Positions 1 through 64,000 of a stretch of 64,000 bases of DNA are shown piece after piece. Source of the stretch: Rathayibacter sp. VKM Ac-2857 (GTDB lineage: Bacteria; Actinomycetota; Actinomycetes; Actinomycetales; Microbacteriaceae). The position numbers were made by a program, and so were the translations under genes. Within the stretch, counting starts at the first letter, position 1. Every line of letters starts with the position of its first letter. The notes beneath the pieces are model-generated. The model worked only from the letters and a program-made list of their open reading frames with translations, did not search any database and was not told where the DNA came from. The DNA lies in contig NZ_JABMLE010000003.1 of the NCBI RefSeq assembly GCF_013205025.1, forward strand, positions 372,001 to 436,000, in the 5' to 3' direction.

Positions 1-202
1 TCATACCGAGATGCATAACGCCGAGAGCGTGCTCGAACCGGTTTCCAGTTAGCGAGGGGTAGACCACGTGACCGCAGCCGTTTTGGTGAATGCGTCGCAG
101 TCGTGCGATGAATGGCGAGTCCACGAGCTCGACAAGCTCCTGCGGCACGTAGACATAGCCGTGCACAGGATCGCGATATCGACGTCCGTATCGAACGCTC
201 AT
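1..202 (-). CDS. HD-domain phosphohydrolase, SAMHD1/dGTPase-like (partial, runs off the left edge)
   Basis: Only the first 67 codons lie in the window. The translation from the ATG at 202 carries the N-terminal signature of the SAMHD1/YdhJ type of HD phosphohydrolase: RDPVHGYVYV at residues 10-19, then FIARLRRIHQNG (31-42), and YPSLTGNRFEHALGVMHLG (48-66). The His of RFEH normally supplies the first metal ligand of the HD site; the HD pair itself would lie beyond the edge. Known relatives hydrolyse (d)NTPs to nucleosides plus triphosphate or act on other phosphoesters. The start overlaps the stop of the upstream phosphorylase-like gene (ATGA), so it is the last visible gene of a five-gene leftward operon devoted to nucleotides. 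Substrate cannot be inferred from this fragment. Confidence 0.8.
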   Translation of the reverse strand, partial: MSVRYGRRYRDPVHGYVYVPQELVELVDSPFIARLRRIHQNGCGHVVYPSLTGNRFEHALGVMHLGM

Positions 203-1671
203 CTCTTGGGCTCCGATATCTCAAAATTGTCGACCAAGTCTTGCAGGAGTTCAGCGTCGGCTTTGTGTGGCGCATACACTCGCACTAGCGGCTGACCGCG
301 TTCCACAAGTGTGCCGAGCGCGGCCCCAAGCATGATACCCCCGGCTCCAGGTGCGAGGGGGAGTCCACCAGATCCTGGTGTGTAGACGTTCAGCCGATTG
401 TTCACCATGTCAGCGAGCTCGACTGTGTCCTTCGATGTCAGGGTTCCGGTAGAAGACGCAGTAATGTCCGTGAACGGCAACCCTTGAAGGATCGCTTCGG
501 CCCCCGTGTCCCTTACTCTTGCGAGAAAGGGCGCTTCGACACCATGATCTTGCCATAGGGACAGTAGGTTTTCTTTCAGAGTCCCATCACGCCATGCGTC
601 CACGACCGTGGAATGGATGTCTTTCTCGGTCAGCGAAGGGCATTGAGCGAGATGTGAAGCGAAAGACGCCGAGAGCGCGAGTTCACTTCCTTCGGGAATT
701 GATAGGTCGGCGGGAGCGTCGAGGAGGTCGAGGACTTCACTGATCTCGGTAGCATTACCAATGCTCCGCCAAGTTACCCGCGATGTTGAGCGGACTCTGA
801 AATCAATAAACAGTGGTAGCCCGGCACACACTTTGGATGCGAGTGCGACGAATGCATCCGCTTCACCCCGTGTGTAGAAGAACGCGCCAGGGCCGTATAG
901 GACGTCGAGGAGCGTCAGATCGGTTTGCAGGGCGTACTGCTTGGCGATGATGCTAGCGACGATGAGTCCGACCTGCCGGACGGTACCGGTCTCACCTCGG
1001 AGGAAATACAGCACCTCGTCGCGAGGGCAGAAGTCGGGTCCGGCAGTGAAGTACCTCACCGCCGGGGGCTCGCCGCTCCAGCCGCTCACCGCCGCCGCGG
1101 ACATCGGGCGGAAGCCGGGAAGAATGCGAAGCTTGTCGCTCGTCCCCCCTGTGTGCCCTAATCTGCGGGCGACAAGAAAGCTTGAGTTCAGGCCGGCCCG
1201 CTCGCTCAACAACCGGAGGACCGCCGGAAGGAGGATTGCCTGCTTTTCTGAAATGCCCCCCGTTGGGTAGCGTCGGACACTCTTCGTCTTCTGCGGCCGC
1301 TTGCGAAAGAGAGGTTCGGCAAGAAACCGAGTTAGCAGCGCAACCTGCTGGGTGGAGACGCCACGCAGTCTCATCGACGTTAGCCAGTACCCTAGGGCGA
1401 CCCCCGCATCCCGCTCAGCGGATGTCGCCCACGCCTCGATGGCCGAGGCGAGTAGTTTCCAGAGGTCCGCAGACTCTGTGAACCAAGCGTCCGCAAGCAC
1501 GTCTGGACGCGACCCGCTCATGCTGCGCCAGTCTGACGCGTTCGTGGCGCGGCCAAATGCCGCATGGCAAAGAAGTGCACCGAACTGCGCCGGCGTTGGG
1601 ACGTCGCTGAACAGAATGGGATCGCCCTGGCGTTGAAAGGCGACCTCGAGCCTAAGCGCGTTAGATCGCAT
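199..1671 (-). CDS. Divergent thymidine/pyrimidine-nucleoside phosphorylase-like protein (glycosyltransferase family 3 fold)
   Basis: 490 aa from the ATG at 1671; a TTG at 1689 is an alternative that would add 6 residues. The diagnostic glycine-rich block of the DeoA family is present as LGHTGGTSDK (171-180) followed by LPGF. An upstream block RRYPTGGISEK (133-143) occupies the place of the phosphate-binding KHSTGGVGDK of thymidine phosphorylase. Further on, FLRGETGTV with Arg 225 and VASIIAK (238-244) match the base-contacting Arg/Ser/Lys stretch. So the fold and base pocket look kept, but the Lys-His-Ser of the phosphate loop reads Arg-Tyr-Pro, suggesting an altered or lost phosphorolysis reaction. 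Family enzymes convert deoxynucleosides plus phosphate to base plus deoxyribose-1-phosphate. It overlaps both neighbours in a nucleotide-processing operon, and its GC content is lower than the chromosome to the right. Confidence 0.75.
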   Translation of the reverse strand: MRSNALRLEVAFQRQGDPILFSDVPTPAQFGALLCHAAFGRATNASDWRSMSGSRPDVLADAWFTESADLWKLLASAIEAWATSAERDAGVALGYWLTSMRLRGVSTQQVALLTRFLAEPLFRKRPQKTKSVRRYPTGGISEKQAILLPAVLRLLSERAGLNSSFLVARRLGHTGGTSDKLRILPGFRPMSAAAVSGWSGEPPAVRYFTAGPDFCPRDEVLYFLRGETGTVRQVGLIVASIIAKQYALQTDLTLLDVLYGPGAFFYTRGEADAFVALASKVCAGLPLFIDFRVRSTSRVTWRSIGNATEISEVLDLLDAPADLSIPEGSELALSASFASHLAQCPSLTEKDIHSTVVDAWRDGTLKENLLSLWQDHGVEAPFLARVRDTGAEAILQGLPFTDITASSTGTLTSKDTVELADMVNNRLNVYTPGSGGLPLAPGAGGIMLGAALGTLVERGQPLVRVYAPHKADAELLQDLVDNFEISEPKR

Positions 1672-2296
1672 AGCGTTGAATACTCTCAAGGAGGAGCCGC
1701 ACGTCCTCCGCAGTCTCCTCAGGCGATCCGACCTGCTGTCGGTGGACGATGAACTCCACGCCCTTCTCGGCTGTGTAAGCGCGTGCTACGTCAGACATCA
1801 GTTCCTGCATCGCGAGATTCTCGCCAATGTCCACCCCTGCATCGAACTCTCGACCTCGCTTAGTCAGCATGGTATTCCAGGTGGGCTCGTCAACCTGTAC
1901 GAACACTAGATGGGTGGGGTCAGGCAACGACGCGTAGTCCACTTCCGCGGCGCTTTGAGCTGCGTCGAAGTAGGGGTTTTCGGGTGAGATCAGCCAGCGC
2001 ATGCTCTCGTCTGCCATATAGCGCGCGATGAGCTTGTCGTACATGCTGTCGACGACTGCGTCACCGCCGGAGGCGTGGATCTTCGCAGCTTCGAGGTAAC
2101 CGGGCACACGAGTGTTCCTAAACCACTGTAATGCAAGGTACGGCCCGAATTGGCCGTTCGCCTGTCGATCGGTGACGAGTGGACTCCATTCGGGCTCTTC
2201 CGGCTCGAGGAACGCCGAGCCGCCAAGCATCATCGCTAAAGCGTGAGCCGTCGCAGATTTTCCGCATCCGGGAACTCCCATGAATCCGATGAACAT
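1661..2296 (-). CDS. Deoxynucleoside-kinase-like P-loop NTPase
   Basis: 211 aa. Walker A is GVPGCGKS at residues 7-14. The order of later motifs follows the deoxyribonucleoside kinase family: EP at 31-32, a QWFRNTR helix (57-63) in the place of the family's FQ/R stretch, VVDSMYDK (81-88) in place of the DRS/ERS motif, and a LID-like KRGREFD (146-152) after the strand LVFVQVD. Family members phosphorylate deoxynucleosides or dNMPs with ATP. The DRS motif is altered (DSM), so catalysis and substrate need testing. Start ATG lies 4 bases after the stop of the upstream nuclease gene, and its 3' end overlaps the phosphorylase-like gene, implying translational coupling. Alternative: a more generic AAA/zeta-toxin-like kinase; the EP and LID motifs favour the nucleoside kinase reading. 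Confidence 0.65.
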   Translation of the reverse strand: MFIGFMGVPGCGKSATAHALAMMLGGSAFLEPEEPEWSPLVTDRQANGQFGPYLALQWFRNTRVPGYLEAAKIHASGGDAVVDSMYDKLIARYMADESMRWLISPENPYFDAAQSAAEVDYASLPDPTHLVFVQVDEPTWNTMLTKRGREFDAGVDIGENLAMQELMSDVARAYTAEKGVEFIVHRQQVGSPEETAEDVRLLLESIQRYAI

Positions 2297-2300
2297 GCTG

Positions 2301-3089
2301 TTAGAAGAGCGTTGGGGGTTCGACGCCCACGATTTGTTCGCCGTGGTCCGGGGTAAATTCTAGGTCTGTCTCCACGCGTACAGCTGAGTGATCTGTGACG
2401 CGCTCATCTCCAGTCCGCCATTGATGTTCCAGTTCCGTCTTGACCACGTGGGCACGAAGAGTGTGGGTGGAGAAGGCATGGTCGTATCGAAAGCCTTCGC
2501 CTTTGTATGAAGCCCAGGAGACTTGGTCAGAGTCGGCAAGCAGATCTGTGAGGGGCGTGGAGAGCATGTCAGAGTATGCTTGCCTCTCGAAGTCATACAT
2601 AGTTCTGTACTGCGGGAGGCTTCTGTCGTCGACGAAATTCAGATCCCCGATGACCAGCAAGTTGGCCGTAGCGCTCGCTTCCCGCCGCACCTGATCAGCG
2701 AACTGGCGCAACCACTTCCGCTTCTCCGCAATTTTGTCCTGTGAGTTGCGGCCGAACGGATCGGAGGAGATGCCATACGCGGCAAGGATTGACATTCGTG
2801 GCGTCGCCTCGAGCGCAACACTTTGGATGCGGCCCGCACCCGTGCGCACATATGTGGCGGGCACTTTTGTTGCGACCAGAGTTGTGAACCCGTTGAACGA
2901 AAGCTCCCAACCGTGGACGCGGAAGCCGTCCGCGCGCAGACCGTTGACCAACGCCTCACCGCCTGCCGATTTCTTGACCTCCGTCAGAACCAACACGTCG
3001 GCACCAGCGGAGATCAGCGCAAGCCGCTGACGTTCCGCGCGCTCAGCAGAGGGGGAGTTGACGTTGATGGCGAGCACCGTAAGCGTCAA
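2301..3089 (-). CDS. Exonuclease/endonuclease/phosphatase (EEP) family protein
   Basis: 262 aa when started at the TTG at 3089, which overlaps the preceding stop as TTGA and has an AGGAAGAG ribosome-binding site just upstream; a longer reading from 3179 would overlap DUF3310 completely and is rejected. The EEP fold is shown by LAINVNS near the N-terminus, the metal-binding Glu 37 in LTEVKK, GDLNF (148-152), RYDHAF (201-206) and a C-terminal TDHSAV (232-237) with the catalytic Asp-His pair. These enzymes cleave phosphodiesters in DNA, RNA or small molecules with Mg2+. No signal peptide is visible, so it is cytoplasmic. Second gene of the leftward nucleotide operon; whether it acts on DNA, RNA or a nucleotide is open. 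Confidence 0.75.
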   Translation of the reverse strand: MTLTVLAINVNSPSAERAERQRLALISAGADVLVLTEVKKSAGGEALVNGLRADGFRVHGWELSFNGFTTLVATKVPATYVRTGAGRIQSVALEATPRMSILAAYGISSDPFGRNSQDKIAEKRKWLRQFADQVRREASATANLLVIGDLNFVDDRSLPQYRTMYDFERQAYSDMLSTPLTDLLADSDQVSWASYKGEGFRYDHAFSTHTLRAHVVKTELEHQWRTGDERVTDHSAVRVETDLEFTPDHGEQIVGVEPPTLF

Positions 3090-3358
3090 GACTCTTCCTG
3101 CGAATTCACTTCCGGGCCGCCCGCTGATTCGGCTTCGGCCGCCCGCTCCAACCGCGCGATCTCCCGTTCGACGTACCATTTGGCCTTATAGAGGTCTTCA
3201 ATTTCATTCTGCTTGCCGCCAGCACGCCAGAGATACTTAATGGCGTTACCCCTGCAGAAGTTCATGCTTTCAACCACGTCGATGCACTCGATAGGTGCGT
3301 CGGCACCGCCGTAGTACGGGGGGTGGTCAACGGAGTCGGAGTATGGACGTTCACGCAT
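3086..3358 (-). CDS. DUF3310 family protein (phage-associated small protein)
   Basis: 90 aa. Typical DUF3310 blocks are visible: VDHPPYY (10-16), IECIDV (23-28), FCRGNAIKYLWRAG (34-47) and EDLYKAKWY (54-62). This family is common in tailed phages, often among DNA-replication and nucleotide genes, and its function is not established. It opens the leftward operon, and its TGA overlaps the TTG of the EEP gene. The charged C-terminal tail after residue 70 is not conserved in the family as far as I know. A GGGGGCC stretch upstream of the ATG could act as ribosome-binding site. Its presence suggests the operon was acquired from, or shaped by, phage. Confidence 0.8.
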   Translation of the reverse strand: MRERPYSDSVDHPPYYGGADAPIECIDVVESMNFCRGNAIKYLWRAGGKQNEIEDLYKAKWYVEREIARLERAAEAESAGGPEVNSQEES

Positions 3359-3800
3359 CTGGCCCCCAAGATCGGCTACTTTCGTGTCACCTTAGTGCAG
3401 TAGGACCTCGGCTGCGAGAAAATTTCCGTTGGGCCCGCTCTCGTCTGGGATGAGCCTCGCACACCATTCGCTGGGCTAGGAAGGTGCCTGTTTGGGTGAC
3501 GCTGCAGCATCTCGGTCCTGCTGAGCCGCTGCCCACGGACCCGACGAGATGCGGGACGAGTCCGAGGAAGAGCGCGTCAAGCTCGACCAGGCGGAGGATG
3601 CGTACGCCGGAGTGCCGGCGCCTGGTGCCCAAGCTTGAGGCGACGATTGATCGGCTGGCGGGGCGGCGAGGATGAACACCGCGCTCCGCGCGCAGATGTC
3701 CGGGCTGATGTCCTACCTAGCTAACGCGGGAAGGGCGAAGGAGTGGTGGGTGACGTCGAAGAGACCGTAGCGATACAAGCCGGCAAATCCGGGCCCCGAG

Positions 3801-4214
3801 ATGCGCGAACCGTCGCCGGAGCTGTGGTCGCAGTGCGCCTGGGATCTCGGAGCATTGCGGGAAAGGTTCAGCAGCGTCTCCTTCGAGGATCGCGGAATAT
3901 GGGCGCGCGTCGCCAGGGAGACAGTCGGCGCGTTCGCGGCCTGGTCGCGGCGGGTCGAGCCGACCCAGGGACCGCTCGCGGGAGCGTCGAGATCGTTGGC
4001 GCGATCCGCTCAACTTCGCGCGTACGTGACGAAGGCGCGGTCGATGTCGTGGCCCTCTGTCGCGCAACGCGACGGTACTGAGAACGTCGCGCAGTCCGGC
4101 AAGCCGACCGTCGCGTTGGCGCTCGGGTTGCGCGAGCTCGAGAAGCTCTCGCGCGGTGCACGACATCCACCGTGCCGCGGGGTGATACCTGCCGTACTCA
4201 AGACGTGCGCATGA
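3801..4214 (+). pseudogene. Remnant of an actinobacterial plasmid/ICE mobilization-associated protein
   Basis: The frame beginning MREPSPELWSQCAWDLGALR contains a protein-like region up to about residue 85, including FEDRGIWARVARETVGAFAA and LARSAQLRAYVTKARSMSW. This resembles, from memory, helical proteins encoded beside relaxase genes on actinobacterial mobilizable elements, where a longer alanine-rich helical region follows. Here the composition degenerates after about residue 90 and the usual continuation is missing. Treated as a truncated remnant; identification is by general resemblance only. Confidence 0.35.
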
Positions 4215-4488
4215 TGATGCGGCAGCGTCTGCAGGTTGTGTCACAGCAGAGGCCCTCCTTGCCCGACGCCGGCGGGGCGATGCCGACCCAGCCGACGCTC
4301 ACCGTGGAGAAGCAGCAGGGTCCAGACGCGGATGTCCGCGGAGCGCGGCTGGGCCGACGGTACGCCGGTGCAGAAGCCGCTGGAGAAGCGCACCATGAAC
4401 TGGGCGGGTGACGCGTCAGCCCCGCAGCGTTGCCGGGACGATGACCGCGGCCGCTGAGACCATCACCACCGAACGAGGGGATCGACCA

Positions 4489-5290
4489 TGAGCGATAACG
4501 ACGCAGACGGCGGTGTAGAGGAATCGACCAACGCCGCCCTCCAGACCGCGCTGACTGCGGCCATATAGATCGCGGAGAAGTTCTTCCGCTTGCGCGAGCA
4601 GATGCTCTGAGGCGCTGAGCGCAAGGATGCCGTCGCGGTACGCGCGATGTCCACCAGATTTGACGCGCAGCGTAGCCGTCGCGGAGGTCGCCGTGGTCGA
4701 TCGCTGCCAGTGGTGGGAGAACGTAACCGTCTCGGACATCGCCCGCGTTGCGGAGATAGCCCAGATGTGACACGGGTTTGACGACCGTGCTGTGGCCACG
4801 GCTGACACGATTGGCCGTAAGGTTCAGGGCCGCTACGGCGTGTGACCTCGGCGCTCTTGTGGCCGAAGAGCGATCGAAAGAGCGTCGAGGAGCGCACCGA
4901 GGCCTCACAGCTCGTCATGGAAGCCGACAGGCTCGCTTACCGCGCGCAGGACGCTCCCGCTCTGGCGAGACGGCGATCAATGTCGTCGCGCAAGTTGAAG
5001 CCCAAGCGCTTGCGTATGACACGGCCGCCAGTCGCGGTGGCGAGGATGGCAAGACCTCGAACGAGCTGCGCGGCCTCGCCAGCGACGCGCGCGGACAGGC
5101 GCAGCTTCGCAAAGACGCTGCGACCGATGCGCCCGAGGCCAGACGGTCGGGCAGAGCGATTTCTGCTCGCGCCGACGCCGGCAACAGCTGCGACAGCTCG
5201 GAGCCGTGGGAGACATTCGCGGCGAGCCTGAACAAGAAGGGCATCAATGTAGAGCACGTCATGGCGCGCTTGCGCGCCGACGTCGACTAG
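4489..5290 (+). pseudogene. Frameshifted remnant of a second mobilization-type protein
   Basis: An ATG at 4489 with GAGGGGATC upstream starts MSDNDADGGVEESTNAALQT, runs 26 codons to a TAG, then continues in the same frame as IAEKFFRLREQML, a TGA, and ERKDAVAVRAMSTRFDAQ. The last part, WETFAASLNKKGINVEHVM ending RLRADVD, is open to 5290 in a shifted frame. The order (acidic N-terminus, coiled-coil region with REQ, C-terminal region) resembles proteins of actinobacterial conjugative plasmids. Two in-frame stops plus at least one frameshift argue for a decayed gene and not for sequencing error. Confidence 0.4.
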
Positions 5291-5319
5291 GCCCGACCCG
5301 CCCACGATGTGCTCACCTC

Positions 5320-5343
5320 ACCGCACCGCACCGCACCGCACCG
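5320..5343. repeat. Pentanucleotide tandem repeat (ACCGC, about 4.8 copies)
   Basis: Four perfect ACCGC units followed by ACCG lie in the non-coding stretch between the decayed mobilization remnant and the ParB-like gene. Such short arrays are slippage-prone; no frame depends on it here. Confidence 0.8.
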
Positions 5344-5582
5344 AGGGAATTCTCCGACACTTCCAGCATCAGCCGGCAACGTCAACGCGGTGAACGCAGT
5401 CGCCGAGCGATCGACTGATGCCCGAGGTCTCCGCCGCACCGTGTCAAGTAAGCGCTCGCAACGTCGACCCCCTGCGCGCCTCGACGCCACGCGGCGTCCG
5501 ACTACCGGTCTCGGGGGCGGCATCCGCAGTGTCGCTAGCGCTACATTTGACAGGACAGGTTTCACATTTTTGGGGGCGCACA

Positions 5583-6943
5583 GTGGCACAACGGACCGAC
5601 ATACCCGTCAGCGAACTGCTCCTAGACCGAAAAAACGCCCGCTTAGGACAAGAGCAAGAAACACAGCAAGCCACGATTCATGCTCTCGCGACGCACCAAG
5701 GGAAGCGTCTTGTGAAACTTGCCGAGAGCATCGTGTCAGACGGACTTGACCCCGCTCAGCTATTCACCGTCGTGCGCACACCAGATAAAAAACCGCGTTA
5801 TACGGTGCTTGAAGGGAATCGGCGAACTCTCGCGCTGAAGGCTCTAGAGACCCCCACGATTGTCCAAGCCGCTTTGATGCCTTCCGAGTTCAAGAAGTTG
5901 ATTTCTCTGTCCGAAAGGTTTCAGAAGGATCCTATCGATTTGGTTCACTGCGTGCTCTACGAGCCCGATGAAGAACCGATTGCAAATGACTTTGTTATGG
6001 GTCGCCATGGCGGTGCTCAGGATGGCATTGGACTCGTGGAGTGGGACTCGGACGAGAAAGATCGCTTCCGTGCCCGGCATGGTGGCGATGCGGTCCGATC
6101 CTATTCTGGACAAGTCATTGATTTTCTTGCGGAGATTGATGGACCGCCTGAATCGAAGTCTAAAATCGCCACAAACGTCCAGCGGCTCGTCAATTCGCCG
6201 AAAGTCAGGGATGCACTTGGCCTGACTGTGGTCGACAAGCAATTGATCTCAAGTATCCCACCGAGCAGATTGCTAAGGCTCTCCGTAAAATTGCGAACGA
6301 CCTTCGTAGCCAAACTGTCACCGTTCCGGACATCTACGACGACAAAAAGCGCCAAGCCTATATTGCTACTTTTGCCGAAGACGAGCTTCCGGACCCGGCG
6401 ACTGAGCTGACGGCACCAGTCAAGTTGACTGACCTGCCAAAGGGTGACGCCGCTCCGACCTTAAAAACGCCGACTACGACCAAGAGTGCTAAGTCGAAGC
6501 CTAAACCGAAACCTCAGCGAGTTGCCGTCGCCGCAAGCGAAGCCAAGATCAACCCGAGTGCTCCGCGGACCAACGATGTCTACCAAGAGCTGGTGACTAT
6601 CAACGCCGATAAGCATCCCAATGCGGCATCAGTTCTCTTTCGCGTCTTTGTCGAGTTATCAGTCGATGACTACATTGTAAGGCATAAGTTGATTTCAGAC
6701 GAAAATAATCCAAATCTTGCAAAGCGACTTAAAGATGTGAATAATCACTTGCTGTCCAATTCCGCGATTCCTAAGCAGCTGCATCTTGTAATTCAGCAAA
6801 TTGCGAACAACAAGCATGGTCTTGCGGCGAGTATGGTTACTTTTAATCAGTACGTCCACAACTCGTACTCTTTCCCCAAGCCGAGCGAGCTACGCACCTC
6901 CTGGGACGAAATGCAGCCCTTCCTGGAAGCCGTCTGGAAGTGA
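5583..6943 (+). pseudogene. ParB/sulfiredoxin-fold protein with C-terminal helical domain, interrupted by a frameshift near 6245
   Basis: From the GTG at 5583 (AQRTDIPVSELLLD) the first frame shows a ParB-type N-domain: IPVSELLLD, then VLEGNRRTLALKAL with the GNRR box. It stays protein-like to LTVVDKQLIS near 6250. The continuation (LKYPTEQIAKALRKIANDLR) lies in another frame and runs to 6943, ending QYVHNSYSFPKPSELRTSWD...FLEAVWK, a helical C-terminal domain. Rejoined, the protein is about 453 aa. No slippery heptamer is obvious, so this is a real inactivating indel or a base error. The 3' end overlaps the methyltransferase start as GTGA, so the two form one transcription unit. ParB-fold nucleases/NTPases beside DNA methylases often belong to restriction or defence loci. 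A TTGACA lies at 5547-5552, but a convincing -10 is not seen. Confidence 0.65.
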
Positions 6944-7842
6944 ATCAACTTTCTCGTTTTCCCTCGCCGTTGCGTTACCCGGGCGGCAAGGGGAAAATTG
7001 CGAACTACGTCAAGTTGCTCATGATTGAAAACAATTTAGCGGGCAACGACTATGTGGAGCCCTACGCTGGTGGCGCTTCCGTCGCTCTCTCCTTGCTCTA
7101 CGAGGGCTACGCCGATCGCGCTTTCATCAACGATCTAAATCCAGGCGTGCACGCGTTTTGGAAAAGCGCTGTATCGCAAACAGAGGAGCTTTGCGCACTC
7201 ATCGACAGCACTCCTGTGACCATGTCCACTTGGTATGAGCAACGCGCAATTGCAGCCTCAGCAGCGGCCGAGGGGCTTGAGTTGGGGTTCGCCACCTTTT
7301 TCCTCAATCGCACTAACCGATCTGGCATAATTAGTGGCGGCGTTATTGGCGGGTTGGACCAGACGGGTCAATGGAAAATTGATGCTCGATATAATAAAGA
7401 GTCGCTAATCCAGCGCATCCGAAAAATTGGCCGTCATCGGAGTAGTATCATAGTTTCTAACGAGGATGCGGTGCAATACGTTCAGCGGTGGAGCGATCCA
7501 GCCGAAGATGCGGCATTCCTCTACCTGGATCCTCCGTACTTTGAAAAAGGGGAGGGTCTCTACGATAATTTCTACGATGCCGCTGACCATGCGATGATTG
7601 CCGATGCAGTCGACTCTCTTGCGCATCCGTGGATTGTGTCCTACGATGCGCGCCCCGAAATCACTCGTTTATACCCTCACGCCATTCAGATCCGATATGG
7701 ATTAGCGTATTCGGCAAACCAGGAGCGGCCTATGGGTTCTGAGATCATGTTTTTCTCGAAAGATCTCACTATTCCCAACCGGCTCCCTAGTGGCATTTCC
7801 TCGGCGCAGGTCGCGCAGGCGCAACGCCAAGCACGCGCTTGA
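6940..7842 (+). CDS. D12-class N6-adenine DNA methyltransferase (Dam-like)
   Basis: 300 aa, GTG start overlapping the preceding stop. Motif X-like LRYPGGKGK is at residues 11-19, the SAM-binding EPYAGGAS at 40-47, the D12-class NRTNRSG at 123-129, and the catalytic DPPY at 197-200 preceded by FLYL. These enzymes transfer a methyl group from S-adenosylmethionine to adenine N6 in a short DNA motif. The lower GC and the position in the island mark it as acquired. It lacks a recognisable restriction endonuclease partner; the coupled ParB-like gene is the only candidate partner. It may protect host DNA in a restriction or phage-defence module, or be an orphan phage-type methylase. Confidence 0.88.
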   Translation: MNQLSRFPSPLRYPGGKGKIANYVKLLMIENNLAGNDYVEPYAGGASVALSLLYEGYADRAFINDLNPGVHAFWKSAVSQTEELCALIDSTPVTMSTWYEQRAIAASAAAEGLELGFATFFLNRTNRSGIISGGVIGGLDQTGQWKIDARYNKESLIQRIRKIGRHRSSIIVSNEDAVQYVQRWSDPAEDAAFLYLDPPYFEKGEGLYDNFYDAADHAMIADAVDSLAHPWIVSYDARPEITRLYPHAIQIRYGLAYSANQERPMGSEIMFFSKDLTIPNRLPSGISSAQVAQAQRQARA

Positions 7843-8035
7843 TACTTCGGGCCGTTTGAATCAAGTGCCGTAGTTTACTCTTGGCACCCGGGTACCTGTG
7901 CGGTTTCGCTGCTGGTGACGGGCGCCGCAAATGCACCAACTGGCTGGGCGCAGAGTCCGCCGTCAATCATTCGGCCAAGGCGGCACCGTCGGTGATGGCG
8001 ACCGAGGCGGGTTCGGGGATCTGGAGGCGCAGCGT

Positions 8036-8857
8036 TTACTGGGGACGTCGCGCGAGTAGTGCGGGAACCGGTGAGTTGCCGTCAAGCCATGTCGCGAGTG
8101 GAGCGTCTAGCATGCGGGCGAGCATGCGTATTTGCTCGTGGCCGGCCTCCGTCGTCATTCGATTTTGTTGGCCTTTCAGTGGGAAGCCGTTGAGAATCGG
8201 CTCGTGATGCGCAACCCGATTCCGCAACTCGTTCACGGTCTTGCAGACGCCGTGGATCCAGTTGCGATTGAATGCGACTTCCTGTCGCATTCTAATGACC
8301 TCCTTCTGCTGGGAAGGGCCTGGAGGGATTGCCTGGATCAAGGCATTGCGTTGTGTTCGGGCCTCGATCCTTCCACCTGGAAATGCGGAACGGAACGCTT
8401 GGTCCCAGAGCTTGTCGTAATCAGCAGAAACCCGTCGTGGAGGCCTGCCGATGTGTCCTCCCGCGTCAAGGAGGTTTGTCCAGAATCCGAACATGCACTG
8501 AGCGACGACGCGGCCGGGAACGTCTACGTCCTGAGCGCGTTTCTTGACCGACTCGTGCAGGAATTGCCAGGCGCTAGCGAGCTGGCCGCTGCTGCGCTCG
8601 TCGAGCAGAACCGACGGGTCCGCGTACCAGTGCGGACCCCAAGCCCTAGTAGCGGCGTCGTGCATAGCGTTGCGCAGGGCAACCTCGAGGATCGCGATGT
8701 CACCGAGGATCGCAACCGAAACATCGCGGTTCCACACGTACAGTTCTCGCGCCAGTTCCGCATCACCGCTGGCTGCTGCGAGGAACGTCTGGAACCGAGG
8801 TCCCGAGATGCCGCGTTGCAGGTCTGAGTGAGGGCCAGCTGCTGGTTGTCCTGCCAT
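8036..8857 (-). CDS. Abi family (abortive-infection, HEPN-like) protein
   Basis: 273 aa from the ATG at 8857 (a GTG two codons upstream at 8863 is also possible). The N-terminal RFQTFLAAASGDAELAREL...YVWN and ILEVALRNAMHD follow the pattern of actinobacterial Abi-like proteins. Near the C-terminus LRNRVAHHEPIL contains an R-x4-H motif (residues 212-217), the signature of HEPN ribonuclease active sites. By family knowledge such proteins can degrade RNA and arrest growth on phage infection. It is monocistronic, convergent with the methyltransferase operon, and sits at the right end of the island. No antitoxin gene is next to it. Confidence 0.75.
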   Translation of the reverse strand: MAGQPAAGPHSDLQRGISGPRFQTFLAAASGDAELARELYVWNRDVSVAILGDIAILEVALRNAMHDAATRAWGPHWYADPSVLLDERSSGQLASAWQFLHESVKKRAQDVDVPGRVVAQCMFGFWTNLLDAGGHIGRPPRRVSADYDKLWDQAFRSAFPGGRIEARTQRNALIQAIPPGPSQQKEVIRMRQEVAFNRNWIHGVCKTVNELRNRVAHHEPILNGFPLKGQQNRMTTEAGHEQIRMLARMLDAPLATWLDGNSPVPALLARRPQ

Positions 8858-8888
8858 GGTCACGCGGTGTAGGCTACATGCCAGAAGT

Positions 8889-8938
8889 CCCCCGGGTTCA
8901 ACGCTCCTCAGTCCAGCTGACCAGCACCGGGGGTTTTT
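8889..8938 (+). terminator. Hairpin followed by T-run at the island boundary
   Basis: CCCCCGG (8889-8895) can pair with CCGGGGG (8927-8933), followed by TTTTT (8934-8938). The loop is long (31 nt) and contains GGTTCAA, a sequence typical of a tRNA T-loop. It could terminate + strand transcripts, or be a relic of an attachment site; it coincides with the step from lower-GC island DNA to high-GC DNA. Confidence 0.4.
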
Positions 8939-9213
8939 CTTTGCCTATCGCCGTGGGGCGGGGTCAGATCGCTCGCGTGATGCGTGGCGTCCGGCGTCGG
9001 TTGGGAGTTGAATCGTTCCTGGCGTTTTGGGTTCGCGTGACCGGATGAGGCTGCCTGGAGAAGCGAGTACCCCTGGCGGTCGTTCGGTAGCTGTCGTGTC
9101 GATACCCGAGAACCGTGCTTTTGTCAGTCCGTTCGGGTCGGCCTATGCGAGTCGAGCCGCCGCCGGGCGGACTCGTCGGCGGAACGGGGCGGCTCGCCGG
9201 TGGGAGTGCGATG

Positions 9214-10248
9214 TCAGGGGCGGACAACCGACGGCGACCACGCGTGCTCGAGATACAGCGCGGGGTCGCCCTCGCCGTCGGCCGAGAGCGACCAGACGTC
9301 GGTGTCGCCGGCCGCGCCCTCGCGGGGGAGCCCATACAGCAGCGTCCCGTCATCCAGCCACACCACTTGATCGTCCACGCTCCGCTCCTCCGGCAGCACC
9401 GTCTCGACCCCCGACGCCAGATCCAGCACCGCGATCCGCCAGTCCGGCACTCCGTCGCCGACGTCCTTCTTGTACGCCACCCGCGTCTCGTCCGGCGAGA
9501 GCGATGGGCACTCCGCCGTGTCGTGGATCGCCGTCATCGTCCGCGCCGAAATGCTCCCGCGCACCAGCCACGTCCGCGACCCCGACGCCGCGGTCGCGTA
9601 GAAGGTGTCCCCGTCGTCGGCGAAGGTGACGCCCCACAGATTCCGGTCCGCGGCCGTCAGCGGCGCCCCGGCCACGCTCAGCGCGAAGGACTCCAGGTCG
9701 CCCGGGTCCGGCACGGCCGGGTCGAGTGAGCGGATGACCGTCTGCGTGGAGAAGGTGGTCGGCGCATACGAGTGGCCGGTGACGAACGCGGTGGTGCTCA
9801 GCATCCCGTCGCCGATGCGAGCGCGGCTGGGGATGCCCGGCAGCGGCCACGTCTGCAGGGTCTTGCCGTCGGCACCGGTCAGCACGGCCTCGAAGGTGGT
9901 CAGCACGCCGCGGTCGGTGCGCAGGCAGAGCTCCATCGACTCGGTCGCGGCGACGCGGTCGCAGGCGCGGTCGGTGAGGGTGCGCGCGGCGCCCGGGTCG
10001 GCCAGCGGGACGGAGGCGACCAGCCCGTAGCCCTGGCCGCTCGCGGTGTTGCGGAAGACGATCCGGTCGCCGTCCGCGGGGGCGCCGGTCGAGACGGCCA
10101 CGGCCGAGTCGGCGGAGGCGCGCGCCTGGTACCGCGCCCAGGCGCCCGCCCCATACACAGCCGCGCCGCCGAGCAGGGCGACGGCGGCCACCACGGCGAT
10201 GATCCACCGCGCGCGGTCCGAGAGGCGGCCCGCCTGACCGGCCGTCAT
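9214..10248 (-). CDS. TolB-like beta-propeller protein with N-terminal membrane anchor
   Basis: 344 aa from the ATG at 10248, which overlaps the MFS gene stop (ATGA). A basic N-terminus is followed by a hydrophobic segment (WIIAVVAAVALLGGAAVYGA), an uncleaved anchor or signal peptide. The rest has repeated segments typical of WD40-like/TolB propellers, for example CPSLSPDETRVAYKKD and DDQVVWLDDGTLLYGLP. It probably sits outside the membrane as an extracytoplasmic binding or scaffolding protein. Translational coupling to the MFS gene suggests a shared task, but the substrate is unknown. Confidence 0.75.
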   Translation of the reverse strand: MTAGQAGRLSDRARWIIAVVAAVALLGGAAVYGAGAWARYQARASADSAVAVSTGAPADGDRIVFRNTASGQGYGLVASVPLADPGAARTLTDRACDRVAATESMELCLRTDRGVLTTFEAVLTGADGKTLQTWPLPGIPSRARIGDGMLSTTAFVTGHSYAPTTFSTQTVIRSLDPAVPDPGDLESFALSVAGAPLTAADRNLWGVTFADDGDTFYATAASGSRTWLVRGSISARTMTAIHDTAECPSLSPDETRVAYKKDVGDGVPDWRIAVLDLASGVETVLPEERSVDDQVVWLDDGTLLYGLPREGAAGDTDVWSLSADGEGDPALYLEHAWSPSVVRP

Positions 10249-11492
10249 GCCTTCTTCTCCGCGAAGCGCTCGCGCAGCAGCAGCACCGCCAGGGGGAGCG
10301 CCGCCGCAAGACCCACGGCGATCGCCATCATTGCGCCTTCCCGGCCGAGCCACAGCCACAGCGCACCGAATCCGACCGACGCGAACAGCCGCGCGACCGC
10401 GACGACCGTCTGGGCCGCCGCGATCCCGCTCGCCCGGATCTCGGCGGGCACGCTCGCCCCGGCGACGGCCGCGAGCACGCCGTCGGTCGCGGCGTAGAAG
10501 GCGCCGAGCAGCAGCAGGCAGGCGATGGTCACCGCGAGCCCGGAGGCGGGCGACGCCGCGAGCACGTAGACGGCGAGCAGCAGCACGTGGCCGGCGGCGA
10601 ACATCCGCGCGCGGCCCCAGCGGTCGGCGAGGCGGCCGAACGGGATCGCGAGGGCGAGGTAGGCGGCGTTCGTCCCGACGTACAGCAGCGGGAACCACTG
10701 CGCCGCGAAGCCGCTGCGGCTCTGCAGCACCAGGTAGACGAAGCCGTCGCCGACCGTGAGCAGCCCGAGCAGGCCGGCGGCGAGCAGGAGGCGGCGGGGG
10801 CGCCGGTCCCAGAGGCGGCGCCACGGCAGCTTCGTTCGCGCCGTGCCGCCGGCGACGCGGGTCCGCACGTCCGGCACGAACAGCAGCAGCACGACCACGC
10901 CGAGCGTCGCGAACGCCGCCGACAGCACGAAGACCGTCGAGTAGCCGTCTGGCACGAGCAGCAGCACGACGAACGCCAGGAGCGGCCCGATAGTCGCGCC
11001 GACGGTGTCGAGCATCCGGTGCACGCCGAACGAGCGGGCGAGCGACGCCGGGTCGGACGAGGCGGAGATCATCGCGTCGCGGGGTGCGGTGCGGATCCCC
11101 TTGCCGAGACGGTCGACGGTGACGACGGCCGTGAGCGCGGCCGGGCCGCTGCCGGCCAGCAGGCCCAGGCGCGCGAGCATCGACAGGCCGTAGCCGGCGA
11201 GGGCGACGAGCTTGGGGCGGTCGGTGCGGTCGGCGGTCCAGCCGGCGCCGATCCGGACGAAGGCGCTGACGCCCTGATACAGCCCGTCGAGGAAGCCGTA
11301 CGCGAGCGTCGACATGCCCAGCGCGGCGGTGATGTAGAAGGGGAGGATCGCGGCGGTCGACTCCGAGGAGATGTCGGTGAAGAGGCTGACGATGCCGAGT
11401 GCGATGACGGCGGGGGCGATGCGCGACGGGCCGGTGCCGCGCGCCGGCTGCTCCGCGGCGCCCTCGGGCCGGTCGGACAGGGAGATGTACAC
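10245..11492 (-). CDS. MFS transporter
   Basis: 415 aa from the GTG at 11492, which follows the upstream stop by 2 bases. About 12 hydrophobic helices are visible; LFTDISSESTAAILPFYI at the start, WTADRTDRPK after helix 2 and GRLADRWGRARMF in the second half are the conserved inter-helix loops of the family. The opening helix resembles the YfcJ/actinobacterial group of drug or metabolite exporters. Substrate is not predictable. Middle gene of a leftward three-gene unit with a secreted protein upstream and the propeller protein downstream. Confidence 0.85.
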   Translation of the reverse strand: MYISLSDRPEGAAEQPARGTGPSRIAPAVIALGIVSLFTDISSESTAAILPFYITAALGMSTLAYGFLDGLYQGVSAFVRIGAGWTADRTDRPKLVALAGYGLSMLARLGLLAGSGPAALTAVVTVDRLGKGIRTAPRDAMISASSDPASLARSFGVHRMLDTVGATIGPLLAFVVLLLVPDGYSTVFVLSAAFATLGVVVLLLFVPDVRTRVAGGTARTKLPWRRLWDRRPRRLLLAAGLLGLLTVGDGFVYLVLQSRSGFAAQWFPLLYVGTNAAYLALAIPFGRLADRWGRARMFAAGHVLLLAVYVLAASPASGLAVTIACLLLLGAFYAATDGVLAAVAGASVPAEIRASGIAAAQTVVAVARLFASVGFGALWLWLGREGAMMAIAVGLAAALPLAVLLLRERFAEKKA

Positions 11493-11494
11493 GT

Positions 11495-12196
11495 CTAGCC
11501 GCCGCTCGGGTGCAGGACGGCGATCAGCGAGTAGCTCATCCGCGGGGTGCCGGTGGGGGTGACGGAGAGGCTCACGGTGTCCTCGCCGGCGGTGAAGACC
11601 ATCGCGGCGCCGCCGGCGGGGGCGTCGACGGCGGCGGAGGTGAAGCCCAGCGCGGCGAGCGAGCGGCGGTAGCTCTCGGTGATCTGCTCGGCGTCGAGGG
11701 CGACGGTCGCGGTGAGGCCTGAGCGCAGGGCGTCGCCGGCGGGCTCGACCGAGCTCGAGGCGACGATCGAGTCGGGCAGCGGGGCGACGACGGCGGAGGG
11801 GTAGCCGGCGACCAGCGCGCGGGTGGCGCTCGCGGCGGCGGGCAGCGGCAGGGAGACGAGGGCGGCGCGCGGGGTGGAGTCGGGCAGGCCGGTGTCGACG
11901 GGGGCGGGGCCGGAGACCTCGAGCGGGGCGGAGGGGTCGGCGACGGCGGCGGGGTCCGTGGGGTCGGGTGGGGTGACGGTGGTGCCGTCGGGGGTCGCGC
12001 CCGGGGTGGCGGGGGAGGTGCTGTTCGGGGAGGCGGTAGCGCCGGGGGAGGAGCTGCCCGCGGATCCGGTCGCGCCCGCGCCGATCGGGCTGCCGTCGCC
12101 GGGGCGGCCGGCGGTCGCGTCGAGCACGAAGGCCCCCGCGACCAGCACCAGCGCGATCGCCCCGGCCACCACCAGCAGGCGTCGTCGAGCGTCCAT
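11495..12196 (-). CDS. Secreted or membrane-anchored hypothetical protein with Ser/Thr/Pro-rich linker
   Basis: 233 aa from the ATG at 12196. MDARRRLLVVAGAIALVLVA is a signal/anchor segment. Residues of about 30-85 form a low-complexity Gly/Ser/Thr/Pro linker, and a folded C-terminal part follows (LTATVALDAEQITESYRRSL...VSLSVTPTG). A start further upstream (12250) would put a non-signal leader ahead of the anchor and is less likely. First gene of the unit with the MFS and propeller genes. No named domain is recognised. Confidence 0.7.
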   Translation of the reverse strand: MDARRRLLVVAGAIALVLVAGAFVLDATAGRPGDGSPIGAGATGSAGSSSPGATASPNSTSPATPGATPDGTTVTPPDPTDPAAVADPSAPLEVSGPAPVDTGLPDSTPRAALVSLPLPAAASATRALVAGYPSAVVAPLPDSIVASSSVEPAGDALRSGLTATVALDAEQITESYRRSLAALGFTSAAVDAPAGGAAMVFTAGEDTVSLSVTPTGTPRMSYSLIAVLHPSGG

Positions 12197-12321
12197 GGGG
12201 TCTCCGCATGCGGGCGCACCGACGATCGTGGTCGGCCAGGATCCGTCCATCCGCGTCGGGTCGCGTCTCGCGAACCTTAGCCCTCGCGGGGCCCGACTGC
12301 ACCTGTCGATACGGTGGGCGG

Positions 12322-12912
12322 ATGGGCAGGAGGCGTGCGGCGGTCGTGGGCGTCGTGCTGCTCGGGTTGCTGACCGGCTGCGCGACGGGGCCGACGGCGG
12401 GCGTCGACGAGCAGATCCTCGCGGCGGAGGAGCTCGGCGACAGCGCGGTGGATGCCGCGGAGTCGTTGCATCCGGTGCTGATCGGTGCGGACCTCCGGGT
12501 GTCGGTGCGCGGCGGCAAGCCCTCGGTGAGCCGCGAGGACGAGCGCTGGGTCGAGCTGTTCCTCCGCCTGGTGCCGCAGGGGGCGGGACCCGGAGCGAGC
12601 GGGGAGGTGCAGGAGGCGATCGAGCGCGAGCTGCTCGACGACGGCTGGGTCGCGGACGAGCTGACGCGGGACGCCGCGGAGACCGGCGAGGGCGCCGAGT
12701 TGTGGTTCACCCGGCCGGGCGCCGAGGGCACCGCGACCTGGGACGGCGACTCCCCGGGCGACTGGCACGTCTCCGTCTGGGGCCGCCTCGACTACGTGCA
12801 GCTCGACGTCCAGAGCCCGTTCGCCCTGACGACGGACACCCAGTACGTGACCACCGACGCCGTCGAGGCCCGCCACCCGGAGTGGCGCAGCCCGGACGGC
12901 GTCCTGCCGTGA
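12322..12912 (+). CDS. Lipoprotein, hypothetical
   Basis: 196 aa. The N-terminus MGRRRAAVVGVVLLGLLTGC is a classic lipoprotein signal with lipobox LTGC. The mature part is acidic and ends in a segment with WGRLDYVQLDVQSPFALTTD. It is divergent from the secreted-protein/MFS unit across a 125-bp gap that must hold both promoters. No domain recognised. A repeat-rich stretch follows directly after its stop. Confidence 0.75.
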   Translation: MGRRRAAVVGVVLLGLLTGCATGPTAGVDEQILAAEELGDSAVDAAESLHPVLIGADLRVSVRGGKPSVSREDERWVELFLRLVPQGAGPGASGEVQEAIERELLDDGWVADELTRDAAETGEGAELWFTRPGAEGTATWDGDSPGDWHVSVWGRLDYVQLDVQSPFALTTDTQYVTTDAVEARHPEWRSPDGVLP

Positions 12913-12943
12913 GTTCCGGTCGAGTAGCCCGCCTCGCCGTCTC

Positions 12944-13055
12944 CTGCTGATCGAGTAGCCCGCCGCGCGGGCGTATCGAGCGGAGCGGGGAAGAGTCCGA
13001 CGTTCATGCGGTGGTGGGTCTCGATACGCCCCTGCGGGGCTACTCGACCAGCATG
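12944..13055. repeat. REPIN-like pair, short-spacer type (unit pair 1)
   Basis: Two inverted palindromic units (GATCGAGTAGCCCGC... and ...GGGCTACTCGACCAGCATG) flank a spacer containing GAAGAG..CCGACGTTCATGCGGTGGTG. The same spacer motif recurs beside units at 15884 and 57382. Confidence 0.75.
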
Positions 13056-13100
13056 TCTGCGGGCGTCTCTTCCAAGGAGATCCCCCGTTCTGCCGGAGGT

Positions 13101-13141
13101 GTGGTCTCGATACGCCCCTGCGGGGCTACTCGACCAGCATG
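13101..13141. repeat. Single REP-like palindromic unit
   Basis: GTGGTCTCGATACGCCCCTG with its complement-side CTACTCGACCAGCATG. It is preceded by a 45-bp segment (from 13056) that recurs after the unit at 13768-13809. Confidence 0.75.
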
Positions 13142-13182
13142 GGGCGGGGCGCTGCGGACAGCATGGAGTGCGGTCGTCGTTC

Positions 13183-13312
13183 CATGCTGATCGAGTAGCC
13201 CGCGTCGCGGGCGTATCGAGATCCACCAGCGTCAGAAGTCGAGTCCGCAGACGCGCCCTGCTGATGACGACGGGTCTCGATGCGCCCCCTGCGGGGCTAC
13301 TCGACCACCATG
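13183..13312. repeat. REPIN-like element, 130 bp
   Basis: Starts CATGCTGATCGAGTAGCCCG and ends CTACTCGACCACCATG, two palindromic units in inverted orientation around a spacer with GAGTCCGCAGAC. Its length and layout match 18881-19010, 28641-28771 and 32109-32239. Confidence 0.8.
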
Positions 13313-13366
13313 TTGCGGCGCAACCGCGTCCTTCCCCCGTCACCGAGACGCGAAGCGGCTTCGCCG

Positions 13367-13403
13367 CTCGATACGACCCTGCGGGGCTACTCGACCAGCA
13401 AGG
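13367..13403. repeat. Single REP-like unit
   Basis: CTCGATACGACCCTGCGGGG followed by CTACTCGACCAGCA, directly before the end of a small leftward gene. Confidence 0.65.
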
Positions 13404-13411
13404 AGAGGGCG

Positions 13412-13645
13412 TCAGCTCGCTCGGCGCGTGGCTCTCGAGCGGAGCTCCTCACTCGGCCCACCGGACTCCTCGCCCCGAGGGACGGCCGCGTTGCCGCCCG
13501 CACGCGGACCGACGATGTACCGACCCGTCACCGCATCCTGCACGACGGAGCGCCCCGACCGCCGCAGGTTCCTCGCGGCCTTCTCCGCGAGCTCTCGCGC
13601 GAGGCGTTGCGATTGCTCGCTGTAGCCACTCACTTCCGCCACCAC
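13412..13645 (-). CDS. Small hypothetical protein
   Basis: 77 aa, beginning MVAEVSGYSEQSQRLAREL, basic and helical at first, then SVVQDAVTGRYIVGPRAGGN, which looks like a genuine folded segment. It overlaps the end of the remnant at 13630-13752, as paired small genes do. No family recognised. Its 3' end abuts a REP unit. Confidence 0.5.
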   Translation of the reverse strand: MVAEVSGYSEQSQRLARELAEKAARNLRRSGRSVVQDAVTGRYIVGPRAGGNAAVPRGEESGGPSEELRSRATRRAS

Positions 13646-13752
13646 CTCTGCTCGGGCGCCATCGCTTCGTTGATCACGTTGAAGACGTCGATCGCAGAAT
13701 GATTGTCCTCGACTCTCGCCCGTGACGCGTAGGCGAGAGTCGCGAGAGCGAC
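13630..13752 (-). pseudogene. 5'-truncated small gene fragment upstream of the hypothetical at 13412
   Basis: The reading frame ends SAIDVFNVINEAMAPEQRWW plus RK and looks coding, but it has no plausible start before it runs into the REP unit at 13768-13809. It may have been truncated by repeat insertion. With the overlapping downstream ORF it could be the relic of a two-gene (toxin-antitoxin-like) unit; that is inference only. Confidence 0.35.
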
Positions 13753-13767
13753 AGATGTCTCTGCGGG

Positions 13768-13809
13768 TGTGGTCTCGATATGCCCCTTCGGGGCTACTCG
13801 ACCAGCATG
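13768..13809. repeat. Single REP-like unit with conserved 45-bp flank
   Basis: GTGGTCTCGATATGCCCCTT and its complement arm CTACTCGACCAGCATG. The 45 bp after it (CTGCGGGCGACTCTTCCAAG...) are a near copy of 13056-13100. Confidence 0.75.
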
Positions 13810-13861
13810 TTCTGCGGGCGACTCTTCCAAGGAGATCCGCCGTTCTCCGGCGGTCCGGCCG

Positions 13862-14146
13862 TCAGGTCAGGCGCTCCGTCAGGTGGACGGCGACCTCGTC
13901 GCCGAGGTCCTTGCGGAGCTTCGTGCGGAGCTTGGCGCTGATGGAGAGCATGTGGCCGCCGGCGCCCGTGGGCATCAGGCCCGCGGTGAGCGGCTCGCCG
14001 TCGACGGTCGCGACGACCTTCACGGATTTGCCGGTGCCGAACAGCGCGACGGAGTCGGGCACCTCCACGCACGACCAGAGGTCGCCCCTCACGGTGACGC
14101 CGATCGGCGCGGTGAAGGCCACGTCGATCGGGCCGACGCCGTTCAT
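13862..14146 (-). CDS. DUF1905 domain-containing protein
   Basis: 94 aa. The sequence AFTAPIGVTVRGDLWSCVEV, the run GTGKSVKVVATVDGEPLTAG, and GAGGHMLSISAKLRTKLRKD followed by GDEVAVHL are the three segments of DUF1905, a small beta-barrel family of unknown function often fused to a YdeI/OmdA-type domain. That second domain is absent here. Monocistronic. Confidence 0.75.
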   Translation of the reverse strand: MNGVGPIDVAFTAPIGVTVRGDLWSCVEVPDSVALFGTGKSVKVVATVDGEPLTAGLMPTGAGGHMLSISAKLRTKLRKDLGDEVAVHLTERLT

Positions 14147-14542
14147 GCCGCGGCCTTCGCTGATCGGCTCCGAAGTTCGGCTGCGCAGGTCTCGTCGTGG
14201 TCGGGCACGTCGTCCTCCAGGTCTCGTCGGTGCGGTAACCCAACCACAGGACGCGTCAGCGCGTCAGCCGGCCGATCCGCTCCGCCGGGAGCGGGCGGTC
14301 GGCGTCGGTCGTCACGGTGAGGCTCGGCTCCGCGCCGTCGCGCTGGTCGGCCCCGTCCATCGGGCGAGCCTCTCTCGGGCGAGGGGGAGCGGCGTCGGAA
14401 CACGCTGGCCGAGCAGCCCGAAGGGCGTCTCGAGACCCGACCGCGAGCACAGGGCTCCTCCACACGCCGACTTCAGGCCCCGATCGTCCCGCCGGAGTAG
14501 CTCGCCGACCCCGGTGTCGGTGGTCCCTGATTCAATACTCGT
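14147..14542. other. Intergenic stretch without a supported gene
   Basis: A diverged REP unit (CTGGCCGAGCAGCCCGAAGG, about 14405-14437) is the only recognisable element. A 34-codon leftward reading (DGAEPSLTVTTDADRPLPAE) near 14256-14360 looks protein-like but is too short to call. Confidence 0.4.
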
Positions 14543-15847
14543 ATGACGGACAACGGATCGGACGGCGCGGTACCCGCCGGCGTGCGCGGGCGAGGCGACC
14601 GCGCGGCCGCGTTCGCGCGTGCCGCCGCGCCGCTGCGCCTGGCCGAGGCGGAAGAGCTGTACGCCGGCCACCTCGAGGCCCTCGCCGACTCGGACGCGTA
14701 CGCCCGGGGGGCGACCCGCAGCGAGACCCGCGATCTCGTCGAGCGCTCGATCCGTGCCGAGTTCGCGGTCGCGGAGGGCCTGCCCGAGCAGGTGATCTCC
14801 CGGCGCCTCGAGACAGCGCAGCTGCTGATGGAGCACCTGCCGCTCACGCGGGCGCTGCTCGCGCAGGCGCGTCTGCACTGGGAGGAAGGAGAGGCGATCT
14901 GCGCCACCGCCAGCAGCCTTCCCGAAGCCTCCCGCGCCGCACTCGACGAGTACGCCGCCGAGGCGGCGCCGACGATGACGCTCACGCAGCTGCGCCGGGC
15001 CCTGCGCCGCTGGAGGGAGGAGCTGCACGAGCAGCCGCTCGCCGAGCGGTACGCGCGTGCCCGGGAGGATCGCGCGGTCTGGGTCACCCCGGATGTGGAC
15101 GGGATGGCGACGCTCAGCCTCCACGCTCCCGCACCGTCAGTGACGGGTGCGTACGACCGGCTGCGGCGCATCGCCCGCGCCCTCCGGGACGACGGCGACC
15201 CGCGCACTCTGCAGCAGCTGAGCGCCGACGCGGCGGTCGACCTGCTCTGCGACGGCGACATCCTCGGCACCACTCCCGACGCCGAGGACCGCCCCGACCC
15301 GACCTTCGTCCCCGGTGTCCGCGCCGAGGTGCGGCTGACGCTCGCCGCGTCCACCGCCGTCGGTCTCGACGACGCTCCCGGGGAGCTCGACGGCTACGGG
15401 CCCGTCCCCGCGGTCATCGCTCGCGAGCTGATCCGGACCGCCGCCTCGTTCACGCGAGTGCTCACCGATCCGGACACCGGCGCCGTCGTCTCCGTCGGGC
15501 GGACGTGGCGCGTCCCGCCGTCGCAGATGCGCCTGCACCTGCAGCTGAGGGATCAGACCTGCCGGTTCGCGGGCTGCACCCGTCCCGCCAGCACCAGTGA
15601 GGCCGATCACACGGTCGAGTGGCGCAACGGAGGGGAGACGTCGCTCGAGAACCTCGTGTCGCTCTGCACCAGTCACCACCACCTCCGGCACGGCGACCGG
15701 TGGACGTACGCGAAGGGCGACGGCGGCGAGATCGTGTGGACGACGCCGACCGGACGGCGCGTCAGCAACCGGCCGCCGCCACTGCCAGGGCGGCCGCCGG
15801 ACCCACTGCCGGGGCCGCACTTCGACGATGCACCCGCGCCGTTCTGA
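14543..15847 (+). CDS. DUF222 / HNH endonuclease family protein (13E12-repeat type)
   Basis: 434 aa. A helical DUF222 region fills the first 300 residues, followed near the C-terminus by an HNH nuclease motif: CRFAGCTRPASTSEADHTVE (zinc Cys, catalytic His) and SLCTSHHHLRHGDRW. Such proteins occur in many copies in actinobacteria; a role in mobile-intron-like or defence nuclease activity is often proposed but not proven. A proline-rich tail ends the protein. A REP unit lies 37 bp after its stop. Confidence 0.88.
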   Translation: MTDNGSDGAVPAGVRGRGDRAAAFARAAAPLRLAEAEELYAGHLEALADSDAYARGATRSETRDLVERSIRAEFAVAEGLPEQVISRRLETAQLLMEHLPLTRALLAQARLHWEEGEAICATASSLPEASRAALDEYAAEAAPTMTLTQLRRALRRWREELHEQPLAERYARAREDRAVWVTPDVDGMATLSLHAPAPSVTGAYDRLRRIARALRDDGDPRTLQQLSADAAVDLLCDGDILGTTPDAEDRPDPTFVPGVRAEVRLTLAASTAVGLDDAPGELDGYGPVPAVIARELIRTAASFTRVLTDPDTGAVVSVGRTWRVPPSQMRLHLQLRDQTCRFAGCTRPASTSEADHTVEWRNGGETSLENLVSLCTSHHHLRHGDRWTYAKGDGGEIVWTTPTGRRVSNRPPPLPGRPPDPLPGPHFDDAPAPF

Positions 15848-15883
15848 CGGAGGGCGCGTTTACTGGGAAGAGACGCTCGCACA

Positions 15884-15928
15884 CATGCTGGTCGAGTAGC
15901 CCCGAAGGGGCGTATCGAGACCCACCAC
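15884..15928. repeat. REP-like unit (half of the short-spacer pair)
   Basis: CATGCTGGTCGAGTAGCCCC to CGTATCGAGACCCACC, followed by CACCGCATGAACGTCGGCCT, the same spacer motif (inverted) as at 12985-13015. The preceding 35 bp resemble the 45-bp flank seen at 13056 in reverse. Confidence 0.75.
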
Positions 15929-15962
15929 CGCATGAACGTCGGCCTCTTCCCCGCCCTGCCGA

Positions 15963-16400
15963 TCAGCGCCGGCTGCTGCCTGCTCTCCATGGCTCCCTGC
16001 GCCGGGCCGCTCGCCCTTCGCGCCGGCTGAGCGCGGGGGCGGCCTCCGCTCGCTCGCGCGCCTCGTCTTCGCGGCGGCTCAGCCAGCCGGGTCCGTCCCG
16101 GCGCAGCTGCTCGGCGTCGGGGCTCGGCGTGCGGGGTGCCGCGCGCCGCCGCCGCGCGAGACCGATCTGCTTCACGACGCCGACCACGACTCCGGTGCCG
16201 AAGAACGGCAGCCCGACGCCCGCCACCAGCCAGAGCGGGGCGTGCCGGCGGCCGCCGCCGACGACCGCGGTCGGATCCCAGTCGACGTCCGAGCCGAGGA
16301 CGACGATCATCGCCACGAACGCCGCGCTGAGCACGGCCAGCGTCCACGGCCGGGAGAGGAGGAACGCCTGCGCGCGCTCCGACACCCTCCGCCTCGCCAT
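15963..16400 (-). CDS. Small membrane protein, hypothetical
   Basis: 145 aa with two transmembrane helices (TLAVLSAAFVAMIVVLG and APLWLVAGVGLPFFGTGVVV) and a long, highly basic and acidic cytoplasmic tail of about 70 residues. No domain recognised. The ATG at 16400 gives a basic N-terminus before helix 1, which fits the positive-inside rule. Confidence 0.6.
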   Translation of the reverse strand: MARRRVSERAQAFLLSRPWTLAVLSAAFVAMIVVLGSDVDWDPTAVVGGGRRHAPLWLVAGVGLPFFGTGVVVGVVKQIGLARRRRAAPRTPSPDAEQLRRDGPGWLSRREDEARERAEAAPALSRREGRAARRREPWRAGSSRR

Positions 16401-16796
16401 TCCGCGAGCCTAGGCGCCGGGCGGATCGGCCGCGACGCCGGAGAGCCGGTCCCCTGGACACGATCGCGGCCGTGCGGGAGGCTGGGGGCGATCGCGAGAC
16501 CCGGCCCCCGTCTCCTTCGACTCTCGAGCGCACGCGCGCACGCGCCGCTCGAGGGGTGGAATCAGCCCTCCGGTCTCGACGCCCGCCACGAACCGGACGC
16601 GTCGCCCGATTCCACGGGGGTGGGGTCGGGCCCGGCCTCGCCCCCCTCCTCCCGGCCCGGAGGCCCTCCTCCCGGGCGGACGCGGTAAAATCGTCGCTCA
16701 CTTCCCTGCTCGGGTCGGCCGCCCGCCGGGCGCAGCCGTCCGGCAGGCCCGCGGGCCGGGTTCGGCTCGCCGGCGGGAGAGTGCAGGGGAGGCCGG
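16401..16796. other. Intergenic stretch, no gene seen
   Basis: 396 bp of very GC-rich DNA between the membrane protein gene and the first AraC gene. Both promoters (divergent) should lie here; no convincing operator was recognised. Confidence 0.4.
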
Positions 16797-17795
16797 ATGG
16801 CGCAGCGTCGCGAGTCCGAGCCGACACCAGTGGCCGCTCCCGTGCCCGCGCCCGCCGACCAGGGCGGCATCCGCATCGAGGCCGTCGGCGATGACGTCGA
16901 GCAGGCGCCCGTCGTCCTCGGCGGCTTCTACGCGGGGACCGACTGGACGGTGACCCCGTCGGACGCCCCGTTCTCGTTCCGCTACGCCGCTCTCGGCGAC
17001 GCCGCGATGACCCTGCGGACCTCGCAGATGCGCGGCACCAACTCCGGCGACATCCCCGTCGGCGAAGACTACATCGTGCAGTGGCTCGTCGCAGGCAGCT
17101 CGACGATCGACCTCCAGCGCGACGCGATCCCGCAGCGGCGCGGCGTCCCCCTGCTGTTCCCCGCCTATCGCTCGTTCGAGTTCACCTTCACCGACTACGA
17201 CCAGAAGCTCGTGCACCTGGGCCGCGACCACGTCGACCGGATCGCCCGCGAGCGGGGCCTGCGCGGACCGCTCCGCTTCGACCACCTCCGCCCGGTCGAC
17301 ACAGCGGCCGCGGACCGCTGGCACGCCGCGATCACGGAGATCTCGACGGCGGTCCGCTCCGGGCGCGTGACACCGCTGCTCTGGGACCGGCTCTCCCGCC
17401 GGGGGGCCGCGGCGTTCCTCGAGCTGTACCCGCCGGAGGCCGCGGTGCTGCCCGAGGTGCTGCTCGCCCCGCGGAACGCGAGCGTGCGCACTGCCGCGGA
17501 GTTCGTCCAGGAGAACGCGCACCTCGCGCTCGGTCCGCTCGAGATCGCGGCCGCAGCGCGCCTCAGCGTGCGCGGTCTGCAGGTCGCCTTCCAGCGGGTC
17601 CTCGGCACGACGCCGCTGCAGTACCTCCGCGACGTGCGCCTCGACCGCGCGCGCACCGACCTGCTGCTCGCCGACCCCGCCCGCAGCACCGTCGCCGACA
17701 TCGCCCGCGACTGGGGCTTCACCCACCTCGGCCGCTTCTCCGGCGCCTACGCCGCCCGTTTCGGCGAGTATCCGAGCCGCACGCTGCAGCGCTGA
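16797..17795 (+). CDS. AraC family transcriptional regulator (first of tandem pair)
   Basis: 332 aa, ATG preceded by GGGGAGG. The C-terminal 100 residues carry the two helix-turn-helix motifs of AraC/XylS: LGPLEIAAAARLSVRGLQVA with FQRVLGTTPLQYLRDVRLDR, then TVADIARDWGFTHLGRFSGA with YAARFGEYPS. The N-terminal part is an effector or dimerisation domain without a named family in my reading. About 80 bp downstream lies a paralogue of the same architecture, indicating duplication. No target gene is adjacent. Confidence 0.88.
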   Translation: MAQRRESEPTPVAAPVPAPADQGGIRIEAVGDDVEQAPVVLGGFYAGTDWTVTPSDAPFSFRYAALGDAAMTLRTSQMRGTNSGDIPVGEDYIVQWLVAGSSTIDLQRDAIPQRRGVPLLFPAYRSFEFTFTDYDQKLVHLGRDHVDRIARERGLRGPLRFDHLRPVDTAAADRWHAAITEISTAVRSGRVTPLLWDRLSRRGAAAFLELYPPEAAVLPEVLLAPRNASVRTAAEFVQENAHLALGPLEIAAAARLSVRGLQVAFQRVLGTTPLQYLRDVRLDRARTDLLLADPARSTVADIARDWGFTHLGRFSGAYAARFGEYPSRTLQR

Positions 17796-17861
17796 CGGCC
17801 CGACTGTCCACGAAACGCACTGGCGGCGAGCGGCGCCGACCGGAGTGGAAAACTGACCCCG

Positions 17862-18815
17862 ATGAACGAGGACCACGCGCGCGTGCGGCGCTCCGAGGTG
17901 AGCGGCACCGACTTCGACCAGGCGCGCACGCTGCTGCAGGGCGAGTACAACGGCGCCGGATTCACCGTCGAGCCGACGGTGCCGAGCTTCTCCTACCGCT
18001 ACTCCTCCGTCGGCGACGACGAGCTGACCCTGCGCGGGAGCCTCTTCGCCGGCTCGGTCCACGGCTCGATCCTGACCGAGGGCGAGTACATCGTCTCCTG
18101 GCTCACCGCCGGCTCCGGCGCGACCGACCTCGGCCGCGACGCGGTCGTCCTGGCGCACGGGCAGCCGGCCGTGCTGGTGAACAACCGGCCCGCGGAGTTC
18201 GACTTCACCGACTACCGCCAGAACCTGATGCACTTCGACGGCGCCTTCCTCGAGCGCGTCGCCGCCGAGCACGAGGGCGCCACCGGCCCGCTCCTCTTCG
18301 ACACCCGCGCTCGCCCCACCGGCGAGGCCCTGCGGAAGTGGGGAGCGACCGTCGCGACCGTCGCCCGCGTCGTCTACAGCACCGACAGCCCGGAGCTGCT
18401 GCGCCGCGAGGCGAACCGCACCGCCGCGATCGCGCTGCTGGACACCTTCCCCCACGTCGCTCTCGCCGTCCCCGCCGAGCTCTCGCTCCCGTCGACCGCC
18501 AGGCTCCGCGCCGCCATCGAGTACCTGCACGCCCACGCCCACGAGCCCGTCCCCGTCGAGGACGTCGCCGCGGCCGCGGGTCTGAGCCTGCGCGGCCTGC
18601 AGGCCCTCTTCCGCCGCGAGCTGGAGCTCAGCCCGCTCGACTACCTGCGCCGCATCCGCCTCGACCGCGTCCGGGAGGAGCTCCGGGCCGGCCAGGCGGG
18701 AGCCCTCTCCGTCGCGGAGGTCGCGCACCGGTGGGGCTTCGCGCACCTGGGCCGCTTCTCCGCGTCCTACGCGCGCCGCTTCGGCGAGTACCCGCGGGCG
18801 ACGCTGCACGACTGA
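17862..18815 (+). CDS. AraC family transcriptional regulator (second of tandem pair)
   Basis: 317 aa, same layout as the gene before it: N-terminal domain with SFSYRYSSVGDDELTLRGSL and EYIVSWLTAGSG (compare DYIVQWLVAGSS upstream), C-terminal HTH motifs VPVEDVAAAAGLSLRGLQAL and SVAEVAHRWGFAHLGRFSAS ending RRFGEYPRATL. The shared N-terminal features show a tandem duplication followed by divergence. The two could form heterodimers or answer related ligands. A REPIN-like element follows the stop. Confidence 0.88.
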   Translation: MNEDHARVRRSEVSGTDFDQARTLLQGEYNGAGFTVEPTVPSFSYRYSSVGDDELTLRGSLFAGSVHGSILTEGEYIVSWLTAGSGATDLGRDAVVLAHGQPAVLVNNRPAEFDFTDYRQNLMHFDGAFLERVAAEHEGATGPLLFDTRARPTGEALRKWGATVATVARVVYSTDSPELLRREANRTAAIALLDTFPHVALAVPAELSLPSTARLRAAIEYLHAHAHEPVPVEDVAAAAGLSLRGLQALFRRELELSPLDYLRRIRLDRVREELRAGQAGALSVAEVAHRWGFAHLGRFSASYARRFGEYPRATLHD

Positions 18816-18880
18816 GGCGACGTGCTCTGCTGATGACGGCGGGGTCTCTAGGAAAGATCACCTCTGCGCAGGAGGAAAGC

Positions 18881-19010
18881 CATGCTGATCGAGTAGCCCG
18901 CGGAGCGGGCGTATCGAGATCCACCGTCGTCGGAAGACGAGTCTGCAGACCTGGTCTTGCTGGTGACGGCGGGTCTCGATACGCCCCTGCGGGGCTACTC
19001 GACCAGCATG
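18881..19010. repeat. REPIN-like element, 130 bp, with an extra partial copy to 19045
   Basis: CATGCTGATCGAGTAGCCCG at one end, CTACTCGACCAGCATG at the other, spacer with AGTCTGCAGACC. Directly after it, GGTACGCCCCTGCGGGCTAC with GGACCAGCATGG is a degraded tandem copy of the right-hand unit. Confidence 0.8.
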
Positions 19011-19081
19011 GGTACGCCCCTGCGGGCTACTGGACCAGCATGGAGCGGTGCCGCCGCTCGCAGCCGACGAGTCACGGCTGA

Positions 19082-20230
19082 TCAGGGCGTGGCGCTCTCG
19101 TCCGCCGGCCGCAGCGCCCAGGCGGTCACCGCCACCTCCGCGCCCGCCACGATGTCGGTCTGCACCGGCCAGGAGCCGCGCACGCCACCGGGGATCTGCG
19201 CGCAGTAGAGGGTGGTCGCGACGAGGGCGCCCGGGGTGGCTCCGGCGTCCCAGCCGAGGCGCGTGACCGCGGTGCCGCCGGCCGGGATCTCGACGCGCAC
19301 GGGGCCGGCGTCCTCGGTCATGAACGAGCCTCCGCGGACGAGGTCGACGTCGAGGGCGTTGCCGTTCTGGTCGGCGAAGGCCAGGTCGGGGTAGCCCTCG
19401 ATCACGCACGGCGCCTCGGAGAAGTTGAGCAGCTCGATCGTGAGCATCCGGTGCCCGGTGGCCGCGTCCGTGCCGCTGAACAGGGGCGTGGCGACGTCCG
19501 GTGTGCAGGCGTCCGCGGCGAGCGGGCCCTCGGCGGGGGCGCTGGTCGGCGGAGGCGTGCCCTCCGCGTACGGATCGGGGAGTGCCCCGGAGTCCTCGTC
19601 GTAGCCGTTCGCGATCGCGTCCGCGGCGACGGCGCTGCGGTCGGCCTCGCGCTGCCCGACGACGCCCGCCACGACGAGGGCGGTCACCGCGAGCACGGAG
19701 ACACCCGCCAGCAGGACGGGCCGGAGGCGCGTCGGCCTCGCGGAGTCCCGGCCCGCGCGACGGCTCAGCAGCACGACCATCAGGGCGGGCAGCCAGCCCT
19801 GCACGAGTCCCCAGTAGGCGCCGACCGCGGCCTGCGCGCCCAGCCCCGAGAACAGCATCCGGAGCCGCATCGGCGGGAGCGCCCCCGCGACGGCCGCCGC
19901 GTCCTGCGCGAGGCCCGCGACTCCTCCCGCGACCACGGCGGCGAACCAGACGGTGACGAAGGCGGCCCGCCCCGATCCGCCGGCGAGCCGGCTCACCAGC
20001 AGGTGCACGACGGCGACGACGACCGCGCCGATCACCCCGACGAGCAGCGACCAGGGCAGCGGCCGAGCCCAGACGTAGCCGGGGATCGTGAGCGGCAGGA
20101 CCGCCTCCTGGCCGCCGATCGTGAGCCCGTTCCACTGCACCGCCGCCGCGATCGCCCCGGTGCCGAGCCAGAGCACGGCGGCCGTCAGCGCGGCCGGCCC
20201 CGCGTCCGTGCCGGTCCTCGTGTGCGCCAT
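19082..20230 (-). CDS. Membrane protein with C-terminal DUF4232 domain
   Basis: 382 aa. About five hydrophobic helices occupy residues 15-200, then a linker, then a secreted-side DUF4232 domain: LTIELLNFSEAPCVIEGYPD, LAFADQNGNALDVDLVRGGS, and VRVEIPAGGTAVTRLGWDAG. Two Cys (CVIEG and LYCAQ) could form a disulfide. DUF4232 is an Ig-like extracytoplasmic domain of actinobacteria with unknown function. Monocistronic. Confidence 0.78.
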   Translation of the reverse strand: MAHTRTGTDAGPAALTAAVLWLGTGAIAAAVQWNGLTIGGQEAVLPLTIPGYVWARPLPWSLLVGVIGAVVVAVVHLLVSRLAGGSGRAAFVTVWFAAVVAGGVAGLAQDAAAVAGALPPMRLRMLFSGLGAQAAVGAYWGLVQGWLPALMVVLLSRRAGRDSARPTRLRPVLLAGVSVLAVTALVVAGVVGQREADRSAVAADAIANGYDEDSGALPDPYAEGTPPPTSAPAEGPLAADACTPDVATPLFSGTDAATGHRMLTIELLNFSEAPCVIEGYPDLAFADQNGNALDVDLVRGGSFMTEDAGPVRVEIPAGGTAVTRLGWDAGATPGALVATTLYCAQIPGGVRGSWPVQTDIVAGAEVAVTAWALRPADESATP

Positions 20231-20394
20231 CGCGCTCCCCCTCCGCCGCCCCCGCGTGGTGCGGTGCGCACCGGGGCGACCGTATCAGGGGGCCTACGAG
20301 GCGCGTCGCCAGCGAATGCCGAGGGCTCCCCGCCTCAGCCGGAGCTGACCGGCTGCGCCCGGGCGCCCTCCGAGCCGGTCAGCTCGTGGCCCGG

Positions 20395-21029
20395 TCAGCT
20401 CTTGGAGCCGGTGAGCGCGAGGGTGCCGCCGAGGCCGATCATCATGACGCCGCCGGTGCCGGTGAGGGTCGACATCCGCTTCGGCGACGAGGCGAACCAG
20501 GTGCGCGCGGTCCCCGCAGCGAGGGCGCCCACACGCTGTCGCAGAGCAGCGCCAGGCCCTGGAAGGTGAAGCCGAGGATCAGCAGCTGCGCCCAGACGGG
20601 GCCGGCCGCCGGATCCACGAACTGGGGGAGGACGGCGACGAAGAAGGCGACCGTCTTCGGGTTCGTGAGGCCGACGACGAAGCCCTGGCGCAGCAGCGTC
20701 CAGGACGACGCCGGAGCGCCGGCCGTCGTGCCGGAGTGCGCGTGGCGGTGGCGGATCGCCTGCACGCCGAGCCACACGAGGTAGACGGCTCCCGCGAGCT
20801 TGAGCACGGTGAACGCGACGACCGAGGCGGCGACGACGGCGCCCACCCCGAAGGCGACGGCGAGGATCGCGGGCATGATCCCGAGGGCGTTCCCGAGGAG
20901 GCTCAGCATCCCGGCCCGGCGGCCGTAGGCGATCGACCGGCTGATGGTGAAGAGGACGCTCGGCCCGGGGATCACGATCAGGGCCACCGACGCGAGAGCG
21001 AACGCCAGGAAGTGCTCGGGGGAGATCAT
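20395..21029 (-). pseudogene. LysE family amino-acid/metabolite exporter with C-terminal frameshift
   Basis: The N-terminal 160 residues are a normal LysE translocator: FALASVALIVIPGPSVLFTI, SLLGNALGIM, AGAVYLVWLGVQAI, GLTNPKTVAFFVAVLPQFVD. At about 20522-20530, after LALLCDSVWA, the frame shifts; the expected C-terminus (LAAGTARTWFASSPKRMSTL, then GVMMIGLGGTLALTGSKS) continues in another frame to 20395. The shift lies within GGGCGCCC, so one extra base would explain it. Either the last helix is lost in this strain or it is an assembly error. Family members export basic amino acids, homoserine lactones or similar compounds. Confidence 0.8.
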
Positions 21030-21074
21030 GCCCGAACAGTAGCGCCGCGCCGCCCTGAGCGGGGAGCGATCAGG

Positions 21075-21671
21075 TCACTGCTCGATCACTCGATCGTCCA
21101 GGTGGGCGCCGTAGAACTCGGACTGCCGCCGCATCAGCTCGCGCATCGACACTCCGGGTCCGACGCCGTAGACGGTCCCGGGGAAGTCGAGCCGCCGCTG
21201 GATCGCCCAGATCTCCTCGTGGCGCTCCGGCGGGAGGATCGACGCCGGCGTCCCGACAGCCACCCAGCCGATCGGGACCACGGAACCGGGCTCGAGGACG
21301 GTGTTCACCTGCACGACAGCGTTGATCCGGACCTCGGCACCGGTGCCGATGCGGCTGCCGGGGAAGAGGGACGCGCCGGTGGCGATGAACGACTCGTCCT
21401 CGACGATGCTGCCGTTCACGTGGGCGTGCGGGCCGATCATGACCGCCGCGCCGATGCTCACCGGGTGACCCGCTCGGCCGCGGATCAGCGCGTGCTCCAT
21501 CACGACGGTGTCCTCGCCGATGGCGACCTCGCCGTCCTCCGCCGTGACGACCGCCCCGTGCAGGATGCGGGCCCCCGCTCCGATGCGGACGGCCCCGCTC
21601 ACCACGGCGGACGACGCGACGGACGCGGTGGGGTGGATCACGGGCTCGCGGTCCCGATGTCTGATGAGCAT
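21075..21671 (-). CDS. Gamma-carbonic-anhydrase-like hexapeptide-repeat protein
   Basis: 198 aa from the ATG at 21671. Left-handed beta-helix repeats are visible (VIHPTASVASSAVVSGAVRI, GSIVEDESFIATGASLFPGS, VVQVNTVLEPGSVVPIGWVA). HALI, GPHAHVNG and related positions offer the His residues that bind zinc in the YrdA/CaiE group. The C-terminal helix (MRELMRRQSEFYGAH) fits. Members are putative carbonic anhydrases or acyltransferase-like proteins; activity is uncertain. Confidence 0.75.
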   Translation of the reverse strand: MLIRHRDREPVIHPTASVASSAVVSGAVRIGAGARILHGAVVTAEDGEVAIGEDTVVMEHALIRGRAGHPVSIGAAVMIGPHAHVNGSIVEDESFIATGASLFPGSRIGTGAEVRINAVVQVNTVLEPGSVVPIGWVAVGTPASILPPERHEEIWAIQRRLDFPGTVYGVGPGVSMRELMRRQSEFYGAHLDDRVIEQ

Positions 21672-21795
21672 GCGCTCGCTCCTCGCCTCGCCCGGACGCG
21701 GTCTGCTCGGCCGCTCCACGACGCTAGCGTCCGGCGGTCTCGAGAGAGGACGGACCGGCACCCGTCCTGCCGTGCCGCGGGACTTCGACGAGAGC

Positions 21796-21830
21796 GCCGG
21801 CCGATGCCCCTCGGGGGAGCATCGGCCGGC
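21796..21830 (-). terminator. Strong hairpin downstream of the DUF4394 gene
   Basis: A perfect 12-bp stem (GCCGGCCGATGC at 21796-21807 with its complement at 21819-21830) whose loop can pair further (CCCC/GGGG). It lies 30 bp past the DUF4394 stop at 21860. No T-run, as is common in high-GC actinobacteria. Confidence 0.7.
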
Positions 21831-21859
21831 GGTCGTGCGTGGTGCGCGGTAGGTCCGGG

Positions 21860-22762
21860 TCAGCGCTGGACGAGCGGGATCGCGATGTCGGTGACGTCCG
21901 CGCCGATGGTGCCGAGGCGGGTGGCCGTGCCGTTGAGCACGCCGACCTCGTAGAGCGACCCGTTGACGGCGGCGAGGCCGATCGAGGCGATGGAGCTGCC
22001 GTTGCGGAGGACGGAGTAGATGTCGAAGCCGGTGATGCCGGCCGCGTCGACGCCGAGCTTGCCGGTCGGTGCCAGCGTGCCGGCGTTGGCGGGGGACTGG
22101 ATGGCGATCTGATCGAGCGCCGTGTCGAGGACGAAGAGGGTGGTCGCCGTGTTCGGGTCGAGGTCGTTGTTCGTGTACGCGGCCCCGTTGACGCCGGTGG
22201 CCACGGCCGGTGCGGCGTAGCTCAGCGAGCCGTCGGCGACCGTCGCGGCACCCGGGGTGGCGAACGGCTGGCGCAGGTTCTGGCCGGTGTCGCTGACCAC
22301 GCGGAGGGCGTTGGCGGCGGGGTTGAAGTCGACGCCGAAGGTGGTGCCGCTGAGCGCCACGGTGAGGCGGGTGACCGGGGTGGCCACGCCCGTTTTCGCG
22401 TCGATGGAGTAGACGCCGGCGCTCGCCGCGGTGTTGCCGACGCCGTAGAGGTTGCCGTCTTGGACGCGGTAGTCGATGCCGACGAGCGAGGTGTCGCCGC
22501 CGGTGAGACCGGTGACGGCGACCTCGCCGGTGACCGTTCCGGGCTTGGTGGGGTTGAACTGCACGAGCGAAGTGCCGCCGTCGGCGAGACCGACGACGCG
22601 CAGCTTGGCCGCCACCGAGCGGGCGGCGCTGACGAGCGCGCTGCTGGAATCGCTGGTCGCGACCGCGGGAGCGACACTGCTCGCACCGGCCAGCACGGGG
22701 GCCACGGCCATCACACTCGCGACGGCGACAGCGGTGATGCCGACCTTGAACGTCCTGTTCAT
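21860..22762 (-). CDS. Secreted DUF4394 domain-containing protein
   Basis: 300 aa. A signal peptide (MNRTFKVGITAVAVASVMAV, cleavage near residue 30) precedes a repeated beta-structure: LVGIDYRVQDGNLYGVGNTA, VDFNPAANALRVVSDTGQNL, TTLFVLDTALDQIAI. DUF4394 proteins are exported, beta-propeller-like proteins of unknown role. It has its own strong terminator, and an upstream gap of over 400 bp suggests its own regulation. Confidence 0.8.
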   Translation of the reverse strand: MNRTFKVGITAVAVASVMAVAPVLAGASSVAPAVATSDSSSALVSAARSVAAKLRVVGLADGGTSLVQFNPTKPGTVTGEVAVTGLTGGDTSLVGIDYRVQDGNLYGVGNTAASAGVYSIDAKTGVATPVTRLTVALSGTTFGVDFNPAANALRVVSDTGQNLRQPFATPGAATVADGSLSYAAPAVATGVNGAAYTNNDLDPNTATTLFVLDTALDQIAIQSPANAGTLAPTGKLGVDAAGITGFDIYSVLRNGSSIASIGLAAVNGSLYEVGVLNGTATRLGTIGADVTDIAIPLVQR

Positions 22763-23206
22763 CGGGTACTCCTTGAGACTCTCGGTCGCCGGCGATCGGC
22801 GACTCGCAGAGGTGTACTGGCGGAGGGGCGCCGGCGTTCATCGGGGCCGCGAGATTCTTCTGAACGTGCCGGAGGGCGAACCACGTGCCCGAGGTGGTGG
22901 CAGCGGCCGGCGGTGACTGGCGGCGGCGCGCCCAGCCGATGATCAGCGCGGTGGTCGACATCGCGCCCTGAACGCGCGAAACCCGAGCGCCACGTCCGTT
23001 CCGGACGGGTCTCGGGTTCACTTCCCGAGACTCAACGTCCCGGGCTGCCAGGAGGTTACAGCTCTGCGGTTCCTGTGGGCGGCCAGTCGTGAAAGGGACT
23101 TCGGAGTGGCGGGACACCAGTGCTCTCGTCGTGCGTTCAGCTCTGCGGCGGCTCCTGGCGATCATCCCCCATCGCGAGTCGCCCGTCCTCCTGCGCGGAG
23201 GATCGG
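22763..23206. other. Intergenic stretch; contains one hairpin
   Basis: No supported gene. A hairpin with arms AACCCGAG (22980-22987) and CTCGGGTT (23011-23018) encloses a second small stem (GTCCG/CGGAC). It could terminate the leftward gene at 23207. The rest holds the promoter of the DUF4394 gene. Confidence 0.45.
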
Positions 23207-23728
23207 TCAGTGGACGCCGAGGTCGTCACTCGGCTCGACGTCCGCCAGCCGGAAGGGGCCCTCGTGGAGAGGTCCGCGGCTCCACATCGCGACGGTGGCC
23301 CAGCCGAGGTCGGCGTGGGCGACGCTCCCCTCGGGGATGCTGCGGGTGAACAGTGCGTAGTCGATGCCGTCGAGGAGGAGCGCGGTGACGTCCCAGCGGG
23401 CACGATCGCGGGCGAGAGCCTGGGCTCGTTCCTCCGTCTCCCTCATCGCGGCGCGCGCCTCGTGGGTCGGCAGGTCGGTGGGCAGCACGTCCAGGAGCAG
23501 GCAGCCGACGGCCAGGCTCGCGGTCGCGATCGAGTCCGTCACCGTCCCGTGGACGGAGCCCTGAGGTCCCAGCCGGGTGCCGGTGCGCCGCATCGTGCGG
23601 ATCGTGAAGCGGTGCTCCGGCGTTCCCCGGTCGACAGCGATCAGCACCTCGTCGAGCGGACCGTCGTCGGTGCGGCCCAGGCCCGTGATCGTCCAGGGCT
23701 CCGAGGCCGGCGGGAGGAGGGTCAGCAT
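23207..23728 (-). CDS. Hypothetical protein
   Basis: 173 aa from the ATG at 23728, chosen for the GGATGGGGGG just upstream; a start 4 codons earlier is possible. Segments such as PWTITGLGRTDDGPLDEVLI, FTIRTMRRTGTRLGPQGSVH and IDYALFTRSIPEGSVAHADL look like a compact alpha/beta domain. No family recognised. It lies downstream of the MerR gene on the same strand and could be a target of that regulator. Confidence 0.6.
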   Translation of the reverse strand: MLTLLPPASEPWTITGLGRTDDGPLDEVLIAVDRGTPEHRFTIRTMRRTGTRLGPQGSVHGTVTDSIATASLAVGCLLLDVLPTDLPTHEARAAMRETEERAQALARDRARWDVTALLLDGIDYALFTRSIPEGSVAHADLGWATVAMWSRGPLHEGPFRLADVEPSDDLGVH

Positions 23729-23889
23729 CCCCCCATCCAACTCGGAGGCCGTCGTCCTGCCAAGGCCGTGGCGCGCATCGAGGACCCGTCGTGGAGGCGG
23801 AACGGGCCTGGGCCCGTGGGATGCGCGCCGAACGGCGAGCCGGAGGGGATTCCGCGAGCCGGAGGTGCGGCGCCGGACGCGCCGTCGGG

Positions 23890-24684
23890 TCAGCTCCTCC
23901 GCTCGACCAGCGCCCGCAGCGCGTCGCGCACGAACCGGGCGCCGGCGACTCCGCCGTAGTGCGCGGCGAAGCGCTCGTCGGCGACGTACATCTCGCCGAG
24001 CCCGAGCAGGTACTCGTCACTCGGCCCGCCGGTCGCGTCGCGGGGCGTGCCCGGCACCTCGGCCAGCCAGGCGCGGTGCCGCTCGGCGAGCGCGAGCGCG
24101 TCCTCGCTCTCCGGGTCCGTCCCGCTCGCCGCCGCGGCGGTCCAGGCGCCGGCGAGGTCCGCCTGCCTGCGGCGCCACGCCTCCCGCTCCTCGGTGCCCA
24201 TCGAGCGCCACCAGCGGTCGCCGTCGGCGTAGGCCGGCGCGCCCCAGCGGCGCTCCACCTCCTCGCGGTGCTCCGCGTGGTCGAACCCGTCGAACATCTC
24301 CTCGGCCATCGGCCCGTTCCCTTCCCTCAGCGTCGTGATCGTCCCGGTGACCGCCCGGATGCGGCGGTCGAGCCGCTCGCGCTCCTCCCGCAGCACGTCG
24401 AGGTGCCGCTCGAGAGCGGTCACCGGCTCGGTGTCGCGGCGGAGGATCCGCCCGATCTCGGCCAGCCCGAGACCGAGGTCGCGCAGCAGCAGGATCCGCT
24501 GCAGCGTCACGAGCGCGGCGGCGTCGTAGTAGCGGTACCCGTTCGCGCCCAGCCGGCTCGGCGGCAGCAGCCCCACGGCTCCGTAGTGCCGCAGCGTCCG
24601 GCTGGTCGTCCCGGCCAGCCGCGCCACCTCGTGCACCGACCACTCGTGCACCGACCACTCCTGTGCCGACCACTCCTGCGCCAC
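23890..24684 (-). CDS. MerR family regulator with TipAS effector domain
   Basis: 264 aa from the GTG at 24684, which has CGGAGGAC upstream; a longer reading from 24765 would start inside the promoter and is rejected. The MerR HTH begins VHEVARLAGTTSRTLRHYGA, followed by the coupling helix and a coiled coil, then a TipAS domain (EMFDGFDHAEHREEVERRWG, YLLGLGEMYVADERFAAHYG). TipA-type proteins bind hydrophobic or thiopeptide compounds and activate transcription, often of their own gene. The N-terminus has a repeated EWSxx unit encoded by a 15-bp tandem repeat, giving several possible GTG starts. Confidence 0.85.
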   Translation of the reverse strand: MAQEWSAQEWSVHEWSVHEVARLAGTTSRTLRHYGAVGLLPPSRLGANGYRYYDAAALVTLQRILLLRDLGLGLAEIGRILRRDTEPVTALERHLDVLREERERLDRRIRAVTGTITTLREGNGPMAEEMFDGFDHAEHREEVERRWGAPAYADGDRWWRSMGTEEREAWRRRQADLAGAWTAAAASGTDPESEDALALAERHRAWLAEVPGTPRDATGGPSDEYLLGLGEMYVADERFAAHYGGVAGARFVRDALRALVERRS

Positions 24685-24689
24685 CGCGT
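24630..24689. repeat. 15-bp tandem repeat, four units, inside the start region of the MerR gene
   Basis: Two identical units CGTGCACCGACCACT, a third CCTGTGCCGACCACT and a diverged fourth. On the coding strand each encodes a VHEWS/AQEWS-like pentapeptide, and most units offer an in-frame GTG. Copy-number change by slippage would lengthen or shorten the N-terminus in frame. Confidence 0.85.
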
Positions 24690-24734
24690 CCTCCGTCCCC
24701 GCCCCTCCGGAGATGTCCGGCGGCGATGAGAGCG

Positions 24735-24765
24735 ACGGTACGGGTTGACGCTGCGTCAGAGTCAA
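24735..24765 (-). promoter_or_regulatory. MerR-type promoter and operator
   Basis: On the minus strand TTGACT (24765-24760) is the -35, TACCGT (24740-24735) the -10, and the spacer is 19 bp, the over-long spacing typical of MerR-activated promoters. The spacer holds a dyad: TTGAC/GTCAA outer arms (24745-24749, 24761-24765) and GACGC/GCGTC inner arms. It lies about 50 bp before the regulator's start, so autoregulation is expected. Confidence 0.75.
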
Positions 24766-24789
24766 GACCAGGGGGAGCAGCAGAACCTG

Positions 24790-25296
24790 TCAGCTGCTGC
24801 GGGTCCCGCGCCGTGGGCGTCGCACGGTCGACGCGATCAGGAACAGCAGCGCTGCCGCCGCGGCCCAGGGTCCGGTGAACACCAGCGCCCGCCCCACCGG
24901 CCGCCACATCGGGGCGATCAGTCCGCCGAGCGCCAGCCCCGCCCCACCGCCGACCAGCGCGGCGGCGACGGCACCGGCGGCGAGTCGGCCGCCCCGGCTG
25001 AGCCACACCCGCTCGACCACGCGCTCGAGGAGGTAGCTGAGCACGGCGACCGGGATGCTCGCGAGGGCGGCGACGACGACGAGCCCGCCGACGGCGATCA
25101 GCGAGAAGCCCAGGTCGGCGGCCAGCGGTGTCGCACCCGTCCCGCCCGCCGCGTCGATCAGCCTGCCGATCGAGAACGGCAGCACCGCGAGGAACGAGCC
25201 GAGGAGCGCCCGGATCGAGGCGGCGCGCAGCCGAGCGCCGGGCGCCCGCTCACCCGGTTCCTCAGCCGGCTCCCGGCTCCGTCCCGCAGTCGTCAC
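24790..25296 (-). CDS. Membrane protein, hypothetical (four helices)
   Basis: 168 aa from the GTG at 25296, overlapping the upstream stop (GTGA). Four hydrophobic segments: ALLGSFLAVLPFSIGRLI, FSLIAVGGLVVVAALASIPV, LAAGAVAAALVGGGAGLAL and TGPWAAAAALLFLIAST. No family recognised. Co-transcribed with the SnoaL-like gene. Confidence 0.65.
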   Translation of the reverse strand: MTTAGRSREPAEEPGERAPGARLRAASIRALLGSFLAVLPFSIGRLIDAAGGTGATPLAADLGFSLIAVGGLVVVAALASIPVAVLSYLLERVVERVWLSRGGRLAAGAVAAALVGGGAGLALGGLIAPMWRPVGRALVFTGPWAAAAALLFLIASTVRRPRRGTRSS

Positions 25297-25700
25297 TCGG
25301 CCTGGTAGACCTTCCGGAACGCGTCCTTGCGGGCGATCTTGCCGCCGCGGAACTCGTAGATGTCGCAGCCGCGCGTGACCAAGGGCGTGCCGTCCGGAGC
25401 GGTTCCGGTGAAGGACCAGGTCGCGGCACCGCGGGTCCCGGAGATGAGGGGCTCGCCCTCCTCGTGCCGCTCCTGCCCGGTGTCGAAGGCGAGCATGAGC
25501 GCGAAGCCCTCGCGGACCTGCTCCTTGCCGGACCAGGTGCGGCCGGGCTCGGGACCGACGGACGCGCCGTAGACGCAGTCGTCGGTGACGTGGCTCATCA
25601 GCTCCTCGAGGTCGTGACGGCTCCAGGCGTCGCTGAACGCGGCCAGCACCTCGGGCGTCATCTCGCTCGTGCTGTCGTCGGTCGAGAGGGATTCGCTCAT
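25293..25700 (-). CDS. SnoaL-like / NTF2-fold protein
   Basis: 135 aa from the ATG at 25700. The pattern FSDAWSRHDLEELMSHVTDD, GKEQVREGFALMLA, TWSFTGTAPDGTPLVTRGCD followed by IYEFRGGKIARKDAFRKVYQ is the SnoaL-like cone fold. Such proteins bind small hydrophobic ligands or act as isomerases or cyclases; the ligand is unknown. Translationally coupled to the membrane protein gene downstream. Confidence 0.75.
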   Translation of the reverse strand: MSESLSTDDSTSEMTPEVLAAFSDAWSRHDLEELMSHVTDDCVYGASVGPEPGRTWSGKEQVREGFALMLAFDTGQERHEEGEPLISGTRGAATWSFTGTAPDGTPLVTRGCDIYEFRGGKIARKDAFRKVYQAE

Positions 25701-25877
25701 CAGTGCACTCCGGTCGTTCGAGGCGGTGGACCGTCGTCGGTCGCTCTGCGACCGTGGCAGGTGCCGGCCGCGGGGGCAATGCCCTCTTGCGGCCATGTCC
25801 GGAAGCGGACGGCCGGACGGCCGGCGGGCGGCCCGCTCCTGCTCCTGGATCCTCGCCGCGCGTCGACCGCGCCGAGA

Positions 25878-26234
25878 TCACTGCAGGACGAGGCCGACCA
25901 GCGGGGGGAGGACCAGGGTCGCCAGACCGACGAGGACGCCGTGCGCACCGACGCCCAGAGCGACCCAGGCGAGAGCGCGGGGGAGGCCCGTCCGCAGCAC
26001 GCCGACGACGGCGAGCACGGTGGTGGCGGCGGCGAGGAGCAGCTGGCCGAGGCCGATGCCGACGAACAGGGCCGCGATGCTCGTCGCGTCGATCCCTTTC
26101 TCGAAGGCGAGCACCGGCACCGCGGTGGTGAGCCCCGCGAGCAGGATCTGCGTCAGGGTCTGCACGATCGCGAGAACGAAGGCGACCAGTCCGACGGTGT
26201 TGCGAGGGCGGGCCGGCGGAGTCGGAGGTGTCAT
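25878..26234 (-). CDS. Small four-helix membrane protein, hypothetical
   Basis: 118 aa: a proline-rich N-terminus, then hydrophobic segments VGLVAFVLAIVQTLTQILLA, IAALFVGIGLGQLLLAAATT, and two more to the C-terminus (LGVGAHGVLVGLATLVLPPL). Looks like a DUF-type actinobacterial membrane protein. No domain recognised. Confidence 0.6.
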   Translation of the reverse strand: MTPPTPPARPRNTVGLVAFVLAIVQTLTQILLAGLTTAVPVLAFEKGIDATSIAALFVGIGLGQLLLAAATTVLAVVGVLRTGLPRALAWVALGVGAHGVLVGLATLVLPPLVGLVLQ

Positions 26235-26354
26235 CGTCGAAGGGTAGAGCGAAGCGGGGCCCGGGCGCAGGATCCGAGGAACGCGAGACGAGGTGGTGGC
26301 ACCACTCTCCGGTCGGCGACATGCGGATCGGAGATCCTCCGCGGACGGGCGCCG

Positions 26355-26852
26355 TCAGTCCCTCGACCGGTTCGCGTGCGCGCGGGCCTTCATCCGGTTG
26401 CCGCACGTCGCCATCGAGCACCACCTCGCGGTGCCGGGCCGGCTGCGGTCGAGGAGGAAGAGGTTGCACTCGTCGTTCGCGCAGGCGCGGAGCCGCCCCG
26501 GGAACCGGGCGCTCACGGTCGACCACGCGAGGACCGCCTCCACCGCGAGGCGGTCCGCCTCGGGCGCGCTCAGCTCCCACACGACGCCCTCGCCGGTGAC
26601 GCGCGGAGTGCTCACGGCGTCCGCGACCAGGCCCGAAAGCTCCGCCACGGCGGCGTGCGCGCCCGAGCGCACGACCGCCTGGAGCGCATCGCGGGCACGC
26701 CGCAGCCGCTCGAGCTCGGGCCCGGTGCCGGCCCCGCCCCATCGTCGCGCGAGCTCCCGCCCGGAGGCATCACCCAGGTCGTCCGTCGGCTGGCCGTCGA
26801 CCACCGGCGCGCTGTTCAGCACCGCCAGGAGCAGCTCCTCGTCCCGGTCCAT
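26355..26852 (-). CDS. CGNR zinc-finger (ABATE-domain) transcriptional regulator
   Basis: 165 aa. The C-terminal CGNR motif is complete: RACANDECNLFLLDRSRPGT, then RWCSMATCGNRMKARAHANR, with four Cys for zinc. The N-terminal half is the helical ABATE domain (LLAVLNSAPVVDG). These proteins are putative stress-induced regulators. It is divergent from the hydrolase gene at 26938 across 85 bp, so it probably controls it. That gap has CTAACC and GGTTAG, a 6-bp inverted repeat next to the hydrolase start. Confidence 0.85.
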   Translation of the reverse strand: MDRDEELLLAVLNSAPVVDGQPTDDLGDASGRELARRWGGAGTGPELERLRRARDALQAVVRSGAHAAVAELSGLVADAVSTPRVTGEGVVWELSAPEADRLAVEAVLAWSTVSARFPGRLRACANDECNLFLLDRSRPGTARWCSMATCGNRMKARAHANRSRD

Positions 26853-26937
26853 CGCTCCCCGCTCTCCCGCGCCGTGCGGCTCGTCCGGCCCATGCTAGCG
26901 TCCTGCTAACCAGTAAAACCACTTGAAAGGGTTAGTC

Positions 26938-27798
26938 ATGGTCACTGTCCACCACCGCACCGTCTCCGTCGGAGGGCTCGACGTGTTCTGGCGGGAGGCC
27001 GGACCCGTCGACGCCCCGGTCCTCCTGCTGCTGCACGGCTACCCGAGCAGCTCGCACATGTTCCGCCACCTGATTCCGGCCGTCGCGGGGCGCTACCGCG
27101 TCATCGCGCCGGACCACATCGGGTTCGGACGCTCGTCCGCGCCCTCCGTCGACGACTTCGACTACACCTTCGCGTCCCTCACCGAGGTGACCCGCCGCTT
27201 CCTCGAGACCATCGGGGTGTCCCGGTACACGATCTACGTCCAGGACTACGGCGCACCCGTCGGCTGGCGCCTCGCCCTCGCCGACCCCGCCGCGGTCGCC
27301 GGCGTGATCTCGCAGAACGGCAACGCCTACGAGGAGGGCTTCGTCCCCGGCTTCTGGGACCCGATCTGGGCCGACGCCGCCGAGCGGACCGACGCGACGC
27401 GCGACGCCCTCCGTCCTGCCCTCGGCCGCGAGGCCGTCGAGTGGCAGTACACCCACGGGGTCCCGGACCCCAGCACCGTCGACCCGGACGCCTGGGAGCA
27501 CGATCTCGCGCTCCTCGCCCGCCCCGGGCAGGACGACGTGCAGCTGGCCCTCTTCCGCGACTACGCCACCAACCGCGAGCTGTACCCCGCCGTGCAGGCC
27601 TGGCTCCGCACGTCGCGGGTCCCGGTCCTCGCCGTCTGGGGACGGAACGACGAGATCTTCGCCGCGGCCGGCGCCCAGGCCTTCGTGCGCGACGCCCCTC
27701 ACGCCCGCGTCGAGCTCGTCGACGGCGGCCACTTCCTGCTCGAGTCCGATCTCGACAGCGTCGTCGGCGCGATCACGGAGTGGCTCGACCGCGAGTGA
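26938..27798 (+). CDS. Alpha/beta-hydrolase with Asp nucleophile (haloalkane dehalogenase / epoxide hydrolase type)
   Basis: 286 aa from the ATG at 26938 with GAAAGGG upstream. The oxyanion-hole motif is HGYPSS (33-38). The nucleophile elbow reads VQDYGAPVGW with Asp 103 where esterases have Ser, as in haloalkane dehalogenases and epoxide hydrolases. The late acid region AVWGRNDEIF and the catalytic His in VDGGHFLLE are present. These enzymes open C-halogen or epoxide bonds through an ester intermediate. Cytoplasmic. Regulation by the divergent CGNR protein is likely. Confidence 0.85.
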   Translation: MVTVHHRTVSVGGLDVFWREAGPVDAPVLLLLHGYPSSSHMFRHLIPAVAGRYRVIAPDHIGFGRSSAPSVDDFDYTFASLTEVTRRFLETIGVSRYTIYVQDYGAPVGWRLALADPAAVAGVISQNGNAYEEGFVPGFWDPIWADAAERTDATRDALRPALGREAVEWQYTHGVPDPSTVDPDAWEHDLALLARPGQDDVQLALFRDYATNRELYPAVQAWLRTSRVPVLAVWGRNDEIFAAAGAQAFVRDAPHARVELVDGGHFLLESDLDSVVGAITEWLDRE

Positions 27799-27816
27799 TC
27801 CGCATCTTCATTCGTG

Positions 27817-27857
27817 TCTACCCGGGCTAGACATTGCCGATTTAGACGGGGTAAATT
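27817..27857 (+). promoter_or_regulatory. Promoter with near-palindromic operator before the HicB-like gene
   Basis: TCTACCCGGGCTAGA (27817-27831) is a near-perfect dyad. It overlaps a -35-like TAGACA (27828-27833), followed after 17 bp by GTAAAT or TAAATT (27851-27857). The region is AT-rich for this genome. A related half-site TTAGACGGGGTA follows at 27841. Confidence 0.5.
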
Positions 27858-27934
27858 ATCGAGACCCGGGACGTCTCGCCGGGGCTCGTGCGCAAGGCGT
27901 TGAACGCCATCGAGGCGGCGAAGGAGGACGAGCG

Positions 27935-28303
27935 ATGAGCATCACGGTCACCGCGCATCACTGGGAGCACGGCTGGGAGCTGTGGATCGACGGCGAGGCC
28001 GCGACCCAGGTCGCCACGCTCGACAAGGCCGTCCGGCAGGTGCGCGACTACCTCGACACCGTCGATCCGAGCGTCGACCACGGCGAGTGGGGCGTGACGG
28101 TCGTCCCGGAGATCGGCCCTCTCGGCGCCGAGATCGTCGAGGCGCGACGAGCGACCGAGCAGGCGGCGCAGGCGTCCATCGCCGCCGCCGCTCGTGCGCG
28201 TGTCGCGGCACGTCGGCTGCGGGAAGCGGGATTCTCCGTGACGGACTCCGCGGCGATCCTCGGCGTCTCCCGCGGCCGCGTGTCGCAGCTCACCGGCGGC
28301 TGA
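27935..28303 (+). CDS. HicB-like antitoxin-type protein with C-terminal HTH
   Basis: 122 aa. The N-terminus HHWEHGWELWIDGEAATQVA with LDKAVRQVRDYLDTVD resembles HicB-type small antitoxin domains. A long alanine/arginine helix follows, and the C-terminus FSVTDSAAILGVSRGRVSQL is a helix-turn-helix. Immediately upstream, an ORF tail (LVRKALNAIEAAKEDER, stop overlapping this ATG) has no evident start within its open frame, so a toxin gene may be lost or use a non-standard start. Autoregulation through the palindrome at 27817 is plausible. Confidence 0.6.
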   Translation: MSITVTAHHWEHGWELWIDGEAATQVATLDKAVRQVRDYLDTVDPSVDHGEWGVTVVPEIGPLGAEIVEARRATEQAAQASIAAAARARVAARRLREAGFSVTDSAAILGVSRGRVSQLTGG

Positions 28304-28335
28304 CCGCGGGAGTGGGCGGGGCGGGGGAGCACCCC

Positions 28336-28527
28336 TCACCGGACGTCGTCGTCGGCGGCGTCGAGGGTCTGCCGGAGGAGTCGGAGGGCCCTGGGCCCCA
28401 CTCCGTGGAGGGTCGCGAGGTGGTCGAGGCCCACCCGCCGCAGGTCGTCCACGTCCTGCACGCCCGCTTCCGCGAGCGCACGGGCGGCCGGAGCGCCGAT
28501 GGCGGGGAGCTGTCGAGACGGTTCCAT
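28336..28527 (-). CDS. Small helix-hairpin-helix protein
   Basis: 63 aa from the ATG at 28527. QLPAIGAPAARALAEAGVQD with DLRRVGLDHLATLHGVGPRA contains two helix-hairpin-helix-like repeats (LPAIG, LHGVG), as in the small DNA-binding or TfoX C-terminal-like proteins. Function unknown; non-specific DNA binding is the family expectation. Confidence 0.7.
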   Translation of the reverse strand: MEPSRQLPAIGAPAARALAEAGVQDVDDLRRVGLDHLATLHGVGPRALRLLRQTLDAADDDVR

Positions 28528-28640
28528 GCGCTCGACCCTACGAACCGGAGCACTGAACAGCTGCCACAGCACCACCTGCTCCGTAGCGCTACTCGATCGG
28601 CATGGCTGCGGTGCGGTCGAGTTCGCAGCAGCGCCGCGAG

Positions 28641-28771
28641 CATGCTGGTCGAGTAGCCGCCTGCGGCGGCGTATCGAGACCCGCCGTCACCAGCGGGGCG
28701 GGTCTGCAGGCTCAGGTTCTGACGGTGGTGGATCTCGATACGCCCGCTGCGCGGGCTACTCGATCAGCATG
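28641..28771. repeat. REPIN-like element, 131 bp
   Basis: CATGCTGGTCGAGTAGCCGC at one end and GGGCTACTCGATCAGCATG at the other. The spacer has GGGTCTGCAGGCTCAGGTTC and ends TGACGGTGGTGGATCTCG. Nearly identical to 32109-32239. Confidence 0.85.
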
Positions 28772-28809
28772 GACGGCCCTCGTCCGATGCGCGCGATCGC
28801 GCTGCGCCC

Positions 28810-28863
28810 CATGCTGGTCGAGTAGCCGCCTACGCCCGCACCGCGGGCTGCTCGATCGGCATG
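28810..28863. repeat. Degraded REP-like pair
   Basis: CATGCTGGTCGAGTAGCCGC followed directly by CTACGCCCGCACCGCGGGCT and GCTCGATCGGCATG, a collapsed unit pair without spacer, 10 bp before the end of the monooxygenase gene. Confidence 0.65.
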
Positions 28864-28872
28864 AACGGCGGG

Positions 28873-30246
28873 TCAGCGCGCCGCGCCCGCCCGGAAGGCG
28901 GAGCCGGGGTGCCCGGCGGGCAGCGTCGGCACGCCGCGTCCGAGGATCCGCTCGCGCATCGATCCGGAGCGGGGCGTCTCGGGCAGCATGCCGCGCTCGC
29001 GCAGCAGCGGCATCACCTGCTCGGCGAAGTCGCGGTAGGTCTCCCACGAGCCGTAGGTGTACTCGATCAGGAAGCCGTCGACGTCGGTCCGATCGACGAT
29101 CTCCTGCAGCTGGTCGGCGACGGACTCCGCGGTGCCGGTGACGCGCATCCCTCCGATCGAGGACGTGATCACGTCGAGGATCTCGGCGACGGTCGGGCTG
29201 TACTCGGGCTGCTGGAACATCGCCAGCATGGTCTGCCCGACCTCGGTCGTCACCTCGGCGAGGGTCGCGTCGAGCGGGAACGACATCAGGTCCACTCCGC
29301 TCCACCCCATGAAGAGCGCGGCGGCCGCCTCGCGCGAGGGGGTCGCGTCGAGCTCGGCGCGCAGCCGCGACGCCTCCTCCTCCGTGTCTCCGACGATGAT
29401 CGAGACGGAGGGGATGACCGTGATGTGCCGCGGGTCGCGGCCGTTGGCCTCGGCCCTCGCCCGCAGGTCGGCGACCGTGGCGGCGACCTTGCCGAGGTCG
29501 CGGTCCTGGATGAAGACGCACTCGCCGTACCGGCCGGCGAAGGCGCGACCGGCGGAGGAGGTGCCCGCCTGCAGCAGCAGCGGGGTGCGCTGCACGGACG
29601 GGATCGCCGGGAAGTAGCCGTCGTAGCGGAAGTACTCGCCCTCGTGGGTGATGCGGTGCACCTTGGCGGGGTCGGCGTAGGTCCGGGTGGCCTTGTCGTA
29701 GACGACCGCGTCGTCCTCCCAGGCGCCCTCCCAGAGCTTCAGGCACAGCTCGACGAACTCGGTGGCGCGGCGGTAGCGCTCGTCGTGGGGCGTGACTCCG
29801 TCGTGCCCCAGGAGCTTGGTGAGCGCGACCTGGTTGTCGGAGGTGACGATGTTCCAGGCGATGCGGCCCTTCGTCAGATGATCGAGCGTCGTGAAGGTGC
29901 GGGCGTTGAGGTAGGGCCGCTGCGCCGTGGTGGAGGCGGTGACCACGAAGCCGAGGCGGTCGACGGTCGCCGCGAGACCGCTGACGAGGACGAGCGGATC
30001 GTGCACGGGGACCTGCACGGCCTCGCGGATCACCACCTCCGGAACGTCGTCGCCGCTCATCGGGTAGCCCAGCGCCTCGGCGAGGAAGAGGAAGTCGAAG
30101 CCGGCGTCCTCGAGCTTCCGGGCGAGGTCCTGCCAGTACTCGAGAGTGGCGAAGTCGCGGGTGTCGCCGCGCGGGTGGTGCCAGGCGTTGCTGATGAAGT
30201 TCGGCGTGAACTCCTCGAACGCGCCGAGGAAGATCTGCTTGGTCAC
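28873..30246 (-). CDS. LLM-class flavin-dependent monooxygenase (NtaA/DmoA/SnaA group)
   Basis: 457 aa. The TIM-barrel pattern of the NtaA group is clear: AFEEFTPNFISNAWHHPRGD at the N-terminus, YWQDLARKLEDAGFDFLFLA, TTLDHLTKGRIAWNIVTSDN, LLLQAGTSSAGRAFAG and DRTDVDGFLIEYTYGS. Members use FMNH2 from a partner reductase to oxidise organosulfur, nitrilotriacetate-like or similar substrates. No reductase is adjacent. It is divergent from an XRE-cupin regulator, and two palindromic operators lie in the shared gap. Confidence 0.88.
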   Translation of the reverse strand: MTKQIFLGAFEEFTPNFISNAWHHPRGDTRDFATLEYWQDLARKLEDAGFDFLFLAEALGYPMSGDDVPEVVIREAVQVPVHDPLVLVSGLAATVDRLGFVVTASTTAQRPYLNARTFTTLDHLTKGRIAWNIVTSDNQVALTKLLGHDGVTPHDERYRRATEFVELCLKLWEGAWEDDAVVYDKATRTYADPAKVHRITHEGEYFRYDGYFPAIPSVQRTPLLLQAGTSSAGRAFAGRYGECVFIQDRDLGKVAATVADLRARAEANGRDPRHITVIPSVSIIVGDTEEEASRLRAELDATPSREAAAALFMGWSGVDLMSFPLDATLAEVTTEVGQTMLAMFQQPEYSPTVAEILDVITSSIGGMRVTGTAESVADQLQEIVDRTDVDGFLIEYTYGSWETYRDFAEQVMPLLRERGMLPETPRSGSMRERILGRGVPTLPAGHPGSAFRAGAAR

Positions 30247-30290
30247 GGTGCGGCCCTTCGATGGCGATCGGATGCTCCCGATCGGAGGGC

Positions 30291-30337
30291 TGATAACCTG
30301 GCGTTATCAACGAGCTGATGATAACCAGGAGTTATCA
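30291..30337. promoter_or_regulatory. Twin palindromic operators in the divergent promoter region
   Basis: Two 19-bp dyads of the same design: TGATAACCTGGCGTTATCA (30291-30309) and TGATAACCAGGAGTTATCA (30319-30337), 28 bp apart centre to centre. Both have TGATAAC/GTTATCA arms. They sit between the monooxygenase start (30246) and the XRE-cupin start (30378), so this regulator is the likely binder. Confidence 0.8.
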
Positions 30338-30377
30338 CGCTCGGCAAGACCGCACCACCGCGCCACCCGGAGGACCG

Positions 30378-30965
30378 ATGAGCGACGACGCCGTGGAGGC
30401 ACCGGCCCTCGCCTCCGAGATCGGCCTGCTCGTCCGCGCCCTGCGCACCGCGCGCGGACTCTCGATGCGCGCGCTCGCGGCCGAGGCCGGGGTCTCGCAG
30501 CCGTTCCTCTCGAAGCTCGAGAACGGCCGCCTGCTGCCGAGTCTCTCCACCCTCTACGCGCTGGCCGCGGCGTTCGACGTGCCGCCGGCCGAGCTGGTGC
30601 CGGTGATCGCCTCCTCCGACGACACGACACCGGAGGCGCACCTGCGCGCGAGCGACGCGCCGCACGCCCCGCGTGCTCGGCTGGTGGCGGGCGGCCCGGG
30701 CCGGCGGACGGAGGCGTACCTCTTCACCGCGCAGCCGGGGCAGTCCGACGACGTCGACTTCGTGCACCGGGGCGAGGAGTTCGTCTTCGTCACCGAGGGC
30801 ACCGCCGTGCTGACCTACGCCGACGGAGCGTCTCACGCAGTGTCGGCCGGCGAGTCGATCACGATCGAGACGACGCGCCCGCACCGCTGGTCGGTGCCGG
30901 CGGACGCCGAGAGCCCGGCGCGCTACCTGCTCGTGACCACTCCTCCGGGTTCCGCTGCGGACTGA
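30378..30965 (+). CDS. XRE-cupin transcriptional regulator
   Basis: 195 aa from the ATG at 30378 (GGAGGACCG upstream). HTH: LRTARGLSMRALAAEAGVSQ with PFLSKLENGRLLPSLSTLYA. C-terminal cupin barrel: DFVHRGEEFVFVTEGTAVLT, then GESITIETTRPHRWSVPA. Cupin effector domains sense small metabolites. The divergent monooxygenase and the twin operators make a local repressor or sensor of the monooxygenase substrate likely. Confidence 0.87.
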   Translation: MSDDAVEAPALASEIGLLVRALRTARGLSMRALAAEAGVSQPFLSKLENGRLLPSLSTLYALAAAFDVPPAELVPVIASSDDTTPEAHLRASDAPHAPRARLVAGGPGRRTEAYLFTAQPGQSDDVDFVHRGEEFVFVTEGTAVLTYADGASHAVSAGESITIETTRPHRWSVPADAESPARYLLVTTPPGSAAD

Positions 30966-31095
30966 GGGCTGAGGGGCCATCGCCGCGATCGCCTGGCCCG
31001 TCGCCGGCGGGGGAGTCGGCGGACGGTGCTTTCCAGTGAGGCGGTCGACGCGGCATCCGGCGACTCGGGCCGACGGAGCGAGTAGCCTGTGACGC

Positions 31096-31428
31096 ATGAT
31101 AGAAGGTGTCGGGGCGCAGCTTCGGAAGGGCGTTGCTGAGTTCTGCATCCTCGGGCTCCTGGACACCGTGCCGATGTACGGGTGGGAGCTGTCGACACGG
31201 CTGCAGGAGGTGGGGGTCATCGGGAGCATCGGGACGCTGTATCCGCTTCTGGGGCGGTTGCGGGACCGGGGGTCCATCGCCGCGGTCGTCGTGCCGAGCG
31301 ATCAAGGCCCCGCGCGGAAGTACTACTCACTGACTGACGTGGGAAAGATCGAACTCGGCCGTTTCAGAGCGGAGTGGCCGTCGTTCGTCAGTCAGGTGAA
31401 CCAGACGATCGGAAGGGGAACCCCATGA
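31096..31428 (+). CDS. PadR family transcriptional regulator
   Basis: 110 aa. LRKGVAEFCILGLLDTVPMY with GWELSTRLQEVGVIGSIGTL, then YPLLGRLRDRGSIAAVVVPS and KYYSLTDVGKIELGRFRAEW is the winged-helix PadR fold. The stop overlaps the start of the membrane protein gene (ATGA). Such PadR/HAAS pairs are common in Gram-positives; the regulator normally represses its own operon. Confidence 0.88.
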   Translation: MIEGVGAQLRKGVAEFCILGLLDTVPMYGWELSTRLQEVGVIGSIGTLYPLLGRLRDRGSIAAVVVPSDQGPARKYYSLTDVGKIELGRFRAEWPSFVSQVNQTIGRGTP

Positions 31429-32003
31429 CTGCATCCACCTCGCGCGTGGCCGATCGCTACCTCGAAGAGTTGAAGGTCGCGCTCTCGGGTGTGCGCGCCG
31501 ACCTCCGCGAGGAGATCTACGGGGGGATCGCGGAGGAGCTCGAAGGCCTCGATGACGACGCTGCGCGAGAGCGCATCGCCGAGCTCGGGACCCCTGCGCG
31601 CATCGCTTCGGCGGCCGGCGGGTCGTCCAGCAGCAGTGGACTCGTCTTCGATCGCCCGTGGTTCGCTGTTGCGAGCTCGTTGTTGTACGCGTTCGGCTGG
31701 CTGCTGATCCCCGGCGCGGGGTGGCTGATCGGAGTCGTAGCACTGCTGCTCTGCTCGTCGTGGACTCTCGCGGAGAAGAAGGTCGCTGTCCTCGCACCGC
31801 TGGCCGCTGCTGCAGTCGTCGGCGGTGGCACCGGGCTCTTCTACTGGTTCACTCTCACTCCGAGCTCCAGCATGACGACCTGGACGGCCCTGGTCGCAGC
31901 GACGTTCGTCGGCGGGGTGGTGAGTCTGATCCTGGGAACACGACTGTGCGCCCGCTACGTGAGATCACGACGGGCGCACGATGCCATGGTGCAGGCTCGC
32001 TGA
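31425..32003 (+). CDS. HAAS-domain (DUF1700-like) membrane protein
   Basis: 192 aa. The N-terminal cytoplasmic HAAS segment VADRYLEELKVALSGVRADL with REEIYGGIAEELEG is followed by five or so hydrophobic helices (SLLYAFGWLLIPGAGWLIGV, LLLCSSWTLA, LAPLAAAAVVGGGTGLFYWF, LVAATFVGGVVSLILG). HAAS domains interact with PadR-type partners. Coupled to the PadR gene. Confidence 0.8.
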   Translation: MTASTSRVADRYLEELKVALSGVRADLREEIYGGIAEELEGLDDDAARERIAELGTPARIASAAGGSSSSSGLVFDRPWFAVASSLLYAFGWLLIPGAGWLIGVVALLLCSSWTLAEKKVAVLAPLAAAAVVGGGTGLFYWFTLTPSSSMTTWTALVAATFVGGVVSLILGTRLCARYVRSRRAHDAMVQAR

Positions 32004-32108
32004 GCCGCGGTCATCAGTTCCAGCTGACTGTCGCGACCCCTCCCGAGACCGTCAGGCGCAGCTGCTTCGCATCCGGGTGGTGAGGGAGAGGACGCGGTGG
32101 CGCCGCAT

Positions 32109-32239
32109 CATGCTGGTCGAGTAGCCGCTTGCGGCGGCGTATCGAGACCCGCCGTCATCAGCGGGGCGGGTCTGCAGACTGATGTGCTGACGGTGGTGGA
32201 TCTCGATACGCCCGCTGCGCGGGCTACTCGATCAGCAGG
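32109..32239. repeat. REPIN-like element, 131 bp
   Basis: CATGCTGGTCGAGTAGCCGC at one end, GGGCTACTCGATCAGCAGG at the other, spacer with GGGTCTGCAGACTGATGTGC. It shares more than 110 of 131 positions by eye with 28641-28771. Confidence 0.85.
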
Positions 32240-32574
32240 GGGACATCACGGCCTCCGCGGCGGAGGCGATGCTCGGACGCGGCGGCACGCGTCCGGGCGG
32301 GTCACTGCCGACCCGTCCCAGACCGCGTGATAGCAGGCCGCCCGCCGTCGACAAGGCCTGGGTCCTCGCGATGCTGGAGACCTCGCACAGCGACCGGGGC
32401 CTGGTCGTCCTGGCCGAGGCCGAGCTCGACCGGACTCCGCCCGCCTGAGCAGCGGCCCAAAGAGACGGCTCCCGCCCGGGGGTCGAGCCTCCTCCGAGCC
32501 GGGAGCACCCTGGCGCCCTGGCGGGCGCGGCACCGCGGGTCGGTACCGCGCCCGGAGGTCGGCGAGGCGGGGAG
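32240..32574. other. Gap with a possible 59-codon ORF and a hairpin
   Basis: An ORF at 32269-32448 (+) ends in the protein-like VDKAWVLAMLETSHSDRGLV with VLAEAELDRTPPA; it may be a gene fragment. A hairpin (GGCTCCCG... and GCCGGGAGC, about 32468-32505) could end transcription from either side. Nothing else is seen. Confidence 0.3.
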
Positions 32575-33459
32575 CTACTTGCCGGTCACGGCGTCCTTGA
32601 CGGCTCCGACGGCCTTCTCGACGATGTTCGGCTTCGGCGTGGTGCCGTAGAAGCGCTCGTCCGGCTGGGTGGGCGGGGGCATCGGCACGCCGTCGTCGGG
32701 GCTCGCCGTGCGGTAGCTGAACTCGCCCTTGCCGTCGGGCGTGGGTCCGGAGGCCCAGCTGCCCTCGGCGGCGGCGGCGCCGTCCGAGAAGTTGATGTAC
32801 TCGTACGACACCGAGCGCTCCTCCTTCGACAGCGGGAAGTTCGAGGGCACCGGCAGGTCCTCCACGCCCTCGGCGCGCAGCTCGGCGGCCGCGGCGATCC
32901 ACTGGTTCTGGTGCATGGTGTCGCGCGCCAGGAGGAACGAGAGCAGGTCCCGCACGCCGTGGTCGTCGGTCATGTGGTACAGCCGCGCCACCTGCAGGCG
33001 GCCCTGCATCTCGGCGTTCGCGTTCGCGGTGAAGTCGGCGAGGAGGTTGCCGCTCGCCGTGATGTACGAGCCCTGCCACGGGTTGCCGTTGCTGTCGACC
33101 GGGCGCACGCCCGCGCCGGCGACGATCGCAGCCTGGACGTCGGTGCCGCCGATGACCGCGCCGAGGACCGGGTCCTTGCGGATGGCGTCCTCGGACTGCT
33201 CGACGGGGGCCTTCTCGAGCAGCTGGGCGATCATGACCGCGATCATCTCGACGTGGCCGAACTCCTCCGCGCCGATGCCGAAGAGCAGGTCGCGGTACTT
33301 GCCCGGCTCATGGGCGTTCCAGGCCTGGAAGCCGTACTGCATGGCGACGGTGATCTCGCCGTACTGGCCGCCGAGCACCTCCTGGAACCGGCGGGCGAAG
33401 ACGGCGTCGGGCTTGGAGGGAGTGGACTTGAACTGGAGTTCTTGACGGTGGAAGAACAT
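32575..33459 (-). CDS. Manganese-containing catalase
   Basis: 294 aa from the ATG at 33459; longer readings have no support. MFFHRQELQFKSTPSKPDAV at the start, then FQEVLGGQYGEITVAMQYGF, IGAEEFGHVEMIAVMIAQLL and ARDTMHQNQWIAAAAEL hold the Glu/His ligands of the dimanganese four-helix bundle. The enzyme disproportionates hydrogen peroxide. The tail is Pro-rich and ends VEKAVGAVKDAVTGK. Monocistronic; typical of general stress genes. Confidence 0.9.
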   Translation of the reverse strand: MFFHRQELQFKSTPSKPDAVFARRFQEVLGGQYGEITVAMQYGFQAWNAHEPGKYRDLLFGIGAEEFGHVEMIAVMIAQLLEKAPVEQSEDAIRKDPVLGAVIGGTDVQAAIVAGAGVRPVDSNGNPWQGSYITASGNLLADFTANANAEMQGRLQVARLYHMTDDHGVRDLLSFLLARDTMHQNQWIAAAAELRAEGVEDLPVPSNFPLSKEERSVSYEYINFSDGAAAAEGSWASGPTPDGKGEFSYRTASPDDGVPMPPPTQPDERFYGTTPKPNIVEKAVGAVKDAVTGK

Positions 33460-33613
33460 GCGGGTCGTACCTTTCCAGGAGCAGTCGGTGCGAGCCTCGT
33501 CCGACGCCCGCTCTTCGACGCTAGGCAGTGCCCTCCGGCCGCCAGAAGGGGATTGACCGCCCGGGCTGCCGTCGTTCCACCGCCGCGGAGGAGGGTCCGG
33601 CCATGCTGGGGCC

Positions 33614-34552
33614 ATGAGCAGACGCATCGGCATCCTCGGGTACGGCCGGATGGGAGCGCCCGTCGCGCGGCGCCTGCGGGAACACGGCTTCGACGTGACG
33701 GTGTCGGACGTCGACGAGGAGGCGCTGCAGCGGGCGCGGGCCGATCGGCTGCCGACGGCGCCGGACGGTGCCGCGCTGGCCGCCCGCTCGGACACGCTGA
33801 TCACCGTGCTGCCGGGGCCGATCGAGTGCCGGGAGGCCCTGCTCGGCGCGGGCGGCGCGCTCGGCGGGCTGGCTCCGGGCGGCGTCTGGCTCGACTTCAC
33901 CAGCAACGACCCGCGGAGCGTCGCGACGCTGGTGGCGGAGGCTGAGCGGCGGGGGATCGGCGCGGTCGCGGCTCCGCTGCGGGGCGGGCCGGCGGACGCC
34001 GCGGCGGGGACGCTCGGCTTCTATCTCGGCGGGGACACCGCCGCGGTGCACGAGGTGACGGACGTGCTCGTAGCGCTGGGGCACGACGCTGCGACGCCCG
34101 TCGCGCAGTCGGAACCCGCGCTCGCGCACGTCGCGAAACTGGTCGCCAACACCCTCTGGTTCGGCCAGGTGATCGCCGTCACCGAGGTGCTCCTGCTGGG
34201 CCGAGCGCTGGGCTGGGAGCCGTCCGCTCTGCGTGGCGCGCTGCTGGAGAGTCCCGGCGCGAGCGCCTTCCTCGAGCGGCACGGGCCGGCGCTCCTCGCC
34301 GGCGACCGCATGCCCGACTTCCCGCTCGGCCGCGTGGTCGAGGAGCTGGAGACGGTGCTGCGCCTCGCGGAGGAGGCGGGGACGCCGCACGAGACGATCG
34401 CGCTCGTCACCCGCCTGCACCGGGAGGCCCTCGCCTCCTTCGGCGACGTGGACGGCGAGCTCCTCGCCGCCGCGCTGCTCGAGGAGCGGGCGGGCCGCCC
34501 CCTCGCGGCCGACGCGGCGCCCGGTCGGGGCGGACCCGCGGAGACCGGCTGA
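33614..34552 (+). CDS. NAD(P)-binding beta-hydroxyacid dehydrogenase-type protein
   Basis: 312 aa. The Rossmann motif IGILGYGRMGAPVARRLREH opens the protein, followed by LITVLPGPIECREALLG and WLDFTSNDPRS in place of the usual substrate motif. AKLVANTLWFGQVIAVTEVL holds the position of the catalytic Lys region (KLxxN). The family reduces or oxidises 3-hydroxy acids such as 3-hydroxyisobutyrate; the atypical substrate loop leaves the substrate open. Imine reductases share this fold. Confidence 0.82.
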   Translation: MSRRIGILGYGRMGAPVARRLREHGFDVTVSDVDEEALQRARADRLPTAPDGAALAARSDTLITVLPGPIECREALLGAGGALGGLAPGGVWLDFTSNDPRSVATLVAEAERRGIGAVAAPLRGGPADAAAGTLGFYLGGDTAAVHEVTDVLVALGHDAATPVAQSEPALAHVAKLVANTLWFGQVIAVTEVLLLGRALGWEPSALRGALLESPGASAFLERHGPALLAGDRMPDFPLGRVVEELETVLRLAEEAGTPHETIALVTRLHREALASFGDVDGELLAAALLEERAGRPLAADAAPGRGGPAETG

Positions 34553-34601
34553 CGCGGTCGTGGTACCACCCGGGCCTTCCGATCACCGGGTCGAGGACGT
34601 G

Positions 34602-34615
34602 CCCCCCCCCCCCCC
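34602..34615. repeat. Homopolymer run of 14 C
   Basis: An uninterrupted run of 14 cytosines between the dehydrogenase stop and the DUF1345 gene. Such runs are prone to slippage and to assembly error. Confidence 0.85.
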
Positions 34616-34655
34616 GCACCGCGGGTCGTCCCCCCGAAAAGCACTGCCGCGCTCC

Positions 34656-35285
34656 TCACCCTCCCTGGCTGAGGCCGGTGATCAGGTTGATGGCGACGGC
34701 GACGACGAAGGTGCCGAAGAAGTAGGACAGCAGAGCGTGGGCCAGGGCGATGCGCCGTGAGGGGGTGGAGGACTGGGTGATGTTGCTCGCGCTGTACGCC
34801 ATGCCGATCGAGAAGGCTGTGTAGGCGAAGTCGCTGTAGGACGGGTCCTCGTCCTGGTCGAAGTCGAAGCGGTGGCGGTCGTCGAGGTAGTACATGCGCG
34901 CGTATTTGAAGGCGTAGACGGTGTTGATGAGCGCCCAGGCCGCGACGACCCCGACGACCGCGAGGATCGCGGCCGCGGATCCGACGGGGTCCTTCTGCTG
35001 GCTGCGGAGGAGCGCGACGACCACGAGGACGAGGCTGAGGAAGGTGGCGGCGATGATGAGCGAGTCGACCAGCTTCCGGGACCGGTCCTCGTGGCGGGCG
35101 AGGTCGCGGTTGCGCTCGGGGCCGGCCGGCCACGCCGTCGACCAGGCCCAGACGAGGAACACCGCCGCGGCGATCGCCCAGCCGAGCAGGGGCGACAGAT
35201 CGGGGACACCGAGGAGCGCGGCGAGCGCCGCGACGACTGCGCCGACGAGTGCGGCGACACCGGCCTTGACGGACAGGTGGGACAT
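34656..35285 (-). CDS. DUF1345 membrane protein
   Basis: 209 aa. The family's central block is present: AALINTVYAFKYARMYYLDD analog WALINTVYAFKYARMYYLDD, then DFAYTAFSIGMAYSASNITQ and LLSYFFGTFVVAVAINLITG. Five helices are visible. DUF1345 proteins are inner-membrane proteins of unknown function. It follows the LuxR gene on the same strand with a repeat between them. Confidence 0.85.
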   Translation of the reverse strand: MSHLSVKAGVAALVGAVVAALAALLGVPDLSPLLGWAIAAAVFLVWAWSTAWPAGPERNRDLARHEDRSRKLVDSLIIAATFLSLVLVVVALLRSQQKDPVGSAAAILAVVGVVAAWALINTVYAFKYARMYYLDDRHRFDFDQDEDPSYSDFAYTAFSIGMAYSASNITQSSTPSRRIALAHALLSYFFGTFVVAVAINLITGLSQGG

Positions 35286-35350
35286 GACGGTTCCTTTCCG
35301 AACGGAGGTTCGTCGTCCGGTCGCGCAGCGCGGTGATGCCCCGCGCGGAG

Positions 35351-35395
35351 CTCACCCGGTCCGGACTCACCCGGTCCGGACTCAGCCGGCCCGGG
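35351..35395. repeat. 15-bp direct repeat, three units, spanning the LuxR stop
   Basis: CTCACCCGGTCCGGA twice, then the diverged CTCAGCCGGCCCGGG. The repeat covers the last codons and stop of the LuxR gene (stop at 35382-35384), so unit gain or loss could alter the C-terminus or the downstream spacing. Confidence 0.8.
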
Positions 35396-36392
35396 CTCGC
35401 GAGAGGGGGACGTAGAGGCCGGCGCGCTCGGCGCGGACGGCCGCGAGCGTGCGCGACGTGGCGTCCAGCTTGACCAGGATGTGCTCGAGGTGAGCGGCGA
35501 CCGTGCGGGGAGCGACTCTCAGCGCCCGGGCGATCTCGAGATTGGAGCACCCCTCGATCACGTGGCCCAGCACCTCGAGCTCCCGAGGTGTCAGGCCCCG
35601 CAGGCGTGTCGCGGGGGAGAGCACGACGACTCCGCGGGTCACTGCGGCCAGTTCTCTCTCGCAGGCCAGCACCGTCACCCGCACATAGCCGTCCGGCGAC
35701 TTCCGGCGTCCGCGGGGCCAGAGGAACGAGGCGTAGTTCCGCCCCTCGGCGAGGGCGTCCCTCGCGGCGTCGATCAGAGCCGAATCGGCGGTGAGCAGCT
35801 CGTCCGCGGAGAGACCCGGAAGCGAGGCGACGCCGTGGTCAGCGAGGAGGACCACGCCTGCTCCGGCTCCGCCGACGACCGAGGCCGACGCGGCGAGCGA
35901 GCGGACGGGGTCGATGCCCGAGGTGAGCGTCGGCACGAGTCGAGCGAGGCGTCGGCGGACCGCCGGCGACGGCGGTTCCGCGCTCCGGAACAGCACCGTC
36001 ATGAAGCCCACGTGCCGGCCCCCGTCCTCGAACAGGGCGACGGACAGGGTCTCGTGGAATCCCGCGGGGAGCAGGCACTCCGCCCAGGTCTGCAGGTCCC
36101 TCGGCGAGTAGGGCACGTCCGACAGGCTGAGGGGAGGCCGTTCGCGATCGGCGCCGGTCCTCTCGATGTCGTGCGCCATCTGCGGGCCGCTGAGGTAGCG
36201 GACGCAGGACTCGTCGAGGTCGGTGCTCGCGACCGAGCGGTACCCCGTGCCGTTCGGCTCGGCCAGTGCCAGCCACGCGCCGTCGAAGGGGATGTGCTGG
36301 TGCAGCTCGTCCAGCATCGCCTGCGCCCGCTCGCGGACCGGGCCGGGGCGCGCGGCCGTCTCGGCGAGCTGGAGCGCAGCAGTGCGTGACAC
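35382..36392 (-). CDS. LuxR family regulator with N-terminal GAF-like domain
   Basis: 336 aa. The C-terminal LuxR HTH is complete: GLTPRELEVLGHVIEGCSNL with EIARALRVAPRTVAAHLEHI and LVKLDATSRTLAAVRAERAG. The N-terminal 200 residues resemble a GAF-like sensor (FDGAWLALAEPNGTGYRSVA). It lies divergent to the dehydrogenase trio starting at 36622, about 230 bp apart, and is the natural candidate to control that trio in response to a metabolite or aldehyde. Confidence 0.82.
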   Translation of the reverse strand: MSRTAALQLAETAARPGPVRERAQAMLDELHQHIPFDGAWLALAEPNGTGYRSVASTDLDESCVRYLSGPQMAHDIERTGADRERPPLSLSDVPYSPRDLQTWAECLLPAGFHETLSVALFEDGGRHVGFMTVLFRSAEPPSPAVRRRLARLVPTLTSGIDPVRSLAASASVVGGAGAGVVLLADHGVASLPGLSADELLTADSALIDAARDALAEGRNYASFLWPRGRRKSPDGYVRVTVLACERELAAVTRGVVVLSPATRLRGLTPRELEVLGHVIEGCSNLEIARALRVAPRTVAAHLEHILVKLDATSRTLAAVRAERAGLYVPLSRARAG

Positions 36393-36621
36393 GGGACTCG
36401 ACCACCTCAGGACCGGGGGCAGGGGAAGCGAAGGGATTGTCCGAAGACCGTTGCTACTGGGGTACCACCAGGAGCCCCTTCACGGGGACCCCCTCGACGG
36501 CAGACCGCATCGGCAGGTCTGCCGATGGCGCTCCCTCTCCGCAGGGCGTGACATGGGCGTGTCGCGCGGTCGACCGGGCCGCGGAACGTTCGAGAGCACG
36601 TCGCGCACGGGAGGAACGAGC

Positions 36622-37772
36622 ATGAGAGCAGTCGTCTACGAGGGGCCGCGCACAGTCGCGGTGAGAGACGTCCCGGATGCGTGGATCGAGCGCTCCACCG
36701 ACGTGCTGGTGCGCATCACGACCACGAACATCTGCGGGTCCGACCTGCACATGTACGAGGGGCGCACCAGCTTCGAGACCGGGCGGTGGTTCGGTCACGA
36801 GAACATGGGCGAGGTGATCGAGGTCGGCGACGGCGTCGACAAGGTCGCGGTGGGGGATCACGTCGTCCTGCCGTTCAACGTGGCGTGCGGGCACTGCAAG
36901 AACTGCGAGCGCGGGCTGACCAACTACTGCCTCACCGCTCAGCCCGTCCCCGAGTGGGCCGGTGCGGCCTACGGATTCGCCGACATGGGACCGTGGGCCG
37001 GCGGCCAGGCCGAGCTGCTGCGGGTGCCCTGGGGCGACTTCAACTGCCTCCGCCTGGGAGAGGACGCGGAGGAGAAGGCCGCCGACTACGTGATGCTCGC
37101 CGACATCTTCCCGACCGGCTATCACGCGACGGAGATGGCGGGGGTGAAGCCGGGGACCAGACCGTGATCTACGGTGCCGGCCCCGTCGGCCTGATGGCCG
37201 CGCTGTCCGCCACCGTCAAGGGTGCGAGCAAGGTCATGGTCGTGGATCGGCATCCGGATCGACTCCGACTGGCGGAGTCCCTCGGCGCGATCGCCATCGA
37301 CGACTCGAAGGTCGATCCCGTGGAGGCCGTGCTCGAGCACACGATGGGGCTCGGCGCCGACAACGGCTGCGAGTGCGTCGGCTATCAGGCGCACGACCCC
37401 GGCGGCGACGAGCAGCCGAACCTCACGCTGAAGCGCCTGGTCCAGTCGGTGCGCTTCACCGGGCGGATCGGCACCGTCGGCGTCTTCGTGCCGCAGGACC
37501 CCGGTGGTTCCGACGAGCTCGCGAAGGAGGGGCGGATCGCCTTCGACATCGGCTTGCACTGGTTCAAGGGCCAGACCATGGGGACCGGGCAGGCGCCCGT
37601 CAAGAAGTACAACCGCCGGCTCCGCGACCTGATCGCCGCTGGAAAGGCGACGCCGTCGTTCCTCGTCAGTCACGAGCTGCCGCTCGAGCAGGCACCGGAC
37701 GCCTACGAGCACTTCGACAACCGCGACGACGGGTGGACCAAAATCGTCCTCAAGCCGGGAAAGGCGGCGTGA
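36622..37772 (+). pseudogene. Zinc-dependent dehydrogenase, glutathione-independent formaldehyde dehydrogenase type, frameshifted near 37155
   Basis: The first frame (MRAVVYEGPRTVAVRDVPDA...) holds the zinc sites NICGSDLHMYEGR, GHENMGEVIEVG and the structural-zinc Cys cluster CGHCKNCERGLTNYC. It ends early after GVKPGTRP. The continuation QTVIYGAGPVGLMAALSATV with NAD-binding GAGPVG lies in the next frame and runs to LKPGKAA at 37772. At CCGGGGACCAG one G is missing for the expected GVKPGDQ. Rejoined, it is a full-length family member (about 383 aa). The G-run makes an assembly error, or slippage, quite possible. Family enzymes oxidise formaldehyde or related aldehydes with NAD. The 3' end overlaps the next gene. 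Confidence 0.85.
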
Positions 37773-37774
37773 TC

Positions 37775-38239
37775 ATGGCTGGAAGAGCGGCTGCGGCTGT
37801 CGGAGTCGGCATCGCAGGGGTCGCGGTGGGCCTCGTCGCCCGCTCCCTCGTGAAGAAGGAACGGGAGTCCGACGGGGACGGGGCGCACCCGGAAGGGTGG
37901 AAGGCGGTCACCGTCCTGGGCGAGGCCCGGGACTTCGAGAGCGGCGGGTATCCCGAGCCGCTGGCGCGTCTGGCGGAGTCGCTCGAGATCCGGATCGATC
38001 CGGCCCCCGGCGACAAGGGCTTCGAGGTGCACGCCCGGGTCCGCGAGGGCGCCGATGCCGGGGCGGACGACGATCTGGAGAAGGCGCTGCGTGAGGCTCT
38101 GCGCGACGCCAAGCAGATCTTCGAGACGGGCGAGGTCCTGCGGGCGACCCCGAGACCGCACGGAGAACGACCGCGCACGCTGCTCGGTGGCGCGGTCGAC
38201 AAGGCAGAGGACGAGGCGAAAGGCGGAGGTGTGCTGTGA
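37775..38239 (+). CDS. Hypothetical protein with N-terminal anchor, between two dehydrogenases
   Basis: 154 aa from the ATG at 37775 (a GTG at 37769 overlapping the previous stop is equally possible). A hydrophobic N-terminus (AAAAVGVGIAGVAVGLVARS) is followed by a soluble domain: WKAVTVLGEARDFESGGYPE, LEIRIDPAPGDKGFEVHARV and DDLEKALREALRDAKQIFET. The soluble part resembles the cyclase/dehydrase-associated (SRPBCC-linked) accessory proteins found beside such dehydrogenases, from memory only. Its stop overlaps the next dehydrogenase start. Confidence 0.7.
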   Translation: MAGRAAAAVGVGIAGVAVGLVARSLVKKERESDGDGAHPEGWKAVTVLGEARDFESGGYPEPLARLAESLEIRIDPAPGDKGFEVHARVREGADAGADDDLEKALREALRDAKQIFETGEVLRATPRPHGERPRTLLGGAVDKAEDEAKGGGVL

Positions 38240-39405
38240 AGGCTCTGTGCTGGACCGGAGTGAACGAGCTCTCGGTCGAGACCGTCGAGGATCCCGGGAT
38301 CCTCAATGCTCAGGACGCGATCGTCAAAGTGACCCTGAGCACGAGCTGCGGCTCGGATCTCCACCTCCTCGGCGGGTACGTCCCGACCATGCGAGCGGGC
38401 GACGTGCTCGGGCACGAGTTCATCGGCGAGATCGTCGAGGTCGGATCGGCCGTGAAGAAGCACCGGGTCGGCGACCGCGTCGTGGTCTGCTCGTTCATCA
38501 GCTGCGGGAGGTGCTGGTACTGCCGCAACGAGCTCTACTCCCTGTGCGACAACGGCAACCCCAACGCGGGGATCCCCGAGATGCTCTGGGGCCAGGCGCC
38601 CGGCGGCTGCTACGGCTACTCCCACGCGCTGGGCGGGTGGGCCGGCAGCCACGCCGAGTACATCCGCGTGCCGTACGCCGACCAGGGCGCCTTCGCCGTT
38701 CCCGAGGGGATCAGCGACGAGCGGGCGCTCTTCGCCTCCGACGCCGCTCCGACCGGATGGATGGGAGCGGACCTCGGCGGGGTCCGGCCCGGAGACACCG
38801 TCGCGGTCTGGGGCGCCGGCGGTGTCGGGCAGATGGCGGCGCGCGCGTCGCTGCTGCTCGGCGCCGAGCGCGTCATCGTGATCGACCGCTTCCAGGAGCG
38901 GCTGGCCCAGGTCGAGCAGGTCATCGGCGCGGAGACCATGAACTACGAGACCAGCGAGGTGACGGCCGAGCTCCGCGAGCTGACGGGCGGACGCGGCCCC
39001 GACGTGTGCATCGAGGCGGTCGGCATGGAGGCGCACCGCGACGGACCCGACTTCGCCTACGACCAGCTGAAGCAGCAGCTGCGGCTGCAGACGGACAGGC
39101 CCACCGCCGTCCGCGAGGCGATCTTCGCTGCGCGCAAGGGCGGAAGCCTCTTCGTGCTGGGCGTCTTCGGCGGTTTCGTCGACAAGTTCCCCCTGGGAGC
39201 GGTGATGAACAAGGGCCTCACGCTCCGATCCGCTCAGCAGCACGGGCACCGGTACATCCCGATGCTCCTCGAGAGGATGGCGCGGGACGAGATCGTCACC
39301 GAGCACCTCGCCACGCACGTGATGCCGCTCAAGGACGGCCCCGCCGGCTACGCCATGTTCAAGGAGAAGACCGACGGGTGCGTGCGGGCGGTCTTCCGGC
39401 CCTGA
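38236..39405 (+). CDS. Zinc-dependent alcohol dehydrogenase (COG1063 type)
   Basis: 389 aa, GTG start in a GTGA overlap. Catalytic and structural zinc motifs: STSCGSDLHLLGGYVP, GHEFIGEIVEVG, and CGRCWYCRNELYSLCDNGN. NAD-binding site: VAVWGAGGVGQMAARASLLL followed by VIVIDRFQERL. It is the third gene of the trio. It belongs to the same superfamily as the frameshifted gene at 36622, with a different insert (NAGIPEMLWGQAPGGCYGYS). The paired enzymes suggest a two-step or two-substrate alcohol/aldehyde pathway; the substrate is unknown. Confidence 0.88.
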   Translation: MKALCWTGVNELSVETVEDPGILNAQDAIVKVTLSTSCGSDLHLLGGYVPTMRAGDVLGHEFIGEIVEVGSAVKKHRVGDRVVVCSFISCGRCWYCRNELYSLCDNGNPNAGIPEMLWGQAPGGCYGYSHALGGWAGSHAEYIRVPYADQGAFAVPEGISDERALFASDAAPTGWMGADLGGVRPGDTVAVWGAGGVGQMAARASLLLGAERVIVIDRFQERLAQVEQVIGAETMNYETSEVTAELRELTGGRGPDVCIEAVGMEAHRDGPDFAYDQLKQQLRLQTDRPTAVREAIFAARKGGSLFVLGVFGGFVDKFPLGAVMNKGLTLRSAQQHGHRYIPMLLERMARDEIVTEHLATHVMPLKDGPAGYAMFKEKTDGCVRAVFRP

Positions 39406-39469
39406 CCGTCGAGGGAGCAGGCTGAGGGGCTGCCCGCCGAACGGAGACCGACCGACCTGATGCGCCGGG

Positions 39470-39892
39470 CTAGTCGAGACGCCGCGAGAAGTGGTGCGCG
39501 GTGATGTCCATCCGCTCGCGGAGGTAGAAGCGGTGGGCCGCGTGCCGCTGCACACCGGAGTCGAGCTCGATGCTCGTGCAGCCCAGCTCGCGGCCGCGCT
39601 CGGTCAGAGCCGCGAGGAGGGCAGCACCGTGGCCGCGCGAGCGTCCCCCCGCAGCGGTTGAGAGGTCGTCGACGAAGAGCTTCCTGATCGCGCTGGTGTT
39701 CACCACGACCCGCCAGCCGGCGACCGCCACGCAGTCGCCGTCCTCGAACAGAGCGGAGAAGCGCAGGCCCTGCGGAGCACCCTCCCGCTGCACCTGCTCG
39801 AGCAGCTCTTCGGTGAGGTGCGGGCGCAGCTCGCGGAGGACAGGGAGAGCGGCAGCCCACCGCGAATCGCCGGGTTCCAGATCGATGAGCAC
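39470..39892 (-). CDS. GNAT family N-acetyltransferase
   Basis: 140 aa. The acetyl-CoA loop is SRGHGAALLAALTERGRELG, preceded by RKLFVDDLSTAAGGRSRGHG and followed by CTSIELDSGVQRHAAHRFYL. This is the standard GNAT order with a C-terminal beta-bulge region. Substrate unknown. Monocistronic. Confidence 0.85.
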   Translation of the reverse strand: MLIDLEPGDSRWAAALPVLRELRPHLTEELLEQVQREGAPQGLRFSALFEDGDCVAVAGWRVVVNTSAIRKLFVDDLSTAAGGRSRGHGAALLAALTERGRELGCTSIELDSGVQRHAAHRFYLRERMDITAHHFSRRLD

Positions 39893-39964
39893 GGCGAGGA
39901 GCCTAGCTCGGGCCGCCCGGACGAATGCGGCAGCGCACCTCAGTCTTCGGTCCGTGGAGGACGG

Positions 39965-40270
39965 TCAGAGGACTCCGACAGGAGGACGCCGATGCACCAC
40001 CGTGATCGGATGCGCGAGCACAGAGTCCTCTCCGAGGGACCCTCGGATGCTGTCGATCGAGACGACGACGGGATGGGGCTCCTCAGGCGCAGTGAAGCTG
40101 ACCACCTCCTGGTGCCCCGTTCTCCGACCCTTTTGGAGGGCTTCAGCGCGCTCGACCGCGAAGAGGTAGGGCGCGTCGCCGAGCCATCTCCTGATGACCG
40201 CGCTCTGCGGGACCATCGCGGTCCCATCCTGGCCCCAGTCCTCGCGCACCATGTCAGCAGGCTCCGTCAT
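39965..40270 (-). CDS. Hypothetical protein
   Basis: 101 aa. MVPQSAVIRRWLGDAPYLFA and HQEVVSFTAPEEPHPVVVSI look like a real small domain. No family recognised. It overlaps by 17 bp the end of a weaker leftward reading upstream. Confidence 0.5.
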   Translation of the reverse strand: MTEPADMVREDWGQDGTAMVPQSAVIRRWLGDAPYLFAVERAEALQKGRRTGHQEVVSFTAPEEPHPVVVSIDSIRGSLGEDSVLAHPITVVHRRPPVGVL

Positions 40271-40649
40271 GTGCTGAGCATGACATCCGCTTTCGACGGG
40301 CCAAGCCTGTCGGTACTGAGCGGGACGACGTCCCGTAGGGGGATCGTCTACCGGGTCGCGGGAGTGAGCGTGGGCGCGATCGCGATGCGTACACGACTCT
40401 CCGGTCCCGGAGTGACGAAGGCGAGAAGTCGCGCCAGGTGAGGTGCGACACGTCAGCGCGAGCGACGAGGGCGCTCAAAGTTTCTCCGGTGAAGTCGCGA
40501 CGCGGTGTCACGAGAACGATCGGATCAGCGTCCTGAGCCAGCAGCCACCTGATCGCGCGAGTGTTCTGAGACTCGCGACTCTCACCGTCGCCCAATCGCG
40601 AGAGCGCGACCGGAAACGGGAATGCATCTGACGAGATCGGCCCCTCCAT
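40254..40649 (-). CDS. Hypothetical protein, possibly degenerate at the C-terminus
   Basis: 131 aa. Residues of about 20-90 (NTRAIRWLLAQDADPIVLVT, DFTGETLSALVARADVSHLT, SLRDRRVVYAS) look protein-like and weakly resemble a helicase- or NTPase-type core. The last 40 residues are Arg/Ser-rich and uninformative, as after a frameshift. Could be a decaying gene. Confidence 0.35.
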   Translation of the reverse strand: MEGPISSDAFPFPVALSRLGDGESRESQNTRAIRWLLAQDADPIVLVTPRRDFTGETLSALVARADVSHLTWRDFSPSSLRDRRVVYASRSRPRSLPRPGRRSPYGTSSRSVPTGLARRKRMSCSAHDGAC

Positions 40650-40715
40650 CTCTTGATCCGAATCCAGAGCGATGGTCCGACACGGGCAGCACTCAGCTTT
40701 CCGCCGGTGTTGAGC

Positions 40716-40747
40716 GCGTCCCGTAAGTGGATCGATCAGCGGGACGC
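40716..40747. repeat. Hairpin element, copy 1
   Basis: Arms GCGTCCCG and CGGGACGC enclose a 16-nt loop TAAGTGGATCGATCAG. The loop length and its TAAG...TCAG ends match the copy at 42594. Confidence 0.6.
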
Positions 40748-40805
40748 TGAATCGGCATGTGCTGCCGTCTACGGCGTCGTGGTATGAGTGACGGGAGTCG
40801 CTCGT

Positions 40806-41645
40806 CTATTCCGCGAGTGCCCGCAGTGCGCGCAGGTGCACCGCTGCCCAGGAGCGGAACGGCTTCCACGTCTCGGAGATCTCGTCGATCGAGCGGTCGT
40901 CGCCGTAGCGCTTCGCGACTTCGTCGCTCAGCTTGCCCTCGTTGCGCGGAAGCACGTCGGGGAAGTTCGCGCCGCGGATCACGACGAGCTCGGCCGAGAA
41001 CGGCCCCATCCCCAGGATGCTCTGCACCTGGACGAACGCCTCGGCCGGCTGGAGTGAGCGCAGGTGGGAGCCGGAGAGCTGTCCGTCGAGGGCGGCCTCG
41101 GCGATCGCGTGCAGGTACTCCGCCTTGCGGTCGGGCAGGTCGAGGGACGCCGCACGCAGGACGGCCGGAGACGGGAAGGCTCCGTCGTCGCCGAGCTGCT
41201 GCGCGAGACGTGTCCTGACCGCCGCCGCCTGCCGGATCTGCAGCCGGCGCGACAGGACCGTCCAGACGGCCGCTTCGTAGGGCGAGAAGAAGCCGCACGG
41301 CCGGAACCCGGGGAGCCGAGCCTGCGCGTCCGCGATGACCTGGTCGCGCGCCGCAACGTCGGGCCAGCCTCGCCCATCGATGTCGATGGACAGCAGCCGA
41401 CGGACCTGCTCGGTCGCGGCGTCCAGATCGCCCGGGCCCTCGACCTCGATGCGGGCGGACGAGCCGTCCTGGGTGACTACGACGTCCACCCGCTGCCAGT
41501 CGGCATCGCAGAGGAGGGCGGTGCGGATGCCCGTGGCCTGCGGCTGCGACGCGAGCCGGTTGGGAGTGAAGCCCTCCCAGAACCGCTGGGTGGTGGCGAG
41601 CGACCAGGGCCCGACGATCTCGTGCACGGTCTCGAGTCGAGTCAC
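40806..41645 (-). CDS. DNA-3-methyladenine glycosylase II-like (AlkA family, HhH-GPD)
   Basis: 279 aa from the GTG at 41645 (GTGA overlap). The HhH-GPD fold is visible: CGFFSPYEAAVWTVLSRRLQ, then VQSILGMGPFSAELVVIRGA (helix-hairpin-helix, then the catalytic-Asp region DVLPRNEGKLSD) and PFRSWAAVHLRAL. The N-terminal beta domain fits AlkA. It removes alkylated bases in base-excision repair. The Asp-adjacent residues are atypical (NEGKL instead of DVAL), so activity may differ. Coupled to the monooxygenase-like gene upstream. Confidence 0.75.
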   Translation of the reverse strand: MTRLETVHEIVGPWSLATTQRFWEGFTPNRLASQPQATGIRTALLCDADWQRVDVVVTQDGSSARIEVEGPGDLDAATEQVRRLLSIDIDGRGWPDVAARDQVIADAQARLPGFRPCGFFSPYEAAVWTVLSRRLQIRQAAAVRTRLAQQLGDDGAFPSPAVLRAASLDLPDRKAEYLHAIAEAALDGQLSGSHLRSLQPAEAFVQVQSILGMGPFSAELVVIRGANFPDVLPRNEGKLSDEVAKRYGDDRSIDEISETWKPFRSWAAVHLRALRALAE

Positions 41646-42406
41646 GGTCGGGCCTCGTCGCTCCGAGCGACGGCAGGGCCGTCGGTTTCGGAGGGGATGG
41701 ACGAGCCGTCGGACGGTCCGTCGGCGGGTGCCGCATCGGTCGACCGTTCTCCGAAGAGGAAGGCCTCGCCGTCGGAGTAGTGGCTGTTCACGCTCATGTG
41801 CTCGGTGAATCGCTCGTCCCCGAACGCCGCTGTCAGATCGTCGGCCGAGCGCCACTGCACGTACTCGATGATCCGATCGCTCCGGAGATCGCGGAGGAAG
41901 CTCGTCGAGACGAAGCCGTCGAGGTTCCTGATGTGGTCCCGCGTCTCGCTCTCGTTGTACTCGGCCATCCACGCCTGCTTGCCCCTGACGGGCGCCAGTC
42001 GGATGATCTCGTGGGCCGGCGTCGACTCACTGCGCACAGGATCGACGGGGGTCGGGTCGTCCGGGCTCGCCGTCACCGAGAGGGTGAACCGGTAGATCCC
42101 CTCGTCCACGACCCACGTCGATCGCGTGCGGCTCAGCTCCGCGGCGAACTCCTCGGCGTCGCGGCGGCTGCGCCAGAAGAGCAGCCCCAGGAGGAGCTCG
42201 GTGCCGGGGGAGGGGGGCGGGCCGAGCACGCGGCCCTGCGCCAGCCGGATCGCTCCGCCGTACCCCGTCCTCGGACGCGCTAGTGCTTCCGGCGAGGTGA
42301 CCGGGCCGAACCGTTCCGACCCGGCGTCGCTCGGGTGCGCTTCTGCGCTGACCACGACGACGAAGGGGGACGCGTCGACGTCGACGGTGGCGCTTCGTGG
42401 GGACAC
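41642..42406 (-). CDS. Antibiotic-biosynthesis monooxygenase (ABM) domain protein
   Basis: 254 aa. Two ABM-like halves are visible: a degenerate first half (LLLGLLFWRSRRDAEEFAAE) and a better second half (RGKQAWMAEYNESETRDHIR, LDGFVSTSFLRDL, IIEYVQWRSADDLTAAFGDE). ABM proteins are small ferredoxin-like dimers that oxidise quinones or heme-like substrates; a two-domain protein can act alone. Its stop overlaps the glycosylase start. Confidence 0.72.
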   Translation of the reverse strand: MSPRSATVDVDASPFVVVVSAEAHPSDAGSERFGPVTSPEALARPRTGYGGAIRLAQGRVLGPPPSPGTELLLGLLFWRSRRDAEEFAAELSRTRSTWVVDEGIYRFTLSVTASPDDPTPVDPVRSESTPAHEIIRLAPVRGKQAWMAEYNESETRDHIRNLDGFVSTSFLRDLRSDRIIEYVQWRSADDLTAAFGDERFTEHMSVNSHYSDGEAFLFGERSTDAAPADGPSDGSSIPSETDGPAVARSDEARP

Positions 42407-42593
42407 TGACAGGGGAGGACCTCCGGGCTTCGAGGACGCCGGAGGTTTTCAGCCCCGGATCGACGCCGCCGGTGAGACGGGTCGACCACTCCGATGAGAA
42501 TCGGTCAGGCGATGAAGGTACACCACTTCCACGCAGTCATCATGGGAGCAGTCGATCGTCTGAGAAGGCGCCACGGTCGGACCGTGGTGCCGG

Positions 42594-42623
42594 CGTTCCG
42601 TAAGGGAATCCTTCAGCGGAACG
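42594..42623. repeat. Hairpin element, copy 2, beside a 17-bp perfect palindrome
   Basis: Arms CGTTCCG and CGGAACG enclose a 16-nt loop TAAGGGAATCCTTCAG. Compared with copy 1 the stem base changes on both arms (C to T, G to A) and keeps pairing. Just before it, CCACGGTCGGACCGTGG (42571-42587) forms a separate hairpin. Confidence 0.6.
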
Positions 42624-42624
42624 A

Positions 42625-43017
42625 TCAGGCGTTCGGTGCCGGTGCGAGTGTTGCGCTTCCGGAGACGACCATCCAGCGCCCGGCGATTCGTTGCCATTCG
42701 CGGACGTAGTGGAGCCGAGCCTCAATCCGTGTGCCGTGGTCGATCACAACGACGTCCACGACGGACCTGGTCTGGGCGCCGCCGGCAACGGCCAGCGTGC
42801 TGCGACTGATTTCAGCAATCGACTCGAACTTCGTCGTGCCCGACGAATGTGCTCCGAGATCTTCGTCCCGGCTGATGGTCGAGCCTTCGGGTGTCGTGAA
42901 GATCAGCTCGGGTGCGAGCAGTCGACCAAGCGCATCGACGTCACTTGCGCGCATCGCCTCCAGCAATCGATCCTCGGCAGCATCGACGCTTTCGTGGGGC
43001 ATGGACGGGGACGACAT
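42625..43017 (-). CDS. DUF4440/SnoaL-like protein
   Basis: 130 aa from the ATG at 43017; the ATG at 43002 is an alternative. EDRLLEAMRASDVDALGRLL, APELIFTTPEGSTISRDEDL and YVREWQRIAGRWMVVSGSAT are the cone-fold segments of the NTF2/DUF4440 family. Small-molecule binding or hydrolysis is the family role. Monocistronic. Confidence 0.75.
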   Translation of the reverse strand: MSSPSMPHESVDAAEDRLLEAMRASDVDALGRLLAPELIFTTPEGSTISRDEDLGAHSSGTTKFESIAEISRSTLAVAGGAQTRSVVDVVVIDHGTRIEARLHYVREWQRIAGRWMVVSGSATLAPAPNA

Positions 43018-43637
43018 GCGGGAAGAGTATCTCTGCTCGTTGCGCGGCCTGCGTCCGTATGGGGATCCCTCACGGACGGTCATCGGGACGTCGGCGAGTT
43101 CTCCTAGCTGCCGGTGCGGGCCGGCGCCATGCCTGAGGGAGGGCATGACCAGGGCGATGCCGATCTCTGCATGCAGGGCGGCGTGCGATCGGGTCGAACA
43201 CCGCCCTGTCGGCATCAGGACATGCGGTCGATCTTCGGAGCGTCGGGTGCGACTGATGGGTTCTGGCTCCAGAGGTGTCGCGTTGCGACGCAGCACTTGG
43301 GGTCGCCGCCGATAGCGTCCCCGATGGTGCTGGCGCGGAGCGAGACCGGTCGCTCCTCATCGTCAGCCCGCGCTGCTTCATCACCCCGATGAGGCCCTAG
43401 CCGCTCCGCCTGTCTCCTCCACGGTCCTTTCGGACGTTCGACTCTGGCCGGGTGACGGGAGCGCTCGATGATCTACTGTTGCTCGCCGATGGTCTGCGCG
43501 ACATCACCTCTGATAGCGCGCGGGCGCATATCAGCAGTTCGAGTCAGTTTCTTTCCCCCGAAATGGTGACTGGACGGGGAGAGAGAATGCGGTGGGGTGG
43601 CGCGCCTGCCAGCCTGATGACTGGGCTGGAGACGCCG
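43018..43637. other. Stretch without a confident gene
   Basis: No gene with family support. The frame of the following DUF7882-like gene stays open back to a GTG at 43452 but the extra 62 residues (MTGALDDLLLLADGLRDITS) do not resemble that family. The 5' part may carry decayed sequence. Confidence 0.35.
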
Positions 43638-43970
43638 ATGGGGAAGCTGCACTACGACGGAACGGTCGAGATCGACTTCGAGGATCGCATTCTCGCTCAT
43701 CTGCAGATCGTGATCACCGCGAAGCTGCGGCGCAACGAGTCGTTCCTGCTGAGCTGGCGCGATGATCACAGCATGGGCGATGGCCGCAGCGCGATCTGGC
43801 TCCATCCTTCCCACGCGCTGCGCTACAAGTACTTCGGCGGACGCATGCCCCGCATCAATCCCACCTGGATCGGCGAGCTGACCACTCTCGCGAACTCCGC
43901 AGGCGGTCTCTACATCGTCCCGGAGCCGGACGAGTCCGTCCGTAGCGCTGGCGGGGAGGCGCTCCTGTGA
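43638..43970 (+). CDS. DUF7882-like small protein
   Basis: 110 aa from the ATG at 43638 (GGAG 8 nt upstream). MGKLHYDGTVEIDFEDRILA, then LQIVITAKLRRNESFLLSWR and SAIWLHPSHALRYKYFGGRM with NPTWIGELTTLANSAGGLYI is the pattern I associate with DUF7882, a family confined mostly to Microbacteriaceae and of unknown function (sometimes mis-annotated as ATP-dependent ligase). The stop overlaps the next gene. Confidence 0.75.
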   Translation: MGKLHYDGTVEIDFEDRILAHLQIVITAKLRRNESFLLSWRDDHSMGDGRSAIWLHPSHALRYKYFGGRMPRINPTWIGELTTLANSAGGLYIVPEPDESVRSAGGEALL

Positions 43971-44206
43971 AGCGCGTCGACATCCTCTACGACGGCACCG
44001 TCTTCACGGTGAGCAACCGCACTGTGGAGGAGTTCCAGGCTGAGGTGGACGCTGCGCTCGCGGCTCCCGCACCGCAATGGCTGACAGTCAATTACGGCGA
44101 GGGCCGCGCGAACACCGCGCTCATCCTGATCACACCGTTCACGGCGCTGACGATCATCACCAACGATTTCGATGACCAGAACCTGGACCGCCCCGCCGTC
44201 GAGTAG
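43967..44206 (+). CDS. Small hypothetical protein coupled to the DUF7882-like gene
   Basis: 79 aa, GTG start in a GTGA overlap. KRVDILYDGTVFTVSNRTVE, then WLTVNYGEGRANTALILITP with FTALTIITNDFDDQ. The opening (M-K-x-x-x-L-Y-D-G) resembles the neighbouring small proteins. Likely works with its partner; no function known. Confidence 0.7.
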   Translation: MKRVDILYDGTVFTVSNRTVEEFQAEVDAALAAPAPQWLTVNYGEGRANTALILITPFTALTIITNDFDDQNLDRPAVE

Positions 44207-44317
44207 GACCGACCCTGACATGCGACAATCAGGGGAATGCCATGACCGGAGCTCAACGCCGATCGACGAGTCTCACTCCGCTCTTGAGCGCCCTCGGGCC
44301 GTCACTCACTCGGCAGC

Positions 44318-44701
44318 TCAGCCGAGGGGGTCCTGCTGAGCCGCTTCCAGGTCCGCGGTGTCGGCGTAGTCCAGGAAGTCGAGGGGCGGGATGTCGGTCA
44401 TCTCGTCGTTCCAGGAGGGCCGCGCGGGCTGCATGCGGCGCGTCTCCTGCTCGATGTGCGCGATCGCCTCCGCGTCGTCGGGTTCCTCGACCTCGCTGCT
44501 GTCGATCGGCACGGACCACAGCTGGCTCGCCGGACCGATCAGCAGATGCGCGTAGGCGCGGCCACCACCCTCGGTGAGGACCGGGACGGAGATGACGTCC
44601 GATTTCCCGACGTCGGCGAGGGCTCTGGCGTAGCGCAGGACCGCCTTGCAGGTGAGATCCCCGACGAGCAGATTTCCGCTTGAGTAGTGCAGCTTCCTCA
44701 T
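44318..44701 (-). CDS. Small hypothetical protein of the same lineage-restricted group
   Basis: 127 aa. MRKLHYSSGNLLVGDLTCKA with VLRYARALADVGKSDVISVP resembles the small protein at 47766-47975 (MKTVLWTGGSVVLDDDTAEA, VLEYSSALARLRLVGTVMI). The C-terminal half is acidic (DFLDYADTADLEAAQQDPLG). Function unknown. Confidence 0.65.
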   Translation of the reverse strand: MRKLHYSSGNLLVGDLTCKAVLRYARALADVGKSDVISVPVLTEGGGRAYAHLLIGPASQLWSVPIDSSEVEEPDDAEAIAHIEQETRRMQPARPSWNDEMTDIPPLDFLDYADTADLEAAQQDPLG

Positions 44702-44791
44702 GCCACCAGATTTCCTCGACCGTCACGAGGTCCTCAAGAGGGTTGCGAAGTGCGCTCGTCTCGGGCAGACCACGACGGGGCGATCACTGCT

Positions 44792-45919
44792 TCACGACCT
44801 GCTTCTGGCCGACGCCACGATGCTGTCGCCACGGGTGAGTCGCGCGGCGTCGGCGATCACGGCGCCTGGGTCGCCGCTGCTGCGCCAGATCTCCCGCTGC
44901 CGCTGGGCCCCGGTACCTCGGTGGAGGATCCGCTCGACGGCCGAGGACGCCGTATCGCTGTCGCCGGCCTCCTCGAGGGCGTCCCGGACGTGATGGAGCA
45001 GGCGGGCCAGCATCATGCGTGCGGGGACGGGGCAGCCGCTGACCGGGTCGATCAGGTCTCCGGTCATGCCGAAACGGCTCGCGAGCCAGGACGACGCGGC
45101 GAGGACCGGGGTGGGGATCGGCAGCGGCGGAACTCCTGCGCGGGCGTCGCGGGCGGCGGTCTCGACGAGCGCTCGAACGAGGACGGCGACGAGCGCCGCG
45201 TCCTGCGCGTGGAGCGGGACGTCGGAGATCCGCACCTCGACGGTCGGGTGGGTGCGGGAGAGCCGCGCGTCGAAGTAGAGCATCCCCTCGTCCAGGAGGG
45301 CGCCGGAGGAGGTGAGCGCGGTGACGACGCGCCGGTAGTGCGCCACGTCCTGCCAGAGGTCCGCGGGTCCGGCGGTGGGCCAGCGTCCCCAGGACTGGTA
45401 GCGCCAGCTCTGGTAGCCGGTGTCGGCTCCGCGGTCGAGCGGGGAGTTCGCGCTGAGCGCCAGGAGCGCCGGCAGCCAGCCGCGGATGCGATTGAGGACG
45501 GCGATGCCCTCCTCGGGGGAGTCGATGCCGACGTGCACGTGGAGCCCGCAGGTGAACTGCTGCCGGGCGGTGAGGCCGAAGTGCTCCGCGATGCGGCCGT
45601 AGCGCTCGTCCTCGGAGAGGTGCGGGGTGAAGGCGGCCGGACTGGTCGCCAGCGCGACGGCGCGGCCTCCGGCGGACCGTGCCGCGTCGTCGGCGGCGCA
45701 GCGTCCCTCGAGCACGCCGGCGAGGAGATCGGCGTGCGAGCGCTGCGGCCGGCCGACCGCCTCGATCTGCTCGGCCTTCAGCTCCGCCGTGAGCGTTCCG
45801 CTCCACGAGACGCGCGCGGCGCGCAGCAGTGCGGGAGCGATCGGTGCGGGAAGGAACGTCGTGGAGTCGACGAGGAGGTACTCCTCCTCGACGCCGAAGG
45901 TCCGGGCGCGGGTGGTCAC
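44792..45919 (-). CDS. ybdK: Carboxylate-amine ligase, GCS2 family (YbdK-like)
   Basis: 375 aa, GTG start in a GTGA overlap. TFGVEEEYLLVDSTTFLPAP, then RQQFTCGLHVHVGIDSPEEG, RIRGWLPALLALSANSP and YFDARLSRTHPTVEVRISDV are the conserved blocks of the glutamate-cysteine-ligase type 2 group. Members ligate glutamate to an amine or Cys with ATP; the YbdK branch has only weak ligase activity. Coupled to the M20 peptidase gene, so both may act on gamma-glutamyl or dipeptide compounds. Confidence 0.88.
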   Translation of the reverse strand: MTTRARTFGVEEEYLLVDSTTFLPAPIAPALLRAARVSWSGTLTAELKAEQIEAVGRPQRSHADLLAGVLEGRCAADDAARSAGGRAVALATSPAAFTPHLSEDERYGRIAEHFGLTARQQFTCGLHVHVGIDSPEEGIAVLNRIRGWLPALLALSANSPLDRGADTGYQSWRYQSWGRWPTAGPADLWQDVAHYRRVVTALTSSGALLDEGMLYFDARLSRTHPTVEVRISDVPLHAQDAALVAVLVRALVETAARDARAGVPPLPIPTPVLAASSWLASRFGMTGDLIDPVSGCPVPARMMLARLLHHVRDALEEAGDSDTASSAVERILHRGTGAQRQREIWRSSGDPGAVIADAARLTRGDSIVASARSRS

Positions 45920-47337
45920 GGTGTCTCCTCGGCGGCGGGTCGGTCGGCGAGCTCGACCCAGAGGTGGGCGAGGACGCCGACGGCGAGCAGGAGCTCGTCG
46001 AGGTCGGCGCTCTCGTCGCTGTCGTGCCAGTTGTCCTCGGGCAGGCCGGTGCCGAAGAAGAGGACGGGTGCCTCGAATCGGCGGGCGAGCAGCTCTGCGG
46101 GGCCGCCGCCCGCGTTCCCCATCCGCTTCACCTCCGTCACGCCGTAGCCGCGGCGCATGGCCCGCTCGAGGGCGTCGCTGCACCAGGTCCACGGCGTGCG
46201 GTACCCCTCCTGGGCGGTGCTGTCCGAGACGCTCACCTCGACGTCCAGTCCCGAAGCGAGGGCGTCGCGGACGAAGGCGCGCAGCTGCTCGCCCGCCTCG
46301 TGCACCGACTGCCCCGGCACCGTGCGGATGCTGATGTCCGCGGTCGCGCCGGACGGGATGACGGCCCGCGGCATGCCGGTCGGGTCGCCGGCGAGCAGGC
46401 CGACGACCTCGAGAGCGGGCCGCTCCCAGAGCCGTTCGAGGACGGAGTAGCCCGGCTCGCCGCCGACGACCCGGGTGTGCGACCGGCGCAGCCAGTCCGC
46501 CTCGGAGTAGGTCAGGGCGGCGAGCTCGGCCCGCCGCTGCTCGGTGATCTCCGGGATCGTGTCGGAGAACCCGGGCAGGGCGATGCGCCCCTCGGCGTCG
46601 TGGAGCCGCGCGAGGACGTCGGCCAGGGCGAGTGCGGCGTTCGGTGCCGCGCCGGAGACGGCGCCGCTGTGCACGTCGTGCAGCGTTCCCCGCACCTCGA
46701 CGTGCACCGGCAGCATGCCGCGGACACTCGTGCACATCGCCGGCTCCCCGGCCCGCCACTGCAGAGTGTCGGAGAAGACGACCACATCGGGCCGCACGTC
46801 CGTGTAGTGCTCGGTCAGAAGGGCGCTCAGGCCCGGTGAGCCGAGCTCCTCCTCGCCCTCGAAGAGCAGCACCAGGGTCACCGCGGGCGCCTCGAGGCCC
46901 GTCGCGGCCAGCAGTGCCGCCACCGACCGCACGTGCGCGAGCGCCTGCCCCTTCGCATCCGACGCGCCGCGGCCGTAGAGGCGGCCGTCGCGCAGGACCG
47001 GCTGGAACGGGGAGGTGACGCTCCACTGCTCGGCCTTCGCCGCCCGCACGTCGTGATGGCTGTAGACGAGGACGGTCGGCGCCTCGGGATCCGCGGCAGC
47101 CCACCGCGCCCGCACCGCGAACGACTCCCCGGTCGGCAGGATCTCCGCCTCCGGGAAGCCCACCTCTCGGCACGCGCGCACCAGCCACTGGGCCGACCGC
47201 CGCAGATCGCCCGCGTGCTCGGGCATGCCCGCGACCGACGGGATCGACACCCACTCCGTCAGCAGCGCCCGGTAGTCGGCGCGCTCATCGCGAAGGACCT
47301 GGGCGAGGGCGTCGGGATCGAGGGCGGTTCTGCTCAT
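45916..47337 (-). CDS. M20 family dipeptidase
   Basis: 473 aa. Zinc ligands follow the M20 order: VLVYSHHDVRAAK, LYGRGASDAKGQALAHVRSV, FEGEEELGSPGLSALL (catalytic Glu), and the final DNWHDSDESADLDEL His. The lid domain lies at about residues 200-330 (HVEVRGTLHDVHSGAVSGAA). The enzyme cleaves dipeptides or removes C-terminal amino acids. It comes first in the two-gene unit with the carboxylate-amine ligase. Confidence 0.9.
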   Translation of the reverse strand: MSRTALDPDALAQVLRDERADYRALLTEWVSIPSVAGMPEHAGDLRRSAQWLVRACREVGFPEAEILPTGESFAVRARWAAADPEAPTVLVYSHHDVRAAKAEQWSVTSPFQPVLRDGRLYGRGASDAKGQALAHVRSVAALLAATGLEAPAVTLVLLFEGEEELGSPGLSALLTEHYTDVRPDVVVFSDTLQWRAGEPAMCTSVRGMLPVHVEVRGTLHDVHSGAVSGAAPNAALALADVLARLHDAEGRIALPGFSDTIPEITEQRRAELAALTYSEADWLRRSHTRVVGGEPGYSVLERLWERPALEVVGLLAGDPTGMPRAVIPSGATADISIRTVPGQSVHEAGEQLRAFVRDALASGLDVEVSVSDSTAQEGYRTPWTWCSDALERAMRRGYGVTEVKRMGNAGGGPAELLARRFEAPVLFFGTGLPEDNWHDSDESADLDELLLAVGVLAHLWVELADRPAAEETP

Positions 47338-47471
47338 GCGTCATGACACCGCGCGTCGGGCGAGCGCCGCAGGAGGGTTGACGGACGTCGGACCGATGGC
47401 GGAGCGCAGTGGCGCGTGTCAGGCGGTCGCCCCACCGCGAGGTCCTCAGCCGGCACTTCGCGGAGACGCCG

Positions 47472-47669
47472 TCAGGGGCGGTAGAGGGACCACTCCGTCT
47501 CGGGGAGTTCGCGCAACTCGTCGACCACCCAGACGTGCCAGCCCGACGTCGTGCGCTGCTCGAGCTGACCATGCACGACTTCATAGGTCCAGCCGTCTGG
47601 CGTGTTCAGATAGCGGACGAGGCGGACGTGCTGACCTTTGACCAACGATGCCGGGGTACTTCGAGACAC
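47472..47669 (-). CDS. Small hypothetical protein
   Basis: 65 aa: LVKGQHVRLVRYLNTPDGWT, then YEVVHGQLEQRTTSGWHVWV and DELRELPETEWSLYRP. A compact beta-rich, SH3- or KOW-like composition. No family recognised. Confidence 0.55.
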   Translation of the reverse strand: MSRSTPASLVKGQHVRLVRYLNTPDGWTYEVVHGQLEQRTTSGWHVWVVDELRELPETEWSLYRP

Positions 47670-47765
47670 ATCTCGATTATCCGATCGGTGTCGGATTACG
47701 CCTGGTCGGTTGACACTCTCGCGACGCTCGGTCAGCCAGACCGCAGGGGATGCGGCGACGCGCTC

Positions 47766-47975
47766 TCAGATCGTCGGGTCGTCCCGAACCGTCAGAGGGG
47801 TGTCCATTCCCACCGGGAGCATGACCAGCCCGACGCTCTTCTCCGGCGCCGGATCCGCGATCATCACAGTGCCCACCAGTCGAAGACGAGCGAGCGCGGA
47901 GGAGTACTCGAGAACAGCTTCGGCCGTGTCGTCGTCGAGGACGACGGATCCTCCGGTCCAGAGAACAGTCTTCAC
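47766..47975 (-). CDS. Small hypothetical protein, relative of 44318-44701
   Basis: 69 aa. MKTVLWTGGSVVLDDDTAEA then VLEYSSALARLRLVGTVMIA and LVMLPVGMDTPLTVRDD. Same layout as the N-terminal half of the protein at 44318. Function unknown. Confidence 0.6.
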   Translation of the reverse strand: MKTVLWTGGSVVLDDDTAEAVLEYSSALARLRLVGTVMIADPAPEKSVGLVMLPVGMDTPLTVRDDPTI

Positions 47976-48116
47976 GTCGGAGTCCCCAATGGTCGCGGAA
48001 CAGTGGTGTTCCGACGCCAGGGACCGGGGCGCGGCGCTTCCACGGTACGTCCAGGCTGCCCCGACTCCAAGGTGAATCAGGAGGTCGATCGTCCGCGCCG
48101 GCCGTCCCGATCATCA

Positions 48117-48469
48117 TTCGGTGGCCGATCGCGTTCGAGGTCACTGTCGGCCCGCTCTCGCGAGCGGCGAAGGCGGGAGGTCTGCGGCCCTCGACGAGCG
48201 CCTACACGCAGACAGCGGAACTCGGGTACTGGATCGACGCGGCGGCCGAGGGACGCGGCGCCGTGACTCGTGCCTGCGTTGCATTGCTGACAGAGGTCCC
48301 ACGCCGAGGGATCCGTCGAGTTGAGATTCGGACGGCGGTGGAGAACGCGCGCAGCTCGCGCGTTGCTGAGCGGCTCGGGTTCACTTGTGAAGGCGTCCTC
48401 GCCTCTGCGTTGCCGCTAGGAGACGAACGACTGGACGTGGCGGTCTACGGGCGCACGTTCGCCAGCTGA
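48117..48469 (+). pseudogene. GNAT acetyltransferase remnant (N-terminus lost)
   Basis: The end of the frame is a clear RimJ/RimL-type C-terminal half: AELGYWIDAAAEGRGAVTRA, then RRGIRRVEIRTAVENARSSR with VAERLGFTCEGVLASALPLG and VAVYGRTFAS. The preceding codons stay open back to about 48117 but do not resemble the family N-terminus, and there is no suitable start. Probably a decayed gene. Confidence 0.65.
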
Positions 48470-48770
48470 CATCAGATCTCTCGCCCTCCAGAGTGCAGCG
48501 GCATGAGAACGCCGTCACGCGCCGCCGTGTGCCGCCCTTGACGACGGGCCGCCCGAAGCGTCGTGCAGAGGACCTTGCGGGCTTGTGCAGAGGACCTCGA
48601 GAACTGACAGCACTGCGCGCCGCGCGGGTGCCGCTGTCCCGTAAGACCCGCCCGATGAGATGCCCGCTGAAGGGGCGGCTCTCGGGACACGCGCGAGGCC
48701 GCGTCGCACTCCGTCGATCCGCCCCGTCGCGTCAGCCGCCCAGCAGTGGGAGGACGCCCCCGAGGGGGAG
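48470..48770. other. Gap with a partial copy of the TCCCGTAAG repeat
   Basis: GGTGCCGCTGTCCCGTAAG (48627-48645) matches GGTGCCGGCGTTCCGTAAG at 42586-42604 in 17 of 19 positions. The second stem arm is missing here. No gene is supported. Confidence 0.45.
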
Positions 48771-49649
48771 TCAGCTCCGCGCGAGGGTGGCGGAGGCGAC
48801 TCTGCCGCGCAGGGCGGCGACGAGGGCGCCGACGGACGCGTCGGGGGAGGTCCGGGTGATCGCGAGGACGGTGCGCTCGAGCGGAGGGTGCAGTCCGACG
48901 GCTTGGGTGCCGGGCGCGAGGGCGCTGCGCGGCACGGCGGCGACGCCGAAGCCCGCGGAGGCGAGGGCGGCGGCCTGCTGCACGGACCGGGTCCGCAGCC
49001 GATGCGACACGACGACGCCGGCACCGGCGAGCCGCTCGGTCAGCCACGCGCTGTAGCCGTTCGACGCGTCCACCCCGATCAGGCCGGCCTCGTCGCCGAG
49101 CTCGGCGATCGGGAGCCGGCGTCCGTGCGTGTCCCCGGCGGTGCGTCCGACGACGACGATCTCCTCGATTCCCAGCCGTTCGACGTGCAGGCCGTCGAGC
49201 GTCGCCGGCCCGGGGACGACGACGAGATCGAGCAGGCCGGTGCGCAGGTCCTCGATCGACGCGGAGGCGCTGGTCGTCTCGACCAGCTGCAGTGGCGTGC
49301 GACCGTCGGCGTTCCAGCGAGTGACCACGGGGACGAGGAAGGGCAGCGTGAAGCTCTCGGCGACGGCGAGCCGGATCGGCTGCGCCGCGTCGGCCGAGCG
49401 AGCGGCCGATACCGCGCGCTCGGCGGCGTCGACGGCGACCCGTGCGTGCTCGACGAACGCGCGTCCGTACCGGGTGAGTGTCGCGCCGGCGGCGCTCCGG
49501 TCCACGAGGGGCACGCCGACCTCGCGCTCGAGGGACGCCACCTGGTGCGACACCGCGGGCTGCGAGAGGTGGAGTGCTCGGGCCGTCGCACCGATGGAGC
49601 CGGCCCGCGCCAGCACCACGAGCACCTCGAGGGCTCGGAGACTGGGCAT
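48771..49649 (-). CDS. LysR family transcriptional regulator
   Basis: 292 aa. HTH: LRALEVLVVLARAGSIGATA with RALHLSQPAVSHQVASLERE and VGVPLVDRSAAGATLTRYGR. Effector-binding domain: PIRLAVAESFTLPFLVPVVT. It is divergent from the SDR gene at 49765 over 115 bp, so it probably controls the SDR/lipoprotein pair. Confidence 0.88.
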   Translation of the reverse strand: MPSLRALEVLVVLARAGSIGATARALHLSQPAVSHQVASLEREVGVPLVDRSAAGATLTRYGRAFVEHARVAVDAAERAVSAARSADAAQPIRLAVAESFTLPFLVPVVTRWNADGRTPLQLVETTSASASIEDLRTGLLDLVVVPGPATLDGLHVERLGIEEIVVVGRTAGDTHGRRLPIAELGDEAGLIGVDASNGYSAWLTERLAGAGVVVSHRLRTRSVQQAAALASAGFGVAAVPRSALAPGTQAVGLHPPLERTVLAITRTSPDASVGALVAALRGRVASATLARS

Positions 49650-49764
49650 AGACGGATCCTATGCCTGCCCCCTGTGTTTCGAGTGGCGGTTATGGACTGC
49701 GCGCCTCCGCTCTCCGGTTGTCTCGAGGGAGGGAGCCACACCGGCTCCCGGTAGGGAGTCCGTC

Positions 49765-50478
49765 ATGAATGAGAAGAAGAACCGCGTGCTCGTCGTCGGT
49801 GGGGGGTCGGGCATCGCCCGCGCTCTCGTGCGCGCGCTGCTCGACCACGGCGACGAGGTGATCGTCGGCGCCCGCCGTCCGGAGACCCTCGGCGCCGGTG
49901 CGAGGGAGGACGGCGATCGGCTCCGCTCGATCCGGATCGACCTCGCGGACGAGGCGAGCATCGCGGCAGCCGCCGATCTCGGACCGCTCGACTTCGTGGT
50001 GTCCTTCGCGGCGGCGCACGCCAACGGCCCGATTCGCGGGCTGGAGCGGGACGCCGTCGCGACGGCGTTCGACGCGAAGGTCATCGGGCCGATCCTGCTC
50101 GCCAAGCACCTCGCCTCCTCGATCCGACCGGGTGGCGGCTTCCTCTTCTTCTCCGGTGTCGCGGCCTGGAAGCCGTCGGCGGGGCTCGCGGTGATGGCGA
50201 CGACCAACGGCGCCGTGTCCTTCCTCGTCGAAGCGCTCGCGGTCGAGCTCGCCCCGGTCCGCGCCGTCGCGATCTCGCCGGGGATCATCGACTCCGGCGC
50301 CTGGGACGCCCTGGGTGACGACGCGAAGTCGGCGATGTTCGCCGACACGGCGGCGGCCAACCCCGCTCGCAGGATCGGCTCGGTCGACGACATCGTCTCG
50401 GCGGTGCGCTTCGCGATGGACAACACCTTCGTCACCGGGACGACGCTGCACGTCGACGGCGGCGGGCGGCTCGCGTGA
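49765..50478 (+). CDS. Short-chain dehydrogenase/reductase
   Basis: 237 aa. VLVVGGGSGIARALVRALLD is the glycine motif. DFVVSFAAAHANGPIRGLE replaces the NNAG motif. The catalytic Tyr/Lys of YxxxK is not intact: AVMATTNGAVSFLVEALAVE stands at that position, with Thr for Tyr. This is known for divergent SDRs, but it leaves activity uncertain. VHVDGGGRLA ends the protein as usual. Coupled to the lipoprotein gene. Confidence 0.8.
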   Translation: MNEKKNRVLVVGGGSGIARALVRALLDHGDEVIVGARRPETLGAGAREDGDRLRSIRIDLADEASIAAAADLGPLDFVVSFAAAHANGPIRGLERDAVATAFDAKVIGPILLAKHLASSIRPGGGFLFFSGVAAWKPSAGLAVMATTNGAVSFLVEALAVELAPVRAVAISPGIIDSGAWDALGDDAKSAMFADTAAANPARRIGSVDDIVSAVRFAMDNTFVTGTTLHVDGGGRLA

Positions 50479-51059
50479 ACCGCCGCGCACCCCTGTTCGC
50501 CGTGGGCCTGGCCGTCGTCCTCGCCACCGCCGGCTGCACGGCGACGGGCGGTCCGGCGGATCCGGCGGCGGCGGTCAGCCACGACGACGGGCTCGCGCAA
50601 CCCGGCACCGTGCATCTGGGAGGCTCGAGCGTGGAGGCGAGCCGGCCCGTCGTCCTCCGCGCACAGCAGCTCTACGCCTTCTGGAACACGGGCGACGCGA
50701 CCTGGCTGGAGCTCGCCGTCGACGACTCCTTCCTCGACCGCACTCTCCCCGAGGGGCGACCCCAGGGACCCGACGGCCCGCTCGCCGCCTCGGAGCAGTT
50801 CCGCGCAGCGGTGCCCGACCTCGCGTGCTCGCTCGACGACCTCTACGTCACGGGTGACACCTTCACCGCACGCCTGACCTTCACGGGCCACTTCACCGGC
50901 GTCTCCGGCGGAGTCCAAGGCGAGGGCCAGCCGATCGAGTTCGGCGCGATCGACATCCAGCACGTCGGCGCGAGCGGACGGATCGTCGAGGACTGGCACC
51001 TCGAGGACGACCTCACCTTCCAGCAGCAGGCGGGCCTCCTGCCGACGCCGCCCTCCTGA
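50475..51059 (+). CDS. Lipoprotein with SnoaL-like domain
   Basis: 194 aa, GTG start in a GTGA overlap. The signal ends in ATAGC (lipobox). The domain VLRAQQLYAFWNTGDATWLE then LACSLDDLYVTGDTFTARLT and HFTGVSGGVQGEGQPIEFGA is the SnoaL/ester-cyclase cone fold. Anchored outside the membrane. Its coupling to an SDR suggests a shared substrate. Confidence 0.78.
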   Translation: MNRRAPLFAVGLAVVLATAGCTATGGPADPAAAVSHDDGLAQPGTVHLGGSSVEASRPVVLRAQQLYAFWNTGDATWLELAVDDSFLDRTLPEGRPQGPDGPLAASEQFRAAVPDLACSLDDLYVTGDTFTARLTFTGHFTGVSGGVQGEGQPIEFGAIDIQHVGASGRIVEDWHLEDDLTFQQQAGLLPTPPS

Positions 51060-51074
51060 CCGTCGGCCGGCTCG

Positions 51075-51920
51075 TCACCCCCGCTCCTCGACCGCCGACT
51101 CCGGCGCGGTCCCGTCCCACGCCGAGAGCAGCCGGAGCCTCTCCGCGCTGTCGCCGTGCTCGTCGGGGTAGTAGATCACCAGGACGAGCCCGTCGACCGG
51201 CAGCTTCTCGCGGTGCAGGTCGAGGGGTCCGACCCGGGGGTGGTCGATCGTCGCGGTGCCGCCGGTGAGGACGCGGACGTCGTGCCGGGCCCAGAGGGTG
51301 CGGAAGCGGGCGCTGGCCAGGGAGAGCTCGCCGACGAGCTCGACCGCGCGGGGGTCGCTCGCGTCATGGCCGAGGGTCTGCCGGGCCACGCCGACGAACG
51401 ACTCGACCGCCTCCTCCCAGTCGCGGTGGAACCGGCGCTCCTCCGGGTCGAGCAGCAGCGACCGCAGGCGGTTGTGGCCGGGCCCGAGTCGCGGCGACAG
51501 AGACACAGCCGCCCTGTTCGAGGCGAGGACGTCGAAGTACCGGCCCTCGACGAACGCGGGGACGTCGAGAGCGGCGAGGAGGTGGTGCAGCCGGTCGGGG
51601 ACTCGCTCGGCCGGCCGCGCGCGCCGCACGCGCGGCGTCGGGGTGGCGAGGTCGCGCAGCCAGGCGGTCTCGACGTCGTCCAGCTGCAGGACGCGGGCGA
51701 GGGCCTCGAGCACCTGCGCGGAGGGGTTGTCGTCGCGGCCTCGCTCGAGCCGCACGTAGTAGTCGGCGCTGATGCCGGCGAGGAGGGCGACCTCCTCCCG
51801 GCGCAGGCCCGGCACCCGCCGACGCGTCCCCGAGGGCAGGCCGACCCGCTCCGGAGCGACGAGGGCGCGCCGGGCCTGCAGGTACTCGCCGAGGGCGTTC
51901 GCCGGTGCGTCGGGATCCAT
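51075..51920 (-). CDS. XRE regulator with MmyB-like ligand domain
   Basis: 281 aa from the ATG at 51920. HTH: VPGLRREEVALLAGISADYY with VRLERGRDDNPSAQVLEALA. The MmyB-type C-terminal domain follows: DVPAFVEGRYFDVLASNRAA, RTLWARHDVRVLTGGTATID and HPRVGPLDLHREKLPVDG. Such regulators sense fatty-acid-like ligands and repress an adjacent SDR; here the divergent SDR at 52051 is the likely target. Confidence 0.87.
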   Translation of the reverse strand: MDPDAPANALGEYLQARRALVAPERVGLPSGTRRRVPGLRREEVALLAGISADYYVRLERGRDDNPSAQVLEALARVLQLDDVETAWLRDLATPTPRVRRARPAERVPDRLHHLLAALDVPAFVEGRYFDVLASNRAAVSLSPRLGPGHNRLRSLLLDPEERRFHRDWEEAVESFVGVARQTLGHDASDPRAVELVGELSLASARFRTLWARHDVRVLTGGTATIDHPRVGPLDLHREKLPVDGLVLVIYYPDEHGDSAERLRLLSAWDGTAPESAVEERG

Positions 51921-52050
51921 GCGGCCGACGATACCCATCCGTCCGCGCCGGGACAGGGGCCCTGTCACTCCCCGGATCCGCGGGGACCTGGCTGCCTCCG
52001 ACGGCGGCGCTCACCATCGAGTCGACCCCGTTCCCACCAGGAGGAGACCC

Positions 52051-52791
52051 ATGGACATCACCGACCGCACCGTCCTCGTCATCGGCGGCACCTCGGGCAT
52101 CGGCCTCGCCCTCGCCCGCCGCTTCGCCGCCGCCGGCAGCACCGTCATGGTCGGCGGACGCGACACCGGCCGGGTGCACGACCTCGAGACCGTCCGGATC
52201 GACGTCACCGACGCCGACTCCGTGACCCGGGCCAGGGACGAGGTCCTGCAGGCGCACCCCGACCTCGACGTGGTGATCACCATGTCGGGGGTGCTGCTGC
52301 AGGAGGACCTCCGCGACCCCGCCCACTTCGCCGCCGCGGAGACGACCATCGCCGTGAACCTGCTCGGCACGATCCGCGCCGTCGACGCGTTCACGCCGCA
52401 CATCCTCGGCCGGGGCGGCGGCGACATCGTCACCGTCTCCTCGGGCATCGCCTTCCTCCCCTTCCCGTTGATGCCCTCCTACGGCGCGTCGAAGGCGGGC
52501 GTCCACGCGTACACGGAGGCGCTGCGGGCGCAGCTCGCCGGCACGGGCGTCCGCGTGACCGAGCTCGTCCCGCCGGCCGTCGCGACGGCGGGCCAGGAGC
52601 GGGTCAACCCGGCGGCCCTGCCCCTCGACGACTACCTCGACGAGGTCGTCGAGCTCCTCACGCGGGAGCCGGCCCCGGACGAGATCGTCGTCCGGGCCGC
52701 CCAGCGGCTGCGCTGGGCGGAGCGGGACGGCACCTACGCCGAGCTCCTCGCCGCGCGGTCCCAGGCGCTCGACGCCCTGCCGGGACGGTGA
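52051..52791 (+). CDS. SDR family oxidoreductase
   Basis: 246 aa (GGAGGAG upstream). TVLVIGGTSGIGLALARRFA is the cofactor motif, DVVITMSGVLLQEDLRDPAH the NAG-like strand, and VSSGIAFLPFPLMPSYGASK carries Ser, Tyr and Lys of the active site. The end is LLAARSQALDALPGR. It resembles the DltE/YbbO-like branch. Controlled probably by the divergent XRE-MmyB gene. Confidence 0.87.
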   Translation: MDITDRTVLVIGGTSGIGLALARRFAAAGSTVMVGGRDTGRVHDLETVRIDVTDADSVTRARDEVLQAHPDLDVVITMSGVLLQEDLRDPAHFAAAETTIAVNLLGTIRAVDAFTPHILGRGGGDIVTVSSGIAFLPFPLMPSYGASKAGVHAYTEALRAQLAGTGVRVTELVPPAVATAGQERVNPAALPLDDYLDEVVELLTREPAPDEIVVRAAQRLRWAERDGTYAELLAARSQALDALPGR

Positions 52792-52869
52792 GCCGGCGCC
52801 GGGAGCCCGGGGGAACCGCGGGGGAGGCGCCTGCGGCGCGGCTGTTCTATCGTGATCGAGGAGGTCATC

Positions 52870-53706
52870 GTGGTCCACTCGGCAAGCAGGAAGATCGGTC
52901 GGTTCAGGCCCCGTCTGCTCGTGCTCTCCGTCGCGGTGATCGGCGGACTCGCCGGCCTGACGGGCTGCTCGACGGGGACGGCTCAGGAGACGCAGGCCTC
53001 GACGGCGCCCTCGCCGTCCGCCGCGCCGGAGACGTCCGCCCCGGCGAGTCCCACCGCGTCGGCGCCGTCGTCGGCACCGTCGTCCGCGCCGCCGGTGTCC
53101 TCTGCCGGCTGCACCCCGAACGACATCCCCGTGCCGGCGGGCGTCGCGACGGCGGAGATCGGCGACGTCGACGGCGACGGACGTGCGGACCAGGAGTTCT
53201 ACGACGAGGCCGGCGGATTCTCCTACGGGATCCGCACCGCCTCGGGCGCGACCTTCCTGCAGCAGGACACGCTGGCGGGCCCGGCGATGCACCGCGGCTG
53301 GACGGTCGGAGTGAGCCCGACGCTCGCGGCGACCGTGCTCAGCGACGGCAGGACCGCCGCGCTCTTCGCCTTCACGGACTGCGCCTTCGTGACGCCGCTC
53401 GGCGTCGACGGTGAGCCGTACCGGTTCGCCCTCGCCGGGTTCGGCGACGCCGGCACGGGCGTCACCTGCGGCACGGCGGATGCCGACGGGTACCACTCGA
53501 TCTCGGGCGTCCTCGCCGCGCGGGACGCGGACGGCCGCTACTCGATCACCTCGACGGCGGTGGAGCTCTCCCCCGACGGGCGCACCGCGACCAACGGCGC
53601 CGTCACGAGCAGCGGCGACTCCCTCGCGCAGGACGACCCCGCGGTGGTCGCGGCGATGACGGCGACCTGCGACGACGAGGCGACCGTCCACACCAGTGGC
53701 GAGTGA
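52870..53706 (+). CDS. Lipoprotein, hypothetical
   Basis: 278 aa from the GTG at 52870 (CGAGGAGG upstream). The signal ends LAGLTGC. A Ser/Pro/Ala-rich linker precedes a domain with GDVDGDGRADQEFYDEAGGF, a calcium-binding FG-GAP/VCBS-like motif, and two Cys (FTDCAF and VTCGTA). Surface-exposed; function unknown. Confidence 0.75.
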   Translation: MVHSASRKIGRFRPRLLVLSVAVIGGLAGLTGCSTGTAQETQASTAPSPSAAPETSAPASPTASAPSSAPSSAPPVSSAGCTPNDIPVPAGVATAEIGDVDGDGRADQEFYDEAGGFSYGIRTASGATFLQQDTLAGPAMHRGWTVGVSPTLAATVLSDGRTAALFAFTDCAFVTPLGVDGEPYRFALAGFGDAGTGVTCGTADADGYHSISGVLAARDADGRYSITSTAVELSPDGRTATNGAVTSSGDSLAQDDPAVVAAMTATCDDEATVHTSGE

Positions 53707-53890
53707 ACGCGCTCGCCTCCGTCACCTGCCGAGGCTCAGCGCACGGTCGTCGCTGCGGTGTCGGCGTCGCCGCGGAATCGGCGTATGCCGGAAGCGGCCG
53801 TGTCCGTCAGCGGGCGCAGGACGGCCCGACTCTCGCGCTGGGCTGTGCGCCAGCGCGCGGCGCGAATCGCACAGGAAACGGCTAAAGGAC

Positions 53891-53911
53891 CTAATCTGTG
53901 GCACGTATTAG
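53891..53911. promoter_or_regulatory. Dyad in the AT-rich leader of the Fic gene
   Basis: CTAAT and ATTAG arms (53891-53895 and 53907-53911) separated by 11 bp, within the only AT-rich stretch nearby and 25 bp before the ATGs of the Fic gene. Possible operator for autoregulation. Confidence 0.35.
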
Positions 53912-53937
53912 TAGGTTTAGCGGATTTTTGGAGCATG

Positions 53938-54999
53938 ATGAGATCGTTCGAGGACCTCGACGTCTTCATCGGATCGGTGCCCTTCGACATCGTCGCATCG
54001 CTACGGGTCGTCGACACGGGTCGGGGGAGTGAGGCGCTGTTCCGCGACAAGCTTCCCGCATTGCTCACGTCGCTGGCCGAGCGAGCCCGGGTAGCCAGCA
54101 TCGAAGCCTCGTCCGCGATCGAAGGCGTCGTCGTGGCGGACAAGGCTCGAGCCGCCGCCATCCTCTCCGGAGACGTCCACGGTCTGCGGGACCGCAGCGA
54201 GCAGGAGCTAGCCGGATACCGCGAAGCGCTCGACTACCTGTACCAGGAGTCGTGGCGCCCACTGAACATCGGCCTGCTGCTGCACCTGCACCGCCTGCTG
54301 TTCCGCTACACGGACGTGCCAGGCGGTGGGTTCAAGGCCACCGCGAACCTCGTCGTCGATCGCCACCCGGACGGGAGCACCACGACACGCTTCACGCCCG
54401 TCGCACCGTCCGAGGCGCCGTACTACCTCGATGAGCTCATCGCCCGCTATAGCGGAGCGATCGCTGCTGGTCGGCACCACCCGGTCCTGCTGATCGGCTT
54501 GTTCGTCCTCGACGTGCTCACCATCCACCCCTTCCTCGACGGCAACGGCCGGATCAGCAGGGCCGTCACGAACGCCCTCCTGCAGGACGTCGGCTACGAC
54601 GTCACCCGGTACGTCTCGTTCGAGGACCGCATCGCCCGAACCGCCGATGCCTACTACGCCGGACTTCTCGCCTCCACACACGATTGGCACTCCGGTCGGC
54701 ACGACCCCTGGCCGTGGCTGCGCTACTTCGTCGCCGTCCTGAACGACTCCTACGAGCGGTTCGCCGCGGTCACTGCCGCGAACCGCTCCTCCGGGAACAA
54801 GCAGGACCGCGTCCGCGACTACGTCACGAATCACGCCGCCCCGACGTTCCGCATCGCCGACGTCCGCACCGCCCTACCCGGCGTCAGCGATCAGACCATC
54901 CGCCTCGCCCTCGACCAACTCCGCATTGCGGGCGTCGTCCGGTCCGACGGGGCCGGCCGCACCGCGACGTGGACCCGGATCGGCGGCAGCTCGACCTGA
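53938..54999 (+). CDS. Fic family AMP-transferase-type protein
   Basis: 353 aa from the ATG at 53938 (an ATG at 53935 precedes it). The active site is intact: HPFLDGNGR at residues 197-205. The inhibitory helix motif SSAIEG (58-63, S/TxxxEG) makes it a class II, self-inhibited Fic protein. The flap region and C-terminal winged helix (DYVTNHAAPTFRIADVRTAL, VSDQTIRLALDQLRIAGVVR) follow. Class II Fic enzymes transfer AMP to a protein target once the inhibitory helix is released. Target unknown. Low-GC leader hints at acquisition. Confidence 0.88.
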   Translation: MRSFEDLDVFIGSVPFDIVASLRVVDTGRGSEALFRDKLPALLTSLAERARVASIEASSAIEGVVVADKARAAAILSGDVHGLRDRSEQELAGYREALDYLYQESWRPLNIGLLLHLHRLLFRYTDVPGGGFKATANLVVDRHPDGSTTTRFTPVAPSEAPYYLDELIARYSGAIAAGRHHPVLLIGLFVLDVLTIHPFLDGNGRISRAVTNALLQDVGYDVTRYVSFEDRIARTADAYYAGLLASTHDWHSGRHDPWPWLRYFVAVLNDSYERFAAVTAANRSSGNKQDRVRDYVTNHAAPTFRIADVRTALPGVSDQTIRLALDQLRIAGVVRSDGAGRTATWTRIGGSST

Positions 55000-55042
55000 T
55001 CCGGAGAGGACCGCACCGCCCTGCCCCGCCGCATCTGGTTCG

Positions 55043-55453
55043 ATGGACGTGCGCGTGCCTCCGATCGGCGGCGCGCTGTCGCTCGAGGAAAGGTCGTCGG
55101 ATCCCGTGGTCTCCCAGGTTGTGCTCGTGGACGATCTCACCGGTGCGCCCATCGCCGCCGGTCGCGGCGGGACGGTGTCCTTCTCGGTCGGGGACGACGC
55201 GTACGAGATCGACCTGTCGGCGGCGAACATCGGGCACCTGCACCGCGCGCTCGCGCCGTTCGTGGACGCCGCCCGGCCGCTCTCCGAGGCGCCGGCCCGC
55301 TCCCGCGTGACGCCGATCGCCGCGAGCGCCGGGCGGAAGAGCCCCGAGATGCTCGCCGCGATCCGGCACTGGGCGCGGCGGCACGGCTACGAGGTCCCGC
55401 GCTCCGGCCGGGTGCCCTCGGACGTGCAGGCCGCGTACGACGCGGCGCACTGA
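55043..55453 (+). CDS. Lsr2-like nucleoid-associated protein (paralogue)
   Basis: 136 aa. The N-terminal Lsr2 dimerisation domain is QVVLVDDLTGAPIAAGRGGT then VSFSVGDDAYEIDLSAANIG. The C-terminal DNA-binding domain is MLAAIRHWARRHGYEVPRSG with RVPSDVQAAYDAAH. The AT-hook-like RGR of standard Lsr2 reads RSGR here. Lsr2 silences AT-rich, foreign DNA in actinobacteria. An altered hook may change its target range. It follows the Fic gene by 43 bp. Confidence 0.85.
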   Translation: MDVRVPPIGGALSLEERSSDPVVSQVVLVDDLTGAPIAAGRGGTVSFSVGDDAYEIDLSAANIGHLHRALAPFVDAARPLSEAPARSRVTPIAASAGRKSPEMLAAIRHWARRHGYEVPRSGRVPSDVQAAYDAAH

Positions 55454-55524
55454 CGCGCGGCGCGCTCCTTCCTGCGGGTGGCCTCGAGCGGCATGGGATG
55501 CGGAGCCCATGCGGCGGGCCCCTT

Positions 55525-55620
55525 CATGCTGATCGAGTAGCCCGCGGAGCGGGCGTATCGAGATCGACCGGCGTCAGGACAGGGGTCTGCAGACCCGCCC
55601 TGCTGAGGACGGTGACCGGA
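55525..55620. repeat. REPIN-like element, truncated at the right end
   Basis: CATGCTGATCGAGTAGCCCG with spacer GGGTCTGCAGACCCGCCCTG, as in the 130-bp class, but the second palindromic unit is missing; the MFS stop follows at 55635. Confidence 0.75.
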
Positions 55621-55634
55621 GGCGGGCGGGCGGG

Positions 55635-57020
55635 CTAGGCGCTCCGTTCGCCCGTTCTGAGGAAGGCCGCCGCCGTCGCCGCGACGAGCAGGACGGCGGC
55701 GGCGATCAGCATGCTGGTCCGCATGCCGTCGACGAAGTCGCTCCCGGCGAGGAGGGCGCCGAAGACGGCGATGGCGACGGCGCCGCCGACCTGGCGGAAG
55801 GTGTTGAAGACGGCGCTGGCGGTGCTCGCGCGGTGCGGCGGGACGCTGGCGAGGACGACGGCGGTCGCCGGCGGCATGGCGACGGAGCCGCCGGCGCCGG
55901 TGAGCACGAGCAACCCGCTGACGAGGAGCGGCGAGCCGAGCGGTGCGGCGGCGAGGAGTCCGAGGAGCCCGGCCGCCATCACGGCGAGCCCGCCGACGAT
56001 CGGCAGGCGCGGTCCGAAGCGGTTGGCGAGACGGCCGCTGACGATGTTGCCGACGACGGCGAAGGCGGCGGAGGGCAGGAAGGCGAGACCGGCGAGCAGC
56101 GGGGTGAGGCCGAGGTGCTGCTGGAGGTAGAGGCTGACGACGAACACGGAGCCGAAGTTGCCGACCATGAAGGCGAAGCCGACGAGGAGGGCGAGGCGCA
56201 TGTTCCGGCCGCGGAACAGGTCGGGCGGCATCATCGGGTGGCGCACGCGCTGCTGCACGAGCAGGAAGCCGGACAGCGCGGCGACGGCGAGGGCGAGGCA
56301 GCCGAGGACGAGCGGGTCGTCGAAGCCGATCGCGCCGCCCTCGATCAGCCCGTACATCAGTGCCCCGAGACCGGCGAGGGAGAGGGCCTGGCCGGCCCGG
56401 TCGAACGGTGGCGAGGTGGTGGGCGAGGGGGCCACCCAGCGGAGCAGGACGAGCATGACCGCGCAGACCGGGATGTTGATGAGGAAGACGAGCCGCCAGT
56501 CGATCGTGGTCAGCAGGCCGCCGAGGAGCGGGCCGACGGCGCCGGCGACCGCGCCGCCGACGGCCCAGATCCCGAGGGCGCGGCCGCGCTCGCGGGCGTC
56601 GGGGAACGCCTCGCGGATCAGCGCCATCGAGGAGGGCAGCATCGCGGCGGCCGCGGCGCCCTGCACGAACCGGGCGGCGATCAGCGCTCCGACGGTGGGG
56701 GCGAGGGCGCAGGCGATCGACGACAGCAGGAACAGGGCGATCCCGGTGCCGAGGGCGCGCTTCGCGCCGATGCGGTCGGCGAGGTTGCCGGCGAAGAGCA
56801 GCAGCGAGGCGAACAGGAGCGTGTAGCCGTCGATGATCCACTGCTGCCCGGTGGTGCCGCCGCCGAGGTCGTCGCTGATGCGGGTGAGGGCGACGTTGAC
56901 GATGAGGATGTCGAGGGTGATCAGGAAGAAGCCGAGCGACGCGAGGAACAGGGTGCGCCGGGGGGACGCGTGCTGGTCCTTGTCGCGCTGTTCCGGGGCG
57001 GCGGGCCGGGGGTGCTCCAT
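55635..57020 (-). CDS. DHA2-type MFS drug/metabolite transporter
   Basis: 461 aa from the ATG at 57020. About 14 helices are visible. Conserved loops: LDILIVNVALTRISDDLGGG, FAGNLADRIGAKRALGTGIA, RERGRALGIWAVGGAVAGAV and GPLLGGLLTTIDWRLVFLIN of motif C. DHA2 proteins export toxic compounds or siderophore-like metabolites by proton antiport. Monocistronic. Confidence 0.9.
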   Translation of the reverse strand: MEHPRPAAPEQRDKDQHASPRRTLFLASLGFFLITLDILIVNVALTRISDDLGGGTTGQQWIIDGYTLLFASLLLFAGNLADRIGAKRALGTGIALFLLSSIACALAPTVGALIAARFVQGAAAAAMLPSSMALIREAFPDARERGRALGIWAVGGAVAGAVGPLLGGLLTTIDWRLVFLINIPVCAVMLVLLRWVAPSPTTSPPFDRAGQALSLAGLGALMYGLIEGGAIGFDDPLVLGCLALAVAALSGFLLVQQRVRHPMMPPDLFRGRNMRLALLVGFAFMVGNFGSVFVVSLYLQQHLGLTPLLAGLAFLPSAAFAVVGNIVSGRLANRFGPRLPIVGGLAVMAAGLLGLLAAAPLGSPLLVSGLLVLTGAGGSVAMPPATAVVLASVPPHRASTASAVFNTFRQVGGAVAIAVFGALLAGSDFVDGMRTSMLIAAAVLLVAATAAAFLRTGERSA

Positions 57021-57244
57021 GTCCACCACGCTAGGACGGGCGCGCGACGTCAGGGGTTCCCCAGCAGGGCACCCGGCGGAGCGCGGGGTGCCGCTGCTCG
57101 CCCCCACCCTCGGCCGCGACATGGTGCTGTCGATCGAGCCGGCGCAACCGGCCGAGCCGGCCGTCCTCGCGGCGGCGGCGCCGGGGAGCGCGCGGAGCGA
57201 GGCGCTCTGATCGTCCGGTCGCGGTGGTCGAGCGGGCGCGCCGT

Positions 57245-57344
57245 CATGCTGGTCGAGTAGCCGCGGAGCGGCATATCGAGACCGACGTCTCCATGCGGTG
57301 GTGGATCTCGATACGCGCGCTGCGCGCGCTACTCGATCAGCATG
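57245..57344. repeat. REPIN-like pair, 100 bp
   Basis: CATGCTGGTCGAGTAGCCGC ... GACGTCTCCATGCGGTGGTG ... CTACTCGATCAGCATG. The short spacer resembles the 12985-13015 type. Confidence 0.75.
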
Positions 57345-57381
57345 GACGCGGTGCTGCCGCACGTGTGCGGGCGGTGGCGAT

Positions 57382-57513
57382 CATGCTGGTCGAGTAGCCC
57401 CGCAGGGGCGTATCGAGACCCACCACCGCATGGCCTCTTCCCCGCCCTGCGCTGGCGCCGGAGGCGCCCCCTCCGCTCGATACGCGCGCTGTGCGCGCTA
57501 CTCGATCAGCATG
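57382..57513. repeat. REPIN-like pair, 132 bp
   Basis: CATGCTGGTCGAGTAGCCCC with spacer CACCACCGCATGGCCTCTTC, ending CTACTCGATCAGCATG. The spacer matches that beside the unit at 15884. Confidence 0.8.
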
Positions 57514-57660
57514 ATTCCGCGAACGGACCCGCTACGGGCCTTGCGCCCTGAGCAGAGCCCTTTCCGCGTCCAGTCGAAGGTGCGGGTCCGCACGAGTGGA
57601 CCCGGACGGGGCTCTGCGGTTCCGCCGGAGCCCGTCCTGCGTCCACTCGCCCGCGGCGAG

Positions 57661-57703
57661 CATGCTGGTCGAGGAGCCGCGGAGCGGCGTCTCGAGACCC
57701 GCC
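57661..57703. repeat. Diverged single REP-like unit
   Basis: CATGCTGGTCGAGGAGCCGC to GCGTCTCGAGACCCGCC, followed by the regulator's stop at 57741. Confidence 0.65.
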
Positions 57704-57740
57704 GTCGTCAGCGCGGCGGACGCCCCGGTGCCGCCCCGCG

Positions 57741-58715
57741 TCAGACCGCCGCGAGGACCGCGCGGGCCGTCACCGCGTCCGTCACGAGGGCGTTGATCAG
57801 CGAGCCGCGCACCGCGCCGAGGATGCTCGGGGCCTTGTCGACGCCGACGGCGACCCCGACGGCGTGGGGGAGGGCGGCGAGGTCCGCGCGGGAGACGCGG
57901 ACCATGCGCTCGCTGCCGGGGAACTCGACGGCCGAGCCGTCGGCGCGGAAGAAGTTGAGGCAGACGTCGCCGGCGGCCTCGTCGAAGAGGTGCCGGTCGC
58001 TGGGCAGGCCGGCGGAGAGCTCGTGGCGGGTGGCGGTCGGGGCGCCGATGCCGAGCAGGGCGCCCTTGGCGCTGCTCCACAGGTCCATCACCTGGAGGAA
58101 CTCGGGGTCGGCCTCGAGGCCGGAGCGCATCGCGGGGCTGGGCAGGGCCTGCGCGAAGAGGAAGCTGGAGCGGGCGCCGGTGGCCGCGGCGGCCATCCGG
58201 GTGATCTCGTTGGTCTGGAACCAGGACTGCGGCTCGGCCTGGCCGCCGACGGCGGGGACGATCGTCACGCCGGGCAGCGGGGGCAGCAGGCGCGAGCTCA
58301 CCAGGTCGTGCACGGTGCGGCCGAGGGACATCAGCAGGGCGTCGCCGACGCCGAGCTGCATGTCCGCGAGGGCGGCGGCGACCGGGACAGCCAGGTCGCG
58401 GCCGAGGGTGGAGGCGTGCGTCACCGGGGCGAGGTGCACGGCGTTCAGGCCCAGTGCCTCGCGGAGGGCGTCGGCGAGGCCGGTGTTCTCGTCGACGAAG
58501 GGGTCGATCACGCTGATCTGCACGAGGCCCAGGCGCCGGGCCTCGGCGATGAGGCGGCTGACCGTGGGACGCGAGACGTCGAGTCGCGCGGCGATCTCGA
58601 CCTGCGTCGCGTCCTCGAGGTAGTACATCCGCGCCGCCTGGTAGACGACGTCGAGGGGGAACCTGACGGTCTCGGCGCGCCGGGGGGCGCTGGGCGGCGG
58701 AGTCACGTGCGTCAT
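57741..58715 (-). CDS. SorC/DeoR-type sugar-binding transcriptional regulator
   Basis: 324 aa. HTH: VYQAARMYYLEDATQVEIAA with RLDVSRPTVSRLIAEARRLG. A SorC-like effector domain follows, with a sugar-phosphate-type pocket: LGLNAVHLAPVTHASTLGRD, GDALLMSLGRTVHDLVSSRL, VGVAVGVDKAPSILGAVRGS. It is the first gene downstream of the ABC operon on the same strand, so it probably controls that operon through the operators at 63349-63439. Confidence 0.85.
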   Translation of the reverse strand: MTHVTPPPSAPRRAETVRFPLDVVYQAARMYYLEDATQVEIAARLDVSRPTVSRLIAEARRLGLVQISVIDPFVDENTGLADALREALGLNAVHLAPVTHASTLGRDLAVPVAAALADMQLGVGDALLMSLGRTVHDLVSSRLLPPLPGVTIVPAVGGQAEPQSWFQTNEITRMAAAATGARSSFLFAQALPSPAMRSGLEADPEFLQVMDLWSSAKGALLGIGAPTATRHELSAGLPSDRHLFDEAAGDVCLNFFRADGSAVEFPGSERMVRVSRADLAALPHAVGVAVGVDKAPSILGAVRGSLINALVTDAVTARAVLAAV

Positions 58716-58753
58716 TGTGCCCTCTTCCTCGGCGTCGTGCAGGTCCCCTCCCC

Positions 58754-58820
58754 CTCCGCGAGATGCCACTTGTGAGCGCGACACGCCGTGGAAGGCGCTC
58801 ACAAGTGGCATCTCGCGGAG
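58754..58820. terminator. Perfect 25-bp inverted repeat between the ABC operon and its regulator
   Basis: Arms 58754-58778 and 58796-58820 are exact complements, with a 17-nt loop. Core: AGATGCCACTTGTGAGCG. It lies 21 bp past the substrate-binding-protein stop, so a terminator or transcript-stabilising stem is likely; there is no T-run. Confidence 0.65.
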
Positions 58821-58841
58821 AGGGGAGAGGGGCGGGGCGGG

Positions 58842-59834
58842 CTACTCGGAGAGGGTGAAGGGGGCGGTCATCTTGTCGACGTTGTCCTTCGTGATGAGGA
58901 TGCAGTCGAAGGCCTGCTTCTCCTCCGAGGCGCCGGTCTCGCCGGTGCGGAGGTAGGAGTCGGCCTGCTGGACGGCCTCCTTGGCGAAGGTCGCGACGGG
59001 CTGGAGCACGGTGTACTGCAGCTCGCCGGCCTTGATGGCGTCGACCGCGTCGGGCGAGCCGTCGAAGCCGCCGACCTTGACCTGCTCGAGCTTGCCGGCC
59101 TCCTTGAGCGCCGCGATCGCGCCGAGCGCCATCTCGTCGTTGCCGGAGATGACACCGGTGACGTCCGGGTTGGCCTGCAGGATCGACTGCATCTTGTCGT
59201 GGCCCTCGGTCCGGTTCCAGTTGCCGACCTGGTTCGCGACCTCGACAAGGCCGGGGTACTGCGAGATCACGGTCGCGTAGCCGTTGGAGCGGGTCTGCGC
59301 GTTGTTGTCCGAGGGGGATCCGAACAGCTCCGCGTAATTCGCGGTGTCGCCGACGTCGGCGACCCACTGCTGCGCGCCGAGGGCCGCGCCCTGGGCGTTG
59401 TTGGAGACGAGCTGGGCCTTCGCGAGGCCGGTCTCGTTGATCTCGGCGTTCACCAGGATCACCGGGATGCCCGCCGCGTCGGCCTTCTTGACCGCGCCGA
59501 CCGAGCCGGAGGCGTTGGCCGGGTCGAGGATGATCGCGACCGACTTGTTGGTGATCGCGGTGTCGATCAGGGTGCTCTCGGTGTTCGTGTCGCCCTTCGA
59601 GGCGCCCACGTTGGCCGTGTAGCCGAGCGCCTCGGCCTCGGCCGACGCGACGTCGCCCTCGGTCTGCCAGTAGGGGTTGGCCGGGTCGTTGACGATGATC
59701 GAGATGAGGCCGCCCTCGGAGGCGCCGGGGGTGTCGGCGGCCTCTCCCGCGGTCCCCGCGTCGGAGGAGCATCCGGACAGGACGAGGGTGAGCCCCGCGC
59801 CCGCGGCGAGCACCGTTGCCAGCTTGCGGTTCAT
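58842..59834 (-). CDS. Sugar ABC transporter substrate-binding lipoprotein (RbsB-like)
   Basis: 330 aa. Signal ends LVLSGC (lipobox). The periplasmic-binding fold (type 1) is clear: ISIIVNDPANPYWQTEGDVA, AIILDPANASGSVGAVKKAD, VTGVISGNDEMALGAIAALK. It captures a sugar or polyol for the permease upstream in the operon. Last gene of the transporter unit. Confidence 0.9.
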   Translation of the reverse strand: MNRKLATVLAAGAGLTLVLSGCSSDAGTAGEAADTPGASEGGLISIIVNDPANPYWQTEGDVASAEAEALGYTANVGASKGDTNTESTLIDTAITNKSVAIILDPANASGSVGAVKKADAAGIPVILVNAEINETGLAKAQLVSNNAQGAALGAQQWVADVGDTANYAELFGSPSDNNAQTRSNGYATVISQYPGLVEVANQVGNWNRTEGHDKMQSILQANPDVTGVISGNDEMALGAIAALKEAGKLEQVKVGGFDGSPDAVDAIKAGELQYTVLQPVATFAKEAVQQADSYLRTGETGASEEKQAFDCILITKDNVDKMTAPFTLSE

Positions 59835-59901
59835 TGGTCTGTTCCTTTCACTGTGGTCCGATCGGCGGTGGCCGACCGAGGTCTTCTCTCGGGAGGCCGG
59901 C

Positions 59902-61047
59902 CTAGGCGGCCGGGGCGCCCGATGTCTGGGGGACGGGCGCCGGAGCGCCCGTGTCAACAGCGGGCCGCGGGCCGGAGCCGCCGCCCTTGCGCGGCTTCCC
60001 GCGGTACTGCACCGCGTTCAGCAGGACCGCGAAGACGATCACCGCGCCGGTGAAGACGGTCTGCCAGTACGACGAGACGCCGATGATGACGAGGCCGTCG
60101 GAGAGGAAGCCGATGACGAACGCGCCGAGCAGCGTGCCGCGGACGGTGCCGACTCCGCCGGTGAGCGCCGCGCCGCCGATGACGACGGCGGCGATCGCGG
60201 TGAGCTCGTAGGAGCTGCCGGCGGTGGGGCTGGCGCTGGTGAGCTCGGAGGAGAGGATGAGGCCGGCGATCGAGGCGAACAGCCCCGAGAGCACGTAGAC
60301 GCGGACCTTGACCCGCTTCACCGGCACGCCGGAGAGCTCCGAGGCGCGCTCGTTGCCGCCCGAGGCGTAGAGCCAGCGGCCGAAGACCGTGCGGTTGAGC
60401 AGGAGGCTGACCACGATCGCGACGACGATCATGATCACGACGCCGATCGGCAGGCCGAGCAGGCGGTTGAAGCCGAGCCAGTCGAAACCGGTGTTGCCGA
60501 GCTCGGGCTGCCCCGCGAGGTCGTTGTAGGTGAGGCCGTCGGTCATCAGCAGCCCGACGCCGCGGACGACGTAGAGCATGCCGAGGGTCGCGACGAACGG
60601 GGCGACCTTGAACCGGGCGACCAGGATCCCGTTGATCAGGCCGATCAGCGCGCCGGCCCCGCAGGAGAGCACGACCACGACCCAGAGCGCGGGGTAGAGG
60701 GTGCTCCCGCCGATCGGCACGCCCTGCATCAGGAAGCCGGCGATCACTCCCGAGAAGCCCAGCGTCGAGCCGACCGAGAGGTCGATGCCGCCGTTGAGGA
60801 TGACCAGCAGCATGCCGATCGCGAGGATCGCGTAGACCGCCACGTGCGAGGACATCGTGAGGATGTTGCCGACGGTGAAGTAGTTGGGCGAGAGGATCGA
60901 GAACACGACGATGATCGCGATCAGCGCGAAGAACGCGCGCCCCTGCAGCAGCAGGCGGCCGAGGTCGAAACCGTCCTTGAAGAGCGCGGGGCGTCGCTGC
61001 CCGGTCGCGGTGGAGGTCATTGAGGGCTTCCGTTCCGTAGTGGTCAC
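59902..61047 (-). CDS. Sugar ABC transporter permease (RbsC-like)
   Basis: 381 aa from the GTG at 61047 (overlaps the ATPase stop); an ATG at 61020 is possible. LNGGIDLSVGSTLGFSGVIA, ARFKVAPFVATLGMLYVVRG, GGNERASELSGVPVKRVKVR and VVIGGAALTGGVGTVRGTLL are RbsC signatures. About 10 helices; C-terminal tail rich in Pro/Gly. Confidence 0.92.
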   Translation of the reverse strand: MTTTERKPSMTSTATGQRRPALFKDGFDLGRLLLQGRAFFALIAIIVVFSILSPNYFTVGNILTMSSHVAVYAILAIGMLLVILNGGIDLSVGSTLGFSGVIAGFLMQGVPIGGSTLYPALWVVVVLSCGAGALIGLINGILVARFKVAPFVATLGMLYVVRGVGLLMTDGLTYNDLAGQPELGNTGFDWLGFNRLLGLPIGVVIMIVVAIVVSLLLNRTVFGRWLYASGGNERASELSGVPVKRVKVRVYVLSGLFASIAGLILSSELTSASPTAGSSYELTAIAAVVIGGAALTGGVGTVRGTLLGAFVIGFLSDGLVIIGVSSYWQTVFTGAVIVFAVLLNAVQYRGKPRKGGGSGPRPAVDTGAPAPVPQTSGAPAA

Positions 61048-62585
61048 GAGATCACGGCCTCACCGGAGGCGGCCATGATGTCTTCTTTGGAGACGTCCGA
61101 GCCGAACTCGGCCGCGATCCGGCCTCGGCTCAGCACGATGATGCGGTGGGCGATGCTGAGGCACTCGCCGACCTCGGAGGTCGTGTAGACGACGGCCAGG
61201 CCGTCGCGGGCGCGCTCGGAGAGCAGCCGGAAGACCTCGGCCTTGGCGCCGATGTCGATGCCGCGGCTGGGCTCGTCGAGCAGGATCACGTCCGGCTGCG
61301 TGGCCAGCATCTTGCCGATGACGACCTTCTGCTGGTTGCCGCCGGAGAGCGAGCCGATCATCGCCTCGCCGCCCGCCGTCTTCACGTGCACCGTGCGGAT
61401 CGAGTCGGTGACGAGGTCGACCTCGCGGCGGGGGGAGAGGAACAGCCCCTTCACGAAGGAGCCGATGCTCGCGAGCGAGAGGTTCCGGCCGACGGTCATG
61501 GTCTGCACCAGGCCGTCGCGCTGGCGGTCCTCGGGGACGAGGCCGAGGCCTGCGCCGATCCGCTCGGCGATCGACATCCCGGCCAGGTCGCGGCCGCTCT
61601 TCGAGATCGTGCCGGCGGTGACGGCGGTGCGGCCGGCGATCGCCTCGAGCAGCTCGGTGCGGCCGGCGCCCATCAGCCCGTAGAGGCAGACGATCTCGCC
61701 CTCGCGGACGTCGAGGTCGATGCGGTCGACCACGTCGCGGCCGGGGATCGACGGATCCGCGACGCTCACGCCGCGCACCGAGAGGGCGACGTCGCCGAAC
61801 GGGTAGCCGGTGGGCGGCGAGCCGAGGTCGAAGCCCTCGCCGACCATCGCGCGGACGACCCAGGCGAGGTCGATGTCGGCGGCGACGGCGGTCGCGGTGA
61901 CCGAGCCGTCGCGGAGGACGACGGCGTGGTCGGTGATCTCCAGCGCCTCCTCCAGGTGGTGCGAGATGTAGACGATGGAGACGCCGCGGGCGGTGAGGTC
62001 GTGGATGACGGTGAAGAGCACCTCGACCTCGGCGGCGCTGAGGGCGCTGGTCGGCTCGTCCATGATCAGGATCCGCGCGTCGACGGAGAGGGCGCGGGCG
62101 ATCTCGATCAGCTGCTGCTGACCGAGCCGCAGGTCGGCGACGAGGGTCAGCGGATCGATGTCCTCGCCGAGCTCCTCCAGCACCGCTCGGGCCTGGCGCG
62201 CCTCCTCGGCGTAGTCGACGCCGGAGGGGCCGGTGATCTCGCGGCCGAGGAAGATGTTGTCGCGCACCGAGAGGTTCGGGGCGAGGCTCAGCTCCTGGTG
62301 GATGATCGAGACGCCGTGCTCGCGGGCGTCGACGGTGTCCTCGAAGGCGACCGCGGTGCCGTTCAGCACGATCTCGCCCGAGGTGGGCTGCTCGACGCCG
62401 GACAGGATCTTCATCAGCGTCGACTTGCCGGCGCCGTTCTCGCCGAAGAGCGTGGTGACCTGCCCGCGGTGCACCGAGAAGCCGACGCCCTTGAGCGCGC
62501 GGGTGGCGCCGTAGGTCTTGACCACGTCGACGGCCTCGAGGACGACCTCGCCGATGCCGGCGACCGGGGGCGCGGCGGTGCTCAC
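61044..62585 (-). CDS. Sugar ABC transporter ATPase, double-domain (RbsA-like)
   Basis: 513 aa from the GTG at 62585. Domain 1: Walker A GENGAGKSTLMKILSG, signature LRLGQQQLIEIARAL, Walker B RILIMDEPTSAL. Domain 2: degenerate Walker A GLMGAGRTELLEAIAG, signature GSLSGGNQQKVVIGKML, Walker B VILLDEPSRGIDIG. Powers import. Overlaps the genes on both sides. Confidence 0.93.
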   Translation of the reverse strand: MSTAAPPVAGIGEVVLEAVDVVKTYGATRALKGVGFSVHRGQVTTLFGENGAGKSTLMKILSGVEQPTSGEIVLNGTAVAFEDTVDAREHGVSIIHQELSLAPNLSVRDNIFLGREITGPSGVDYAEEARQARAVLEELGEDIDPLTLVADLRLGQQQLIEIARALSVDARILIMDEPTSALSAAEVEVLFTVIHDLTARGVSIVYISHHLEEALEITDHAVVLRDGSVTATAVAADIDLAWVVRAMVGEGFDLGSPPTGYPFGDVALSVRGVSVADPSIPGRDVVDRIDLDVREGEIVCLYGLMGAGRTELLEAIAGRTAVTAGTISKSGRDLAGMSIAERIGAGLGLVPEDRQRDGLVQTMTVGRNLSLASIGSFVKGLFLSPRREVDLVTDSIRTVHVKTAGGEAMIGSLSGGNQQKVVIGKMLATQPDVILLDEPSRGIDIGAKAEVFRLLSERARDGLAVVYTTSEVGECLSIAHRIIVLSRGRIAAEFGSDVSKEDIMAASGEAVIS

Positions 62586-63241
62586 TGGACCACCAGCTCG
62601 GACGGCGTGACGAGCCAGCCGGCCGGGTTGATCAGCTGGAACGCGCCGGTGACCTGGATCGTCTTCCCCTCGAGCGCGGTGGTGTCGACCGCGCCGAGCA
62701 CGGTCGTCTTCAGCTGCTCGTTGAGGGCGCTCGCCGCGTCCTGGTAGTCGATCTGGTTGGTGAACTGGCCGAACTCGACGGTGCCGGTGGCGTCGCGGAG
62801 GTCGGTGCCGTTGATCGCGGGGCCGGTCTGCACGCGGATCAGGACGTCGCCGGGGACACCCTCGACGGTCACGGGGTAGATGCCGTTCTGGCCGGCGCCG
62901 ACCGTGCCGGTGAAGGTGGTGGAGAACTCGGGGCCGGTGCCGCCGGGGAGGCCGTACTCGGTCGCGGCGCCCGCGCTGTCGGCGGCGATCGCGGTGGCGA
63001 GGGTGGCGGCGTCGACCGCGCGGTCGGCGATGCCCTCCTGTATCACGGGGAAGTTCTCGGCGGCCCAGGACTCGGCCGAGAACTCGGCGGGTCCGGCGCC
63101 CAGGTCGGAGTCGGCGCCGACGACCTTGGTGCTGAACGCCATCGCGGCGAGGACGACCACGACGACCGCGGCGAGGATCAGGCGCTTCCGGGAGGCGCCG
63201 ATCGGGGGCCTGCTCGTGGTGGGAGGGAGTGCACGCGTCAT
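62582..63241 (-). CDS. DUF2291 family protein
   Basis: 219 aa. An N-terminal anchor (LILAAVVVVVLAAMAFSTKV) precedes a periplasmic-side domain: PAEFSAESWAAENFPVIQEG, VTVEGVPGDVLIRVQTGPAI and TVEFGQFTNQIDYQDAASAL. DUF2291 proteins are regularly encoded with RbsABC-like transporters for polyols. First gene of the operon. Confidence 0.85.
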   Translation of the reverse strand: MTRALPPTTSRPPIGASRKRLILAAVVVVVLAAMAFSTKVVGADSDLGAGPAEFSAESWAAENFPVIQEGIADRAVDAATLATAIAADSAGAATEYGLPGGTGPEFSTTFTGTVGAGQNGIYPVTVEGVPGDVLIRVQTGPAINGTDLRDATGTVEFGQFTNQIDYQDAASALNEQLKTTVLGAVDTTALEGKTIQVTGAFQLINPAGWLVTPSELVVQ

Positions 63242-63348
63242 CGCGGTGTCCGTTCGCTGGTCGGGGAGTGCCGGTGGTGGTCGTGGCGACGGCGTCCCCC
63301 GGGGGCGGCTCCGTCGCTGCGGGAGGTGGGCGAACCGCCTCCGGAGAA

Positions 63349-63371
63349 GAAATTATGTTCAACACAGAATT
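63349..63371. promoter_or_regulatory. Operator-like dyad for the leftward ABC operon
   Basis: Arms AAATTATGT and ACAGAATTT (one mismatch) around TCAAC. On the minus strand a CATAAT -10-like hexamer overlaps it. It shares the 9-mer ACAGAATTT (or complement) with the site at 63421. Confidence 0.55.
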
Positions 63372-63420
63372 TCCGCAAGGGCTGCGACGGAATTGGCGGC
63401 GGATCGGCCACGCCCCGCGG

Positions 63421-63466
63421 AGAACAGAAATTCTGTTCTTGACAAGTGTTCCGGACGGGGTAGGTT
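63421..63466 (+). promoter_or_regulatory. Palindromic operator overlapping the promoter of the rightward dehydrogenase
   Basis: AGAACAGAAATTCTGTTCT (63421-63439) is a 19-bp dyad with 9-bp arms. TTGACA (63439-63444), a 16-bp spacer and TAGGTT (63461-63466) form the promoter. Binding there would block the -35. Confidence 0.65.
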
Positions 63467-63514
63467 CGGGAAGGCCGCGACGAAGCGGCCCCGCGAACCC
63501 CTCGGAGGCTCCCC

Positions 63515-64000
63515 ATGACCATCACCACTCCTTCCCCGCAGACGGCCCCGCAGTCGCGGCAGTCCGGCGGCTCCGACGTGCCCGAGTCCATGCGCGCCGT
63601 CGTCGTGCACGGCCCGGAGGACTACCGCCTCGAGACCGTGCCCGTGCCGGTCCCCGCCGCCGGCGAGCTGCTGCTGCGCGTCGACGCGGTCGGTGTCTGC
63701 GCGAGCGACCTGAAGTGCTACCACGGCGCCGCCAAGTTCTGGGGCGACGAGAACCGCCCCGCCTGGGCCGAGCGCGACCGGATCGCGGGCCACGAGTTCG
63801 TCGGCACCGTCGTGGCCGGCGACGACGCGGCGCTCGCCAAGCGCGGCGTCGCGCTGGGCGACCGCATCGCCTGCGAGCAGATCGTGCCGTGCTGGGAGTG
63901 CCGCTACTGCCTGATGGGCGCGTACTGGATGTGCGGACCGCACGACATGTTCGGCTTCAAGGGCTTCGACGGCGCGATGGCCGAGTACGTGCTGGTCCCG
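63515..64000 (+). CDS. Zinc-dependent polyol/threonine-dehydrogenase-type enzyme (partial, runs off the right edge)
   Basis: 162 codons visible. MRAVVVHGPEDYRLETVPVP, VGVCASDLKCYHGAAKFWGD, DRIAGHEFVGTVVAGDDAAL, and the structural-zinc cluster CWECRYCLMGAYWMCG are MDR-family features. Divergent from the RbsABC/DUF2291 operon, so its substrate is probably the imported sugar or polyol; erythritol- or threitol-type pathways have such sets, but that is inference. Confidence 0.85.
   Translation, partial: MTITTPSPQTAPQSRQSGGSDVPESMRAVVVHGPEDYRLETVPVPVPAAGELLLRVDAVGVCASDLKCYHGAAKFWGDENRPAWAERDRIAGHEFVGTVVAGDDAALAKRGVALGDRIACEQIVPCWECRYCLMGAYWMCGPHDMFGFKGFDGAMAEYVLVP

Follow-up and report, generated by a model that had tools for sequence, protein, structure and literature searches.

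A horizontally acquired six-gene operon of nucleotide-processing families in Rathayibacter as a tentative nucleotide-antimetabolite module

At the left edge of the window (the whole stretch of 64,000 nucleotides of Rathayibacter sp. VKM Ac-2857 that was analysed), six tightly packed genes form an operon encoding, in this order, a DUF3310 protein, an EEP phosphodiesterase, a P-loop kinase-like protein, a thymidine-phosphorylase-like protein, an HD protein and a small sixth product (Table 1). The operon, which has a foreign composition and lies in a variable insertion spot among defence-type neighbours, is acquired horizontally, and we tentatively take it for a nucleotide-antimetabolite module, probably employed in defence. 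No described system with this gene set turned up in the searches made, which agrees with the sequence-only reading that had proposed it as undescribed; in these searches the set is a singleton.

The five genes named by that reading adjoin one another on the minus strand, intact and free of internal stops, where it had placed them. Its claim of 4- to 30-bp overlaps stands as far as the operon structure is concerned but not in detail: the DUF3310 and EEP genes overlap by 94 bp if the ATG start of the latter is used (the true EEP start is likely downstream of it), and the EEP and kinase-like genes do not overlap, being separated by 4 bp. Extension leftward, recommended for obtaining the full HD gene, yielded the complete gene of 574 aa and the sixth ORF. 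According to the junction sequences the starts are coupled and the packing is tight, and a scan upstream of the operon gave no promoter of the -10/-35 type. The G+C content of the operon genes is about 59% versus 70% in the chromosome. The operon sits within an insert of ~14.6 kb that is private to this genome, bounded by flanks common to a sister genome that carries a different insert at the same spot; to the left of the operon the sequence is shared with the sister genome apart from remnants. The mobile, defence-like surroundings proposed earlier were borne out by PD-Lambda-5 A and B homologues (the A gene being split into halves which, searched apart, match the same model at 8.9e-97 and 5.2e-66) and by a PD-T4-5/AbiD-like gene, and because the island is of defence type an anti-phage use is likely. 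Co-occurrence of the families elsewhere had been set beforehand as a test, and the set was not encountered a second time in the genome, plasmid, phage and viral-contig data that could be searched. Within that scope the outcome largely goes against the earlier reading by the standard it had set itself. It would suit salvage and accessory genes that were acquired one by one and came together by chance, with no joint function, yet such an origin is very unlikely in view of the tight packing, coupled starts, similar G+C of the five genes named first (0.575-0.60) and single functional theme.

Table 1. Positions of the operon genes and of neighbouring island genes (window coordinates unless prefixed L002)
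Feature	Position	Strand	Product	Remarks
Sixth gene	L002:16208-16474	-	88 aa	Starts 3 bp past the HD stop, behind AAGGAG
HD-domain (SAMHD1-like) gene	1..202 (5' part in window); complete L002:16478-18202	-	574 aa	PF01966; continues left of window
Thymidine-phosphorylase-like protein	199..1671 or 199..1689	-	490 aa (ATG at 1671) or 496 aa (TTG at 1689)	TIGR02644
P-loop kinase-like protein	1661..2296	-	211 aa	Sub-threshold P-loop hits
EEP-family phosphodiesterase	2301..3179	-	Up to 292 aa	PF03372; C-terminus PPTLF
DUF3310 protein	3086..3358	-	90 aa	PF11753; first operon gene
PD-Lambda-5_A homologue	5418..6943	+		Split into two ORFs (5418-6410, 6425-6943); island neighbour, outside operon
PD-Lambda-5_B methyltransferase	6940..7842	+		Island neighbour; 2.5e-115
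Abi_2 / PD-T4-5-like (AbiD-like) protein	8036..8863	-		Neighbour; PF07751 1.2e-6, PD-T4-5 3.8e-10

As to the families, DUF3310, EEP and HD exceed the Pfam cut-offs and the phosphorylase is divergent, as had been stated, but the deoxynucleoside-kinase type ascribed to the remaining protein is backed by no family model. Catalytic motifs are conserved in both the EEP protein (PF03372, E 5e-9), whose residues N39, E67, D179, N181, D263 and H264 are invariant in six sequences (its own and those of five relatives), and the HD protein, which passes the PF01966 cut-off barely (E 5e-5), displays in the alignment the SAMHD1-type H...HD...D motif (RFEH, LLHDVGH, DTDRLDY) and has sequence matches among solved structures to the HD-domain chain 2o6i (2.5e-26) and to SAMHD1 chains (~1e-12). 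An HD relative at 39% (G1101) has no other operon genes nearby, a related gene set is missing from three of the first four HD plasmid loci viewed, and the sixth protein gave no match in Pfam. Such HD properties, together with the defence-type neighbours and the precedent of Clover, whose HD dGTPase defends against phage according to the available part of PMC12265719, could point to plain depletion of dNTPs on infection, in which HD would strip dNTPs to deoxynucleosides, the phosphorylase-like enzyme would break these beyond salvage and EEP would degrade DNA. We regard this as doubtful, given that a kinase of salvage type encoded alongside would counteract the depletion, that the HD protein does not match the PADLOC dGTPase model (E up to 0.1), and that the phosphate site required for phosphorolysis is largely gone. 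The phosphorylase-like protein resembles thymidine/pyrimidine-nucleoside phosphorylases in overall family (TIGR02644, 1e-32) and in the base-binding Arg, Ser and Lys, kept in the alignment as R231, S246 and K250 (which we take to be 171, 186 and 190 in E. coli numbering), but its score of 113.5 bits is far under the curated cut-off of 409 bits, and the phosphate ligands, presumably Lys84, Ser86, Ser95, Ser113 and Thr123, are mostly replaced (R140, P142, A151 and V173), T183 alone being kept. No known relative of this protein has the same phosphate-site changes. The matches listed in plasmid and phage searches share less than 40% identity with it over at most half its length, many of them being annotated as ordinary thymidine/pyrimidine-nucleoside phosphorylases, and the top non-self match of the phylum search (G775), the one viewed among its matches, looks by eye like an ordinary phosphorylase gene within a row of chromosomal genes. 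For the kinase-like protein, P-loop-type Pfam matches are weak and sub-threshold, NCBIfam gave no match, and weak similarity was found to VakA (6e-4, its top match in the defence library; the name presumably denotes viperin-associated kinase) and to a thymidylate-kinase PHROG (0.017).

The presence of DUF3310 raises the question of a fragment left by a phage that modified its own DNA bases, i.e., of pool-remodelling genes from a lost prophage. The DUF3310 protein (PF11753, E 5.4e-12) is up to 66% identical over ~60 residues to viral-contig proteins, matches 451 phage records (all below 60% identity) and in Clavibacter phage CMP1 has a counterpart adjoining thymidylate synthase; the HD protein is distantly matched by 11 phage records and by PHROG 35128, ordinary phosphorylases are matched in 21 phage records, and EEP relatives reside in three IMG/VR contigs. 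Against this, neither EEP (E up to 1e-3) nor the kinase-like protein (E up to 0.01) has a match among 50,697 phage records, the latter is likewise unmatched in IMG/VR, none of 54 viral DUF3310 loci matches other operon genes (E up to 0.01), and no phage structural or replication genes are recognisable among the leftward ORFs read by eye. An alignment scan of viral contigs with the phosphorylase-like protein gave eight viral loci, all lacking the other operon genes, and single-protein scans of viral contigs with the kinase, phosphorylase and HD were unproductive. Among the operon genes only DUF3310 is phage-typical, and the operon does not look like a phage slice, the flanks shared with the sister genome also speaking against this possibility named by the sequence-only reading; an origin from such a phage is disfavoured and most improbable. 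The predicted structure of DUF3310 is small and helical, with no informative match in a fold search against the PDB.

Genome contigs were scanned with EEP as query. From 71 EEP loci, together with plasmid loci, two separate operon types emerged: radical SAM/TMK-like/EEP/MazG-like and radical SAM/exonuclease/P-loop protein/HD or aldo-keto reductase, each represented on plasmids and across at least two phyla. A TMK-like gene is present in 26 of the 71 loci (two of them weak), a radical-SAM gene in 23 and a MazG-like gene in 29, all three accompanying EEP in one order in 20; another radical-SAM gene (B12-type by reading) occurs in 19 and an aldo/keto reductase in 20, the context of listed loci outside the two operon types being read by eye. 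The second module, annotated as radical SAM, 3'-5' exonuclease and P-loop protein, was viewed in eight plasmid loci, where HD is the next gene in three (two of seven if the first locus, found through HD, is set aside), CD-NTase, dGTPase or TIR genes lie near two, and the radical-SAM protein reaches the Pfam family at E 0.17 only. Relatives of the operon HD, kinase, phosphorylase or DUF3310 were found in none of the 71 EEP loci. Profile comparison gave no reliable link of the kinase-like protein to the TMK-like neighbours (hhalign probability 74%, hmmsearch not separable from shuffles) or to the plasmid-module P-loop proteins. Terminal motifs of many EEPs of this lineage resemble, at the level of sequence, sliding-clamp peptides: LF forms the C-terminal end in 31 of 69 complete proteins and an N-terminal Q-x-x-L-(F/L/I) motif, never together with C-terminal LF, occurs in 13 of 71, both counts being made on patterns chosen after inspection (the N-terminal one searched over a stretch reaching as far as 46 codons ahead of the match, possibly preceding the true start) and on related, so not independent, sequences whose relatedness the shuffles ignore. 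The PPTLF tail of the operon EEP is without the consensus glutamine of clamp peptides.

An antimetabolite module is suggested because EEP relatives occupy nucleotide-type clusters, because the second, plasmid-borne module joins a P-loop protein and in some loci HD to a radical-SAM gene, because of the published thm and oxetanocin logic, because phosphate ligands are altered while base ligands are kept in the phosphorylase-like protein, and because the kinase-like protein weakly matches VakA. It is weakened since the EEP loci share no other operon gene and PPTLF departs from the clamp consensus, and the operon contains no radical-SAM or other clear maker. Regarding the parts of an antimetabolite cluster, the hydrolase is present, the kinase is indicated by weak matches and the phosphorylase-like protein would be the putative maker. 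It may make or remodel a pyrimidine deoxynucleoside by chemistry that differs from ordinary phosphorolysis, and its product would be phosphorylated by the kinase-like protein; HD, perhaps with DUF3310, would hydrolyse the triphosphate, canonical or altered, setting dose and self-protection; and EEP, which PPTLF might tether to the sliding clamp, might excise misincorporated residues at 3' ends. Alternatively, the operon might detoxify a foreign nucleoside analogue, HD clearing the triphosphate, the phosphorylase-like enzyme the nucleoside and EEP the incorporated residue, all of which are known clearance steps for such compounds. Here, the kinase would activate the analogue instead of clearing it, and the operon lies among phage-defence genes, so that resistance is quite unlikely even with thmC as a precedent, a triphosphatase which alone confers resistance as told in the available part of PMC12691670. 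Developed further, the antimetabolite reading could imply a new type of defence module: an enzyme of phosphorylase fold, its phosphate site rebuilt, would make a toxic pyrimidine nucleotide that phage incorporate, and a clamp-docked EEP and an HD hydrolase would protect the host. Such a module would be a radical-SAM-free counterpart of viperin-like systems and a member of a wider unrecognised maker/kinase/3'-exciser/hydrolase group; in this full form the reading is unlikely. If the antimetabolite reading is right, bacterial nucleotide poisons arise by more than radical-SAM chemistry and self-protection consists in excising them where replication forks pass. The EEP lineage, with its clamp-like motifs at the termini, serves as a handle for finding such operons.

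Among known systems, prokaryotic viperins are set apart by their radical-SAM enzyme, none being detected among the operon proteins by family searches. Anti-phage dGTPase and Clover (CloA/CloB) likewise use an HD nucleotide hydrolase in a context of defence, but no CloB-like nucleotidyltransferase was recognised among the five named proteins, and the operon has further enzymes. Rhizobial and Labrenzia plasmid modules share an HD protein that belongs to the same superfamily (26% over 302 aa), a P-loop protein, a 3'-end-acting nuclease and partly defence-type surroundings, but differ in nuclease fold and in maker enzyme and lack a phosphorylase-like gene. The radical-SAM/TMK-like/EEP/MazG-like operons of Streptomyces and relatives, for which no published description was found in the searches made, possess a homologous EEP (~30% identity, mostly with C-terminal LF) beside a P-loop kinase and a small protein, whereas radical SAM replaces the phosphorylase-like and HD proteins there and the MazG-like protein has no profile kinship to DUF3310 (hhalign probability 0.1%). 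In the oxetanocin A cluster, whose pathway uses an HD phosphohydrolase as recounted in the available part of PMC7074753, oxsA provides likeness by family, but oxsB is a B12-radical SAM with no equivalent in the operon. The 4'-thiothymidine cluster of Photorhabdus, consisting, in the part of PMC12691670 available, of thmA (radical SAM), thmB (nucleoside kinase) and thmC (nucleoside triphosphatase), is similar by gene types, i.e., a compact set with a nucleoside-type kinase and a triphosphatase aimed at a thymidine analogue, although its maker is a radical-SAM enzyme and the phosphorylase-like protein, EEP and DUF3310 belong to the operon only. By analogy, these parallels favour nucleotide-analogue chemistry over simple dNTP depletion.

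The five genes named in the sequence-only reading form, together with a sixth open reading frame (ORF), a real, acquired and compact operon with a single theme, in a genome of 4.6 Mb and 8 contigs. The window corresponds to G000:C3:372001-436000. None of the six frames contains an internal stop, and in each of them G+C is higher at the third codon position than at the second. The full HD gene, sought in that reading, was obtained by extending the window leftwards (stretch L002). The family names proposed there held for the DUF3310, EEP, phosphorylase-like and HD proteins and were not confirmed for the kinase, which gave weak P-loop-type matches, among them VakA in the defence library (6e-4) and a thymidylate-kinase PHROG (0.017 over 36 residues), and none in NCBIfam.

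Genes of the operon, read leftwards from window position 3358
Product	Length	Strand	Place
DUF3310 protein	90 aa	minus	first, from window 3358
EEP-family phosphodiesterase	up to 292 aa	minus	second
P-loop kinase-like protein	211 aa	minus	third
Thymidine-phosphorylase-like protein	490 or 496 aa	minus	fourth
HD-domain protein	574 aa, complete	minus	fifth, running past the window edge
Sixth ORF	88 aa		3 bp after the HD gene, behind AAGGAG

The operon is foreign DNA. G+C is 0.575-0.60 in the five genes, compared with 0.70 across L002:1-14000 and 0.715 across window 20000-64000, and long flanking segments are 93-96% identical to the sister genome G924. Relative to the latter, a private insert of ~14.6 kb lies between 12,571 and 27,221 in joined coordinates of L002 and the window (window about -5,429 to 9,221), its exact edges being uncertain because both genomes hold repeated pieces of an ABC-transporter gene from the flank and G924 also repeats one piece of the right flank; at the same spot G924 carries a different insert of ~15.3 kb. 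The transporter repeats bordering the variable insert (L002:12132-12571 and 14134-14240; L204:5558-5975) suggest that integration occurred at one spot more than once. Among 15 genomes from the genus, that of the window alone has the kinase-like gene. It was fair to describe the neighbourhood as a defence island, because it includes PD-Lambda-5 A and B and a PD-T4-5/AbiD-like gene; the PD-Lambda-5_A homologue is split into two ORFs (window 5418-6943) next to a PD-Lambda-5_B methyltransferase gene that appears intact. Left of the operon (L002:15041-15733), short ORFs seem to be what is left of further genes, and one of them may resemble a DUF1016-type nuclease.

Outside this locus the kinase-like protein was found neither in the order (297 genomes, E up to 1e-4) nor in the phylum (396 genomes, E up to 1e-3), where the window's own genome gave the single hit, nor in plasmid or phage records (E up to 0.01). 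The phosphorylase-like protein matches 220 of the 249 family genomes (E up to 1e-10), the best non-self match reaching 80 bits over ~190 residues, and 19 of these matches, when aligned, have ordinary active-site motifs; five further matches pass E 1e-26 among the 396 phylum genomes, and the best of them, in G775, the one viewed, looks like an ordinary chromosomal enzyme. For HD, a class-wide search of 296 genomes at E up to 1e-22 yielded one relative (G1101, 39%), with no other operon genes nearby. Thus, the kinase, phosphorylase and HD searches did not find the whole set a second time. This rarity, the set being a singleton within the searches made, speaks against a nucleotide-analogue module, the explanation preferred below; chance assembly of such a compact, thematically uniform operon ranks fourth and seems distinctly improbable.

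An origin as a phage remnant, ranked last, is very unlikely. DUF3310 matches occur in 451 phage records, distant HD matches in 11 (HD also matches PHROG 35128 at 1.9e-24) and ordinary phosphorylases in 21; EEP relatives occur in three IMG/VR contigs, one of them being the radical-SAM/TMK-like (thymidylate-kinase-like) operon described below. EEP and the kinase-like protein had no match in phage records, and 54 viral DUF3310 loci contained none of the other operon genes. ThyX relatives lie near DUF3310 in 7 of these 54 loci, and the DUF3310 gene of Clavibacter phage CMP1 (L178:3282-4417) overlaps a ThyX-type thymidylate synthase gene at the latter's end.

In alignments with human and bacterial enzymes, the phosphorylase-like protein retains the HTGGT loop, as well as R231, S246 and K250 at the positions of base-binding residues. 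It has R-R-Y-P where D-K-H-S precedes TGG in those enzymes, alanine in place of the serine of human K-V-S, and valine in place of that of I-S-G-R. Of the five phosphate ligands of the E. coli enzyme, four are thus changed, one conservatively (Lys to Arg). The preferred reading is that the chemistry has changed; the protein may instead be a dead sensor.

An alignment scan for EEP over 84,980 species genomes gave 131 pattern matches, 71 of which encode EEP relatives. In these 71 loci (the match with up to 6 kb each side) none of the kinase, phosphorylase, HD and DUF3310 proteins from our operon gave a tblastn match (E up to 1e-3). A TMK-like gene is present in 26 (two weak matches), a radical-SAM gene in 23 and a MazG-like gene in 29, and 20 hold all three together with EEP, arranged as radical SAM, TMK-like, EEP, MazG-like; aldo/keto reductase occurs in 20, and a radical-SAM gene of another type, which judging by its sequence may be B12-dependent, in 19. 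The conserved four-gene operon (L025:10281-13205, L026, L030 and 20 of L040-L110) is mostly from Streptomyces, its first three genes recurring in Runella (L072) and a Solirubrobacteraceae MAG (L055), and no description of it was found in the literature searched. Pfam confirmed radical SAM and thymidylate kinase at L025 and gave a below-cut-off PRA-PH match for the annotated MazG-like protein; the radical-SAM protein matches pVip models at 1e-15, which may be generic radical-SAM similarity.

Among the EEP relatives of L040-L110 two mutually exclusive terminal motifs occur, N-terminal Q-x-x-L-(F/L/I) and C-terminal LF, both resembling sliding-clamp peptides. LF ends 31 of the 69 relatives whose C-terminus is complete (mean 0.28 and at most 4 in 2000 shuffles of the final 40 residues), and 13 of 71 bear an N-terminal motif, QLSLF and QASLF being examples (shuffles: mean 0.035, at most 2), never both together; the patterns were defined after inspection, and the counts are not independent because the sequences are related. 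TMK-like or MazG-like genes accompany 25 of the 31, and 10 of the 13 have an aldo/keto reductase or the other type of radical-SAM gene in the locus. The sliding-clamp binding consensus is QL[SD]LF, which the N-terminal motifs match. Since our EEP, like those of five Actinophytocola loci, ends in PPTLF without glutamine, its docking on DnaN is offered as a hypothesis.

On the HD side, four plasmid loci with an HD gene were viewed. In one of them, from a Sinorhizobium megaplasmid, the HD protein is a relative of ours (26% across 302 aa) and is preceded by annotated radical-SAM (Pfam radical SAM at E 0.17 only), RNase T-type 3'-5' exonuclease and AAA_28-type P-loop genes, near CD-NTase and ThiF genes. 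As a query, the protein annotated as radical SAM hit 37 plasmid records. Among eight loci of this plasmid-borne module viewed, this one included (L114:3623-7410, L206-L211 and a related gene in Nostoc, L212), exonuclease and P-loop protein follow in seven, Nostoc having no annotated exonuclease; after them comes HD in three (two of the seven not found through HD) and aldo/keto reductase in three. The surroundings are partly of defence type: an Agrobacterium locus has neighbouring genes with the annotations anti-phage dGTPase and TIR. One Streptomyces locus adds thymidylate synthase and nucleoside-diphosphate kinase genes. Exonuclease tails are partly clamp-like (AQESFL, AQGSLL and similar in five of seven; two end in LW), and in Crossiella an exonuclease-like ORF, named by eye and divergent from EEP, ends in QLGLF.

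What our operon would share with these modules is a homologous EEP gene, a distantly related HD gene and, for the rest, a likeness of function. By title and abstract, no paper describing its gene set was found in the literature searched, where most subscription papers are absent. CloA, an HD dGTPase, defends against phage according to PMC12265719, and dNTP depletion ranks second, as a rather unlikely reading. According to PMC12691670, thmC of the 4'-thiothymidine cluster, whose neighbours encode a radical-SAM enzyme and a nucleoside kinase, is a nucleoside triphosphatase and confers resistance on its own; detoxification, ranked third, is unlikely. Oxetanocin requires an HD phosphohydrolase, as recounted in PMC7074753. 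Because of these parallels, a nucleotide-analogue module is the best single explanation of the operon, put forward tentatively and at less than an even chance.
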